The notes beneath the pieces are model-generated. The model worked only from the letters and a program-made list of their open reading frames with translations. It made no database searches and was not told where the DNA came from. Position numbers and translations under genes: made by a program. Shown piece after piece: positions 1 to 49,578 of a stretch of DNA of 49,578 nt. Source of the stretch: Desulfurococcaceae archaeon (GTDB lineage: Archaea > Thermoproteota > Thermoprotei_A > Sulfolobales > Desulfurococcaceae); contig JAJHQQ010000003.1 in the NCBI GenBank assembly GCA_020833245.1, positions 1-49,578 on the forward strand, in the 5' to 3' direction. Position 1 is the first letter of the stretch. Each line of letters begins with the position of its first letter.

Positions 1-2
1 GT

Positions 3-848
3 ATTGAGAACATTAAACACCACTTAAAGAGCAAAAACATAGAGTTTGTGAATATTGACATTAAGAACTTCGAGGAGCTGAGAAAAGCCCTTAGAGACGT
101 CGAAGTAGTGTTTCATTACGCGGCTAATCCCGAAGTCCGCGTTAGTACAACTAGTCCTGATATTCATTTTAGAGAGAATATTGTTGCTACGTTTAATGTT
201 CTCGAGGCCTCGAGAACAGGCAGTGTAAGAGAAGTAGTGTTCGCGTCTTCAAGTACTGTCTATGGTGAAACGACCGGGGACCCTCTGGCCGAAGACGCGC
301 CTCTAAAACCCGTGTCAGTCTACGGTGCGAGTAAAGCCTCTTGCGAAGTCTTACTACACGCTTACAGTGTTCTCTACGGTTTGAAGGCAGTTATTCTGAG
401 ATACGCTAATATAGTTGGCCCGAGACTTAGACATGGAGTTATATACGATTTACTCATCAAGCTAACAAGAAACAAGAGTGAACTAGAAGTCCTAGGCGAC
501 GGAGAGCAAGTTAGAAGCTACTTACACGTCGAAGACGCGGTAGAAGCTACACTACTAGCGTGGAGGCGAGTAAGAGATCACTACTCGGTTTTGAACGTGG
601 GTAACGTTGACTGTATAACCGTAAAAGACTTAGTGAGCATTATTTTAAGGGAAATAGGCCTAACAAATGTAAGAGTAGTATACAAGCCAGTTCTACACGG
701 AGTTGGCTGGCCGGGAGATATAAAGAGAATCGTGCTTGACGTCAAGAAAATCATGTCACTGGGTTGGAAGCCGAAAATGAGCTCTAGAGAAGCCGTCTCA
801 GACACGGCAAGGCAACTCATAAGAGAATTAAACTTGAAGTTCACGTAG
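3..848 (+). CDS. NAD-dependent sugar epimerase/dehydratase, 5' truncated by window edge
   Basis: Extended short-chain dehydrogenase of the UDP-glucose 4-epimerase / dTDP-glucose 4,6-dehydratase type, expected to remodel nucleotide sugars for surface glycans. The frame is open right back to base 3, so the N-terminal glycine-rich NAD-binding loop lies outside the window; an internal GTG at 48 is not a likely start because family-like sequence precedes it. Counting from that GTG, the VFHYAA strand is at residues 21-26, the catalytic-serine strand ASSSTVYG at 66-73 and the YGASK Tyr/Lys pair at 92-96. It is followed after 59 bp by a sugar-nucleotidyltransferase on the same strand, which supports a nucleotide-sugar role. 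The precise substrate cannot be read from the sequence. Confidence 0.88.
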   Translation: MENIKHHLKSKNIEFVNIDIKNFEELRKALRDVEVVFHYAANPEVRVSTTSPDIHFRENIVATFNVLEASRTGSVREVVFASSSTVYGETTGDPLAEDAPLKPVSVYGASKASCEVLLHAYSVLYGLKAVILRYANIVGPRLRHGVIYDLLIKLTRNKSELEVLGDGEQVRSYLHVEDAVEATLLAWRRVRDHYSVLNVGNVDCITVKDLVSIILREIGLTNVRVVYKPVLHGVGWPGDIKRIVLDVKKIMSLGWKPKMSSREAVSDTARQLIRELNLKFT

Positions 849-907
849 CTCGAGAAAAGCATAAATACAGGGTATCTCATATAATCATTAACAAAGGGTT
901 CTCGTAG

Positions 908-1657
908 ATGTCTCTTAGTGATCTAAGCAGAGTAAGAGCCGCTGTACTCGCAGGCGGCGTCGGCTCCAGGTTTCACCCATATACAGAAATAATACCAAAG
1001 CCCATGATACCACTAGGTAAATCCGAGAAACCTGTGCTTGAACTAATAGTTACGTGGCTTAAGAGGCAGGGCATTAAAAACTACGTGTTCCTAGTGGGGT
1101 ATAAGTGGAAGTACATATATAACTATTTTGAAGACGGCTCTAGATTTGGCGTTAAAATAGAATACTCTCTTGACGAAGAAGACGGGTACAAGAACACTGG
1201 TGGAGCGCTATTAAAAGCTCATAGAAGGGGATTGATAACGGATACATTCATATTTTGGTATGGAGATATCTTAGCTCCTATAAACGTGAGAGATCTACTC
1301 GAATACCACTTTAGCAAAAACGCGGACGTTACAATTGTCTTAGCGGAGAACTACAAAGTTCCCGTTGGAGTAGCTAAGTTAAGCGGGGACAATAGAGTAG
1401 TAGAGTTTGCCGAGAAGCCGAGAATAGACCTCCGCGTAACTATAGGTGTGGGTGTTGTTAACACTAAGTTGTTTAACAAGAACATCGAGGAAGAGCTGGG
1501 AAAAGACTTCGACTTCATGGGCGACTTCATACCATACTGTATAAGAACTGGTTACAGTGTCTACGGATATCTCTATAGGGGTATGTGGATTGACGTGGGA
1601 AGCCTTGAAAAGTATAAAAAAATAAATATGGAGGAAATAGCGATCTTTGAAGACTAG
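908..1657 (+). CDS. NDP-sugar pyrophosphorylase (nucleotidyltransferase)
   Basis: Sugar-1-phosphate nucleotidyltransferase that makes an activated NDP-sugar from NTP and sugar phosphate. The signature loop is clear near the N-terminus: LAGGVGSRFHPYTEIIPKPM (about residues 15-34), with the later WYGDI segment carrying the metal-binding Asp and a FAEKPR segment typical of the family. At 249 aa it is only the catalytic Rossmann-like domain, without the C-terminal left-handed beta-helix of longer relatives. The ATG start has an AT-rich TATA-like stretch (cataaata) about 40 bp upstream. It lies downstream of the epimerase and converges with upp (2 bp gap). Glucose or mannose specificity cannot be decided. 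Confidence 0.88.
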   Translation: MSLSDLSRVRAAVLAGGVGSRFHPYTEIIPKPMIPLGKSEKPVLELIVTWLKRQGIKNYVFLVGYKWKYIYNYFEDGSRFGVKIEYSLDEEDGYKNTGGALLKAHRRGLITDTFIFWYGDILAPINVRDLLEYHFSKNADVTIVLAENYKVPVGVAKLSGDNRVVEFAEKPRIDLRVTIGVGVVNTKLFNKNIEEELGKDFDFMGDFIPYCIRTGYSVYGYLYRGMWIDVGSLEKYKKINMEEIAIFED

Positions 1658-1659
1658 AG

Positions 1660-2325
1660 CTATGAGCCGAATACGCGGTCTCCGGCGTCTCCGAGGCCGG
1701 GTACTATATACCCCTTACTGTTTACTTCTGGGTCTACTGCTATAGTGTACATTTTCAAGTCTATGTTGAGAAACTCGCTTACTTTTCTCAGCTTTTCAAT
1801 AGCGATAGGTGTCGCTATAACGGAGGCTATATAGTACTTCTTAGCTCTTCCTCTCTCAACGAGTTCGCGCAGTACTCTCACGAGAGTCGAGCCGGTTGCA
1901 ACCATAACGTCACTTATAATAATAACACTGTCGCGAGTTATCCTGGGAGTCTTAATGTAAGATATCTCCACGTCGAAATCCCAGTTACGCATACCCTTCT
2001 CCTCTACTCTCCGCGCGGCAATTACACCCTGTTTTGCGCTATAAAAGATCTTGACGAGCCCCTCTGTTAAAGGCCACGCAGCTCTGAGAACAGTAATGAT
2101 AATCACGTTGTCCAACTCTCTGATTTTCACACCTTTCACTTTTACGCCCAGCGGGGTCTCTACTTCAACGGGTTCTGTGTCGAGGTCCTCAATGATTTCG
2201 AGACCAAGTATTCTCCCTAATCGCACGAGGCTTTTTCTAAAATCTATCTGAGTAGTCTCTTTACTTCTCAATACCGTTAGTATGCTCTGCGCATACTTCC
2301 TGTTCACGACTCTTAACTCAAACAA
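1660..2325 (-). CDS. upp: Uracil phosphoribosyltransferase
   Basis: Pyrimidine salvage enzyme converting uracil and PRPP to UMP. The 221 aa length is normal. The PRPP-binding loop reads IIISDVMVATGSTL (about residues 135-148) and the C-terminus carries the family hallmark PGLGDAGDR that contacts uracil. The start codon is TTG. It faces away from the reverse gyrase gene across a 251 bp intergenic region and converges with the nucleotidyltransferase. Together with thymidylate kinase and CTP synthase further along, it is one of three pyrimidine nucleotide genes in the window. Confidence 0.95.
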   Translation of the reverse strand: MFELRVVNRKYAQSILTVLRSKETTQIDFRKSLVRLGRILGLEIIEDLDTEPVEVETPLGVKVKGVKIRELDNVIIITVLRAAWPLTEGLVKIFYSAKQGVIAARRVEEKGMRNWDFDVEISYIKTPRITRDSVIIISDVMVATGSTLVRVLRELVERGRAKKYYIASVIATPIAIEKLRKVSEFLNIDLKMYTIAVDPEVNSKGYIVPGLGDAGDRVFGS

Positions 2326-2333
2326 TTAAGCCC

Positions 2334-2520
2334 TACTGTATATTACTGGATTAAAGAGTTTTAATGGCTAAAAAGTCTACGATTTTGCTGGAGATCACTA
2401 AAAGATGTACCGTGTAGTATTTACACGAGTGCAACTTGAAATACGAGACAGCGTTCACCACCCTCTTACTGTATATTGTTAAACCTTAGAATGTGTGTGA
2501 ATTATTCAGTGTACTGTATT
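2334..2520 (+). repeat. Three copies of TACTGTAT(AT)T in the upp/rgy divergent intergenic region
   Basis: The 11-mer tactgtatatt occurs at 2334-2344 and again at 2467-2477, and a shorter copy tactgtatt occurs at 2512-2520, all on the plus strand between the divergent upp and reverse gyrase starts. The last copy sits just upstream of the probable reverse gyrase TATA box. They could be operator sites, but A/T-rich intergenic sequence can produce such copies by chance. Confidence 0.35.
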
Positions 2521-2530
2521 GGACTCTTAA

Positions 2531-2540
2531 GATTTAAAAG
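2531..2540 (+). promoter_or_regulatory. Probable TATA box of reverse gyrase
   Basis: The sequence gatttaaaag is a good archaeal TATA box. Its centre is about 41 bp upstream of the GTG start at 2577, predicting transcription start near 2562 and a short leader. Assigned by position and composition only. Confidence 0.45.
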
Positions 2541-2576
2541 TCTTACATTTGAGAGATTGTAAACCGGGTTATATGT

Positions 2577-5500
2577 GTGAGTGGTAATATCACAGATAAA
2601 ACTTACACAGTACGCGGTATTTATAGGCACGCGTGTCCAAACTGTAATGGACCTATAAGTGATTTGAGATTACTGCATAAAGCTCCCTGTGAAGAGTGCT
2701 TGCCGGAAGATAAATTCCGGGAGCTTGCTTCTAGAGCAGTTAACTACAGTAGAGTAGAGAGGCTTAAACTATACGCTAATAGTATCAGTGAGTCGCGTAT
2801 TAAGAACTTGTCTAAACTAGTAGAGGAGGAGGATAAGCTAAAGGACTTCGATGAGTTCTTTAAAAGAGCTACTGGCTTTCCAATGTGGAGTGCTCAGAAA
2901 ACGTGGGCTAGGAGAATACTGAGAAGAGAGTCATTCTGTATAATTGCCCCCACTGGCATGGGTAAAACAGTCTTCTCGCTCGTCGCGGCACTGTACGTCG
3001 CTAAGAACGTCAATAAGAATAGCGAGAAAGAGAAAATCTACTTAGCTTTCCCTACTACGCCTCTACTCATTCAGTCATGGAAGAAACTAGTAGACTTCAC
3101 CAGGAATCTAGGAATAGAGGTCTGTAGCGAGGAGAAGTGGGATGAGGGCTGTTTAAGAATAGCATGTGTACACAGTAAAATGAGCAAGAAGACTAGAGAG
3201 TTCATGTTAGAGAAGATAAGCAATAAGGACTTTGATATTCTATTAACAACAAGTGCTTTTATGCATAGACACCAGCAGAGTATTCCTAAAGGCGTGTATT
3301 CGCTAATAGTAATGGACGACGTGGACTCTGTTCTTAAGAGCGGAACAGCCGTTAAGAGACTACTTGAAATCATAGGTTTAAGCGACGAAGACGTGGAGAA
3401 GGGGTTAGAGCTAATAAAGCTTAGAGCGAAAATTGCAGCGCATTCAACTAGTGAAACTAGTAACGAGATGGCAAAACTAAAGGAGCTGGAAGAGGAAATT
3501 CCAAAGATCAAGCAGAAGATTAATACAATACTCGTGGTAAACAGTGCCACTGGTAGGCCGAGAGGGATTTACCCCAAGTTGTTTAAAGTCTTCTTAGGCT
3601 TTGAAGCGGGGTCTAAACCCGAAGCTATAAGAAACATTGTAGACACTTACATTGTCCCAGGTACTCAGCGCAGTGTTGAAGACGTAATTGTAGATCTGGC
3701 TTTGAAGTTAAAAGACGGGTTCTTGGTGTTTGTACCCATAGATAAGGGTGTAGAGTACGCTGAGTACTTAGTGTCAAGACTGAGACAAGCCGGGATTAAG
3801 GCAGAGGCGTTTCACGCTAAGAGACCAGCAGAGATAATAGAGGCTTTCGCGAGAGAGGACTATAACTGCCTAGTTGGAGTTGCAACGTACTATGGCACAA
3901 TGGTTCGTGGTGTAGACCTGCCTACGCGTGTTAAGTACGTAGTGTTTGCCGGTGTACCAAGACACAAATTCAGCTCTAGGCTCGAGGCTGTTTCACCACT
4001 AGACATTCTCAGAATGCTGGTCGTTATTCGCGATGTCGCGGAGGAGACTGAGAGAGAGGAAATTGATACACTAATTGGGAGGCTCTCGCGCAGATTGAGG
4101 TTAATGTCTCAAGGAGCGCTTATGAAGCTGAGAGAAGAGTACAGTAGGGCGCTTGTAACCGGGAAGTACGATGAGAAGAACGTCGTCTTAAAAGACCTGA
4201 TCAGGGCGTCTTCAATTATCCGTGAAAAGCTCAGCAGAGAAGAAGTCTGGAGTAAGTTGAGTCAACTAGGTGAGGTGGCTGTTACTAAAGAAGGAGACTC
4301 GATGTACATACTAATACCCGACGTCGCGACGTATATACAGGCTAGTGGGAGGTGTTCACGGCTTTACCCAGGCGGCATCACTAAGGGTCTCTCAGTGCTA
4401 GTTGTAGATGATGTGAGATTACTGAGAGGGCTCATTTCCAGAATGAGGTGGATTTTCGAAGACTTCAAAATACACGAGCTCAGCGAGATAAACCTCGAGA
4501 GCGTTATTGAGGAGATTTCGAGTGAGAGGATCAAGGTAGCAGAGATCCTCTCGGGCAAGGTTACGCCGATAAGCACACTCGACCTGGTTAAAACCGTCCT
4601 CTTTATTGTGGAGTCTCCAAATAAAGCGCGGACAATAGCGAATTTCTTCGGTAAGCCGAGCATAAGGGTATTTGAGGAGAATATAAGGGCATATGAGGTT
4701 ACAATAGGCAAGTACATAGTCACAGTAATTGCTACAGGCGGACACGTATATGACCTAGTAGTTGACGAAAAACCCCCAGAGGCTAAAGGTGCGTATCACT
4801 TATACGGCGTCATTAAAATCGGTGAAAAGTACATACCTGTGTACACAGATATAAAGACGTGTGCTCGCGGACACCAGTTCACAGAGGAAGTTGAACCGGG
4901 CATTTGCCCGAAGTGTGGATCTCCTGTTGAAGTGACGCGTAAAAGAAAGATCATAGAGGTTCTAAGGAGACTAGCTAGTGAAGCGGACATTGTACTAATA
5001 GGCACGGATCCTGACGCGGAGGGTGAGAAGATTGGCTGGGATATTAGAGTCCTACTAGAACCCTACGCAGAAAAGATCCGCAGAGTGGAATTTCACGAGG
5101 TAACGAGAAGAGCTATTCTCAACGCAATCGCAAAGCCCGGTGATTTTAATGAGAGGCGTGTAGAGTCTCAAATAGTTAGGCGTGTAGAAGACAGGTGGCT
5201 GGGTTTTGCTCTCTCTGAAATAGTGCAGAGAGTTGTCTGGCCAGCTTACTGTGCATACTACTTGTTAACTCGTGGATGGAAGAATATCGAGGACTGTTGT
5301 AAGCCAAATCGTAATCTAAGTGCTGGTAGAGTCCAAACACCAGTTTTAGGGTTTATTGTAAGCGAGTTTGATAAGAGCAGAGACGTAAAGAGCTCTAAGT
5401 ACATAATACACGTTGAACTTGAGCGTGGCGGAAAACTACCTGCTCTTACTTTAAGCTACGCAGAGGCCAGGGAAGCGGGAATTATAGGAGAGGACGGTAG

Positions 5501-6626
5501 AATCGTAAAGAAGTCAGAAATCGTGAGTGTACAAGTAGAAGTCCTCGAGGAGAAAGTAAAAGAGGTTTCTCCTCCCCCGCCCTTCACAACCGACATGCTA
5601 CTAGAGGAGGCTTCTCGTAGGCTTGGCTTCTCAACCAGTAAGACAATGAGCCTAGCCCAGGACCTCTTCGAGTGGGGTTTAATAACATATCACAGAACAG
5701 ACAGCACGAGAGTCAGTGAGGCGGGAATAGAAGTAGCAAGGCAATTCCTCGAGTACAAGTATGGGGCTTACTACAAGTCAGTGTTTAAGCCGAGAACCTG
5801 GGGTGTTGGAGGAGCACACGAGGCAATTAGGCCAACTAGGCCTATTGATGCAGATAGGCTATACGAGCTTATCAGAGAGGGGGCTATTGTAGTGCCAGGC
5901 AGGTTCACCAAGGACCACATGAGGCTCTACGACTTAATATTCAGGAGGTTCGTTGCGAGCCAAATGATCCCTGCCCAGGTATTAACGCAAAAACTAAGAG
6001 TTAAGATAAACAACTTCACGCGTGAAGTGGAGAACGAGTGTGAACCGGTAGTTAAGGGCTATTTAGAAGTATACATGAACATAGAGTTTTCTGAGAAGAT
6101 TATTGTGGAGCCGGATAGAAAGGTGATTACAGGCTACGTCGACGTGGAGAAATCAAGGCGTATACAGTACCCACTACCTCGATTCCACGACGTTGTCAGG
6201 TGGATGAAAGAAAAAGAAATAGGGAGACCTAGTACTTACGCTAAGATAATAGACACGCTACTTGACAGAAACTACGTTGAAGTAAAAGGTAGAACCCAGG
6301 CCTTACTAATAACAGAGAGAGGTAGATTTGTCTACGAGTTCCTGAAGAAGGCTTTTGAACAAAAAGTAGATGTTAAAGTCACAAGGCAGCTTGAAGAAGC
6401 AATGAACCTGGTAGAGGAGGGTAAAGTAGACTACCAGGAAGTACTCAGAAAAATACACGAGGATATAGAGTGGATTGGGAGCAAGGATGCTAAGAGAGCA
6501 GTACTAGAGACTATCAATTCAATGCTGTCGGAGAAGTACAGTGAGCTCTCCAGTAAAGGCGCATACTCCATAAGTAGTGACATTGTTGACAGAATAAGGG
6601 AGTGTATTACTAGAAACATTGAGTAG
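2577..6626 (+). CDS. rgy: Reverse gyrase
   Basis: Introduces positive supercoils into DNA using ATP; the hallmark enzyme of hyperthermophiles. One 1349 aa chain fuses an SF2 helicase-like half to a type IA topoisomerase half. The N-terminal zinc finger uses Cys20, 23, 38 and 41. Walker A APTGMGKT is at 124-131 and the DEAD-type motif II is DDVD at 247-250. The topoisomerase half begins around residue 680 (VESPNKARTIANFFG), contains a second zinc finger (CARGHQF...CPKCG), the metal-binding TDPDAEGEKIGWD, and the catalytic Tyr1038 in GLITYHRTDS. The start is a GTG; the overlapping ATG at 2573 is out of frame. All key motifs are intact, so the protein should be active. No other topoisomerase is in the window. 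Confidence 0.98.
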   Translation: MSGNITDKTYTVRGIYRHACPNCNGPISDLRLLHKAPCEECLPEDKFRELASRAVNYSRVERLKLYANSISESRIKNLSKLVEEEDKLKDFDEFFKRATGFPMWSAQKTWARRILRRESFCIIAPTGMGKTVFSLVAALYVAKNVNKNSEKEKIYLAFPTTPLLIQSWKKLVDFTRNLGIEVCSEEKWDEGCLRIACVHSKMSKKTREFMLEKISNKDFDILLTTSAFMHRHQQSIPKGVYSLIVMDDVDSVLKSGTAVKRLLEIIGLSDEDVEKGLELIKLRAKIAAHSTSETSNEMAKLKELEEEIPKIKQKINTILVVNSATGRPRGIYPKLFKVFLGFEAGSKPEAIRNIVDTYIVPGTQRSVEDVIVDLALKLKDGFLVFVPIDKGVEYAEYLVSRLRQAGIKAEAFHAKRPAEIIEAFAREDYNCLVGVATYYGTMVRGVDLPTRVKYVVFAGVPRHKFSSRLEAVSPLDILRMLVVIRDVAEETEREEIDTLIGRLSRRLRLMSQGALMKLREEYSRALVTGKYDEKNVVLKDLIRASSIIREKLSREEVWSKLSQLGEVAVTKEGDSMYILIPDVATYIQASGRCSRLYPGGITKGLSVLVVDDVRLLRGLISRMRWIFEDFKIHELSEINLESVIEEISSERIKVAEILSGKVTPISTLDLVKTVLFIVESPNKARTIANFFGKPSIRVFEENIRAYEVTIGKYIVTVIATGGHVYDLVVDEKPPEAKGAYHLYGVIKIGEKYIPVYTDIKTCARGHQFTEEVEPGICPKCGSPVEVTRKRKIIEVLRRLASEADIVLIGTDPDAEGEKIGWDIRVLLEPYAEKIRRVEFHEVTRRAILNAIAKPGDFNERRVESQIVRRVEDRWLGFALSEIVQRVVWPAYCAYYLLTRGWKNIEDCCKPNRNLSAGRVQTPVLGFIVSEFDKSRDVKSSKYIIHVELERGGKLPALTLSYAEAREAGIIGEDGRIVKKSEIVSVQVEVLEEKVKEVSPPPPFTTDMLLEEASRRLGFSTSKTMSLAQDLFEWGLITYHRTDSTRVSEAGIEVARQFLEYKYGAYYKSVFKPRTWGVGGAHEAIRPTRPIDADRLYELIREGAIVVPGRFTKDHMRLYDLIFRRFVASQMIPAQVLTQKLRVKINNFTREVENECEPVVKGYLEVYMNIEFSEKIIVEPDRKVITGYVDVEKSRRIQYPLPRFHDVVRWMKEKEIGRPSTYAKIIDTLLDRNYVEVKGRTQALLITERGRFVYEFLKKAFEQKVDVKVTRQLEEAMNLVEEGKVDYQEVLRKIHEDIEWIGSKDAKRAVLETINSMLSEKYSELSSKGAYSISSDIVDRIRECITRNIE

Positions 6627-6758
6627 CAAAGCGCTTCATGCAGGTGTCTACTTGAACTGAGCAGTAAACAACGCTGCCGAGTGTTAAGAGTATAGGAGTA
6701 GATAAATAAATACGGAATCACAACATAGTCTAATTTTAGTTGCTATAGGTGAGTTATA

Positions 6759-7121
6759 ATGGTTGAAGAGAAAGTTGTGCCAATAAAAACGCAGAGCTTA
6801 GCCGATCTAATTAGATTAACAGCCTCCACAATTATTCCATCACACGGAGTCACGTACTTGATAAAATTTAACTACAGGAACAAAGTAATACTTGGATTAC
6901 TCGGCGTGTTTCGAGACTACTATAAATACTATGGAATACCAATATTCTATTACTACTCTTTCGACGAGTCCTCGAGCTCTGATATAACCAGTGCAAACTA
7001 CGTTATTCTATATAGTGGAGAGGAGAGATTTGAGTTCTCGAAGCACCCAAAGCCCGGTATCTCAATCCCCATAGTATCCCTTGTAGAAAAACCAGCGTTC
7101 ATACCAGATGATATAGAATAG
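6759..7121 (+). CDS. Hypothetical protein, 120 aa
   Basis: I do not recognise a family. The protein is compact and soluble, with alternating beta-like stretches and a very aromatic centre (FRDYYKYYGIPIFYYYSFDE). There is no signal peptide, metal motif or P-loop. The ATG start is well supported by an upstream ggtgag Shine-Dalgarno at 6747-6752 with ordinary spacing, and a TATA-like gataaataaata lies around 6700. It is separated by 132 bp from the reverse gyrase stop, so it probably has its own promoter. It converges with aIF5A. Codon use resembles its neighbours, so I consider it a real gene. Confidence 0.7.
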   Translation: MVEEKVVPIKTQSLADLIRLTASTIIPSHGVTYLIKFNYRNKVILGLLGVFRDYYKYYGIPIFYYYSFDESSSSDITSANYVILYSGEERFEFSKHPKPGISIPIVSLVEKPAFIPDDIE

Positions 7122-7125
7122 GGGG

Positions 7126-7133
7126 TCTTTTTC
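7126..7133 (+). terminator. Oligo-T terminator after the 6759 gene
   Basis: A run of five T in tctttttc begins seven bases after the stop codon. Archaeal RNA polymerase terminates at such T tracts, so this is a plausible end for the preceding transcript. Confidence 0.4.
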
Positions 7134-7178
7134 CACTAAGAGGTTTCGCGTTGAACTCTTACTTAAAAGCGGTTTTAA

Positions 7179-7577
7179 CTAGCGTGGTCTGACAATAATT
7201 CTCGTATTTAAAACCTGCCAGTACTCTACCTCCATGTTGACAGCAATCTTATTTCTCAAATCTTTCTCTATGAGGTCTTTTGGTACTTCGAAAACTTCAA
7301 ATGTCTCAATATCCATAACTTGAAACTTGTCGCCGAGGTCAGCTATTACTTGCCCTATTTTCCTCTCAACTATTGGGACTTCGACCTGAGCGTCTACTGG
7401 TACTACGAGGACCTTCTTTGCCTTTGTTAAAAGACCCACAGCTGTAATACTCGCCTTAGCACTACCATGCTTTCCAGTCTTAGCCTTCGAGATCTCGACT
7501 ACTCTACAGGGCTCGCCGTCAATTATAACGAAACCCCCGACTTTTAGGTCTCCCGCAGTCGTGTAGGTCTTACTCAA
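7179..7577 (-). CDS. eif5A: Translation factor aIF5A
   Basis: Ribosome-binding elongation/initiation factor that helps peptide-bond formation at difficult motifs; the modified lysine lies in KTGKHGSAK, Lys36 here, the deoxyhypusine/hypusine site. The N-terminal SH3-like domain carries the site and the C-terminal half is an OB fold. I start at TTG 7577, giving the family-typical MSKTY opening: the sequence aggtga at 7583-7588 is a strong Shine-Dalgarno five bases before it, and lies over the alternative upstream GTG at 7586. The long AT-rich region upstream (7600-7665) contains several TATA-like boxes. Confidence 0.96.
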
Positions 7578-7717
7578 CGAGCTCACCTATACAGGATACT
7601 AGGTAATGTGAAATTTATAATTATAACTATTAGACTACTAATAATATTATTTAATATAACTGCATAGTCCTACTTGAAGGGCTAGTTGCGAGCACTACGT
7701 GTTACGCTAGTGTTCTC

Positions 7718-8839
7718 TTAATCAACTCTCATAACGAGAAACTTGTTGTAGTCTACTAGGACTTTGATATAGCCCCTGAGCTTTTTATTAACATTCTCGT
7801 CTCCCGTATCTACAAGTAGGCGAGAAAGCTCTCTAGCCTTTCTACTCGTGCACACCACGATAATATCCTCTCTATTAACTTGACTTAAAACTGCAGGTGA
7901 GATCTGCTGATTTCCTCTTCCAAATATAAAGCCCTGGCGTCCTATAGGAGAGACAATAATTCTCGCTCTACCGTATTTGTCTATAATACCTAGTAAATCC
8001 CTCTCGGAAGCGTCGCGAATTAATATCTCCTTATTAAGTAAGACGTCAACACCTAGTAGTGTGCAGTTTAATCCCAGTTTTCTACATACGGCTTTAACAG
8101 TGGAGCCGGGGCCTAAAATATAGGGGATTTCGGACTCCATTAACTCTACGAGGTAATCAGCAATAGCCTCTTTAGAGGCCTCTTCACTCTCGTCATCATA
8201 GAGTGTTTTTGAGGGCTGTAGTAGAGGTGTGTGTGCTGGGGTCATCATGTAGCAAAATAGTTTTAACTCAATTTGATCTCTCCTAAAGGCCTCTTCATCA
8301 ATGTCTAAAACCTCTCTCTCAACGAGCTCTACTTCGGTGTTCAAGTAGAAGTCGAGTAGTTGGGCAGCGGCCCGAGGATTAAGAGCGAAGACAGCACTGT
8401 ACATTTTAACGCCGCTCGGAACACCTATTACTGGTATTTTAGAGTCAATAGCCACGCATATGTCCCTCGCAGTCCCATCACCTCCAACAAACACTAGCAA
8501 GTCAACTAAGTTGCTAATTTCACGAGCTAATCTAATTGTGTCCTCCCTCGTCGTGGGCTTACTAATAGACCCTACTACTCTGTATAGCTTATCGGCGTGT
8601 ATACTCGCCTTAACGTAGTCCTCCCCCATTACGCTAGGTGCTGATACAATGTGGAATTGGGTGCTCTTAACGTGATTTAAGAACTCTAAAGCCCTGAGTG
8701 GCGCCACTGGCTTGGCGCCTCGCTTTAGAGCTTCAAAGTAGGCTTCTCCATCCGTCCCCTTTAGACCTACTGCTCCACCCATGCCGGCAATAGGGTTTAC
8801 TATGAAGCCTATTTTCTTTAAAACCACGGAGTAGTGCAA
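7718..8839 (-). CDS. ATP-NAD kinase-like protein (COG3199 type)
   Basis: Member of the diacylglycerol kinase/NAD kinase superfamily, resembling the COG3199 group of predicted NAD/polyphosphate kinases. An N-terminal IGFIVNPIAGMGG strand-loop and the FVGGDGTARD nucleotide-binding signature (about residues 117-126) are clear. At 373 aa it is longer than classical NAD kinase, again like this group. The furthest start is TTG at 8839; a GTG at 8827 four codons later would begin VVLKKIGF and is equally plausible. It lies 12 bp after a glutamine amidotransferase gene on the same strand, so the two are probably cotranscribed. Substrate is not established for this group, so NAD kinase activity is inference. 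Confidence 0.8.
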   Translation of the reverse strand: MHYSVVLKKIGFIVNPIAGMGGAVGLKGTDGEAYFEALKRGAKPVAPLRALEFLNHVKSTQFHIVSAPSVMGEDYVKASIHADKLYRVVGSISKPTTREDTIRLAREISNLVDLLVFVGGDGTARDICVAIDSKIPVIGVPSGVKMYSAVFALNPRAAAQLLDFYLNTEVELVEREVLDIDEEAFRRDQIELKLFCYMMTPAHTPLLQPSKTLYDDESEEASKEAIADYLVELMESEIPYILGPGSTVKAVCRKLGLNCTLLGVDVLLNKEILIRDASERDLLGIIDKYGRARIIVSPIGRQGFIFGRGNQQISPAVLSQVNREDIIVVCTSRKARELSRLLVDTGDENVNKKLRGYIKVLVDYNKFLVMRVD

Positions 8840-8851
8840 CCTGAGATCTCA

Positions 8852-9688
8852 CTATAGATTAGATATTTTGCTCACTACACCGGGCTCTAACCTGTAAACT
8901 CCGGGTTCCAGGAACATTACTCTATTCTTGTACTCTGGTAGTAAGTACTCTTTAAGCGTTATTGACCCGGCGAACGCTAAGTTGTCTCTACCGTATGAGA
9001 TTACAGTGAAATACTGCTTTCTGTCTTCCTCGGCCTCGCCTTTAACGTAGTGTGTAAGGTAGAGGTAGGCTCTTCTATCAACTAGTAAGAGTAGAACAGT
9101 GTTTAGTGCACTACGCTGCAGAGTGTACTCCCTCGCTTCAGTGTAAGCTGACTTTACACACTCGTCTACGTTCCCCCCGCTCTCCACACAGTTAAACACG
9201 TTATCCATAATGTAGTGCCCTAGAAGCTCAGAGTCAACTCTCAACCACGGGTTTACTCCGAGTTTTTCAGCCAATTTCTCTTTATTAGCTCCACCGTTAT
9301 GTGCAAACCACGCAGCGCACTTCTCACCAATTCTCATAAATGGGTGAGTGTACTCCAATCCATAGGGCTCCCCGAGAGAACTCTTACGCGAGTGCAGTAT
9401 TAAATAGAGAACACTGTATCTCGAAATCCTCTGTATAAAGAGGTCTAATATACGCTTCGAGGCCTCGTGGTAGACGGGTTCAAGAGAATTGTGGCGAGCA
9501 ATCGTGGGTTTATCACTAATTAACCCTATAGCTGCGAGACCCCAGCCGTCATCGTGTGCGCGATTCCTGCCTCTAGATAGCCTCTCATAGTACGGATCGT
9601 ATTTGCTACTCTCCACGAAAGCCTCAATGATGGATCTAATGTAGCCCTCGCCCAGCTCTCTACCAGTTAAAGCTAGCAGTCTACACAT
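8852..9688 (-). CDS. Class II glutamine amidotransferase (YafJ/GATase_4-like)
   Basis: N-terminal nucleophile amidotransferase domain protein. I choose ATG 9688, because it places the catalytic cysteine at position 2 (MCRLLALTG), as needed after Met removal; an upstream in-frame GTG at 9715 would bury it. The start is also consistent with a TATA box (tatttaaat, 9724-9732, minus strand) and a short G-rich leader. Other family elements are the DDGWGL segment, the FAHNGG segment and a DSE segment. About 278 aa, a stand-alone domain, so the ammonia acceptor or hydrolytic substrate is unknown. Likely operon partner of the NAD-kinase-like gene downstream. Confidence 0.87.
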   Translation of the reverse strand: MCRLLALTGRELGEGYIRSIIEAFVESSKYDPYYERLSRGRNRAHDDGWGLAAIGLISDKPTIARHNSLEPVYHEASKRILDLFIQRISRYSVLYLILHSRKSSLGEPYGLEYTHPFMRIGEKCAAWFAHNGGANKEKLAEKLGVNPWLRVDSELLGHYIMDNVFNCVESGGNVDECVKSAYTEAREYTLQRSALNTVLLLLVDRRAYLYLTHYVKGEAEEDRKQYFTVISYGRDNLAFAGSITLKEYLLPEYKNRVMFLEPGVYRLEPGVVSKISNL

Positions 9689-9741
9689 ATAAGACCCCCG
9701 TGAGGTAAAAATCACATTGGGGAATTTAAATACTGGCTGAC

Positions 9742-9788
9742 GTGATGAGGGATCCGAACACGGATGAGTGAAGAGAAATTAGTGCTGA
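9742..9788 (+). ncRNA. C/D box sRNA (2'-O-methylation guide)
   Basis: Boxes read C GTGATGA (9742-9748), a 12-nt guide GGGATCCGAACA, D' CGGA (9761-9764), a 3-nt spacer, C' GTGAAGA (9768-9774), a 10-nt guide GAAATTAGTG and D CTGA (9785-9788). Total 47 nt, in the normal archaeal range. The first guide has the canonical 12-nt spacing, the second is two shorter. It lies between divergent protein genes, in the same sense as the Cys-rich gene at 9872. Predicted targets are TGTTCGGATCCC and CACTAATTTC in rRNA or tRNA; I could not assign them from memory. The same box pattern recurs twice in the window. Confidence 0.75.
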
Positions 9789-9871
9789 AAATAAGCAATA
9801 CTCCTTTCTCGCAGTGTAAATATTAGTCTCCAAGCTATAATTTCTTCTACAAGTGGATTGAGGTGAGAGAC

Positions 9872-10147
9872 TTGGTTTACGTTGTTGAAATTGGTGATCT
9901 AAAGTACTATGCTTGTGGTGTATGCGGACTACTATATGAGACACAGGAACTAGCGGTGAAGTGCGAGGAGTTCTGTAAGAGTCACCCAGGCATGTGTAGT
10001 GTAGAGTTAGCTAAGCACTCTATAGGCTACATTGACCCCAGCAAGGAGCACCAAAAGGTGTTCTTTAAGATAGACCCCATGAGAAAGTGCTCTCGCAGAG
10101 TGTTCACGATATGTAAAACAAGCGTTAATATTTATCGTGCTTGCTGA
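9872..10147 (+). CDS. Small Cys-rich (zinc-finger-like) protein of unknown function
   Basis: A protein of about 91 aa built around YYACGVCGLLYETQ with a following CEEFCKSH and MCSVELAKHSIG, which resembles a short Cys/His-rich module that I have seen in many archaeal small proteins and which probably binds a metal; no function is established. I prefer TTG 9872 as start (MVYVVEIG) because gaggtga ends six bases upstream of it; a GTG at 9863 overlaps that Shine-Dalgarno. The C-terminal 16 bp overlap the convergent iorB gene. The last 30 residues (from SKEHQKV) look less conserved in character. Confidence 0.7.
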   Translation: MVYVVEIGDLKYYACGVCGLLYETQELAVKCEEFCKSHPGMCSVELAKHSIGYIDPSKEHQKVFFKIDPMRKCSRRVFTICKTSVNIYRAC

Positions 10148-10728
10148 GCATACTCGAAACCCAGCTCATATGCTCTGAGAGACGCTGAGACCGCGTGTTC
10201 TGGAAGAACCTCTCTAATAGCTCTCTCTATACTCTCCCTGCTCAGTAAGTTGGATACTGCGTTAAAAACGCCTAGAATAACCATGTTTAAAGCCCTTACA
10301 CTACCAGCTCTCTCAGCTAATTTTCTAGCTGAAATAATTAGCGTTCTCCCCCACAATGACTTAATCTTCTCCACTAAATCACTCGTCTTCAGCGCCGGGT
10401 ATTTTATGCTCTGAGTGTACGAGGGCCTGTACTCATCAGCTACTATTACAACACAACTGCCTGAAGCGTAGTGTATTCTTCTAAGTGTCTCGACTAGTTC
10501 AAGTCCTAGAATGTAGTCGGCTTCCCCCGGCTCAAATAGCGGTGACTTAACAGAGTCTCCTAGTCTAACATAGCTCATTACGCTCCCATAGCGCTGAGAC
10601 ATTCCCAGAGTTTCAGCGGTCTTCACGCTGAAGCCGTCTAGAACAGACGCGCGAGCTATTACCCACGAGAGGGTAAGGCCTCCCTGCCCTCCCACAGATG
10701 CTATTAAAATATTGACTATTTTCCTCAC
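10132..10728 (-). CDS. iorB: Indolepyruvate:ferredoxin oxidoreductase, beta subunit
   Basis: Smaller subunit of the 2-oxoacid:ferredoxin oxidoreductase that decarboxylates aryl pyruvates from aromatic amino acid transamination to aryl-acetyl-CoA, reducing ferredoxin. At 198 aa it corresponds to the gamma-type domain: the N-terminal glycine-rich VGGQGGLTLSWVIARA (about residues 12-27) and the MSQRYGSVMSYVRLG segment are typical. It starts with a GTG that overlaps the iorA stop by four bases (GTGA), so the two subunits are translationally coupled. The C-terminal coding end overlaps a convergent small gene by 16 bp. Confidence 0.93.
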   Translation of the reverse strand: MRKIVNILIASVGGQGGLTLSWVIARASVLDGFSVKTAETLGMSQRYGSVMSYVRLGDSVKSPLFEPGEADYILGLELVETLRRIHYASGSCVVIVADEYRPSYTQSIKYPALKTSDLVEKIKSLWGRTLIISARKLAERAGSVRALNMVILGVFNAVSNLLSRESIERAIREVLPEHAVSASLRAYELGFEYAQQAR

Positions 10729-12614
10729 GTGGAATCACCTTGAAGGAGCTTAATTGCTCTGTATGGGCAAAATCTAGTGCAGAGACCACACCCATTACAG
10801 TCTTCTAGTATTATTCTAGCCAAATTACCCTCCATAACAATAGCTGGACAACCAGTTGCCGTAATACATGCTTTACAGCCCCTACACACAGAGGCGTCTA
10901 CATAGAACTTCTTTTCTACTTTACGCGCCCTCCTCTCAAGTAGAGCACAGGGATGTTTAGCAATTATGACTTTTACGCCCGGTCTATCTACGATCTCGCT
11001 GATTATAGAGATCATCTCGTCGAGGTTATAGGGGTCAATAGTCGCTAGGAAATCTGGACTAATGGACTTCACAATGCTCTCAATACTAACCGGCCTCAGA
11101 GGCCTACCACTCTCACTTAAACTCCACGCTGGTGTAGATTGATGCCCCGTCATAGCAACTACATCGTTATCTAAAATTAAGACGAGTATGTCAATATTCT
11201 TGTTAATGGCTTCAATGAGAGGCTGTATTCCGGCGTGGTAAAATGTGGAGTCACCTATCACGGCGATAACAGGCTTGGTGTACCCCGCGATCTTGGCGCC
11301 AATAGCCATGGATATACTAGCTCCCATACTGTGCTCTGTCCACAGCATACTTATAGGAGGGTAAACGGCGAGCGCGTAACACCCTATATCCCCGAACACT
11401 GGGACCTCTGACAACTTATAGCCTCTTATAGAGAGAGCGATTTTTAAAGCAATAAATGAAAACCTGTGTGGACACCCTGGACAAAGTGGTGGAGGCCTAG
11501 GCGGAGTGTCTTGAGGGCTTAACGTGTGTTCACTCCTAGTAGTTAGGGGAGGGGTTAAACCTCTAATGATACACTCTATTGCATTTCTCACCTGGTTCTT
11601 GTTTAGCTCTCCTTCAAGTGGAAGATGCCCCGTGAGCTTTCCGTAGACGCGGACATGAACGTTTTCTTCGTGAAGAATAGCCTTGACTTGCTCCTCTAAG
11701 AACGGGTCGAGTTCTTCTACTACTAGAATAGTCTTACACTCCGCGAGATTTTCCAGTAGGAACTTCCTCGGTGCCGGATAGAGGAGACCCAGCTTAATAA
11801 CCTTAACTCTATCCTCTAACCTCAACTCCTCTAGAACTTCACTTACATACTCGTGTGCAACACCCTCTGTTAGTACGCAGATTTCTCCACGACCACTACT
11901 ACTGTTTAGAGAGTACTTTGTCGAGACCTCTTCGGCGAGTCTCAGCCTACTATTAAGCCACTTGTGTCTTTCAAGATTCCACGCCATACCCGCTCTAACG
12001 AATCTGACTTCATTTTTAACTATCTTCACATCTTGCTGTATTCTCCTCACTTCTCCCAGTACCACGTCGGACACGGTATGATTAACTCTCGTCGTTGTTC
12101 TAAGTATTACTGGTATTCCCAGTTCCTCACTAATATCAAAAGCCACTTTAGTGAAGTCTTTTGCTTCTTGAGGATTTGAGGGGCTGATCATCGGGAGTTT
12201 AGCTAACTTAGCGTACCAGCGGCTATCCTGCTCTGTCTGCGTGGTGTGAGGCCCCGGGTCATCTGCTACTAGTACGACTAGGCCGCGGTCAATACCACAG
12301 TATGCTGAGGATAGAAGTGGATCTGACGCGACATTTAACCCAGGAGCTTTCATCGTGGCTATTGAGCGAACTCCAGCTATTGACGCCCCGAGCGCGATTT
12401 CTAGTGCAACTCTCTCGTTAACAGCCCACTCAGCGTAAATTCCCAGTTGTCTACTCACTGGCTGCAGAGCCATAATTACTTCACTAGACGGGGTTCCGGG
12501 ATAGCCGACTACGACTCTCGCATCGGCCTCTATTAACCCGCGCGCTATTGCCTCATTACCCATTAAAGGCACTCTTGTTCCTGGAGGGGCAAGTATATCG
12601 CTATTTAGCGTCAC
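10725..12614 (-). CDS. iorA: Indolepyruvate:ferredoxin oxidoreductase, alpha subunit
   Basis: Catalytic, thiamine-diphosphate-dependent subunit (629 aa). The N-terminal pyrimidine-binding domain opens with GNEAIARGLIEADARVVVGYPGTP; the TPP-binding domain has GDSTFYHAG and the ILDNDVVAMTGHQ segment (about residues 450-485). Two ferredoxin-type 4Fe-4S motifs end the protein: CRGCKACITATGCP and CNGCGLCTRFCP. Both clusters have all four cysteines. GTG start. First gene of the iorAB pair, with about 75 bp to the upstream membrane-protein gene transcribed the same way. It implies peptide or amino-acid fermentation or assimilation of aryl acids. Confidence 0.95.
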   Translation of the reverse strand: MTLNSDILAPPGTRVPLMGNEAIARGLIEADARVVVGYPGTPSSEVIMALQPVSRQLGIYAEWAVNERVALEIALGASIAGVRSIATMKAPGLNVASDPLLSSAYCGIDRGLVVLVADDPGPHTTQTEQDSRWYAKLAKLPMISPSNPQEAKDFTKVAFDISEELGIPVILRTTTRVNHTVSDVVLGEVRRIQQDVKIVKNEVRFVRAGMAWNLERHKWLNSRLRLAEEVSTKYSLNSSSGRGEICVLTEGVAHEYVSEVLEELRLEDRVKVIKLGLLYPAPRKFLLENLAECKTILVVEELDPFLEEQVKAILHEENVHVRVYGKLTGHLPLEGELNKNQVRNAIECIIRGLTPPLTTRSEHTLSPQDTPPRPPPLCPGCPHRFSFIALKIALSIRGYKLSEVPVFGDIGCYALAVYPPISMLWTEHSMGASISMAIGAKIAGYTKPVIAVIGDSTFYHAGIQPLIEAINKNIDILVLILDNDVVAMTGHQSTPAWSLSESGRPLRPVSIESIVKSISPDFLATIDPYNLDEMISIISEIVDRPGVKVIIAKHPCALLERRARKVEKKFYVDASVCRGCKACITATGCPAIVMEGNLARIILEDCNGCGLCTRFCPYRAIKLLQGDST

Positions 12615-12690
12615 GTGATATCACGCACTCCCCCTCTGAGAAATTAATTCTAGAAGAGGGTGTAATTTAGTAAAAACACAGTGAAGCGGT

Positions 12691-12966
12691 TTACTGTGAT
12701 TGTTTCTCTTTAGTCTCTGCTTCTAGCTTTTTGAGCTCCTCTTCAATTTCCTTCTCGATCTCCTCGATTGGTTTGGGTGGAGGCGTTGTTGCAAGCGTGT
12801 AGCCAATCCAGCCTAAAATTCCACACACCACAATTACCGCTAGTATGAGAGTTGCTTTTACCACTATCTCCCAGTATTTTGGGGATAGTATGAGATAGCT
12901 GTACACTACGATAACGACTACTGAGATAATAACTAATAACAAGCCAATTAGCTGATCTCTGCTCAA
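12691..12966 (-). CDS. Small two-helix membrane protein with C-terminal coiled coil
   Basis: 91 aa with two hydrophobic transmembrane segments (about residues 7-27 and 37-59), a proline-rich linker (TTPPPKP) and a highly charged C-terminal helix rich in Glu/Lys that should form a coiled coil (about 66-88). No family recognised. It lies on the minus strand 85 bp after the S27e gene and before iorA. The same spot in many crenarchaeal genomes is taken by aIF2-alpha after S27e, which is absent here. Could be a scaffold or membrane anchor; function unknown. Confidence 0.7.
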   Translation of the reverse strand: MSRDQLIGLLLVIISVVVIVVYSYLILSPKYWEIVVKATLILAVIVVCGILGWIGYTLATTPPPKPIEEIEKEIEEELKKLEAETKEKQSQ

Positions 12967-13051
12967 TCAAATCACCAGGCGGTTTATCAACAACTTTAAG
13001 AATAACGGGAAGAGTTAATAAATGAGACGAGTTGTTCACTTGTGATCTCTA

Positions 13052-13252
13052 TTAGCCTAGCTCGGCGATGATCTCAGCGTTTATTATCTCGGCTTTACCA
13101 CTAGTCGGCTTAACGAGCTGTATTCCGCAGACCTTACACCTAGCTGGGAACGAGGCCCTGTCAAATACTACGTTTTCTGCACCGCAGTTTTTACACATAA
13201 CCTTTAAAAACCTGCTTTTAGGCATAGGGACGAGTATTTTTCTCTTCTTCAA
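13052..13252 (-). CDS. rps27e: 30S ribosomal protein S27e
   Basis: Small-subunit ribosomal protein with a four-cysteine zinc ribbon: CKNCG ... CKVCG, in 66 aa, the usual length. It starts with TTG overlapping the L44e stop (TTGA), giving a coupled rpl44e-rps27e pair as in other archaea. The conserved next partner, aIF2-alpha, is not downstream. Confidence 0.95.
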
Positions 13253-13542
13253 CCTTTAACAACCTCTACGAGCTCTGCTTTTTTAAGTCTAATACCCTCT
13301 CTGTGTAATGTGTAACCACACTTAGAGCACTTTAACTTTAATACTACTTTCTTAGTAGTCTTAGCAAACCTCTTCTGCTCGGGTTTCCTCTTAGAGCCAT
13401 AGCCTTTCTTCTTTCTCGCGTATCTCCGCTCACCCTCAGCTAGGCTTCTCCTCTTGCCGTGTTTATAGATCGCTACACTGTGCTCTGTGTGTGTTCTGCA
13501 ACGTGGACAGTACGTAGTGATGACTTTAGGGTATCTAGCCAC
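13249..13542 (-). CDS. rpl44e: 50S ribosomal protein L44e
   Basis: Large-subunit ribosomal protein near the E site. It has the zinc ribbon [10 protein letters not shown] ... [10 protein letters not shown] and the basic middle segment [16 protein letters not shown] typical of the family. I choose GTG 13542 ([15 protein letters not shown]), which matches the usual L44e N-terminus and has aggtgg six bases upstream; the frame stays open to an ATG at 13614 but the extra 24 residues are not L44e-like. Two TATA-like boxes (near 13560 and 13607, minus strand) precede it. Overlaps rps27e by 4 bp. Confidence 0.94.
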
Positions 13543-13629
13543 TATTACCACCTGTGGTTTTAAGTCCGTGAGCACACTTACGACATCTAAATTTCTCCCA
13601 GGGCTTTTAAGCATTAAACGAGTTCTCTT

Positions 13630-14142
13630 TTAAAATCTCGACGTCTTTAAACCGGCTAGGTACGCGAGCCAGTTAGATACAATGTGCAGTAGCACTACGA
13701 TAAGTACTGTTATCAACACGTATAAGGGCCTCGAAGTAACTTCCTGTACTCCAAGCGAGTAGTAGTACAGTGTTGCAGCCGCGAAAAAGTCGAGTTGATC
13801 AAGGATTGGAGCGGGAGAACCTGGCGGAATATTTAGTCTACGCTTAATAAAAGCCCCTACAATGTCGCCGAGTAGTGCAAATACTCCCGCCCCTGTGGCT
13901 ACAGCAACTATTTGTGGATCGTCTAGAATAACGCTAGTAGTAGACGCGGTTATGTAAGCTCCTATAAGGCCGATAGCAAATCCCTCCCAGGTCTTGTTCC
14001 TGCCTAGGAGGGGCTTTTTATCTATAAATAACCTTCCCCCGTCAATTGGGGTGTTTCCAGATACTAGTACTGGCATAGCGTTAGCTATCATGGGTGTTAA
14101 GTAGTATTGTATAATCCAAGTTAACAGCTCTTCACCACTCAT
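13630..14142 (-). CDS. carS: CDP-archaeol synthase
   Basis: Integral membrane enzyme that activates unsaturated archaeol with CTP in archaeal phospholipid synthesis. The 170 aa sequence carries the family motifs ANAMPVL ... TPIDGG ... LLGRNKTWEGF near residues 20-57 and GDIVGAFIKRRL...PGSPAPILDQLDF near 91-119, plus about five hydrophobic segments. Its 5' end overlaps the RecA-like gene by 11 bp. With the mevalonate-branch cluster on the opposite strand 2.6 kb away, this window holds two parts of the isoprenoid lipid route. Confidence 0.93.
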   Translation of the reverse strand: MSGEELLTWIIQYYLTPMIANAMPVLVSGNTPIDGGRLFIDKKPLLGRNKTWEGFAIGLIGAYITASTTSVILDDPQIVAVATGAGVFALLGDIVGAFIKRRLNIPPGSPAPILDQLDFFAAATLYYYSLGVQEVTSRPLYVLITVLIVVLLHIVSNWLAYLAGLKTSRF

Positions 14143-14773
14143 ACTGAGCCCACTCGACTCCGTGTTCTCTAATTAAAAAATACGCTTTCTTAATGCTGTG
14201 TGGTTTACTGGACTTATATACGCGAATAGACCTCAATTGAGGTTTTTCAATCAAGACCTCTAAAATAGTGTCAAAGTAGTATTCAAACATACTTAAACCA
14301 GACGCCACCACGTCCCCGCCATCCTCAGCTCTCACCTGAGCAGATGCGAAGAGCTTTCCCCCCTCTCTCTCGACGACGTCAAGCATAGTGCTAATAATGA
14401 GGGCTTCCTTGGCCTGCGTGGATTCTTTTCTAATCTCAACTTTATAGGGGGCGTTAATACTGTCAACGAAAACGTACTTTGGCTTAATGAACGGTAATGT
14501 AAGGGCTACTTTGAGGAGAGTATCTAGGTCATAAGCCTCTGTAAACAGCGCTTTTTCATACCTGCTTATATCTCTCGCAACTCTCTCGTAATGGACAGTC
14601 TCCTCTGTTGATACGTATACACAAGTATTTAAATGACACAAGTTACCGCTTATTGTGAGTAAAAGCGTTGTTTTACCTGCGCCTGCAACTCCCTGGAAGA
14701 GAACACTCGACGAGCTATCTATGAGCTCGTCTAGTAGGCGATTCCCTGTGAAATTAGTTGCTATAAGCACCAC
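14132..14773 (-). CDS. RecA-superfamily ATPase (crenarchaeal RadA-paralogue type)
   Basis: 213 aa ATPase domain with Walker A GVAGAGKTT (about residues 28-36) and Walker B YVFVDS (about 100-105), followed by a FASAQVRAED segment like the RadA/KaiC core. There is no N-terminal helix-hairpin-helix, so it is not RadA itself; it resembles the single-domain RadB/aRadC-like paralogues. Such proteins are thought to assist recombination or signalling, but the role here is inference. The start is one of two tandem GTG codons (14773 or 14770). Overlaps carS. Confidence 0.8.
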   Translation of the reverse strand: MVLIATNFTGNRLLDELIDSSSSVLFQGVAGAGKTTLLLTISGNLCHLNTCVYVSTEETVHYERVARDISRYEKALFTEAYDLDTLLKVALTLPFIKPKYVFVDSINAPYKVEIRKESTQAKEALIISTMLDVVEREGGKLFASAQVRAEDGGDVVASGLSMFEYYFDTILEVLIEKPQLRSIRVYKSSKPHSIKKAYFLIREHGVEWAQYEW

Positions 14774-14851
14774 CGAGTAGTCTAGTATAAGTAGGCCCTG
14801 TATTATTATAATCTTAGTACTTAACTAGGTAAAAGTAGAGGATAGGAACAG

Positions 14852-15505
14852 GTGTGGAGCTCGCAGAAAAGAGACTTAGTAGTCGCGATATATGAGCCAG
14901 CCTGGTTTATTAGTGTAGTTGAGTACTTAAAGAGACGTGGAGTGAGGTTTCACTATTACTACTCAAGAGAAGCTGTTCCTCCAGGCTGTGTAGTCTACAC
15001 TGACTACGGTCTCTTCCTCGACGAGCTCGCCGACAGAGCAAACGTCACGGTGATATATGATCCTAGTAGGGACTGCAGAGTCCTCGAAAAGGCCATTCTC
15101 GCAACTAAGTATGCGGACTCATATGGCACTATAGTTGTAGGCGTAGACCCTGGTTCAAGGTTAAGCTACGTTGTCTTGAGTGACGAGGAACTCCTTCTCT
15201 ACGGTGATGGGGGGCTTAGAGAGCTCGAGAGAGACTTAGATTACATTTTGACCTGCATGCCGCACAGAGAATTGAGGGTGAAAGTGGGTTCGGGGTATAA
15301 TGCTGCTGAGGTAGCAATGAGAATTAAGAATAAGTACCGTGTGCCAGTAGAGCTGATCGACGAGAAGTACTCAACTCCCAGTGCTAGTAGACTAGACGAG
15401 GTTAAATTCATTAAGAAGAGGTTAAAGGAGCTAAAGCCCTTTAGATATAAGGACATTTACGCGGCGTACAAGATCGCCATTAGTAAGGGCGTAGAGGTGC
15501 TGTAA
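14852..15505 (+). CDS. Predicted RNase H-fold (RuvC/YqgF-like) protein
   Basis: 217 aa. The C-terminal part from about residue 92 looks like a YqgF/RuvC-type RNase H fold: strand IVVGVDPGSRLSYVVLS with Asp99, then ELIDEKYST with Asp170/Glu171 (compare DERLTT of YqgF) and KDIYAAYKIA with Asp201. Spaced acidic residues at the three expected places suggest an active nuclease. The N-terminal 90 residues are a separate domain I do not recognise. The stop codon is immediately followed by the TTG start of the Clp1-like kinase gene, so both are probably cotranslated and may act on the same nucleic-acid substrate. GTG start. Fold assignment is by motif pattern only. Confidence 0.65.
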   Translation: MWSSQKRDLVVAIYEPAWFISVVEYLKRRGVRFHYYYSREAVPPGCVVYTDYGLFLDELADRANVTVIYDPSRDCRVLEKAILATKYADSYGTIVVGVDPGSRLSYVVLSDEELLLYGDGGLRELERDLDYILTCMPHRELRVKVGSGYNAAEVAMRIKNKYRVPVELIDEKYSTPSASRLDEVKFIKKRLKELKPFRYKDIYAAYKIAISKGVEVL

Positions 15506-16747
15506 TTGCCCCTGGTTAAGCTAACTAAAGGCGAATTGCTAAAAGTGTTTGGACCCATGGCGATACTCGTAAAGTCGGGGTGCGTGGACATATATGGCAA
15601 AGAGCTCTGTGCTGGTGAAAAAGCAGTTATTCACAAAGCTAGAAACTACATAGTTGAAGCTACTGGCGACGCGGAGATAGACGTTACAATGGTGAATAAC
15701 TCGCAAATACAGAGCGTAGAGGAAACCGACCCCTACAGGAAAAAGCGAGAAATCATATTAAAAATCGCCCAAAGTACTAGTAGGAGAGTGGTTGTAGTCG
15801 GGTGTGTGGACTGCGGTAAGACGTCATTTGTGACTATGTTATTTAACGTGCTTTTAAGATCAGGGAGAAAGCCCGGCGTTATAGATGGAGATGTTGGGCA
15901 AGCCGATATAGGGCCCCCCGGCTATATCACCCTGGGAACCTCGGAGGAGACTGTTTTATGGATTTCTGAGCTCAAATCTCTCTCAATGAGATTTATAGGG
16001 GATATTAAGCCACAGTACTATGCTCAGAGCATTACGAGTAAACTCAAAGAGCTCGCTGAGCTAGCCGAGGACCTGCACTTAAGCCCACTAATAGTTGACA
16101 CGGATGGCTGGGTGAGAGATGAGCCTGGTCTCCTCCACAAGTACTGTATAGTAAATGAGCTTAAACCAGACGTAGTGGTTGTGCTAGGAGACGAGTTAAA
16201 GGGTCTCTTTGAAAAGTACAGGAGGCTCGGAATCGACGTCTATGAGATTGAGACACCAGCTTCGAGGAAGACTAGATCTAGAGAGGAGCGGAGACAACTT
16301 CGAAGTATAAGATACCGTGAATTCCTAGAAAAAGCCCCTCTGTTGAGGCTAAAACTAGATGGTGTTCTAGTAGATGGATTTCCACTACTCCAGGGAAAGG
16401 AGGTCAATGTGTCAACTATAAGTAACTTCATTGAAGGCAGAGTTGAGTATGCTTCGCTGTTTCCAGGAGTGCTGTATATATACGGTAATGTGAAATCGTA
16501 CAGTAGCGAGGAACTGAAAAAACTCGGATTCGAGAAAGTCAAGGTGTATATGAGTGGCTTTGAGAGAGGTATTTACTGCTCTGTTACAGATGATAGTGGT
16601 AACGACCACCCCTGTATTATTGAGAAAATAGACTTTGAGAAGGGAGAAGTACTAGTGAGAACAATGTACACTAGCACTGTCAGGTTTTTGAAGGTCTCTA
16701 GGATTAGGCTACGAGAAGACTACACCGAGGAGTATATCGAGGTGTAG
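15506..16747 (+). CDS. Clp1/Grc3-type polynucleotide 5'-kinase
   Basis: 413 aa with the three-part layout of the Clp1 family: a beta-rich N-terminal domain (1-75), a kinase core with Walker A GCVDCGKTS (99-107), the family motif DGDVGQADIGPPG (127-139) and DTDGWV (about 202), and a beta-rich C-terminal domain. Archaeal Clp1 homologues phosphorylate RNA and DNA 5'-OH ends; RNA ends made by the splicing endonuclease are natural substrates. The TTG start abuts the upstream stop codon and UbiD follows after 4 bp, so it sits inside a plus-strand operon starting at 14852. Confidence 0.88.
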   Translation: MPLVKLTKGELLKVFGPMAILVKSGCVDIYGKELCAGEKAVIHKARNYIVEATGDAEIDVTMVNNSQIQSVEETDPYRKKREIILKIAQSTSRRVVVVGCVDCGKTSFVTMLFNVLLRSGRKPGVIDGDVGQADIGPPGYITLGTSEETVLWISELKSLSMRFIGDIKPQYYAQSITSKLKELAELAEDLHLSPLIVDTDGWVRDEPGLLHKYCIVNELKPDVVVVLGDELKGLFEKYRRLGIDVYEIETPASRKTRSREERRQLRSIRYREFLEKAPLLRLKLDGVLVDGFPLLQGKEVNVSTISNFIEGRVEYASLFPGVLYIYGNVKSYSSEELKKLGFEKVKVYMSGFERGIYCSVTDDSGNDHPCIIEKIDFEKGEVLVRTMYTSTVRFLKVSRIRLREDYTEEYIEV

Positions 16748-16751
16748 ATTA

Positions 16752-18041
16752 GTGGACTTGCAAGAGCTACTTCACATGGCTAAAATTACTGGAAAAGAGC
16801 TGTTAGAAGCTGGCGATATTAGCCGCGAGCACGTAGCGACCAGATTAAGCTACGAAAACAGAAATAAACTAGTGCTATTTAGAGTAAGCGATATAATAAA
16901 CGACACAGTACTATTCTCTAACATAATTACTTCTAGAAGGGACATTCAGCGATTACTGGGAGTGAAAACACTCGAAGAGGCTTACGCTAAGCTATCAGAA
17001 GCTGTTAACTCGCCGCGGGGTCTAGAAACTGTGAGATTCGAAGACTTCTTCGTTGAAGTAAACCTAGATCTCAGCAAGCTCCCATTTATAAAGTACTATA
17101 GAGAAGACGGTGGGTACTACTTAACGAGCTCGGTCTACATTGCTTGTTACGAGTCTACTTGTAATGCCAGTTTTCACAGAACAATGTACTTGTCTAGAGA
17201 TAGAGCAGTTCTCAGAATAGTCCCGAGACATCTACACTACATTGTAACTAAGCACAGTGAGAGTGGAAGAGATACACCAGTAGCGCTAGTACTTGGTTTA
17301 AGCCCGCTTCAAGAGCTCGCCTCAGCCATGAGCCCACCTCTAGGCGTATTCGAGGTGTCTGTTGGCGCGGCGATGACTAATGATAATAGAGTCGTTAAAA
17401 CCCCTCGTTACGGAATACCGGTTCCAGCTGAGGCTAGTATTATAGTTGAGGGATTAATTTCCAGGAGTGAGGTGGTGCCTGAGGGGCCATTCACGGATAT
17501 ACTAATGCTGGTTGACAGTGTTAGGGAGCAGCCTGTTTTTATAGGAGAGCACATGTACGTGTCGCGGAGAACTCCTAGAGTAGTACACGCTATTGTTCCA
17601 GGCCTCTGGGAGCACCAGTTACTAATGGGGTTTCCGCGCGAGTCTCAAATCTACATGGAGGTTAAGCGCGTAGTACCGTGTGTTAGTGCTGTGAGGTTGA
17701 CAGAGGGGGGCTCTACGTGGCTACACGCGGTAATAGCAGTTAGCGAGAAGTGCTCTTATGCTGATGCTAAATTAGCAGCACTAGTAGCCATCGCGGCGCA
17801 TCCAAGCGTGAAACACGTTGTTGTACTAGATGACGACATTGACGTTGAAAACCCAGAAATGATTGAGTGGGCTATTGCCACTAGGTGTAAGGGGGGAGAG
17901 GATATTCTCATTATTCCGAGTATTAGAGGCAGTACGCTTGAACCTCGAAGTGTAAATGGCGTGGGTGATAAAGTAGTCTTAATTGCCATTAAACCGAGAA
18001 ACGAGCCTAGCGCGAAGTACACAAGGGTAAGGGTTCCATAG
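16752..18041 (+). CDS. UbiD-family decarboxylase, probable trans-anhydromevalonate 5-phosphate decarboxylase
   Basis: 429 aa prenylated-FMN decarboxylase of the UbiD family; the VPEGPFTD segment with its conserved Glu (about residue 237), the PLGVFEV region and the late DDDIDV segment are typical. Generic UbiD proteins act on many acids, but here the next two genes encode both subunits of aconitase X. In archaea this trio is the established alternative mevalonate branch: phosphomevalonate dehydratase (aconitase X) followed by decarboxylation of trans-anhydromevalonate 5-phosphate to isopentenyl phosphate. The neighbourhood therefore makes that the best call. GTG start, tight operon spacing (4 bp before, 2 bp after). 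Confidence 0.88.
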   Translation: MDLQELLHMAKITGKELLEAGDISREHVATRLSYENRNKLVLFRVSDIINDTVLFSNIITSRRDIQRLLGVKTLEEAYAKLSEAVNSPRGLETVRFEDFFVEVNLDLSKLPFIKYYREDGGYYLTSSVYIACYESTCNASFHRTMYLSRDRAVLRIVPRHLHYIVTKHSESGRDTPVALVLGLSPLQELASAMSPPLGVFEVSVGAAMTNDNRVVKTPRYGIPVPAEASIIVEGLISRSEVVPEGPFTDILMLVDSVREQPVFIGEHMYVSRRTPRVVHAIVPGLWEHQLLMGFPRESQIYMEVKRVVPCVSAVRLTEGGSTWLHAVIAVSEKCSYADAKLAALVAIAAHPSVKHVVVLDDDIDVENPEMIEWAIATRCKGGEDILIIPSIRGSTLEPRSVNGVGDKVVLIAIKPRNEPSAKYTRVRVP

Positions 18042-18043
18042 CA

Positions 18044-19219
18044 ATGTACCTTACACGCGAGCAGGAGAAAATGCTGAGAGGAGAGTACGGGTGGTCGACG
18101 GCTAAGGCAATGGAGATCATTGTTAAAGTGGGTGAGGCTCTCGGCGCAGAGGAGCTAGTGGAGATTGTTCACGCACACATATCCGGTGTGTCATACTCCA
18201 CAATTGGCAGGTATGGTGCTGAGTTTATTAGAGAGATTATTCTGAGAGGTGGTAAAACCAGGGTTTTCACAACAATTAATCCTGGCTGCGTGGATTACTC
18301 TGGCTTTTCAGGGATCATAGACAACTCCCTCTTAGATTACCAGAGGCTTATTGATGATCCTCTTAGAGAGGCTGGAGTTAAACCAGTATTCACCTGTATA
18401 CCTTACTTTTACAGAACACCTCTGCCTGGAGAGCACTTGGCGTGGGGTGAGAGTAGTGCTGTTATATTCGCGAACTCTATTTACGGAGGGTTCACGAATA
18501 GAGAGGGCGGTCCAGTGGCTTTAGCGGCTGCTTTAACAGGCTTTACGTATAATGCGGGCTTACATCTACTCGAAAATCGCGTTGGTAGAGTTGAGATTAA
18601 AGTAAATGCGAGAACTCTAACTATGCCTATTGGCGCGCTGGGCTTGTGGGTGGGGGAAGAAGTCAAGGCTATACCCCATATTCGGGGGCTACGCGGTGTG
18701 CAGCTATTTGATTTAAAGAACATGCTAGCTTCGGCCGCGGCTAGCGGTAATCACGCGCTGATTATTATAGATGAGATCACGCCGATGGGTACTTTTAGAC
18801 TAGATCTCACTGAGAAAGTAGAGCCCGAGATTAGCGTACTAGAGAACTACTTGGGGGATAACTGCGCTGGCAGCAACATTCTCGGATATATAGGGTGTCC
18901 TCACACAACCCCCCAGGAGTTACTACTGATCGCGAGGCTCGTGAAGAGGCATGGAAAGCCCAGAAGGGGAAAACTACTAGTAACCATTCCAGCTGAGTTT
19001 ACGCGAATACACCGGGATCTAGTCTTAGAGTTGAGAGCAATGGGTGTTGATATCGCGGCTGGTACATGCCCGGTAGTATCGCGGTTTAAGGAGAAATTCG
19101 ACTGTATTTTAACTAATAGTGGTAAAGCTCTATTTTACCTCAGGAGAGTGCACGGTGTTAAAGTAAAATTGGCGGGCGTGAAGGAAATTGTCAAGCAACT
19201 CTCCGGTGTACAGAAGTGA
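18044..19219 (+). CDS. Aconitase X catalytic (large) subunit, probable phosphomevalonate dehydratase
   Basis: 391 aa DUF521/aconitase X large chain. It should bind an iron-sulfur cluster; the three candidate ligands are Cys118 (TCIPYF), Cys285 (GCPHTT) and Cys342 (GTCPVV). With the small swivel subunit encoded next and a UbiD decarboxylase just before, the likely reaction is dehydration of (R)-5-phosphomevalonate to trans-anhydromevalonate 5-phosphate in the archaeal mevalonate route. The other known aconitase X function, proline-analogue dehydration, is less likely in this context. The 3' end overlaps the small-subunit frame by up to 32 bp. Confidence 0.9.
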   Translation: MYLTREQEKMLRGEYGWSTAKAMEIIVKVGEALGAEELVEIVHAHISGVSYSTIGRYGAEFIREIILRGGKTRVFTTINPGCVDYSGFSGIIDNSLLDYQRLIDDPLREAGVKPVFTCIPYFYRTPLPGEHLAWGESSAVIFANSIYGGFTNREGGPVALAAALTGFTYNAGLHLLENRVGRVEIKVNARTLTMPIGALGLWVGEEVKAIPHIRGLRGVQLFDLKNMLASAAASGNHALIIIDEITPMGTFRLDLTEKVEPEISVLENYLGDNCAGSNILGYIGCPHTTPQELLLIARLVKRHGKPRRGKLLVTIPAEFTRIHRDLVLELRAMGVDIAAGTCPVVSRFKEKFDCILTNSGKALFYLRRVHGVKVKLAGVKEIVKQLSGVQK

Positions 19220-19610
19220 AGTTAAGCAGATCGTCCCGGGACCTTGTAGCGGTGAAGTCGTGCTAGTTGATAGCTATATTAGCTTTTTCGGCGAGGTTAA
19301 CCCTGAACAAGGGTGCTTGTCTACACTTGAAAATAGGTGTTTTCGGGGCAAGGTATTAGTGTTCAGGGGGACACGTGGGAGCACTGTAGCACCATACATT
19401 ATCTACGCATTAAGGAAGAGCAATGCGGCTCCAGCTTGTATTATAGTGGCGGAGGCTGAGCCGATGTTAATAGCGGGATGCGTGATCGCGGAAATACCGC
19501 TATTTGTAGCTGGGAACTACAGTGAGCTCGTTAAAAGTATACAAGCATATAGTAATAGTGTGTATTTAGTGGTGAAGGGAGCTGAGCTCTTACTCTACAA
19601 GAGAGTATAG
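19188..19610 (+). CDS. Aconitase X swivel (small) subunit, probable phosphomevalonate dehydratase
   Basis: About 135-140 aa DUF126 protein. The VPGPCSGEVVLVDSYISFFGEVNPEQG segment (split across the N-terminal third) and the GTRGSTVAPYI loop match the swivel-domain family, which closes over the active site of the large subunit. The start is uncertain: TTG 19188 overlaps the large subunit by 32 bp, while GTG 19206 (MYRSEVKQIVPG) gives a more usual length. Translational coupling with the large subunit is likely either way. Thymidylate kinase follows after 10 bp. Confidence 0.88.
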   Translation: MSSNSPVYRSEVKQIVPGPCSGEVVLVDSYISFFGEVNPEQGCLSTLENRCFRGKVLVFRGTRGSTVAPYIIYALRKSNAAPACIIVAEAEPMLIAGCVIAEIPLFVAGNYSELVKSIQAYSNSVYLVVKGAELLLYKRV

Positions 19611-19620
19611 TGGAGTCTTC

Positions 19621-20229
19621 GTGGTTCTTGAAGGTATAGATGGATCTGGGAAAACGACGATAGCAAACATGATTATTAAAGGACTCTCCGAAAGGGGGCT
19701 TAAAACACTGTACACATACGAGCCCACAGACTCAGAGGTAGTTACTGTTCTGAAGACTAAGTACGGCGATCTCAGAGACCCGTACATAGATGCACTAACA
19801 TTCGCACTTGACAGGCTTCTTCACGTCAAGTCTAAGGTTCTACCAGCTCTGAAACAAGGCTACATTGTTGTCTGCGACAGGTACTATTATAGTAGTGTTG
19901 CATATCAAGGTGCGATGGGCGCTCCCATTGAGTGGATACTCGAAGTGAATAAGTGGGCTTTGAAGCCGCACATTGCGATCTACCTTGATGTCGACCCCGC
20001 AGTGGCCTTTAAGCGTAAAGAATCAATGGTTTCAAGGTTCTCGGAGTTTGAGAAACTAGAATTACAGTACAGAGTGAGAGAGGTTTACTTGAGACTTGTA
20101 GAAATGGGGTTACTTGTCCCCGTGGACGCTTCTCGCGATATTAGAGAAGTTTACAGTGACGTGGAGAGGTTAGTACTAGGCGTTATTGAGAAGAAGACGT
20201 CATCGCTGGCTTCTCGAGGCGATTTGTGA
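19621..20229 (+). CDS. tmk: Thymidylate kinase
   Basis: Phosphorylates dTMP to dTDP. The P-loop GIDGSGKT is at residues 5-12, the DRYYYSSVAYQG segment (about 89-100) is the family's DR(Y/H) motif, and a lid with RKESMVSRFSEFE follows. 202 aa, normal length. The GTG start has ggag six bases upstream. Last gene of the plus-strand run from 14852; its C-terminal coding sequence overlaps the convergent gene by 30 bp. Confidence 0.94.
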   Translation: MVLEGIDGSGKTTIANMIIKGLSERGLKTLYTYEPTDSEVVTVLKTKYGDLRDPYIDALTFALDRLLHVKSKVLPALKQGYIVVCDRYYYSSVAYQGAMGAPIEWILEVNKWALKPHIAIYLDVDPAVAFKRKESMVSRFSEFEKLELQYRVREVYLRLVEMGLLVPVDASRDIREVYSDVERLVLGVIEKKTSSLASRGDL

Positions 20230-20565
20230 TTTTAGTCTCTGTATTCTCTCAAGCACCTCTAGCCACTTAATGTAGTCTGTTGGATCTATATCTGGCGTGT
20301 TTAATAGACTCTCAATACTCCTTAAGGCTTGACTTTCTAGTCTCTCAATTACATTGAGCATGTATGTCTTAGAGTAGATCTCCTTGGCCTCTTCCTCGGA
20401 TTTAACAATGTGAACTCTCCCGTGAACAGGACATACGACTTCACCGGTTTTTAGTTTAAATAGTGGTAAATGACACCCCTCAACAGGGCAGGTCTCAGCG
20501 AGCATTACTGCCCCGGACTTAAGGAGCTCTGCCATTATCTTCGTTGGGTCGCTCCTCGTGGACAT
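20200..20565 (-). CDS. Sjogren-syndrome autoantigen 1-type zinc-ribbon protein (UPF0148/COG1645)
   Basis: 121 aa. The N-terminal MAELLKSGAVMLAETCPVEGC...LFKLKTGEVVCPVHG motif is the signature of this archaeal/eukaryal family: a helix followed by a Cys-rich ribbon. The C-terminal half is helical. Biochemical function in archaea is not established. It converges with tmk with a 30 bp tail-to-tail overlap and faces away from the UPF0147 gene. Confidence 0.85.
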   Translation of the reverse strand: MSTRSDPTKIMAELLKSGAVMLAETCPVEGCHLPLFKLKTGEVVCPVHGRVHIVKSEEEAKEIYSKTYMLNVIERLESQALRSIESLLNTPDIDPTDYIKWLEVLERIQRLKSQIASRSQR

Positions 20566-20688
20566 TAGTACGTGTTCACCTCCATGATTGTGTAATTTTA
20601 AATTAAGCTTATTATACTGTAGTGAGAAACATAATTAATACTCCCTTCCAGCATAACATAGGGCTAGAATGCCGAGAAGGTGTGAAAA

Positions 20689-20958
20689 ATGAGCCGCCTC
20701 ATGGATAACGAGGCTAAAATAAAAAATGCTGTTTACATTCTAATGACAATTATTAATGACACGGCCATTCCGCGGAATATTAGAAGGGCGGCTATGGAGG
20801 CTCTCAATCACCTGCGCGACACAAAATACACACCCGGCGTCAGAGCCGCCAATGCTATAGGTGCGCTTGAACAGGTTGGTCAAGACCCAAATATGTCTCT
20901 AAGTGCCCGTACAAAGATATGGCAAGTTATATCGATACTCGAGACCGTGAAAGACTAG
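20689..20958 (+). CDS. UPF0147 family protein
   Basis: 89 aa all-helical protein of the archaeal UPF0147 (COG1698) family, recognised by [17 protein letters not shown] and the central [10 protein letters not shown] segment. Function is unknown for the whole family. The start ATG at 20689 has a ggtg Shine-Dalgarno about eight bases upstream; a second ATG lies four codons in. It precedes fau-1 by 111 bp on the same strand. Confidence 0.88.
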
Positions 20959-21069
20959 ATCTCTAGTAGTGTTTACTGTAAGGTGCAGCTAGTCAAGGCA
21001 ACTAGATGACACTGAAAACGGATGTATTTAGAGTTTTTCACAGGATCTACTCGCAGGTTAGGGGTTTAG

Positions 21070-22500
21070 ATGACGCAGGTCAGAGTGCGTATCCGCGGTA
21101 TTTACGCGACAGCCTTATCGAAGCTACTGCTGGATCATGGCTTTAAAATAGTTGAAGCTAGCGAGAAAATTCAAGAAAGACTCTCAATAGAATTAGAGAA
21201 AGAGCCTGCTGATGTAACTGTTAAGACAACTGATATTGAGGATGAGATACTTGTTATAGGTACTCCACGAGAAGCAGTCGAGGTTTACAATACTATTGTC
21301 GAGAACTTAAAGTACGTGTTTACGTGGAGGTCAAAACTAGAACTCTACGCTGTGTATAAAGGCGTGGTAACGGAGAAAATAGGCGATCACTGTACGGTTG
21401 ATCTCGGGGAAATTAAGGGCTACTTATTGCCCTGCACGGAAAACCAGGGATCGAGTGTAGTAGTTGGTGTTAAAAAAGCACCGCTAAAACCAGGCGAGAG
21501 AACTCTACTATCTAAGAGCTTTATGATTAGAGGAAAAGTGCTCGCGCTAATACACGGCGAACCCAGAATATCCTTCTCAGAGCACATTAGAGATAGTAAG
21601 ACCAGGGCTAGACTCTCATCTCTAGCTCTATCTAAGCTAATGGGTACTGGTCTGGGCGTTCACTTTAGGAGTAGTTCTAAATACGCTAGTGACGAGATTA
21701 TTTTAGAGGAGATCAGCCGGCTAATTCTTGAGTACAGGGATTTGGTGGAGAGAGCAAAGAGCCTTAGTGCTCCAGTTAAGCTAAGAGACGGAGAGTTCAT
21801 AGGTATTATTGGATTAACTAGCTTAGCTAAGAGTACTCTAGATGAAATTAGGAGTACTGTCACTAGAACAATTAGTCTACATCACTCACTTAAATCCTCT
21901 GGTTTAAGTGACTACGTGGATCTACTAGAAGGTGTTGCAGCGAGCGACACGTGTAGTCGTGAAGTATCATTGAGAATACTGCACTTCATAAGTGAGAAGT
22001 TGAGGGAGAGGCGGGTAGTAGAGTTTATTCACATCAAGCCAACGGGGGAGAAAATTACTCTAGGTGAGGGGGAGGTCTTAGACGTATCAGTGGACTCTAA
22101 TCTCATCAAGCTCGTTGTTAAAAGAACTATTAAGTCGCCTGGTGTGTACGATGGTTTAGGCGTGGAGAAAGAGCCCGGAGACGTCGACTACGTTGTAGTC
22201 AGGAGTGATCAGCCAATTTTATCGCACAACTACTATAGAGGGGAGAAGTGGTTAGGGAGCTACATAAATATTAATACTCCACCGGAGGTAGCACCAGGGT
22301 TAGTTAAATACAACGATCTCCTGGTTGACGTCATAGTAATGCCTAGTGGAGACGTAAAAGTAGTAGACGAAAAAGAGCTTGATAAGGCGCGGGAAGCGGA
22401 ATTAGTCACTGAGCACCTTTATAGCTACGCGAAAAGCGCGCTTAAACACGTACTTGAAAACTACACAATGTACATTTATAATCCCAGATATAAGAGTTAA
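21070..22500 (+). CDS. fau-1: FAU-1-type ribonuclease / AU-rich RNA-binding protein (DUF402)
   Basis: 476 aa, the length of Pyrococcus FAU-1. An N-terminal half with an S1-like region (VYKGVVTEKIGDHCTVDLGEIKGYLLP) is joined to a C-terminal DUF402 domain (about residues 330-455, including YDGLGVEKEPGDVDYVVVRSDQP and VAPGLVKYNDLLVDVIVMPSG). Archaeal homologues bind AU-rich RNA and are reported to act in RNA maturation, with resemblance to RNase E/G. A tRNA-Leu gene begins 17 bases after its stop in the same orientation, so the tRNA may be cotranscribed with or read through from this gene. Confidence 0.87.
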   Translation: MTQVRVRIRGIYATALSKLLLDHGFKIVEASEKIQERLSIELEKEPADVTVKTTDIEDEILVIGTPREAVEVYNTIVENLKYVFTWRSKLELYAVYKGVVTEKIGDHCTVDLGEIKGYLLPCTENQGSSVVVGVKKAPLKPGERTLLSKSFMIRGKVLALIHGEPRISFSEHIRDSKTRARLSSLALSKLMGTGLGVHFRSSSKYASDEIILEEISRLILEYRDLVERAKSLSAPVKLRDGEFIGIIGLTSLAKSTLDEIRSTVTRTISLHHSLKSSGLSDYVDLLEGVAASDTCSREVSLRILHFISEKLRERRVVEFIHIKPTGEKITLGEGEVLDVSVDSNLIKLVVKRTIKSPGVYDGLGVEKEPGDVDYVVVRSDQPILSHNYYRGEKWLGSYININTPPEVAPGLVKYNDLLVDVIVMPSGDVKVVDEKELDKAREAELVTEHLYSYAKSALKHVLENYTMYIYNPRYKS

Positions 22501-22517
22501 AGATTTAACTAGGAGGC

Positions 22518-22602
22518 GCGGGGGTGCCCGAGCTTGGTCAAAGGGGTCGGGCTTAGGACCCGATGGCGTAGGCCTGCGTGGGTTCAAATCCCACCCCCCG
22601 CA
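22518..22602 (+). tRNA. tRNA-Leu (UAG anticodon)
   Basis: 85 nt without intron or encoded CCA. Acceptor GCGGGGG pairs with CCCCCGC (22595-22601) with discriminator A. The anticodon stem TCGGG/CCCGA encloses the loop CTTAGGA, giving anticodon TAG. A long variable arm (class II tRNA) precedes the T arm GTGGG-TTCAAAT-CCCAC. All arms are perfectly paired. Confidence 0.97.
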
Positions 22603-22640
22603 CTGTGATCACGGATACTTATTCTTGAAGCAGAATTCAG

Positions 22641-23681
22641 TTAAGTCTTTAATATGATTCTTCCTCTTACTGGAATAACCTCATTGCAGCGTTTACACCT
22701 GTATTTCCCATTGGAGTAGTCTAGGTGGGTGCTTAGCACTCTGTAGTGGCTTCGGTATATAAGTAGCTTACCACACCTTGGACACCTCGTTGACTCGAGC
22801 TCGGGGTCCCAAACGTTACCTACGTACACGTACTTTAACCCCTCTCTAGTAGCGTAGTTTCTGATTTCGAGTAGTCTACTTAGAGGTGTTGGAGGCTCTT
22901 TCCACCTGTGAGCAGGGTGGTACCTGTTAATGTGTAGTGGGACATCGGGGCCGAGCTCTCTTAAGTGATTATTTACAATCCACTCAACGCACTCCTCGAA
23001 ATCGTTAGTGTTCGTTACAACTAAGTACACTATTTCGACGTGAGCACCCATATTAATAGCTATCTTTGCGTTCCTGAACACCACGCTGTGATCAATACCT
23101 ACCAGCGCGCTTTTCATAGCGGGGCAGCCCTTTATATCGGCTGAGAAGCCGTCTACGCCGGCCTCTAGGACGGCTTTGAGAGACCGCGGAGTAAAATACA
23201 TGTTTGTTACCATCATTGAGTACAGGTTGTTTTTCACGGCTAACTCGGTTACGTCAATAACGTAGTCTAGGTTAGTTATAGGCTCATTAAAGCTCGCTGA
23301 GAGGCCTTCATCATCACTCAGAATTGCTAGTTTTACCAGCTCTTCAGGCGGTACTAGGTCGCTCCTCTCTGGCGGTTCACTGAAACTTAAGTGGTCGTTT
23401 TGACACCACGGGCAGTAGAAGTTACATCCGTAGTTACTATACGTTAAGGCGGTGGAGCCCGGCCAGTAGTGAAATAGTGGCTTAATCTCAATAGGCCTAC
23501 TTTCAATAGCGCTAAGCTTCCCGTAACCCGCATGGTAGAGAACACCATTAATGTTTACGTAGTTTTTGCAGGGTCCACGTAAACCACTCTTTAAAATACA
23601 GCCCCTCTCGCAGACTAGACACTTAACGTCGGCATCTCGTAAAACCTCGTAAAATCTCGCTTTAACGATCAGAGAAATCAC
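22641..23681 (-). CDS. Radical SAM protein, AmmeMemoRadiSam/PflA-like
   Basis: 346 aa. An N-terminal Cys-rich segment (CLVCERGCILKSGLRGPC) precedes the radical SAM cluster motif CNFYCPWC (CX3CX2C, about residues 88-95). Then come SFNEPI and SADIKGCP typical of the AmrS-type group, and a C-terminal zinc ribbon (CPRCG ... CKRCN). This is the domain plan of the archaeal radical SAM partner of the AMMECR1 and Memo proteins, a conserved system of unsettled function. Neither partner is in the window. GTG start next to an aggtga sequence; other starts are not available nearby. It ends between the two tRNA genes. Confidence 0.85.
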   Translation of the reverse strand: MISLIVKARFYEVLRDADVKCLVCERGCILKSGLRGPCKNYVNINGVLYHAGYGKLSAIESRPIEIKPLFHYWPGSTALTYSNYGCNFYCPWCQNDHLSFSEPPERSDLVPPEELVKLAILSDDEGLSASFNEPITNLDYVIDVTELAVKNNLYSMMVTNMYFTPRSLKAVLEAGVDGFSADIKGCPAMKSALVGIDHSVVFRNAKIAINMGAHVEIVYLVVTNTNDFEECVEWIVNNHLRELGPDVPLHINRYHPAHRWKEPPTPLSRLLEIRNYATREGLKYVYVGNVWDPELESTRCPRCGKLLIYRSHYRVLSTHLDYSNGKYRCKRCNEVIPVRGRIILKT

Positions 23682-23692
23682 CTCTGAGTGAG

Positions 23693-23802
23693 CGCCGGGG
23701 GCGGGATTTGAACCCGCGCACCCCCCGCAGGGGGTAGTGGGTCTCTCTAGTTAACGCTGGAGTACTCGAGCCCACCCCCTTCGACCGCTCGGGCACCCCG
23801 GC
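23693..23802 (-). tRNA. tRNA-Ser (CGA anticodon) with a 22-nt intron
   Basis: Minus-strand class II tRNA, 110 nt, 88 nt after splicing. Acceptor GCCGGGG pairs with CCCCGGC, discriminator G. The anticodon stem GTGGG/CCCAC encloses CTCGAG, then an intron at plus-strand positions 23743-23764, then A; splicing after position 37 gives loop CTCGAGA and anticodon CGA (Ser). The variable arm CCCCC-TGC-GGGGG and the T arm GCGGG-TTCAAAT-CCCGC are perfect. Position 37/38 is the canonical archaeal intron site. The bulge-helix-bulge is short (about three clear pairs in the central helix), so the exact ends are inferred. Confidence 0.93.
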
Positions 23803-23877
23803 TCTAAACTATACTAATGGTATTTTCTTCTTATAACAGTTACCGTGTAGTTAATCTTCGTGGTCAATGCACTATAG

Positions 23878-23886
23878 TATTTTAAA
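23878..23886 (+). promoter_or_regulatory. TATA box for the C/D sRNA at 23911
   Basis: tattttaaa is centred at 23882; adding the usual 26 bases predicts transcription start at about 23908, three bases before the C box. No protein gene in this orientation lies downstream, so this promoter most likely serves the sRNA. Confidence 0.6.
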
Positions 23887-23910
23887 CCATGTGTTAATAG
23901 ATAATTATTA

Positions 23911-23975
23911 GTGATGAGCTTTCAGCGGTCGGATCTACTCCAAGTCATCACGGTGAAGAAATAGGCCGCGTCTGA
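23911..23975 (+). ncRNA. C/D box sRNA with a probable 23S rRNA guide
   Basis: C GTGATGA (23911-23917), 12-nt guide GCTTTCAGCGGT, D' CGGA (23930-23933), a 19-nt spacer, C' GTGAAGA (23953-23959), 12-nt guide AATAGGCCGCGT, D CTGA (23972-23975). Both guides have exactly 12 nt, the archaeal norm; the D'-C' spacer is longer than usual. The first guide is complementary to ACCGCTGAAAGC, which I recall as a conserved segment near the 3' end of archaeal 23S rRNA (compare GTGCTGAAAGC in E. coli). The N+5 rule would methylate the C before TGAAAGC. A TATA box is positioned for a start at the C box. The segment also contains an inverted GTGATGA/TCATCAC pair. Confidence 0.8.
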
Positions 23976-24257
23976 TGCTTAAGTAATATTGATACGAGTT
24001 ATCGCTATTTGAGAAGTGTAAACCCCTTAGGGGGGCGTTCTCCGAACAGACTAGTTGGTCTGGGTGCGGCTTAGTTATGATCATATAACTACACGAGATC
24101 AGAGTCTCAGAAAACTCTTCTAGTACTTCTAATAACCAGACCCTCGTAACCAGGGGACTCTTCACGAGTTATAACTCAGAGGGTAGTCTCCCGACGGCGC
24201 TTCATCGGGCCTACTGCTTTATCAAGTCTGAGTGCTTAAAATACTTTAAGTAGTGTA
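23976..24257. other. Gene-free region with many potential RNA stems, unassigned
   Basis: No convincing protein gene in either strand; a 76-codon minus-strand frame has no family features. Potential stems in plus coordinates: 24047-24051 with 24058-24062 (CAGAC/GTCTG); 24072-24078 with 24085-24091 (TAGTTAT/ATAACTA, 6-nt loop); 24101-24105 with 24114-24118; 24057-24063 with 24136-24142 (GGTCTGG/CCAGACC, enclosing the previous two); 24141-24144 with 24152-24155; a perfect 12-bp palindrome 24166-24177; and 24190-24194 with 24205-24209 inside 24183-24186 with 24211-24214. A minus-strand TATA-like tattttaag near 24240 could start a transcript near 24214. I looked for RNase P, SRP and 5S RNA core motifs and did not find them. 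Confidence 0.4.
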
Positions 24258-26885
24258 CTATGTGGAGGAGTATTCGCGGTGACTTACTTTAGTGAACTTG
24301 TAACTAGCTATTAAGTGAGATATGGTGATCAAGACCGTAACTATAGATGCGACGTATGCCTCACGAATAAATGGGGGATTCCACTCTAAGTAGAGTTTAC
24401 TAGTACTCTGAACCGGAATTACTACTACTAATCCACACGTGGACTTAGTGTACACGGCATTTGATCTCCAGTACGGGGTATATGCAACTTTTACTAACGC
24501 AGCATACTCCTTGCGACTAATATTTACCTCGATAAGGGGTGGGTTGAGATTTATCACTGCGTCACACGCTTGTTCATCCAAGTTGAAGAAGCTCCTAATG
24601 TAATTCCATAATTGTGAAGACTCGTTTACAAGTCTCTCAACCCACTCCTTCGTTACTCGTGAATCCCAGCTAGTATAGGTGTAGGGGTTTCCGGGATCTC
24701 GCGGTAGAATATCTGGTTTTACAATGGGGGCTTCTACTAATAGTAGATTAGAATTCAATAGTGATGCTCTAAATTCTAAGCCATACTTTAACACTACGGA
24801 TTTAAAACCACCACTATTCATGTACCTGTGGGCTTTTTCTTCGCTATCTACTATAACTCCGCTTACAAGTGGCTCAATATGTTTAATAGAGTGTCTAATT
24901 GCATTCACGTTTACCAATATAGCCTTGTACCCGTCTTCTGCAAATAGGTTAATGATCTGCGGCTGGAGGCCTTCGTGATCGATTAATATGATCTTTGAGC
25001 AAAGAGCTGGCTTGGGATCACCTATGTACTCGTAAAAGAACACGTTGCGGTCCTTGTAGCTGTAAACACTAACTCTGCGAAGTAGTAACTCGCCTACTTC
25101 AATAGATAGTATTGAGTCTAAACTAGTAGTCTCAGTATAAACCTTTAAACCAGTAACATAGCCCTCATTCTTCCCAGTCTGCTGGAAAACAACTACGCTT
25201 TGACTTGATAGCACTATTTCAAGGGGTATCTCCACGCCTGATTCAAGTATAATTGTAGCGTTCTGTATTTGCGGAGTACTACTAGTACGTATCTTTAAAC
25301 CAGTAAATTCTGTTAGTTTAATAGGCTTTTCGAGCGTGCAAGTAAGAGCAGGTGTACTCGTTAATTTCTCTACGTTGCACTCCCCTGGCTGGATCTCAGC
25401 GTACTTTGTATAGAGGTCAATGTCCACGGGGGTTGCTGTTAAAAGGAACTTTGACCATGACAACTCGAGGACGTTCTTCACGATAATAGGGTTTATCACG
25501 AGGCTTTGAATCCACTCATAGTAAACAGTGAGATCGAAGAACGCGGGATCGCCCTGATTATATGAACCAGTAGATGTAGAGTAGTCGTAAATTAGTGAGA
25601 AGGCTACAGGGCTATTTGACCACGATAACACCGGCTCTGTGACAAGCACTCTCCGGCCTTTCACAGTGCTCGTAAACCCTGGGTATGCCTTGTTGACGTC
25701 CAGCTCATAGTTCATGTATACACGCGTAGTCAAAATAGCTCCAACGATACTTATCAGAACAGCTCCAAGTAAACAAGTATAAATTGCCTTCTCAACGCTC
25801 GCGAAATCGCGTATTCGTGAAGAGATGTAAATAGCTAGGAGAGACACGTTATTCACGTAGAGAAATCTCCACGGAATTATGAAGAGCGCAAACTGGTGGA
25901 TAAGCCTGGAGTAACTAGGCAATAGAATCAGCACAATTATTGGTAGTAGAGAGACTAGCGTAAATACTAACATAGCTCCCTCTACTTGAAACGAGTGAGT
26001 TTCACCGCGTTTACGTAGTAGAGAGCTGATCGATACGGCTAAATACATTGTAATTAGAGAAACGAGAACTACATCTATACACAGCGAGCCGTACTGTACT
26101 CGGGGAATTCCCGGTAGCGGTGATGATTCGTATAGTGGTGAAGAGTAAGCGTAAGTAGTGATTACTGCGTATAAGTATCCTAGTGAACACCCTACTGTGA
26201 TAAGAGAAAACGCAATCACTCTCTCTAGTCTCACTAGTTGTGAGTAGTGTTTTTGCGCTAAGATCACAAGTAGCGGTAAAATAGCGTTAAGTAACCCATA
26301 TATGTGGCTGAGAACAGAGAGAGAACAGAGTACACTAGAAGCTATTAAAGCATATGAGTCACGGAGAGTTCCAGAGGTGAGGAGTAGTAGTGCTGCCGAT
26401 AAGAGGGTAAAACTCCAAGACAATAAGTAGGGGTATGCTCCATTATAGTACACGATCCACATGGTTGGGAAAAGCCCGGCAATGAGAGAAGCTATCATAG
26501 CTCTCCTCTTATCTAAGCCGTATTTGAGTGAAAAGTAGTAGACAGAGCTAAAATACAGAGAGATCACTGCAACTCTGAGCACGTTATATGCGGTTACTGG
26601 GTCACTTAGAATATAAATAGCGTATGCAGACGCGTAGAAGAGTGGACCGTAATTCAGAAGAACCACGCCACTGTACTGTCTAAGACTTAACCCGGTGTTT
26701 TCAATAAACTCCCTGTAAAACCCTGATGTTCTGAATAAGTGTGCTCTCGTATCATTTCCCGGTGGGACATAACCTGGTGTAAATAAGTACAGTGGGTTGA
26801 GTATTAGTATTGCTAAGAACACCCAGAGTAGAAATGTAGGTCTTCTCCGAAGTGTACACACTCTTGTCGTGAAAAACGCTCTCAA
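24258..26885 (-). CDS. Large membrane protein, GT-C glycosyltransferase-like
   Basis: 875 aa. About 10-12 hydrophobic helices fill residues 15-410, followed by a large extracytoplasmic beta-rich domain (about 410-845) and one final transmembrane helix (about 847-868). Near the N-terminus, after the first helix, GNDTRAHLFR (43-52) places an acidic residue in the first external loop, as in GT-C enzymes that use lipid-linked sugars and in the related PTPS_related membrane family. It may transfer sugars to surface lipids or proteins; substrate and activity are inference. It stands alone: tRNA-Gln lies upstream and the gene-free region downstream. Confidence 0.65.
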   Translation of the reverse strand: MRAFFTTRVCTLRRRPTFLLWVFLAILILNPLYLFTPGYVPPGNDTRAHLFRTSGFYREFIENTGLSLRQYSGVVLLNYGPLFYASAYAIYILSDPVTAYNVLRVAVISLYFSSVYYFSLKYGLDKRRAMIASLIAGLFPTMWIVYYNGAYPYLLSWSFTLLSAALLLLTSGTLRDSYALIASSVLCSLSVLSHIYGLLNAILPLLVILAQKHYSQLVRLERVIAFSLITVGCSLGYLYAVITTYAYSSPLYESSPLPGIPRVQYGSLCIDVVLVSLITMYLAVSISSLLRKRGETHSFQVEGAMLVFTLVSLLPIIVLILLPSYSRLIHQFALFIIPWRFLYVNNVSLLAIYISSRIRDFASVEKAIYTCLLGAVLISIVGAILTTRVYMNYELDVNKAYPGFTSTVKGRRVLVTEPVLSWSNSPVAFSLIYDYSTSTGSYNQGDPAFFDLTVYYEWIQSLVINPIIVKNVLELSWSKFLLTATPVDIDLYTKYAEIQPGECNVEKLTSTPALTCTLEKPIKLTEFTGLKIRTSSTPQIQNATIILESGVEIPLEIVLSSQSVVVFQQTGKNEGYVTGLKVYTETTSLDSILSIEVGELLLRRVSVYSYKDRNVFFYEYIGDPKPALCSKIILIDHEGLQPQIINLFAEDGYKAILVNVNAIRHSIKHIEPLVSGVIVDSEEKAHRYMNSGGFKSVVLKYGLEFRASLLNSNLLLVEAPIVKPDILPRDPGNPYTYTSWDSRVTKEWVERLVNESSQLWNYIRSFFNLDEQACDAVINLNPPLIEVNISRKEYAALVKVAYTPYWRSNAVYTKSTCGLVVVIPVQSTSKLYLEWNPPFIREAYVASIVTVLITISHLIASYKFTKVSHREYSST

Positions 26886-27026
26886 GCTTTCACCTGTTAG
26901 ACTATTGATCGAGTCAAATCTCAGTTCAATCCACTTAGGCCTCTAAAATTAGTGGAGATAGTGAAAACGTCATAAAAACACTGTTATACAGACTAAGCTA
27001 TTAGTGCATTAAATAGTGGCGAGAAG

Positions 27027-27114
27027 TAGCCGGGCGGGGATTCGAACCCCGGTCACGGGGTCTCCTCCGTGTGCGGCCAAAGCCCCGCATCCTTGGCCGC
27101 TAGACGACCCGGCT
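27027..27114 (-). tRNA. tRNA-Gln (UUG anticodon) with a 15-nt intron
   Basis: Minus-strand gene of 88 nt, 73 nt after splicing. Acceptor AGCCGGG pairs with CCCGGCT, discriminator A, as in other archaeal tRNA-Gln. The anticodon stem CGGGG/CCCCG encloses CTTTGG, a 15-nt intron (plus 27062-27076) and A; splicing after position 37 gives CTTTGGA with anticodon TTG. A bulge-helix-bulge is visible: CTTT pairs with GAGG (two G-U pairs) between 3-nt bulges. T arm CGGGG-TTCGAAT-CCCCG. Should be cut by the EndA homologue encoded near 35 kb. Confidence 0.94.
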
Positions 27115-27180
27115 ATTTCCCATTAGTATACTTACTTAACTGTGGTTTTTAATTTTGGTTTCAATTTGGACTACGCGGTT

Positions 27181-27213
27181 AAGTTTAAAAGCTAGCGTTA
27201 AGTTTATAAGGGG
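27181..27213 (+). promoter_or_regulatory. TFB promoter with two TATA-like boxes
   Basis: aagtttaaaagc (27181-27192) and aagtttataagg (27200-27211) both look like BRE plus TATA boxes. The second predicts a start near 27230, the first near 27212. Two boxes could give alternative starts for the TFB mRNA. Confidence 0.45.
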
Positions 27214-27228
27214 ATTTATGTAAAATAT

Positions 27229-28212
27229 ATGGGGTTCCCCGGGGTGTTATTTGTGCTTTCTGAAGAGGAGTTTAATCAGACGGATTCTACGTTAACTACC
27301 TCGTCTACTAGTAGTAGAGAGGAAAGACCGTGTCCCCCAGAAAAGATCGTATATGACGTTGCCAGGGCTGAGTACGTCTGCTTAGATACGGGTGAGGTTA
27401 TAGAGGACAGGGTAATTGATGATAGAGCGGAGTGGAGAGCTTTTACCGCTGAGGAGGAGGAGAAGAGAGCTAGAACGGGAGGCCCTATTACGCCTACTGT
27501 TCACGATATGGGGTTCTCAACGGTAATAGACTACATGAACCGCGACGCTTCGGGTAAGTCGCTTATTAGTAAGAGATATCAGCTCAGTAAACTGAGGAAG
27601 TGGCAGTCTAGAATAAAGGTCCTTAGTAGTGTTGAGAGAAACCTAGTACAGGCTATGAATGAGCTCGACAGGTTAACTGCTCTAATGAACCTCCCATCTT
27701 ACATTAGAGAAGAAGCTGCGAGAATATACAGAGAAGCCGTAGATAAAGGTCTCGTGAGAGGCAGGAGTATTGAAGCCATAGTAGCAGCAACCGTGTACTT
27801 AGCGTGTAGAATAAGGAAATTACCGAGAACACTCGACGAACTAGCAGAGTACTCTAGGGTTGAGAGAAAAGACATAGCAAGGTGCTATAGGCTACTCTTA
27901 AGAGAGCTTGGAATTAGAGTTTCAACTACAGACCCAGCCGACTTCGTTCCGAGAATAGCGCACGCTCTGGGATTATCAGGTGACGTTATAAAAGTAGCAA
28001 TAGATGTACTCAGAAAAGCAGCTGAGCGAGGAATAACCGGTGGAAAAGACCCAGTTGGACTGGCAGCGGCGGCTGTTTATTATGCTTGTGAACTGCTTCG
28101 CCGCGAGAGGTCCCAGAAGGAAATTGCGAGTGTAGCAGGAGTTACAGAGGTGACAGTAAGAAACAGATACAAAGAGCTGAGTGACGCGTTAAAGCTGGTT
28201 GAATTAGAGTAG
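27229..28212 (+). CDS. tfb: Transcription initiation factor TFB
   Basis: Recruits RNA polymerase to TBP-bound promoters. The N-terminal ribbon CPPEKIVYDVARAEYVCLDTGEV (split here) has only one cysteine in each half instead of a CX2C pair, as in Sulfolobus TFB. The B-finger/linker (VIDDRAEWRAFTAEEEEKR) and two cyclin-fold repeats (about 125-220 and 225-320, ending GVTEVTVRNRYKEL) are complete. The ATG at 27229 would be leaderless; GTG 27253 (VLSEEEF) has ggggtg six bases upstream and gives an N-terminus more like relatives, so the true start may be 27253. Confidence 0.95.
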   Translation: MGFPGVLFVLSEEEFNQTDSTLTTSSTSSREERPCPPEKIVYDVARAEYVCLDTGEVIEDRVIDDRAEWRAFTAEEEEKRARTGGPITPTVHDMGFSTVIDYMNRDASGKSLISKRYQLSKLRKWQSRIKVLSSVERNLVQAMNELDRLTALMNLPSYIREEAARIYREAVDKGLVRGRSIEAIVAATVYLACRIRKLPRTLDELAEYSRVERKDIARCYRLLLRELGIRVSTTDPADFVPRIAHALGLSGDVIKVAIDVLRKAAERGITGGKDPVGLAAAAVYYACELLRRERSQKEIASVAGVTEVTVRNRYKELSDALKLVELE

Positions 28213-28245
28213 TGTATTGGAACTTGAATGATTGAAAATAAATCT

Positions 28246-28259
28246 GAAAAATATTTTTC
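28246..28259. terminator. A/T-run terminator between convergent TFB and aIF1 genes
   Basis: gaaaaatatttttc supplies an oligo-T run on both strands in the 66 bp between the two convergent stop codons, so it can end both transcripts. Confidence 0.5.
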
Positions 28260-28278
28260 TAAGAGGAGATCGCGTTTA

Positions 28279-28587
28279 CTACATTACAATTACGTTTTCA
28301 GGGTTAAGTCCAAGCTGCTCGATTAGTATTTGTTTTACTCTCTGCCTCTGATCGCCTTGAAGCTCAATTCTACCCTCTTCCTCTCTAAAGGTTCCCCCAG
28401 TTGCCAATTTTACCTTAAAGAACTTTGCTAGTTGTTTTAATAGGTCTTTGTCGCTTGGTAAACCATCGATAATGGTTACAGGTTTACCGAATTTTCTTGT
28501 GTTAAGCCTTACTTTTATTAAAGGCTGGTCTACTAGTATCTTCTCAACTATCTCGGAGGGTAGTTCCCCGTGCTCGTCTTTGACCAT
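28279..28587 (-). CDS. eif1: Translation initiation factor aIF1 (SUI1)
   Basis: 102 aa SUI1-domain factor that helps start-codon selection on the 30S subunit. The core VTIIDGLPSDKDLLKQLAKFFKVKLATGGT and the KQILIEQLGLNPENVIVM tail are family hallmarks. The ATG start is preceded by ggtggtga. It converges with TFB and diverges from the tiny rpo12 gene, so three core information-processing genes are grouped here. Confidence 0.95.
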   Translation of the reverse strand: MVKDEHGELPSEIVEKILVDQPLIKVRLNTRKFGKPVTIIDGLPSDKDLLKQLAKFFKVKLATGGTFREEEGRIELQGDQRQRVKQILIEQLGLNPENVIVM

Positions 28588-28628
28588 ATTTTAGTTTATC
28601 ACCACCAATTAATACTGTGTTTTTTAAG

Positions 28629-28637
28629 CTTATAAAT
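28629..28637 (+). promoter_or_regulatory. Probable TATA box of rpo12
   Basis: cttataaat is centred about 51 bp before the rpo12 ATG, predicting a start near 28659 and a leader that includes a gggagtgg Shine-Dalgarno. Confidence 0.5.
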
Positions 28638-28683
28638 TTCCTATTAGTGAAATTGTGGAAGAAAAGTCTCTGTGGGAGTGGTT

Positions 28684-28833
28684 ATGGCTAAGTACAAGTG
28701 TGGAAAGTGTGGGTACGTATTTGACCCTGATGAAATGTACAGGATTTATGGGAGGCAGGTTAGGTGCCCTAAGTGCACTTATGAAATAGTGTATAAAGTA
28801 GCTAAGCCTTACAGGATCGTGAGAGCTATTTAA
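28684..28833 (+). CDS. rpo12: DNA-directed RNA polymerase subunit Rpo12 (RpoP)
   Basis: A 49-codon gene (MAKYKCGKCGYVF ... VAKPYRIVRAI). The zinc ribbon CGKCG ... CPKC is the signature of RNA polymerase subunit P, the RPB12 homologue, which sits at the Rpo3/Rpo10 platform. Length is normal. The ATG has gggagtgg upstream and a TATA box further up. The last 8 bp overlap the agmatinase gene tail-to-tail. Small genes like this are easily missed by length-filtered gene finding. Confidence 0.95.
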   Translation: MAKYKCGKCGYVFDPDEMYRIYGRQVRCPKCTYEIVYKVAKPYRIVRAI

Positions 28834-29692
28834 GGCTCCCTGCGTATAGCCCCGATAACTCTATGGCTATTTTAGCCGCGAGAGTACTCGTAATGCTACT
28901 AGTATCGATTAGCGGATTTACCTCCACGATGTCTACTCCACTCATTCCCGTGGACTTATCGTAAATTTGCTTAAGGATGTTCATGAAAGTAGCGGGGTCT
29001 ATTCCTAGTGGTTCTGGGTTTGATACTCCGGGTGCGTAGGCCGGGTCAAAGACGTCCATGTCAATGCTTACATACACGCGCCCGAGTTCTCCGATGTTAA
29101 TATCGCCTCGTAGAGCTCTCAGCGCGTTGTATAACTTGATATTCTTCCTCGCGGCAAATTCTAATTCCTCTTTACTGTACGCTCTCGACCCAATGTGAAT
29201 AACGTTGAGGTCCGGGGTTTCCTCTATGAGTCTTCTGAGAAAAGTTGCGTGGTTTAGTCTAGACCCAATATACTCGTCTCTGGTGTCGAGGTGTGCGTCG
29301 AAAACTACGAGTGTATCTATTTTGCTCAGGAGAGGCTTGATGGCGAAGTAAGTTAGTAAGTGCTCTCCTCCCAGACTTATGAGTAGCCCCCTGTGTTCTT
29401 CAAGGATGTTTTTAAGTGCGAGATCAATGTACTTAGCTACTTGTTCAAGTCCTTCTGGTGGTAGCAATAAGTCTCGATAGTCCTTGAAGCCTATATCGTC
29501 GAGAAAAACACCAGCTGAAATAGAATATAGCTCTATGTTACACGAGGCCTCTCTAATCCTCATTGGAGCAAACCTCGTTCCGGGTCTAAACGTCCCAGTA
29601 TGATCTAGTGGTATACCGATCACGCTTATAGGTGAACTCCTGTTCTCAACGCAGCCAAAGACAGGTTCTTGAAGTAAAACCCTCCACGTCAA
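28826..29692 (-). CDS. speB: Agmatinase-like ureohydrolase
   Basis: 288 aa binuclear manganese hydrolase of the arginase/agmatinase family. Metal-ligand motifs are present: GGEHLLT, FDAHLDTRDEY and SIDMDVFDPAYAPG. The DAHLDTRDEY form with downstream NHATFLRR fits archaeal agmatinases, which hydrolyse agmatine to putrescine and urea for long or branched polyamines. Polyamine synthesis also supplies the aminobutyl group for the hypusine precursor on aIF5A. Substrate identity is inferred. The gene ends over rpo12 (8 bp) and faces away from glyS. Confidence 0.88.
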   Translation of the reverse strand: MTWRVLLQEPVFGCVENRSSPISVIGIPLDHTGTFRPGTRFAPMRIREASCNIELYSISAGVFLDDIGFKDYRDLLLPPEGLEQVAKYIDLALKNILEEHRGLLISLGGEHLLTYFAIKPLLSKIDTLVVFDAHLDTRDEYIGSRLNHATFLRRLIEETPDLNVIHIGSRAYSKEELEFAARKNIKLYNALRALRGDINIGELGRVYVSIDMDVFDPAYAPGVSNPEPLGIDPATFMNILKQIYDKSTGMSGVDIVEVNPLIDTSSITSTLAAKIAIELSGLYAGSLK

Positions 29693-29827
29693 CGCGTACT
29701 CACCCGTAGAGGTTCACACAGTACTGTACAGCCAGGTTTATGGTATTATACGCTAAAAGCGCGTTGTATTTTTAACTCTCATTATGACTAGAAAGCTCTG
29801 TAAGCAAATTTGCGAGGATGATACTCA

Positions 29828-31582
29828 TTGACTAGCAATGACCTACACGAGAAAGTCTCGGAGTTAGCTAGGAGGAGGGGAATTTACTGGCCTTCATTTG
29901 AAATTTACGGCGGAGTGGCCGGGTTTTACGATTTCGGGCCAATTGGCGTTCTAGTAAAAAGGAGTATAGTAGACTTATGGTCTAAGTTCTTTATTTACTT
30001 ACAGGAAAACATCGTTGAATTAGAAACTCCTATTATAAATCCGCGCGTGGTCTTTAAAGCAAGTGGGCATGAAGAGCACTTTACAGACCCTGTTGTTGAG
30101 TGTTCTAGTTGTGGGAGGATCTTTAGAGCCGATCACCTCGTGAAGGAGCTCGCTGGGGTAGACGTTGAGGGGTTTAAACTACACGAAATAGACGAGGTTA
30201 TAAAGAAGCACAATATAAAGTGCCCCGACTGCGGGGGAGAGTTTAAGCCAGCCATGTCTGCTTTACTCCTATTTTCAACTGAAATAGGCCCATACAAGGG
30301 GTCTTTGGGCTATTTGAGGCCTGAGCATGCTCAGGGTATGTTTATAAACTTCGCGAAAATGCTGAGAATCGTGGGGGAGAGACTTCCTCTCGGGATAGCG
30401 CAGATCGGGAAAGTTGCTAGAAACGAGATCTCGCCTAGGCAGGCTCTAATAAGACTGAGAGAATTCACGATCATGGAGGTAGAGTTCTTTTTTGACCCCG
30501 AGAAGGAGAGAGAGGAGGTAAGTGCTAACTCCGAGAAAGTGCTTAGTGAGAAGCTTAGAGTCGTGACAGGCGATATGAGACTAAGAGGTATTGAAGAACC
30601 TGTTGAGTTAACTGTGAGAGAGCTTATAGAGAACAAGGTTGTAAAGTCTGCTTGGCTCGCTTACTGGATGGGTGTAGGAAACATATTTATTAGGAGCCTG
30701 GGGATACCACGGGAGAAAATAAGGTTTTTTGAAAAGCTACCACACGAGAGAGCTCACTACTCTGCTCAAACATTTGACCAGGAAGTCTACACGTCAAGGT
30801 ATGGTTGGATTGAGGTTGCTGGCTACGCTTACAGGACAACATATGACCTTGAGAGGCACGCGGAGTATAGCAAGGCTGATTTAACGTATTTTAAGAAGTA
30901 CGAGATCCCAGTAGTTAAAACAGTTGAGGCGGCGTACCCCGACCCCGAGGCAGTACGAAAAGTAGTTGGTGAATCTAAATATCCCGAAGTAATGAGGGAG
31001 CTTTCAAAGCGAAGCCCAGAAGAACTCTACAAGGAGCTTCAAAGTAGAAGTAATATTGAGATAGCAGGCGTGATTTTACCAAGGGAGTGCTTCACTATTA
31101 AGAGAAATGAGGTAAAAGTTCACGGTGAAAAAATCTACCCACACGTCGTGGAGCCGTCGTTTGGACTAGAGAGACTTCTCCACGTGGTTTTAGAGTACGC
31201 GTATAGTGAGCGAGATGGAAAAGTATTATTAAGGCTTCCACCATACATAGCACCCTACCACGTAGCGGTACTCCCCCTACTCGCCGGTAAAAAGCCAGAG
31301 TACCAGAAAATGGTCAGTATTGCCAAGAATATACATAGAGAATTAGTGGGAAGAGGTTTTAGAGCACTATACGATGATGAGGGAAGTATTGGGAGGAGGT
31401 ATGCTCGAATAGACGAGATTGGAGTGCCTTACGCTATAACAGTTGATCACCAAACCTTGGTGGACGGCACGGTAACGATTAGGTACAGGGACACTACGCA
31501 GCAGGAGAGAGTAAAAATAGATAGTATACCAGAGCGACTTAATAGTTTAATAACGAGCAGTCTGTCAACATATCTGTTCTAG
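29828..31582 (+). CDS. glyS: Glycyl-tRNA synthetase
   Basis: 584 aa class II synthetase of the dimeric archaeal/eukaryal type. The N-terminus RRGIYWPSFEIYGGVAGFYDFGP is diagnostic. A zinc-binding insertion (CSSCGRIF ... CPDCGG, about residues 92-142) follows; motif 2 lies in GKVARNEISPRQALIRLREF and motif 3 in EPSFGLERLLHV. The C-terminal anticodon-binding domain is complete (VAVLPLLAGKKPEY onward). TTG start with gaggatga upstream; a nearby ATG is blocked by an in-frame stop. Confidence 0.96.
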   Translation: MTSNDLHEKVSELARRRGIYWPSFEIYGGVAGFYDFGPIGVLVKRSIVDLWSKFFIYLQENIVELETPIINPRVVFKASGHEEHFTDPVVECSSCGRIFRADHLVKELAGVDVEGFKLHEIDEVIKKHNIKCPDCGGEFKPAMSALLLFSTEIGPYKGSLGYLRPEHAQGMFINFAKMLRIVGERLPLGIAQIGKVARNEISPRQALIRLREFTIMEVEFFFDPEKEREEVSANSEKVLSEKLRVVTGDMRLRGIEEPVELTVRELIENKVVKSAWLAYWMGVGNIFIRSLGIPREKIRFFEKLPHERAHYSAQTFDQEVYTSRYGWIEVAGYAYRTTYDLERHAEYSKADLTYFKKYEIPVVKTVEAAYPDPEAVRKVVGESKYPEVMRELSKRSPEELYKELQSRSNIEIAGVILPRECFTIKRNEVKVHGEKIYPHVVEPSFGLERLLHVVLEYAYSERDGKVLLRLPPYIAPYHVAVLPLLAGKKPEYQKMVSIAKNIHRELVGRGFRALYDDEGSIGRRYARIDEIGVPYAITVDHQTLVDGTVTIRYRDTTQQERVKIDSIPERLNSLITSSLSTYLF

Positions 31583-31689
31583 ACCGTGAAGTAACTTTCG
31601 TGTTATTACACCGCGCTTTACACTCAACCACAGTCTTCTAATGTTTATTATGTCTTCTACTCAAAATACCTATTGGTGGGTGTACTGGT

Positions 31690-32079
31690 TTGAGTGAAGA
31701 GCGCCCTGAGAGCAAGGAGGCTGGTAAAGAAGTTAAAATAGACGTGTCGAAGCTTGTTGCAATAATTCCACCTGCCTCGGAAATTATAGAGAAGAAAAAG
31801 GGCTTTAGTGTTTCAGAAAAGCGAGTTAGAATACGGTTTGAGAGAGGGTTAAATAAACCGGTTGCTAGAATTCCCAGCTTGGTAGCTCAATTAATAGGCG
31901 TGAAGAATGGTGATACAGTAGAAGTAGTTGTTTCTGGGAGAAAGAAAGCTGTATTTACAGCTGAGGTATTCGACGCTAAACCTGGAGAGGAGGTAGTATA
32001 CGTGTATCCAGCCGAGCTCGAAAAACAAGGCGTTGCAGACAACAGCATAGCAACTATTAGGAAGGTTAAAGAGTCATGA
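31690..32079 (+). CDS. Hypothetical protein, possible AbrB-like beta-barrel
   Basis: 129 aa. After a charged N-terminal tail, the segment NKPVARIPSLVAQLIGVKNGDTVEVVVSGRK (about residues 56-86, broken here only for description) has the strand-turn-strand pattern of swapped-hairpin AbrB or double-psi barrel domains, but I cannot assign a family with confidence. TTG start. It overlaps the next gene by 4 bp, so the two are translationally coupled and may encode interacting proteins. Confidence 0.65.
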   Translation: MSEERPESKEAGKEVKIDVSKLVAIIPPASEIIEKKKGFSVSEKRVRIRFERGLNKPVARIPSLVAQLIGVKNGDTVEVVVSGRKKAVFTAEVFDAKPGEEVVYVYPAELEKQGVADNSIATIRKVKES

Positions 32080-32462
32080 GTTTACACGAGACGCTTCAAA
32101 ATCTAAAGGATCTAGTAGACTCCTTCGAAGACCTCATTGAAAAGGGCAAAATAGCGACTTCTACACGAAATATTGAACTGCTTTCAGACTTCATTAGCTC
32201 TGTTGAAGGAGCTATTCCGCAGGCTACCAGCGCTCTCGAGAGGAGTAGAGATGTGTTACAGCAAGCACAGCACTGCGACGTGTTACTCAAATACATTAGT
32301 GTCTACTATAGAATGCTAGTACTAGTTAGTATTCCTTACACAATTAGTATTCTGGAATCAGCCTCACAAATACTCAAAACTAGATACCTCGAAGGAGACG
32401 CCTCAAAGGCTTTAGCTCTAGCCGAGAAGCTTAAGAACATTGTGGACACTCTAAAATCCTAA
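32076..32462 (+). CDS. Hypothetical all-helical protein
   Basis: 128 aa, predicted almost wholly helical with heptad-like hydrophobic spacing (long amphipathic helices at about 5-30, 35-65, 72-98 and 108-126). No family recognised, no metal or nucleotide motif. Coupled by an ATGA overlap to the possible AbrB-like gene upstream and overlapping the convergent radical SAM gene by 32 bp. Confidence 0.65.
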   Translation: MSLHETLQNLKDLVDSFEDLIEKGKIATSTRNIELLSDFISSVEGAIPQATSALERSRDVLQQAQHCDVLLKYISVYYRMLVLVSIPYTISILESASQILKTRYLEGDASKALALAEKLKNIVDTLKS

Positions 32463-34044
32463 TAAGCCTACCGTGAACAAATCTGCTTCCAATATCTGTC
32501 ACCTCGACAATGCCCCTACATCCGTGGATTTCTTCGCGAGGTAAGTGCTTAGCAGGGATCACTACTACGGGGCCGTGTTTAACCGGGTAACAGTACACAC
32601 CTCTCTCTCCTTTAACTAAGTAGACGTCTATTTTACTCCCAATGAGCGCTCTCTTCATAGCGGCATTGTACTTGTTAACTAGCTTTTTGAGTTCTCTTAT
32701 AGTGCTGTAGGAGACCTCACGCGACTCCTCATCTCTAAGTATACTGAAAGCTGTAGCGGGTAGTTTAGTGTACTTGTAAAGAGTGATCTTTTCAACTCCA
32801 ATTTCACTGAGAGCTATAATAGCTCTCATCGTCTCCTGGTACACTTCTCGAGAAGCGAATGGGAGCCCATACATTACGTACACGTATGGTCTTAAACCCT
32901 CGTCTTTTAGAATTTTACAGGCACGCAGAACGTGTCTAACGCTGATAGGCTTACCAAGCACTCTGTCATTGTACCAGTCACATCCTGTTTCAAGACCAAT
33001 ATGCACAGTAGTACCCTTTAAGTAAGTACCCAGGATCTTCCCTACTTCCTCATCTACGAGACACGCTTTTATATTTTCTATCATGACAGTGACTTTTCCG
33101 CTTTTAACCTCATCAATGGAGAACACAGAGTTAAGTAAACTCTCAATAGCATCTCTGTTCGCAAGAGGAGTGCAGGGGTCTGTCAGTGGGGAGTCCACAA
33201 GTTCTTCTCTACCATAATCTAAGAAGTCTGGCGCGCTTAGAACTATTCTGCGTGCACCGTGATTCACTAGCTCCTCGATTTCTCTGACAATTGATCCTAT
33301 GCTCCTGCTTCTAGGAGGACCAAACATGTAGGGAACTGCGCAGAAACCACATCCAGGTGGTATTTCGCTTGGGCAAGTAACTCTATCTACGAGACTACTA
33401 CTACGGCACTTCATGCAGAGTATGCAGTTTAATCCTCCTTTACTAATGAGTGGGCGAGAAAAATTACTACATCCTCGTAGAACTTCAACGTAAAACCTGT
33501 ATATCCACGTAGGCTTATAGGAGACGTCTACTTTAATCCACGGTTTAGTTTTTGATAATAGCTCTTTTGGCGTGTATACGTGTCTAGACGTCAAAGTAAT
33601 TCTATTTCCGCTTCTAAACGCCAGTGCGGGAACCTTTTCTAAGCACTCATAAGCTCTACCATCCTTGAGGCACTGCATGAAGTGTCTTAGTGGTATTTCA
33701 GCCTCACCAATAATAACGTAGTCCACTGGTAGCTCACTTAGGACTCTATCATACTCGAAGCTAACGGGCCCACCTACAATTATTGGAGAAGTCGAGTGCC
33801 TTCTGAGCTCTGTTACTAATCTCTTTAATGCGAGGTAGTCACTACTCATTGCTGAAATAAAGAACGCGTCATAACTATGAATTATATTAGCCTTGCCCAT
33901 TACGGCCTCGTACGGGAGTAAAAGAGTGTCTCCGAATTCTTCGAGGATTCCAGCTACAATTCTCGGCGATGTACCGACCACGTCAAATGTAGAGTAGCGT
34001 GATCCCGCCGAGCGCGCAAGCGCGTCAATAACTAAAAACCGCAA
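32431..34044 (-). CDS. B12-binding-domain radical SAM protein with Cys-rich insertion
   Basis: 537 aa. Residues 1-120 look like a cobalamin-binding Rossmann domain (IIVGGPVSFEYDRV, DYVIIGEAEIPLRHF), then a radical SAM core. The expected entry motif EVLRGC is followed not by CX2C but by a Cys-rich insertion (NCILCMKC) and then CPSEIPPGCGFC, so the cluster spacing is CX7CX2C or uses the distant RGC cysteine. The C-terminal 70 residues (GIVEVTDIGSRFVHGRLI) resemble a small TRAM-like barrel. The layout recalls the MJ_0865 family of archaeal B12/SAM proteins, unverified. Function unknown; methylthio- or methyltransfer to RNA is a possibility. Confidence 0.75.
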   Translation of the reverse strand: MRFLVIDALARSAGSRYSTFDVVGTSPRIVAGILEEFGDTLLLPYEAVMGKANIIHSYDAFFISAMSSDYLALKRLVTELRRHSTSPIIVGGPVSFEYDRVLSELPVDYVIIGEAEIPLRHFMQCLKDGRAYECLEKVPALAFRSGNRITLTSRHVYTPKELLSKTKPWIKVDVSYKPTWIYRFYVEVLRGCSNFSRPLISKGGLNCILCMKCRSSSLVDRVTCPSEIPPGCGFCAVPYMFGPPRSRSIGSIVREIEELVNHGARRIVLSAPDFLDYGREELVDSPLTDPCTPLANRDAIESLLNSVFSIDEVKSGKVTVMIENIKACLVDEEVGKILGTYLKGTTVHIGLETGCDWYNDRVLGKPISVRHVLRACKILKDEGLRPYVYVMYGLPFASREVYQETMRAIIALSEIGVEKITLYKYTKLPATAFSILRDEESREVSYSTIRELKKLVNKYNAAMKRALIGSKIDVYLVKGERGVYCYPVKHGPVVVIPAKHLPREEIHGCRGIVEVTDIGSRFVHGRLIRILECPQCS

Positions 34045-34143
34045 TTAAACCCCCCTTGCTACAACTAGCTTAAATACCTCTTATTTCATTTATATCCACA
34101 AGAAATAAGAAATCGATGAAGACAGCGTTGGTGTGTAAGCATC

Positions 34144-34833
34144 ATGTCTATAGAGGAGGCTAGTGCTGAGAGGGCTCTAGTGGAGTTAACGGCAACAGAG
34201 TACTTAGTAAATCTGTGTAGAATTATTAGGGATGAGCTTGAAGCGCTGAGATCGCTTTTACAGGCCTACGGTGACTTAAACTCGGAAAAGAAACGTACAG
34301 TAATCGACATTTACGGGAAAGTAAGAAGTATTAAAGAGAGAGGTGAAAACCAGAAATCTCAAATAATGGAATACCTCGTTAAGAGTAGCGAGTTATCAAC
34401 ATCTACGAGAAGTTACATTGAGATAACTCGAATACTAGATAGAATTATACAACACCTCGACGGCGTGGGTTACAGGTTTGCACTCATGATTGAAAATGGA
34501 GTACTAGTTGGAAGAGAAGCAACAGACGACTTTGTGCGCTTCATTGAGATGTTAAAAGAGCAACTAGACTCTCTAGAGGCTAGTCTAGACAAGCTGAGAG
34601 TTTCACCTAAAAAGGCACTCGAGATCTTAAATAGAGTGTTTATTATTGAAGAAGACATAGATGAGAAGTTTAGAAGGGGCTTATTTGAAATGTACGGTAA
34701 GTACGCTGGCTACGTCTCAGCGCTACTAATACTAAAAGACATATATGAGCACTTAGAAGAGGTAAGCGACTTCTTTAAGAGCGCGGGTGAAGAGCTACGA
34801 TACCTAATACTAGTAAAGTCGGCGATGGCGTAG
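34144..34833 (+). CDS. PhoU-like/DUF47 family helical protein
   Basis: 229 aa helical protein. The C-terminal FRRGLFEMYGKYAGYVSALLILKDIYEHLEEVSDFF matches the second PhoU-like repeat of DUF47 proteins, which often accompany phosphate transporters of the PiT type. No transporter is adjacent here, so the role is open. The ATG start lies 100 bp from the divergent radical SAM gene. Its stop (34833) lies inside the open frame of the splicing endonuclease that follows. Confidence 0.68.
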   Translation: MSIEEASAERALVELTATEYLVNLCRIIRDELEALRSLLQAYGDLNSEKKRTVIDIYGKVRSIKERGENQKSQIMEYLVKSSELSTSTRSYIEITRILDRIIQHLDGVGYRFALMIENGVLVGREATDDFVRFIEMLKEQLDSLEASLDKLRVSPKKALEILNRVFIIEEDIDEKFRRGLFEMYGKYAGYVSALLILKDIYEHLEEVSDFFKSAGEELRYLILVKSAMA

Positions 34834-35381
34834 AGAGATCAGAGGAGTGCCTCGCCTATATACTACACAACAGAGCAGTCGTACTCGACTATCCTTGTGC
34901 TAATAAAATATACTGGGATGGTTACTACGGGACTTTTCTAGGTGTAAATAAGCCTAGAAGTAGAGACACTAATGCACCGCTTGAGCTCTCACTCATAGAA
35001 GCAGCGTATCTCGTCGAGAGAAATAAAGTAAAAGTAGTTAAGGGTAATAGAATTCTAAACCTCAAAGAGATACTGTCAACTAGTAGAGAGACTATTGAGA
35101 GATTTGAGCCTCTATACAGAGTGTATGTTGATTTAAAAGAGCGAGGCTTTGTAGTGAGAAGAGGACTAAAATTCGGCTGTGACTACATGATTTACAGGCA
35201 TGGACCAGGAATAGACCACGCTCCATTTGGAGCACTCGTGTATAGTGCGGGTGACAAAGTAGATCCAATTGAATTTGTTAGAGCCGGTAGACTACTACAC
35301 TCTGTTAGAAAAAAGCTCGTAGTAGCTGTTTACAACAGGGGGAAAGTAGACTACTACGTTTTCAGCTGGTGGAAACCGTAG
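34791..35381 (+). CDS. endA: tRNA-splicing endonuclease, start codon not identifiable
   Basis: Cuts tRNA and rRNA introns at bulge-helix-bulge motifs. The frame is homologous from about 34848 (LAYILHNRAVVLDYP) through PLELSLIEAAYLVERNKV and the C-terminal nuclease domain YRVYVDLKERGFVVRRGLKFGCDYMIYRHGPG (shown in parts), with the catalytic triad as Tyr in CDYMIYR, His in DHAPFG and Lys in RKKLVV. But the frame, open from 34791, has no ATG, GTG or TTG until GTG 35121, which would delete the whole N-terminal domain. A GTG at 34847 with gagg just upstream is in the wrong frame by one base; dropping one C from gtgcctc would give MLAYILHN. An indel, a non-standard start or frameshifting are the options. 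The listed start is the limit of the open frame. Confidence 0.85.
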   Translation, partial: RATIPNTSKVGDGVERSEECLAYILHNRAVVLDYPCANKIYWDGYYGTFLGVNKPRSRDTNAPLELSLIEAAYLVERNKVKVVKGNRILNLKEILSTSRETIERFEPLYRVYVDLKERGFVVRRGLKFGCDYMIYRHGPGIDHAPFGALVYSAGDKVDPIEFVRAGRLLHSVRKKLVVAVYNRGKVDYYVFSWWKP

Positions 35382-35457
35382 TGAACTAGGCATTAAGACA
35401 TTTTAAGCTCCCGGGTACAATTAGTTAATATGGGTGTGTGGCCTAATAGGTGCCTTT

Positions 35458-35850
35458 ATGAAATACACTAGAGAGTTCCCGAGGCGTGATCCTGCGAGAG
35501 ATAAACACCCTCATCACAGAACACCACAGCATCACGCTAGTAGTGTTGACGAGGTGAGAGTTCAACCCCAGCCACTAATGGATAAGTGCAATCCCCTGTG
35601 TCCACTATTCCGGTGTGGAAAAGACGCGCTCTTTATCGTTAATAAGCCTATTAAAGGACGCATACTCAGAGTTGCCCAGTGTAGATTAACAGGTGGAGAC
35701 TGCATTAACGGCGAGTGCCAGTACGCGGGGTGTAGAATAAATAGCCTCCTTCCCGACGGGAGGTGCGTTAAAGCACTGGAGAAAAGAATAAGTAGGCTAT
35801 CTGACGAGGAATTAATAAAACAGATACAGTCTATAGAGGACATCGACTAG
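35458..35850 (+). CDS. Cys-rich protein of unknown function
   Basis: About 130 aa. A His/Pro/Arg-rich disordered N-terminus is followed by a compact Cys-rich core: CNPLCPLFRCGKDAL, then CRLTGGDCINGECQYAGC and LLPDGRCVKALEKR. Nine or so cysteines suggest metal or iron-sulfur binding. I do not recognise a named family. I choose ATG 35458 because aggtg lies five bases upstream; a GTG at 35434 (MCGLIGAF) is possible if the transcript is leaderless. Follows endA by about 75 bp. Confidence 0.68.
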   Translation: MKYTREFPRRDPARDKHPHHRTPQHHASSVDEVRVQPQPLMDKCNPLCPLFRCGKDALFIVNKPIKGRILRVAQCRLTGGDCINGECQYAGCRINSLLPDGRCVKALEKRISRLSDEELIKQIQSIEDID

Positions 35851-36016
35851 CGGTGAAGAATAGAAATAGACCATAACACGTGGTCATCCCTGCGCGGGCA
35901 CATCAACATATCAGACCTTGTAGAGCTCAATCATCCCTAGTTAGTCATAGTATCACAGGTCTTAATTACTATGCCTCTTCCTACTGGCAGAGCTACGTGC
36001 TTGGTGGGCGTTAAAT

Positions 36017-36289
36017 ATGAGTATAAAAGGCGTTGATGTGAAAACGCTTAACAGGCTTATTTACGAGATGAGAAGACGGGGTTTGTGGGCTGAGAGGCAC
36101 TCTTACAGTATTAGAATAATGCATAATGGCTTAATTGTCGCGAGTTTACACATTTACCCGGGGTTTAACGAGGCGGTTCTCAGACTATACGGCGATCCCG
36201 AGACTGATAAATACGTGGAGAGCGTTGTAACTAGTGTTTTAACTACTCTACTACGTGGTTATAAGATTACCGTAGTCAAGATCAGATAG
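36017..36289 (+). CDS. Hypothetical protein, 90 aa
   Basis: Small mixed alpha/beta protein with a basic N-terminal helix (VDVKTLNRLIYEMRRRGLW) and beta strands after it, without recognisable motif. ATG start; its 3' end is 11 bp from the convergent sua5 gene. Composition and codon use match the neighbours. The 166 bp upstream hold no other gene that I can support. Confidence 0.6.
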   Translation: MSIKGVDVKTLNRLIYEMRRRGLWAERHSYSIRIMHNGLIVASLHIYPGFNEAVLRLYGDPETDKYVESVVTSVLTTLLRGYKITVVKIR

Positions 36290-36300
36290 AGTACTCGCGC

Positions 36301-37365
36301 TTATGCCAGTATTCTCTTATAAGAGGCTTTTCTAAGTCTATTCATGACGGCTAGCCCGAGCCCCCGCTCCTCAAAACCCTCTACCAAGCCAATATCGCAC
36401 TTCAGCGTGTCGAGAATTCTCAGTGTCTTAAAGAGGTTTCTAGTTACTTCAAAAATATTCCACCTGGAACCGATCTCAATGACGCTGACTCCTTCAAGAG
36501 ACCTGTAGGCGTTAGCAGTCTCTTTAGAGGACACTACGCATATTTTTGAGTACATGTCGCGAAGCTCCATAATAGTTGACAGTACTTTAGAGACTAGAGT
36601 GTCTATCCTGCCAGATACCGGGTCGACTAGTATAAGGGGCGTTTCGGGCGCGTAGTGTCTATACCTCATTCCCGGAGCGAGTGCCAGTGTGGCTTCTCCG
36701 AGACCCCTAGCATAATCTGGCACAGCGACTTTCTCGCCGAGTACGCGCTCAATCTCTTCTACCGGGTATGCTCCAGGTCTAAGTAGAATTGGCGGGTTCG
36801 TCCGCGCGTTTATAATAGTCGACTCAATGCCATAGAGGGTTACACCTCCATCCACTATAGCGTCTATTTTCCCATAGAGGTCTTGAATAACGTGCTCTGC
36901 ACTCGTAGGGCTGGGCCTTCCAGCTAGATTAGCACTTGGCGCTGCTATGGGTTCTCCGAGCTCTCTTATAAGTGCAAGTGCAACTGGGTGAGCGGGCATA
37001 CGCACAGCTACAGTGTCAAGACCCCCGGAGACTACTCTAGGGACCCTGGGGTTTCTAGGTAAAATTAGAGTTAAAGGGCCCGGCCAGAACTTCTCTATGA
37101 GCTTAACTTCTCTCTCCGAGATATCCTCCGCGACTAAGTAGAGCATTTCAAGACTACTTATGTGTATTATTAATGGGTTATCAAAAGGCCTCTGCTTAAC
37201 AATATACACTCTCCTAACAGCCTGCTCATTAAAGACCGCGGCTCCTAGTCCATAAACAGTCTCTGTTGGAAAAGCCACTAGGCCGCCGCTTCTGAGTATA
37301 CTGGCGACTTGGCGTATAACGTCTTGATCAGGGTTAAGCGGGTCTACTTTAAAAACCCGTGTCAC
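36301..37365 (-). CDS. sua5: Threonylcarbamoyl-AMP synthase (Sua5/TsaC2)
   Basis: Makes threonylcarbamoyl-AMP from Thr, bicarbonate and ATP for the t6A37 modification of ANN-decoding tRNAs. 354 aa comprise the YrdC-like catalytic domain (LRSGGLVAFPTETVYGLGA ... PSANLAGRPSPTSAEHV) and the C-terminal Sua5 domain (from about residue 240), joined by the linker with PGMRYRHYAPETP. GTG start overlapping the tmcA stop by 4 bp (GTGA). Last gene of a cdc48-tmcA-sua5 operon, two of which modify tRNA. Confidence 0.94.
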   Translation of the reverse strand: MTRVFKVDPLNPDQDVIRQVASILRSGGLVAFPTETVYGLGAAVFNEQAVRRVYIVKQRPFDNPLIIHISSLEMLYLVAEDISEREVKLIEKFWPGPLTLILPRNPRVPRVVSGGLDTVAVRMPAHPVALALIRELGEPIAAPSANLAGRPSPTSAEHVIQDLYGKIDAIVDGGVTLYGIESTIINARTNPPILLRPGAYPVEEIERVLGEKVAVPDYARGLGEATLALAPGMRYRHYAPETPLILVDPVSGRIDTLVSKVLSTIMELRDMYSKICVVSSKETANAYRSLEGVSVIEIGSRWNIFEVTRNLFKTLRILDTLKCDIGLVEGFEERGLGLAVMNRLRKASYKRILA

Positions 37366-39833
37366 GTGTAGGCCCCGTCTAGGTATCTGTACTGATCTAT
37401 AAGCACGCCTGGTGCGTAGTCTTGAGGTGATTTACCGCTTAAATACTCGAAGTAAATACACGCGATCTCGTGTACTTCCTCTTGAATAGACTTAACAGAC
37501 TTCTTAAGGAGCTCAGAAGCCTCGTCCCAGGTGCGTCCCTGGAGAGCCTTTATTACTAGTAGTAGCTCCCGTAATCTACTGAGAACAGGCCTCTTATCTC
37601 TAGGAATAAGCCAGTGTAGTCTACCAATCTTGAACATCAAGTCTGCTGCTGCCTCAAATGTCATAGGGCCTATGCAGTAAGTCCACAGTCTATCCAGAGC
37701 TATTAGAGTGAAGAGGCTGCTGGGATCACTACAAGTATAGGGCTCGCTATCCAGCAGCAACAACACAACTTCAGGCTCCAGTTCCCTGTAATTAGTACTA
37801 ATGCTATCTAATAGCTTCATTTTAAACTCATACTTAGCGATATCAACAAGCCTAGCGGCGTAGTCGGTTAAAGGCTTAATGACAAGTATCGTGTACTCCC
37901 CACTCACAGGGTTTCTCTCGGGGCTTATGTGGACTACGCTAAATCCATTTCTAATCCAAAACCTCAAAAGCTCCTCTGTGACGCCAAATCCGGCACCAAC
38001 CCAGTCGAGTCCTAGCTGAGAAGCCTCCTCAAAAACCCTCTCTAGAGCCCAGCTCCCAATGCCCTTGCCCTGAACAGCTGGATGCGTCGCGATTCTAACT
38101 ATTCTCCAACCCTTCGTATTAGAGAACTCTAAGAGTCTAGTGTGCTTGAGAAATCTATCAGGCAAGATGTTCCCCGGTATTCTCCCACCTCTAAGGAGCT
38201 CTACTGCGGTTTTCTCGTCTACAGGGCCCTCTTGGGCTATTTGAATAGCACACACGACTTTACCCGACCGTGTTTTTACAGCTCTTATAATGTGATGTGG
38301 TGCGTCGGCCAGCATTCCTAGGTCATCTGGCTCGTTCCTATAGTGTGCTAAGACGTATATTCCAAAGAGCTGTCTCAGCTCCTCCTCCATGTTGAAGAGA
38401 TCATGTGGATCGTACTTTACGTAGGTAAGTCTCTTTAACTCTATGTCCTCGAGATCCTTCTCGTCCAGCTCAGCTGGCTCAGCGTCAAGTAGTAGAGTCT
38501 TAAATTGCCACTCCTCTATCGGGTCGTTTAAACCATACCTAATGGGCTGCTCCATTTCGTATTGATAGAGTGTAATGTTTTCAATACTTCTCAGTCTTTT
38601 CAAGAACCTTACTGAAAATCCTCTACCCGACCCCTCATAGCCGTGAATAGTCGTCGAGAAGATTAGTCTACTATGAGAGTCCAGGATCTTGTAGAGTAGA
38701 GGTACGTGTACTCCGGCAGCCTCATCTACGACTACTAAGTCGCCTTTAAGCTTAGGTATTGTTAAGGGCTCCCAGTACTCAATACTGAAACCCGGCCCCT
38801 TTAGCTCAACAATATAGCCCTCTCTTTTCACAGTCTCATACTTGAATCCTAGTTTCTCGAGGGTTCTAGACGCAAGTGTCATTAATGAGTGAACATTCCT
38901 GGGTTCAGGAGATGTAACTAGGACTCTAACCCTTGGCTTTACTCTTCGTAAACAGTGAATAAAGCCAACTATGCCTATACCTATAGCACAGCTCTTACCA
39001 CGACCTCTGTCAGCGGTTAGCACGAGTACTTTTTTAGCCCCTCTCTTAGGCTTTTCGTAGAAGTTCTCAATGATTTTTATCACATTGACCTGATCTCTTG
39101 TAAGCGCGAGCTCATACACTTCTCTAGGGAAAAGCCTCTCTCTAGGTATCTCCACAGCTTGACTAGAACCTACAGGAAGCCTTTTTAGAACGGGCTTTTT
39201 TATAACCGTGTTGTTGTCAGCATCGTAAATGGATATCCCGTCGTGCTCGAGCAGCTTTCTCTTAAACCAAGTTATAAAGACGTGACGCGGCTCGGGGTAC
39301 TGAGGAACCGTTAGAGTCTCCTTGAAGATCGTCTTGAATGTGTCCCATGTACTCCACAGTGGCGTCAAGAAGATTATTAATCCTCCTCCCTCAACTATAC
39401 CCACTAGTCTGCCGACGTCGTTTGGCTTTAAGTCTCTCGTCAAGTCCATTACTAATACCTGCACTGTAGTGCCCAGGTACTTTTCGCTCTTCTCGTATAC
39501 AGCGTACTCGAATTCGACTAGGTTTTCAGAGGAGATCTTTTTCTCGAACACTTCTCTTAGTTTAAGAGCTTCTGTAAATTCGTCGTGATAAACATATAGG
39601 CCTTTAATACTCCTACTCTTACTCACACTCCTATACTTCTTTACATAGTAGTTAATGGCCCTCGCTGAGAGTAGTCCTAGTTTAACGGGATCGGACCCGG
39701 ATATTACTAGGAGAAATCTAAACCTCGACTCTACTAGTCTGTCAGCTAACTTACCGATCTCTCTAATAAGCCGTGTGAAAGATGAGGGTATAGTTACAAT
39801 AGTCTTCTCTGAGCTCTTCTCCTCGCTGGTCAA
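37362..39833 (-). CDS. tmcA: tRNA(Met) cytidine acetyltransferase TmcA
   Basis: 823 aa ATP-dependent RNA cytidine acetyltransferase making ac4C; in hyperthermophilic archaea this modification is widespread in RNA. An N-terminal domain (1-200) is followed by a RecA-like helicase core with Walker A ADRGRGKS (about 272-279) and motif II VVVDEAAG, then a GNAT domain with the acetyl-CoA loop ATHPAVQGKGIGSWAL (about 583-598) and a C-terminal helical domain. TTG start, 27 bp after the cdc48 stop. Coupled to sua5. Confidence 0.94.
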   Translation of the reverse strand: MTSEEKSSEKTIVTIPSSFTRLIREIGKLADRLVESRFRFLLVISGSDPVKLGLLSARAINYYVKKYRSVSKSRSIKGLYVYHDEFTEALKLREVFEKKISSENLVEFEYAVYEKSEKYLGTTVQVLVMDLTRDLKPNDVGRLVGIVEGGGLIIFLTPLWSTWDTFKTIFKETLTVPQYPEPRHVFITWFKRKLLEHDGISIYDADNNTVIKKPVLKRLPVGSSQAVEIPRERLFPREVYELALTRDQVNVIKIIENFYEKPKRGAKKVLVLTADRGRGKSCAIGIGIVGFIHCLRRVKPRVRVLVTSPEPRNVHSLMTLASRTLEKLGFKYETVKREGYIVELKGPGFSIEYWEPLTIPKLKGDLVVVDEAAGVHVPLLYKILDSHSRLIFSTTIHGYEGSGRGFSVRFLKRLRSIENITLYQYEMEQPIRYGLNDPIEEWQFKTLLLDAEPAELDEKDLEDIELKRLTYVKYDPHDLFNMEEELRQLFGIYVLAHYRNEPDDLGMLADAPHHIIRAVKTRSGKVVCAIQIAQEGPVDEKTAVELLRGGRIPGNILPDRFLKHTRLLEFSNTKGWRIVRIATHPAVQGKGIGSWALERVFEEASQLGLDWVGAGFGVTEELLRFWIRNGFSVVHISPERNPVSGEYTILVIKPLTDYAARLVDIAKYEFKMKLLDSISTNYRELEPEVVLLLLDSEPYTCSDPSSLFTLIALDRLWTYCIGPMTFEAAADLMFKIGRLHWLIPRDKRPVLSRLRELLLVIKALQGRTWDEASELLKKSVKSIQEEVHEIACIYFEYLSGKSPQDYAPGVLIDQYRYLDGAYT

Positions 39834-39860
39834 TACTTTAACACGCTCTAGTGGGTTTAA

Positions 39861-42098
39861 CTAGCCGTAGGGTAGTTGAATTCTCTTAAATCCTCCGCTT
39901 GTACTCATTTTCTTTATTTCCCGCGCCAGCCTCTCATACATGTCAATATCTGCTTTACTGAGACTAGGTGGGATCCTTGAAAGAGCGTCTAAGAAGTGCT
40001 TTCTAGAGACCTTCACAACTTGAAGAGACCCAGTATTCGCGTATGTTTCTCTCAGCGCTATCATTGTGGCCTCTCTACACACAGCTGCTATATCGGCACC
40101 TGTATATCCGTCTGCTAACTTAGCTAGTTCTTCTATGTTTACGTCTTCACTCAGAGGCATTTTTCTCGTGTGGACTTTAAAGATCTCTAGTCTAGCTTTG
40201 AAGTCGGGTGGTGGGACGTAGATTAACTTGTCAAATCTACCCGGCCTCAAGAGAGCGGGATCTAGTAGGTCAGGCCTATTAGTCGCAGCTATAATGGTCA
40301 CTCTGCGGAGAGGCTGTATGCCGTCTAGCTCTGTCAAAAGCTGATTAACAATTCTGTCTATTACACCGCTAGGGTCGCTCCCCCTTATAGAAGCTATTGA
40401 GTCTATCTCGTCGAAGAAGACTATCGCTGGAGCTACCATGCGGGCTCTTCTAAATATCTGCCTAATAGCCTTCTCGGATTCTCCAACCCACTTGCTGAGT
40501 ATCTCGGGGCCTCTTATAGCAATAAAGTTAGCTCCGCTCTCCGTAGCTACAGCCTTGGCAAGCAGGGTTTTACCCGTTCCCGGTGGACCGAATAGGAGTA
40601 TGCCTTTTGGTGGCTGAATACCCATTTTCTCAAATACGTGTGGATACCTCATAGGCCACTCAATGCTCTCTCTAAGTTCTTGTTTTACATCTTCTAGTCC
40701 ACCTACATCACTCCACCTAACCTCGGGTACTTCCACAAACACCTCTCTAATAAGTGTTGGCTGCACGCTTCTCATAGCCGCTAAGAAGTCCTCCATGGTC
40801 ACTCTGAGCTTCTCGAGCTTCTCGGCTGGTATTGGCTGGTTTAAATCTATGTTCTCCGCTTGCAGGAACCTTCTCAGCGCGTTCATCGCCGCCTCTTTAA
40901 CCAGGGCAGCTAAATCGGCTCCTGTGTATCCATGAGTGATCTCTGCTATTTTATCGAGATCTACGTCGTCGGAGAGGGGCATATTCCTGGTGTGAACAGC
41001 TAGTATTTCACGCCTAGCTCTCTTATCTGGAGGCGGTATTTCTATCTCTCTGTCAAACCTCCCAGGCCTTCTCAGAGCCGGGTCTAGGGCCTCTGGGCGG
41101 TTTGTCGCGCCAATAACAATGACTTTTCCTCTCTCCTTAAGGCCGTCCATGAGTGCTAGTAGTTGGGCTACAACGCGCTTTTCTACTTCGCCAACTACTT
41201 CCTCTCTTTTTGGTGCAATACTGTCAATCTCGTCGATGAATATAACGGCAGGGGCGTTAGCCTGGGCTTCGTCAAAGACTTTTCTTAACCTCTCTTCTGA
41301 CTCACCGTAGAATTTGCTCATTATTTCAGGGCCATTTATACTTATAAAGTAGGCACCAATCTCGTTTGCGAGGGCCTTAGCTAACAGGGTCTTACCTGTA
41401 CCCGGAGGGCCGTAGAGTAGTATTCCCTTAGGTGGCTCAATTCCAAGTCTCTCAAACAGCTCGGGGTGTTTTAGCGGTAACTCGACAATTTCTCTTATTT
41501 TCTGCTTAACCTCCTCTAGGTCACCAATATCCTCCCACGTGACTCGCGGAACGCCTTCACTAATAGCCTCCGGCCTAACGGGCTGCTCTCTAACCTCAAC
41601 AACAGTGTCCTCAACAATGTACACTACAGCTGAGGGCTGTACACTGGTAACTATAAATCTAAGTCCATAGAAAGGTATGACTATGACGTCTCCCCGCTTT
41701 ACGGGGTTCCCCATGAGGGTCTTTTTAACAACCTGAGCGAGGTACTCGAAGTCTGCATTAATTCCTCTAATAATGTCTAAGGGGGCTACAACTACGCGCT
41801 TTGCGGGCTCAACTTTTATAGGTCTCACAGTAACGTAGTCTCCAGGCGCGACTCCTAAATTCTTGCGTGCAGTTCCATCAATTCTAATAATACCCATACC
41901 CTCGTCTTCGGGGTATGCAGGCCACACCTTTAAGACCTCTCTCCCCTTCGGTCCATTGACCTCTATGAAGTCGCCTACGTCTACATTTAGCTTTCTCATA
42001 GTTTCACGGTCGATTCTAGCTATTCTCCTGCCAACGTCTCTTGTACGCGCCTCCGCTACTCTTAGTTTAGCGGATTTCTCGCTACTCTGCGTATTCAT
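39861..42098 (-). CDS. cdc48: Cdc48/VAT-type AAA+ ATPase
   Basis: 745 aa unfoldase that prepares proteins for the proteasome. The N domain (1-185) is a double-psi barrel with the usual [20 protein letters not shown] opening. D1 and D2 AAA modules each have Walker A GPPGTGKT and Walker B (IFIDEID in D1, VFFDEID in D2), with SRH arginines ([10 protein letters not shown] and [10 protein letters not shown]). The C-terminus ends LPYG, with a penultimate Tyr reminiscent of proteasome-docking HbYX tails. ATG start with ggtg five bases upstream. Heads the operon with tmcA and sua5. Confidence 0.96.
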
Positions 42099-42204
42099 AT
42101 CTACACCGTTAAGAAGTAAGTAGGACTCCTTTATTAAAATAACACGCTAAGCAACGGTTTAATAGAACCCTATTCTAATTAGTGACTTAAATTGGTGGTG
42201 GGAC

Positions 42205-42936
42205 ATGGTTGAGCGAGTTAAGACGGGTATTCCGGGATTCGACGAAATACTTGGTGGGGGTATACCAAAGAGAAACGTCGTGTTGTTAAGTGGTGGGCCT
42301 GGAACTGGTAAGAGTATTTTCTCAATGCAGTTTCTGTGGAATGGACTTCAGCTGGGCGAACCCGGTATATACGTGGCGCTAGAAGAACACCCTGTTCAAG
42401 TGCGCGTCAACATGAAGAATTTCGGTTGGGATGTGAAGCAACACGAGCAAGAGGGAAAATTCGCGATTATAGACGCATTCACAGCAGGAATCGGCGAGGC
42501 TGCCAAGAGAGAGAAGTACGTGGTGAAAGACCCTGACAGTGTAGAAGAGCTCGTAGACGTCCTGAGGACAGCTATTAGAGAGGTAAACGCTCAGAGAGTA
42601 GTAGTTGACAGTGTCTCTACACTATACCTCACAAAGCCCTCAGTAGCTAGGGGTATTATACTTCAGTTAAAGAAAGTTCTATCAGGAATGGGTACAACTA
42701 GCATACTCGTATCACAAGTCTCAGTAACTGAGAGGGGTTTTGGTGGACCAGGAGTAGAACACGCCGCTGACGGCATTGTGAGACTGGATCTAGACGAGAT
42801 TGAGGGGGAGCTGGTGAGGAGTATTATAGTGTGGAAAATGAGGGGCACAAGTCACAGTATGAAGAGACACGTATTCGAGATTACTGATAAGGGAATAGTC
42901 ATATACCCGGACAAGGTGCTGAAAGTAGTGCGGTAA
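42205..42936 (+). CDS. KaiC-like RecA-superfamily ATPase
   Basis: 243 aa single KaiC domain. N-terminal [31 protein letters not shown] contains Walker A GGPGTGKS (about residues 30-37, given in parts); Walker B is RVVVDSVS (about 131-138) and the ALEEHP segment holds the catalytic Glu pair typical of KaiC. Archaeal relatives are signalling ATPases implicated in chemotaxis or stress control, but no partner is adjacent. ATG start with ggtggtg upstream and a TATA-like gacttaaat. Divergent from cdc48. Confidence 0.88.
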
Positions 42937-42947
42937 GATACTTGGCA

Positions 42948-43472
42948 CTACTTCTCACAGTAGTCTCCTAATCCCTTAAAAGCCTCCTTTTCAACAACCC
43001 CCTCTCTCAGCGCCTCGCATATTTCCCATGGAAACACAATCCACTTAGTAGTCTGCGCGTAGTAGTAGTCTGGGATATAAGTAGACCAGGGCTTAACGTA
43101 AATAGCTAGTGTTTTAATAGACTTTGCCTTGTGACTTGAGAGGTAGTCAACGACTAGTTGCATAGTACGTCCTGTATCCACCACGTCGTCAACAACTAGG
43201 ACGTTCTTACCCGTTATTGAGGGTAGTGTGGCTGATTTTATATACGGCTTCTCGCCCCTAATGCCAATACTCTTATAGAACTTGGCCTCTATTAGTCCAA
43301 TGTCGTCGATAATTAGGAAATCAGCTAGAATTCTCCCCGGGATAAGGCCGCCTTTCGCTATTATTACGAGAACATCTGGTTTACTGTCTAAGACGACTCT
43401 CCTAGCTAAAACACCGAGAGCTCTGTGTATCTCCTCCCAAGTAGTATACGTGACTTCTACATTCGTGCTCAT
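42948..43472 (-). CDS. Purine-type phosphoribosyltransferase
   Basis: 174 aa with the type I PRPP loop VLVVDDVVDTGRTM and the strand LVIIAKGGLIPGR (about residues 35-47), the layout of the hypoxanthine/xanthine/guanine phosphoribosyltransferase group. Probably salvages a purine base to its nucleotide; the exact base cannot be told. It converges with the KaiC-like gene (11 bp gap) and is divergent from pyrG, sharing a 62 bp AT-rich intergenic region. Confidence 0.88.
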   Translation of the reverse strand: MSTNVEVTYTTWEEIHRALGVLARRVVLDSKPDVLVIIAKGGLIPGRILADFLIIDDIGLIEAKFYKSIGIRGEKPYIKSATLPSITGKNVLVVDDVVDTGRTMQLVVDYLSSHKAKSIKTLAIYVKPWSTYIPDYYYAQTTKWIVFPWEICEALREGVVEKEAFKGLGDYCEK

Positions 43473-43534
43473 AATTATTTTTAATGAGTAGAAGAGTTTT
43501 AAAGCGTCTTAACAGGTATTTATAAGCGGGCACG

Positions 43535-45136
43535 TTGACAAAGTTCATTTTCATTACGGGAGGTGTACTCTCAGGGCTTGGAAAGGGCATAGTTGCAGCT
43601 TCTACTGGCATGTTACTGAAAAGATGCGGTTACAGTGTTACACTAGTAAAAATAGACCCCTATCTCAACGTAGACGCGGGGACTATGAATCCATACGCGC
43701 ACGGAGAAGTATTTGTAACCGAAGACGGTGGAGAAACAGATATGGATATAGGGCACTACGAGAGGTTCCTCGGCCATAATCTCTCTAAAAAGAACAACAT
43801 TACGTCAGGACAAATATACTTAAGCGTGGTGACTAAAGAGCGGAGAGGGGATTATCTCGGTCAATGCGTTCAAGTAATACCGCATGTTGTCGACGAGATT
43901 AAGAATAGAGTGAGAGAAATAGCTAGAGACCAGAGCGCAGACATAGCTATTGTTGAGATAGGGGGAACTGTCGGTGACATCGAGGGACTTCCCTTTTTAG
44001 AGGCAGCTAGGCAGATGAGGGTTGAAGAGGGAGATGAGAATACGCTTTATATTCACGTAGCCTTAGCTCCCGTTTTGCCATCAGGAGAACTTAAGACAAA
44101 ACCGGTTCAACACAGTGTTCAGGAGCTTAGGCGAATAGGTATTATACCAGACGCTATTGTCGTTAGATCTTCGAAGTGGCTTGACGAAGAAGCGCGCTAT
44201 AAGATTGCACTCTACGGCAATGTCCCGCTTAGAGCTGTATTTAGTAACCCGGACGTTGCAAACCCCTATAGAGTCACTCTAATACTCTACGAGCAGGGGT
44301 TCTCGGATTATATTTTAGAGAGACTTGGACTTGAAAAGCGAAAACCAGATCTCGCAGACTGGGCTGATTTCGTTAACAAGTTAGAAAATCCGATTAAAAC
44401 AGTTAAAGTTGGTATGATTGGCAAGTACACGAAGATTAAAGATAGCTATGTGAGCATAATTGAGGCTTTGAGACACGCCTCGGCGTGGAATAGAGTTAAA
44501 GTAGACCTCGTGTGGATTGAGGCGACCAGTATCGAAAACAGTTCTGAGTACTTGAAGCTTCTCGAGAGAATTAATGGGGCAGTAATATTACCTGGGTTTG
44601 GAGTTAGAGGAGCTGAGGGGAAGATTAAGGCTATTCAGTACTTAAGGGAGAGAGGGATACCCGTTCTCGGAATATGCTTTGGAATGCAACTAATGATTGT
44701 TGAGTTTGCGCGTAATGTTATAGGTTTACAGGGTGCTAATAGCACAGAGATAGATCCGAACACCAGGCACCCTGTAATAGACCTACTACCGGGTCAAAGA
44801 GGTGTAAGAGAGATTGGAGGCACCCTCAGGCTTGGAGCACTAAAAGTAATTATTAGACCAGGCTCACTAGCGTGGAGAATATATGGTTTAAGTGAGGTTT
44901 ACGAAAGACATAGACACAGATACAGTGTTAACCCAAAATATATTGACGTCCTCGAGGAGAACGGTATGACTATATCGGGGTTTAGCGAAGAAGGTTTTGC
45001 TGAAATAGTTGAGCTCAAAAACACTGAGCAATTTTACTTAGGTTTACAATTTCACCCGGAGTTTAAGAGTAGGCCATTAAATCCTAGCCCTATTTTCACG
45101 TACTTTATACAGTACATCGCCGAGAAAACAGAGTAG
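43535..45136 (+). CDS. pyrG: CTP synthase
   Basis: Converts UTP to CTP with glutamine. 533 aa: synthetase domain (1-265) opening [16 protein letters not shown] and with [11 protein letters not shown], and a class I glutamine amidotransferase domain (about 290-530) with nucleophile Cys in GICFGMQ and FHPEFKS. TTG start; gttttaaag near 43492 is a suitable TATA. Supplies CTP for nucleic acids and for CarS-dependent lipid synthesis. Confidence 0.97.
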
Positions 45137-45295
45137 TCCTAGAGTAGTGAAACAGAATTTTGGGAGTTTGCTGTGGTGTAGTGGAGATTCATTAAGGATC
45201 AAGTAAACTTTGACGCAGTGAACAGTATTTAATTAGCTATTGTAGTATTAGTTACTTGGATTACGAGTTTAATTAGAGTATTCTAGGTGATGTGT

Positions 45296-45874
45296 GTGAG
45301 TGAGAGTGAATTAGTAATAGACTTGTCGAGTATTCCACTAAAACCTATTGGTAAGAGAGAGATTCAGCAGCTTGAAATGGCACTGATAATAGGAACTCTC
45401 TACAGGCCAGAGGTCTTAGACCTGATAAGAGACCCGGTTGAGAGGTCAACGTGGATAGATAGTCTAGCCGTTGCGGCCGCGGCGTTTGCGAGGTATAAGG
45501 CTGGAGTGCCTGTATCTGAAATCGCCGAGGAGCTTGGAAGATCGGAGGTCACTATTAGAGGGCACCTAAATCAGAAAACTAAAGCTGGGAAACTAGTAGC
45601 TGAGACCTACGAGAAGATTAAACGTGGGGAACTCAAAATCGCAGTACCATTTGTTACGGCGCCTCAACAAATAACTGCCCTTGAAGTCGAAAAAACGCAG
45701 TTAGAAATCGAGAAATTAAGAGAAGAGAAGAGAGTTCTTGAAGAGAGAAACAAGATGCTCGAAGAGGAGCTTGGAAAAATGAGGTCGAAACTAAGTGAGC
45801 TCACATCACAAATTAAGCGTATTAGAGAACTTACAGTCGAGTTAGCGAACATAGTGAATAAGCTACTTGAATAG
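45296..45874 (+). CDS. HTH/coiled-coil transcription regulator
   Basis: 192 aa from GTG 45296, chosen because aggtga lies five bases upstream; the frame continues back to GTG 45287 over that sequence. A helical N-terminal domain is followed by a helix-turn-helix (GVPVSEIAEELGRSEVTIRGHL, about residues 70-91, shown in part) and a long C-terminal coiled coil (about 127-192, Leu/Glu/Lys heptads). This is a crenarchaeal-style regulator architecture, but I cannot name a characterised member. The 150 bp upstream hold no gene; tatttaattagc near 45228 could be its TATA box. Confidence 0.7.
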   Translation: MSESELVIDLSSIPLKPIGKREIQQLEMALIIGTLYRPEVLDLIRDPVERSTWIDSLAVAAAAFARYKAGVPVSEIAEELGRSEVTIRGHLNQKTKAGKLVAETYEKIKRGELKIAVPFVTAPQQITALEVEKTQLEIEKLREEKRVLEERNKMLEEELGKMRSKLSELTSQIKRIRELTVELANIVNKLLE

Positions 45875-46570
45875 CTTCTTGAAGTTTCCGTAAATAATGT
45901 CCTTGACTTTTCTAGGCTCTAAGTGGTTTTTCTCGGATAAGTAGAGTATAACCTTATCTATGAGCTCTGGAGTTAAGTTTAGACCCCTATAATAGTAGGG
46001 CGCGTCACTCTCAGTTAAAATGCTCTCTAGCCTTATGTGGCCTAATACCTCTCTGTGTTTTTCTTGAATAGTGAGTGCTGGGTTTGCACCAATAAAGTAG
46101 CCTACGCTCGAGATCTGATCGGCGAGATTTAAAGGCCCTGTATACCAGTGAAAGTACGCTTTGTTAATGTTCTTCGAGTATACTAGCTTAAAGACCACGT
46201 CCCACGCCCCGGCAGCGTGGAGATTTAGTAGTAAGTCATATTCCCTAGCGTAATCTAAAAACACATTAAAGACTGCTAATTGCTTGTCAAGTGTGTCAGG
46301 CTTAAACTTCTTGTCTAATCCGACTTCTCCTAGACACTTCACTTTAGCGGCTAACTCCTCTAAAAGCTTTGAAGCATCTCTAGTTGTGTACTCGTGTGCT
46401 AACCAGGGGTGTATGCCGATACAGGGCTTTACATACTCGTATTTTTCTGATAACTTGATAGTTGCATAACTCGACTCGGGGCTGTCTGAGACACATACTA
46501 ACACGTAGTTACCACTGTACTTACTTAAATCCTCGAGTTCTGTACAGTGAACGTGCATGTCAACAAACAC
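45863..46570 (-). CDS. TatD-like metal-dependent hydrolase
   Basis: 235 aa TIM-barrel amidohydrolase of the TatD DNase family. Metal-binding residues are visible: HVHC (His6, His8), GIHPW, GEVGLD, LNLHAAG and TESDAPYY. A role in DNA or nucleotide hydrolysis is known for relatives; substrate here is inferred. GTG start (MFVDMHVH). The 3' end overlaps the convergent regulator gene by 12 bp. Confidence 0.85.
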   Translation of the reverse strand: MFVDMHVHCTELEDLSKYSGNYVLVCVSDSPESSYATIKLSEKYEYVKPCIGIHPWLAHEYTTRDASKLLEELAAKVKCLGEVGLDKKFKPDTLDKQLAVFNVFLDYAREYDLLLNLHAAGAWDVVFKLVYSKNINKAYFHWYTGPLNLADQISSVGYFIGANPALTIQEKHREVLGHIRLESILTESDAPYYYRGLNLTPELIDKVILYLSEKNHLEPRKVKDIIYGNFKKLFK

Positions 46571-46624
46571 TGTACCAATCCCCGAGATAGGACTAAACCA
46601 TTCTACTCTCGCACTGTATACCTC

Positions 46625-47149
46625 CTAGAGAGTTCTCTTCACCTTGTCGAGTCTATTAAGGCACTTACTCTCGTCAATTCCATGTTCAAGTACATTGAGG
46701 GCCTCTTGCTCCACATTTAAATCAGCGAGCAGAAACAACGAGGATCCTAGTTGAACTAGTATTTTGGACAACTCGAGCTCGCATGGAGACGCGTTTATTT
46801 CTCTACAGCCACTGGGCTTTCTTGACACCACGTAGAAATCCCCGCAGTCGTCGAGATAAACTCCCCGTAGAACTACACAGGTATGTGTTCCGCTTGGTAG
46901 TTCCCATATTGTATACTTATCCCTACCCCAGACGTGAACTTGAAACCGCCCGCTATCACATATAAGTGTCTCTTTAATATCGTGTTTAAACACTACAAGT
47001 GAGGATTCAGGTAAAGTGAAGTTTATGGCTCGCTTATCTAAAACGCCTTCACAGTAGTATATTCTATTGATACTTCTACATAGAGTGTCAATGCTAATGT
47101 CTAACACGAAGACACACCCCGTAAATTGTGCTTTACTCACGTAGTTCAA
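46625..47149 (-). CDS. Hypothetical protein, 174 aa
   Basis: Beta-rich N-terminal two-thirds (strands such as GCVFVLDISI, SLVVFKHDI, FQVHVWGRDKYTIWEL) and a helical C-terminus. Eight or nine cysteines are scattered without a clear metal motif. No family recognised. It lies upstream of the TatD-like gene on the same strand (54 bp gap), so the two may share a transcript. Confidence 0.6.
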   Translation of the reverse strand: MNYVSKAQFTGCVFVLDISIDTLCRSINRIYYCEGVLDKRAINFTLPESSLVVFKHDIKETLICDSGRFQVHVWGRDKYTIWELPSGTHTCVVLRGVYLDDCGDFYVVSRKPSGCREINASPCELELSKILVQLGSSLFLLADLNVEQEALNVLEHGIDESKCLNRLDKVKRTL

Positions 47150-47203
47150 TGTTTAAAATAAGGTTTTATCAATTAAACACTAAGTGTATGAGTGTAGTAT
47201 ACT

Positions 47204-47252
47204 GTGATGAGTTTGCCGAAAGCGGATCTGTGACGAGTCTCCCGATGGCTGA
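47204..47252 (+). ncRNA. C/D box sRNA (2'-O-methylation guide)
   Basis: C GTGATGA (47204-47210), 12-nt guide GTTTGCCGAAAG, D' CGGA (47223-47226), 3-nt spacer, C' GTGACGA (47230-47236), 12-nt guide GTCTCCCGATGG, D CTGA (47249-47252). Both guides have exactly 12 nt and the total is 49 nt, the classic archaeal double-guide layout. A TATA-like ttttat at 47164-47169 predicts a start about ten bases before the C box. The D box ends five bases before the furthest start of the HAD gene. Predicted targets CTTTCGGCAAAC and CCATCGGGAGAC; not identified from memory. Confidence 0.82.
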
Positions 47253-47257
47253 GATCG

Positions 47258-47935
47258 GTGGTTACGGTGGCATTAAAAATTAAAATGCTCATATTAGACT
47301 ACGATCTCTCTAGTGTTATAAACGATGTTGACTTCTACGAGGCTTTCTGCAGCGCTTTGAGAGAAGTAGGGAGAAATTGTCTTAACTTTGATGAGTTCTC
47401 TGTTCTCCTCGAATCAGACTTGCTGAGAGAGTACGTTTCACGGTATATTAGTGAAGATGCTTTTTGGAGGAGATTTAGGCAGCTGTACGTTTCTAGGCAC
47501 AGCTATCCGCGCAGAGGACTGCGCGAGCTTTTAATTCAAGTGAAGAGATTTGGTGTTAAAGTAGCAGTTCTCTCTGGTAGAGAGACTCACCCAGAGTATA
47601 TATGGTGGGATCTGCGTAGACACGGGCTCGACGAGCTCGTAGACGATGTTGTGACAATGCATGACTTAAACACTTTATTTTTACGAGAAGAGTTCTTGTT
47701 TGACAAGTCGCCTATCATAGAGTACGTGAAGAAAAAACACGGTGTTATAGGAGATTTTGTTTGTATAGGTGACTACGTCTCTGACTACTATAGTTGCGTA
47801 AAAAGTGGAGGTCTATTTATAGGCATTGGGAGCGAAGTTAGGATAGGAGTTCTTAAAAAAGCAGGTACACAGCTCACGGCTACAGACTTCTACGAGGTTT
47901 TAATGAGGCTGCAGGAACTGGGGTTTCTCGCGTAG
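47258..47935 (+). CDS. HAD-superfamily hydrolase
   Basis: 225 aa. Motif I is LDYDLS (nucleophile Asp plus acid/base Asp two residues on), motif II is VLSGRE and motif IV is GDYVSDY; a helical cap lies between (about residues 30-90). Likely a small-molecule phosphatase; substrate unknown. The start is uncertain: GTG 47258, GTG 47267 or ATG 47285 are possible, the last beginning MLILDYDLS. Because a C/D sRNA ends at 47252, the mRNA may start inside or overlap the sRNA, which favours a later start. Confidence 0.78.
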   Translation: MVTVALKIKMLILDYDLSSVINDVDFYEAFCSALREVGRNCLNFDEFSVLLESDLLREYVSRYISEDAFWRRFRQLYVSRHSYPRRGLRELLIQVKRFGVKVAVLSGRETHPEYIWWDLRRHGLDELVDDVVTMHDLNTLFLREEFLFDKSPIIEYVKKKHGVIGDFVCIGDYVSDYYSCVKSGGLFIGIGSEVRIGVLKKAGTQLTATDFYEVLMRLQELGFLA

Positions 47936-47944
47936 TTGTACTAG

Positions 47945-48253
47945 TTATCTAATCGACGTTAAGATATACTTTCCGTTATTGCCGTTTATGTATACTTCGC
48001 CCCGCGAGATTAGAGTATTGAGGGCTTTTCTGATTTTATCTTCGCTGGCTATTCCTGACAGCACGTAGTGTATTTCCTTTAAGTTCATAGGCTTGTAGCT
48101 TAGGAGATCCTTTATTATATCGATCAGCTGGTCATCGTTTGGTGCACTAGTGAGAACAATGTCGCTGTCTTCGTGAATGACTCTTAATCTTACTCTTCTA
48201 CTGAGCTCATTCACCTCTTCAGGGCTCAGTTCAATATTCCTCATTATAACCAC
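47945..48253 (-). CDS. Small protein with possible winged-helix fold
   Basis: 102 aa. The C-terminal part, NLKEIHYVLSGIASEDKIRKALNTLISRGEVYINGNNGKYILT (in parts), has the helix-helix-wing pattern of winged-helix domains. It could be a regulator or a nucleic-acid-binding adaptor. GTG 48253 or ATG 48244 may be the start. Convergent with the HAD gene and divergent from the radical SAM gene. Confidence 0.6.
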   Translation of the reverse strand: MVIMRNIELSPEEVNELSRRVRLRVIHEDSDIVLTSAPNDDQLIDIIKDLLSYKPMNLKEIHYVLSGIASEDKIRKALNTLISRGEVYINGNNGKYILTSIR

Positions 48254-48310
48254 GCCTGACTCTACATAATGTTAAAAACACCATTTAAACATTTCAAAAC
48301 GGGTGTACTC

Positions 48311-49578
48311 GTGGCTAAACTACACGTATTGATCTATTACAATAGACATACCAGGTATAGTTTAAACCCCTTAATAGTCGCTATTGACAGGGCTCTGAAA
48401 AACGTGCTTGTAACACTCACTAGTAGCTTAGAAGAACTGCGTAGAAAAGTGCTGGATGCGAATTTACGTGGTGATAAATGTGTAGCTATGTTCAGTTTAC
48501 TTACAACAATGTTGACAAGCGAAGTCTTCCTATCAGACCTAGTAGAAACAGTTAATCTCCTGAAGAAATACAAGTGCACTACCATTGTTGGAGGCCCTCA
48601 CGCAACAGGTGACCCAGTAGGCTGCTTGAAGTCGCTTGGATTCGACTACGCGTTTATTGGTGAAGGCGAGGAGTCGCTTGTAGAGTTTCTAACTGCTCTT
48701 CAGACGAGAGACGATGTAAAGAAGGTTAAGGGTGTTTCATACTTAGAGAACGAGAAGTTTGTTTTCTCGGGGAGAAGGAGACCTGTTAATCTCGACGACT
48801 ATGATCCGTTCCCTTACTGGAGGGGTTTATTTGGACCAATTGAGATAACTAGAGGTTGTCCCTATGGGTGTTTTTACTGTCAAGTATCTTACATGCACGG
48901 TTTTGAGTATAGGCACAGAAGTGTAGAGAAAGTAACTTACTACGTTGAGGTTTTTCTTAAGAGTCGAGGTAGAGATGTAAGATTTATAACGCCAGATGGC
49001 CTTTCATACGGGCTTAAAACACGACTCGGAATTCCGAGTGTTGATTTACTAGAACACCTCTTAGAAGCTGTTGGCTCAGTTTGTGGTAGGTATGGTGGTA
49101 GAATTTTCTACGGGACGTTTCCAAGCGAGCTAAGACCAGAGCACGTTACAGATGAAGCACTTAGAGTGCTAAGAAAGTATGTGTCTAATAGGAGGGTTAT
49201 TATAGGTGCACAGACGGGAAGTGAGAGATTGTTGAAACTACTACGCAGGGGTCACAGTGTCGAGAACGTTAAAAACGCTGTTGAAATAGCACTCAAATAC
49301 GGTTTCATACCAGATGTCGACATAATTGTTGGTTTTCCAGGCGAAACCGTGGAGGACTTAAAAAGTACACTCGACTTAGCAAGCTGGATTACGAATAGAG
49401 GTGGTAGAATACACGTGCACTACTTCATGCCGTTACCTGGAACACCACTCGGCTATCAAAAACCCACAGTTATCCCCCTAGAAGTGAAGAAGGCAATTGC
49501 CCGTATAATTGGATCACAGAGAGGATACGGAGACTGGATCAACCAGGAGAAAATCGCGTGGAAGATAGTAGAGCTCAG
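48311..49578 (+). CDS. B12-binding radical SAM protein (MJ_1487-like), 3' truncated by window edge
   Basis: Frame open from GTG 48311 to the window end (422 codons so far). N-terminal cobalamin-binding-like domain (RYSLNPLIVAIDRAL, TTIVGGPHATGDP, DYAFIGEGEESLVEF), then the radical SAM motif EITRGCPYGCFYCQ (CX3CX2C, about residues 180-188) and the core segments GAQTGSERLLKLLRRGH and DIIVGFPGETVED. This matches the archaeal MJ_1487-type B12/SAM proteins; substrate unknown. The upstream gttaaaaac-type AT-rich region could be the promoter. It is the second B12-type radical SAM protein in the window. Confidence 0.87.
   Translation, partial: MAKLHVLIYYNRHTRYSLNPLIVAIDRALKNVLVTLTSSLEELRRKVLDANLRGDKCVAMFSLLTTMLTSEVFLSDLVETVNLLKKYKCTTIVGGPHATGDPVGCLKSLGFDYAFIGEGEESLVEFLTALQTRDDVKKVKGVSYLENEKFVFSGRRRPVNLDDYDPFPYWRGLFGPIEITRGCPYGCFYCQVSYMHGFEYRHRSVEKVTYYVEVFLKSRGRDVRFITPDGLSYGLKTRLGIPSVDLLEHLLEAVGSVCGRYGGRIFYGTFPSELRPEHVTDEALRVLRKYVSNRRVIIGAQTGSERLLKLLRRGHSVENVKNAVEIALKYGFIPDVDIIVGFPGETVEDLKSTLDLASWITNRGGRIHVHYFMPLPGTPLGYQKPTVIPLEVKKAIARIIGSQRGYGDWINQEKIAWKIVEL

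Follow-up and report, generated by a model that had tools for sequence, protein, structure and literature searches.

A very probable C/D box sRNA gene beside a serine-type tRNA gene

The window, meaning the whole 49,578-nucleotide stretch of Desulfurococcaceae DNA analyzed here, contains at 23911-23975 on the forward strand an element with the box and guide layout of an archaeal C/D box sRNA, divergent from an intron-containing tRNA gene. The features of this locus are as follows.

23693-23802 (-), serine-type tRNA gene with an intron, divergent (Rfam tRNA, 43.6 bits; type read from sequence)
23880-23886 (+), TATA-like TTTTAAA, putative promoter element (read from sequence)
23911-23975 (+), whole predicted C/D box sRNA gene, in the order C, guide, D', spacer, C', guide, D
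23911-23917 (+), box C, GTGATGA, its TGATGA the same in all seven aligned orthologs
23918-23929 (+), D' guide GCTTTCAGCGGT, 12 nt, pairing 12/12 with 23S ACCGCUGAAAGC; predicted Cm
23930-23933 (+), box D', CGGA, a variant of CTGA with the tandem GA kept in the ortholog alignment
23934-23952 (+), D'-C' spacer, 19 nt, in the K-loop position
23945-23951 (+), TCATCAC, complementary to box C, inside the D'-C' spacer
23953-23959 (+), box C', GTGAAGA, likewise GTGAAGA in G001, G002, and G005
23960-23971 (+), D guide AATAGGCCGCGT, 12 nt, with a GGCCGC core conserved in the ortholog alignment
23972-23975 (+), box D, CTGA, invariant among orthologs

The first-pass annotation of this DNA had described these boxes, the two 12-nt guides, and a 19-nt spacer containing TCATCAC, and each of them was found in its place. 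It had also described a TATA box centered 29 bases before the C box; the TATA-like TTTTAAA is present, but its center lies 28 bases upstream. Upstream AT-rich TATA-like motifs occur in several congeners too, for example CTCTTTATAA in G001 and G003. Some archaeal C/D genes, about 20%, are known to have a TATA-like motif of their own (PMC7994747), and this gene would join that minority. The flanks allow only about two terminal base pairs, with no strong terminal stem in the sequence. A search of the window with Rfam returned only tRNAs and no match to a C/D family. A relaxed C/D' C'/D pattern matched twice in the real window (23911-23975 and 9742-9788) and never in 40 Markov shuffles. Short words common to the sRNA and the tRNA gene were judged to be due to chance.

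Conservation and synteny

BLAST with a 151-base query retrieved related stretches in congeners, and orthologs with both guides and all four boxes are present in 6 of the 7 (G001, G002, G003, G004, G005, and G007); none was found in G006, a genome that is 76% complete. The serine-type tRNA gene adjoins the sRNA in all six of these congeners, as identified by blastn. Across the family, the string TGATGANCTTTCAGCGR, which spans the C box and the first guide, has exactly one exact match in each of 20 of the 40 family genomes, compared with none in the same 40 genomes for a reversed-pattern control. At class level, 29 of the 229 genomes contain a related string, again with 0 for the reversed control.

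Across the orthologs the boxes and guides are maintained while the flanks and spacer drift, which is the signature expected of a guide RNA. Within box D' the second base may be T, A, C, or G, and the GA is invariant. A mechanical 76-aa minus-strand ORF overlaps the element, as might be expected if the resemblance to a C/D box sRNA were fortuitous or if this were a piece of coding or tRNA-related sequence and no gene at all. The restriction of conservation to boxes and guides, the syntenic position, and the zero control matches make such an explanation barely credible.

The D' guide and its predicted target in 23S rRNA

The window's own genome is 78% complete, and a search for its 16S and 23S found neither; the pairing of the D' guide was established on the 23S of congeners rather than on the organism's own. 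The first-pass annotation had matched the first guide to a conserved segment near the 3' end of archaeal 23S rRNA. That segment is real: the guide complement ACCGCTGAAAGC is present and identical in the 23S of the congeners, where it pairs 12/12 in the N+5 register. With the guides of the congeners themselves, pairing to 23S is likewise 12/12 for G004, and there are 11 contiguous pairs for G005 and G007.

We scored each genome's own guide against all 16S and 23S positions. The ACCGCUGAAAGC site ranks first over all rRNA positions, at 28.8 versus 27.9 for the second, G-U-containing site, and 150 column-shuffled guide sets gave no score as high as that of the D' target. The possible second 23S site for the D' guide, GCCGCTGAAGGC, can be paired with no mismatch but needs G-U pairs, and we took it to be secondary because the guide always has T where GCCGCTGAAGGC would favor C. 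Under the N+5 rule for the modified residue (PMC4644070), methylation is predicted at the C that immediately precedes UGAAAGC and corresponds in alignment to E. coli 23S C2745.

Orthologs, synteny, and a perfect, top-scoring N+5 match in the congeners' 23S together support a C/D sRNA whose D' guide addresses the 3' region of 23S. On this evidence, 23911-23975 is very probably a free-standing gene for an archaeal C/D box sRNA, with its D' guide directed to a 23S cytidine.

Candidate targets of the D guide

The first-pass annotation had suggested aligning the guides to the organism's 16S, 23S, and tRNAs. The D' guide has its perfect match on the congeners' 23S; for the D guide the target is ambiguous. 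The D guide probably targets another 23S site. Its best candidate there (candidate A) is the segment ACGCGGCCUCUG (GCGCGGCC), which follows shortly after the sarcin-ricin loop and precedes the D' target by 64 nt; at ACGCGGCCUCUG, the window's D guide forms 9 contiguous pairs with the 23S of G007. A close second (candidate B) is CCGCGGCUUAGA. The best score was equaled by 6 of 150 shuffled guide sets, and comparison of the D guide with 16S and the genome's own tRNAs gave nothing superior to the 23S candidates. In G004, a G to A change in the D guide is accompanied by a compensating C to U change in 23S at candidate A. The evidence thus leans toward candidate A, but we do not count this change as proof, since it is a single event and the altered guide fits candidate B too.

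Variation in box D' and the D'-C' spacer

Box D' and the spacer both vary within the genus. In G001, G003, G004, and G007 the box is CTGA and the spacer only 3-4 nt long, G005 has CAGA with 8 nt, G002 has CAGA with 19 nt, and the window genome has CGGA with 19 nt. The two 19-nt spacers differ in sequence, and TCATCAC occurs in that of the window genome only. Both genomes also share AATAGG at the start of the D guide, which suggests that the two probably owe their longer spacer to common inheritance.

If CGGA and the long spacer weakened the C'/D' motif, the D' half could be decaying, with the D guide mainly or solely in use. Such a loss would fit the contrast between the CGGA or CAGA boxes with 19-nt spacers in the window genome and G002 and the CTGA boxes with spacers of a few nucleotides in G001, G003, G004, and G007. 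The D' guide is nevertheless intact, with its 12/12 pairing to 23S, and the GA of the box does not vary. In addition, the window contains 3 copies of GTGATGA-N12-CGGA versus 0.01 expected, so that CGGA looks like a normal D' box here, and its presence at D' in two further C/D-like genes of the window argues that it works. We therefore regard decay of the D' half as unlikely.

The presence of TCATCAC had led to the proposal that the RNA might form a hairpin rather than two K-turns. Box C would then pair with the spacer and be sequestered, giving a regulated or non-methylating RNA. The complementarity is complete (7/7), and when the spacer is shuffled by composition TCATCAC arises 0.4% of the time, although a 7-mer complement of any kind between the spacer and the remainder appears in 2.7% of shuffles. 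Against the hairpin, TCATCAC is found in no ortholog, including that of G002 with its equally long spacer. The minimum free energy is no better than that of shuffled sequences (z 0.70), and the mean pairing probability between box C and its complement, about 0.3 at 37 C, is less than 0.2 at 60-85 C. The hairpin proposal fails on these comparisons, and we consider such a fold very improbable.

The long spacer appears to be a harmless variant, a K-loop that has been enlarged in this lineage and has no proven function. Folding gives no stable stem within the spacer, and most congeners have a short one. That the 19-nt spacer instead marks a C'/D' module with altered function, in which an enlarged K-loop affects how L7Ae binds or how far apart the two half-RNPs lie, seems to us distinctly unlikely.

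Predicted function and relation to known C/D RNAs

Fibrillarin is encoded in the window's genome and in every congener. A Nop5-like ORF, read from sequence, lies directly upstream of the fibrillarin gene, and the genome contains two genes of the L7Ae family. From transcription through RNP assembly and methylation to the choice of a D target, the pathway proposed here is a prediction from sequence. L7Ae would bind both the C/D K-turn and the C'/D' K-loop of the sRNA, and the bound RNA would recruit Nop5-fibrillarin and present its two 12-nt guides. The D' guide would pair with ACCGCUGAAAGC in 23S, where fibrillarin would 2'-O-methylate the C opposite guide base five, counted upstream from box D'. 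The D guide, which is also under selection, perhaps pairs just after the sarcin-ricin loop, in which case the sRNA may bridge two nearby 23S sites.

Judged by the published box consensus for archaeal C/D box sRNAs (PMC4644070; PMC7994747), the gene resembles this class in its boxes C (RTGATGA) and D (CTGA) and internal D' and C', in guides of 12 nt each (10-12 nt in the class) with a 23S target at N+5, in its intergenic position near a tRNA gene, and in the presence of Nop5, fibrillarin, and L7Ae genes in the genome. It differs in having CGGA as D' and a D'-C' spacer of 19 nt rather than a few.

The same 23S guide occupies the D' half in the genus of the window and the D half, with different partners, in other genera. 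Genus g5 is an example of the latter, with GGATGA...AAACCGTCAGTG...CTGA...ATGATGA-CCTTTCAGCGGC-CTGA. In family f2 it occupies the D' half, and its partner there is different again. Re-pairing of guide modules between sRNA genes, by guide mobilization or circular rearrangement, has already been described (PMC4644070), and the 23S guide seen here is an additional example with no difference in kind. The gene belongs to a well-known family and leaves the understanding of C/D box RNAs unchanged. It adds a previously unannotated, predicted rRNA-methylation guide to a little-studied archaeal genus, and it offers a small but clear illustration of how guide modules evolve, in which one 23S guide is kept across genera while box context, partner, spacer, and even strand change.

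Other small RNA-like elements

Two probable C/D box sRNAs lie elsewhere on the forward strand of the window, at 9742-9788 (GTGATGA GGGATCCGAACA CGGA TGA GTGAAGA GAAATTAGTG CTGA) and at 47204-47252 (GTGATGA GTTTGCCGAAAG CGGA TCT GTGACGA GTCTCCCGATGG CTGA).

A second conserved small RNA-like element, CCCGATGAAGCGCCGTCGGGAGACTACCC...GTGAAGAGTCCCCTGGTTACGAGGG, is found close by the sRNA at 24138-24212 on the reverse strand. It has C/D-like motifs, but its first interval is about 21 nt long, and this long interval gave no clear rRNA target. A single copy of its core, CCGTYGGGAGACTACCC, is present in each of 7 genomes from the genus and 2 from genus g10, with 0 control matches; in genus g10, a tRNA-like GTGCCGGGGTGC follows the core. 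Among congeners, the sRNA and this second element switch strand relative to the adjoining tRNA gene (window 23693-24212 and loci L057-L063). The two are convergent in the window, G005, and G007 and on the same strand in G001, G003, and G004, while in G002 both are on the tRNA strand. This switching suggests repeated micro-inversion at the sRNA locus.

In other genera (L086-L091, L093, and L094), a second, opposite-strand C/D-like RNA is convergent with the 23S guide RNA and only a few bases away from it. Its guide, GGATCAACCGG, is complementary to CCGGTTGATCC, which we take to be the start of archaeal 16S.
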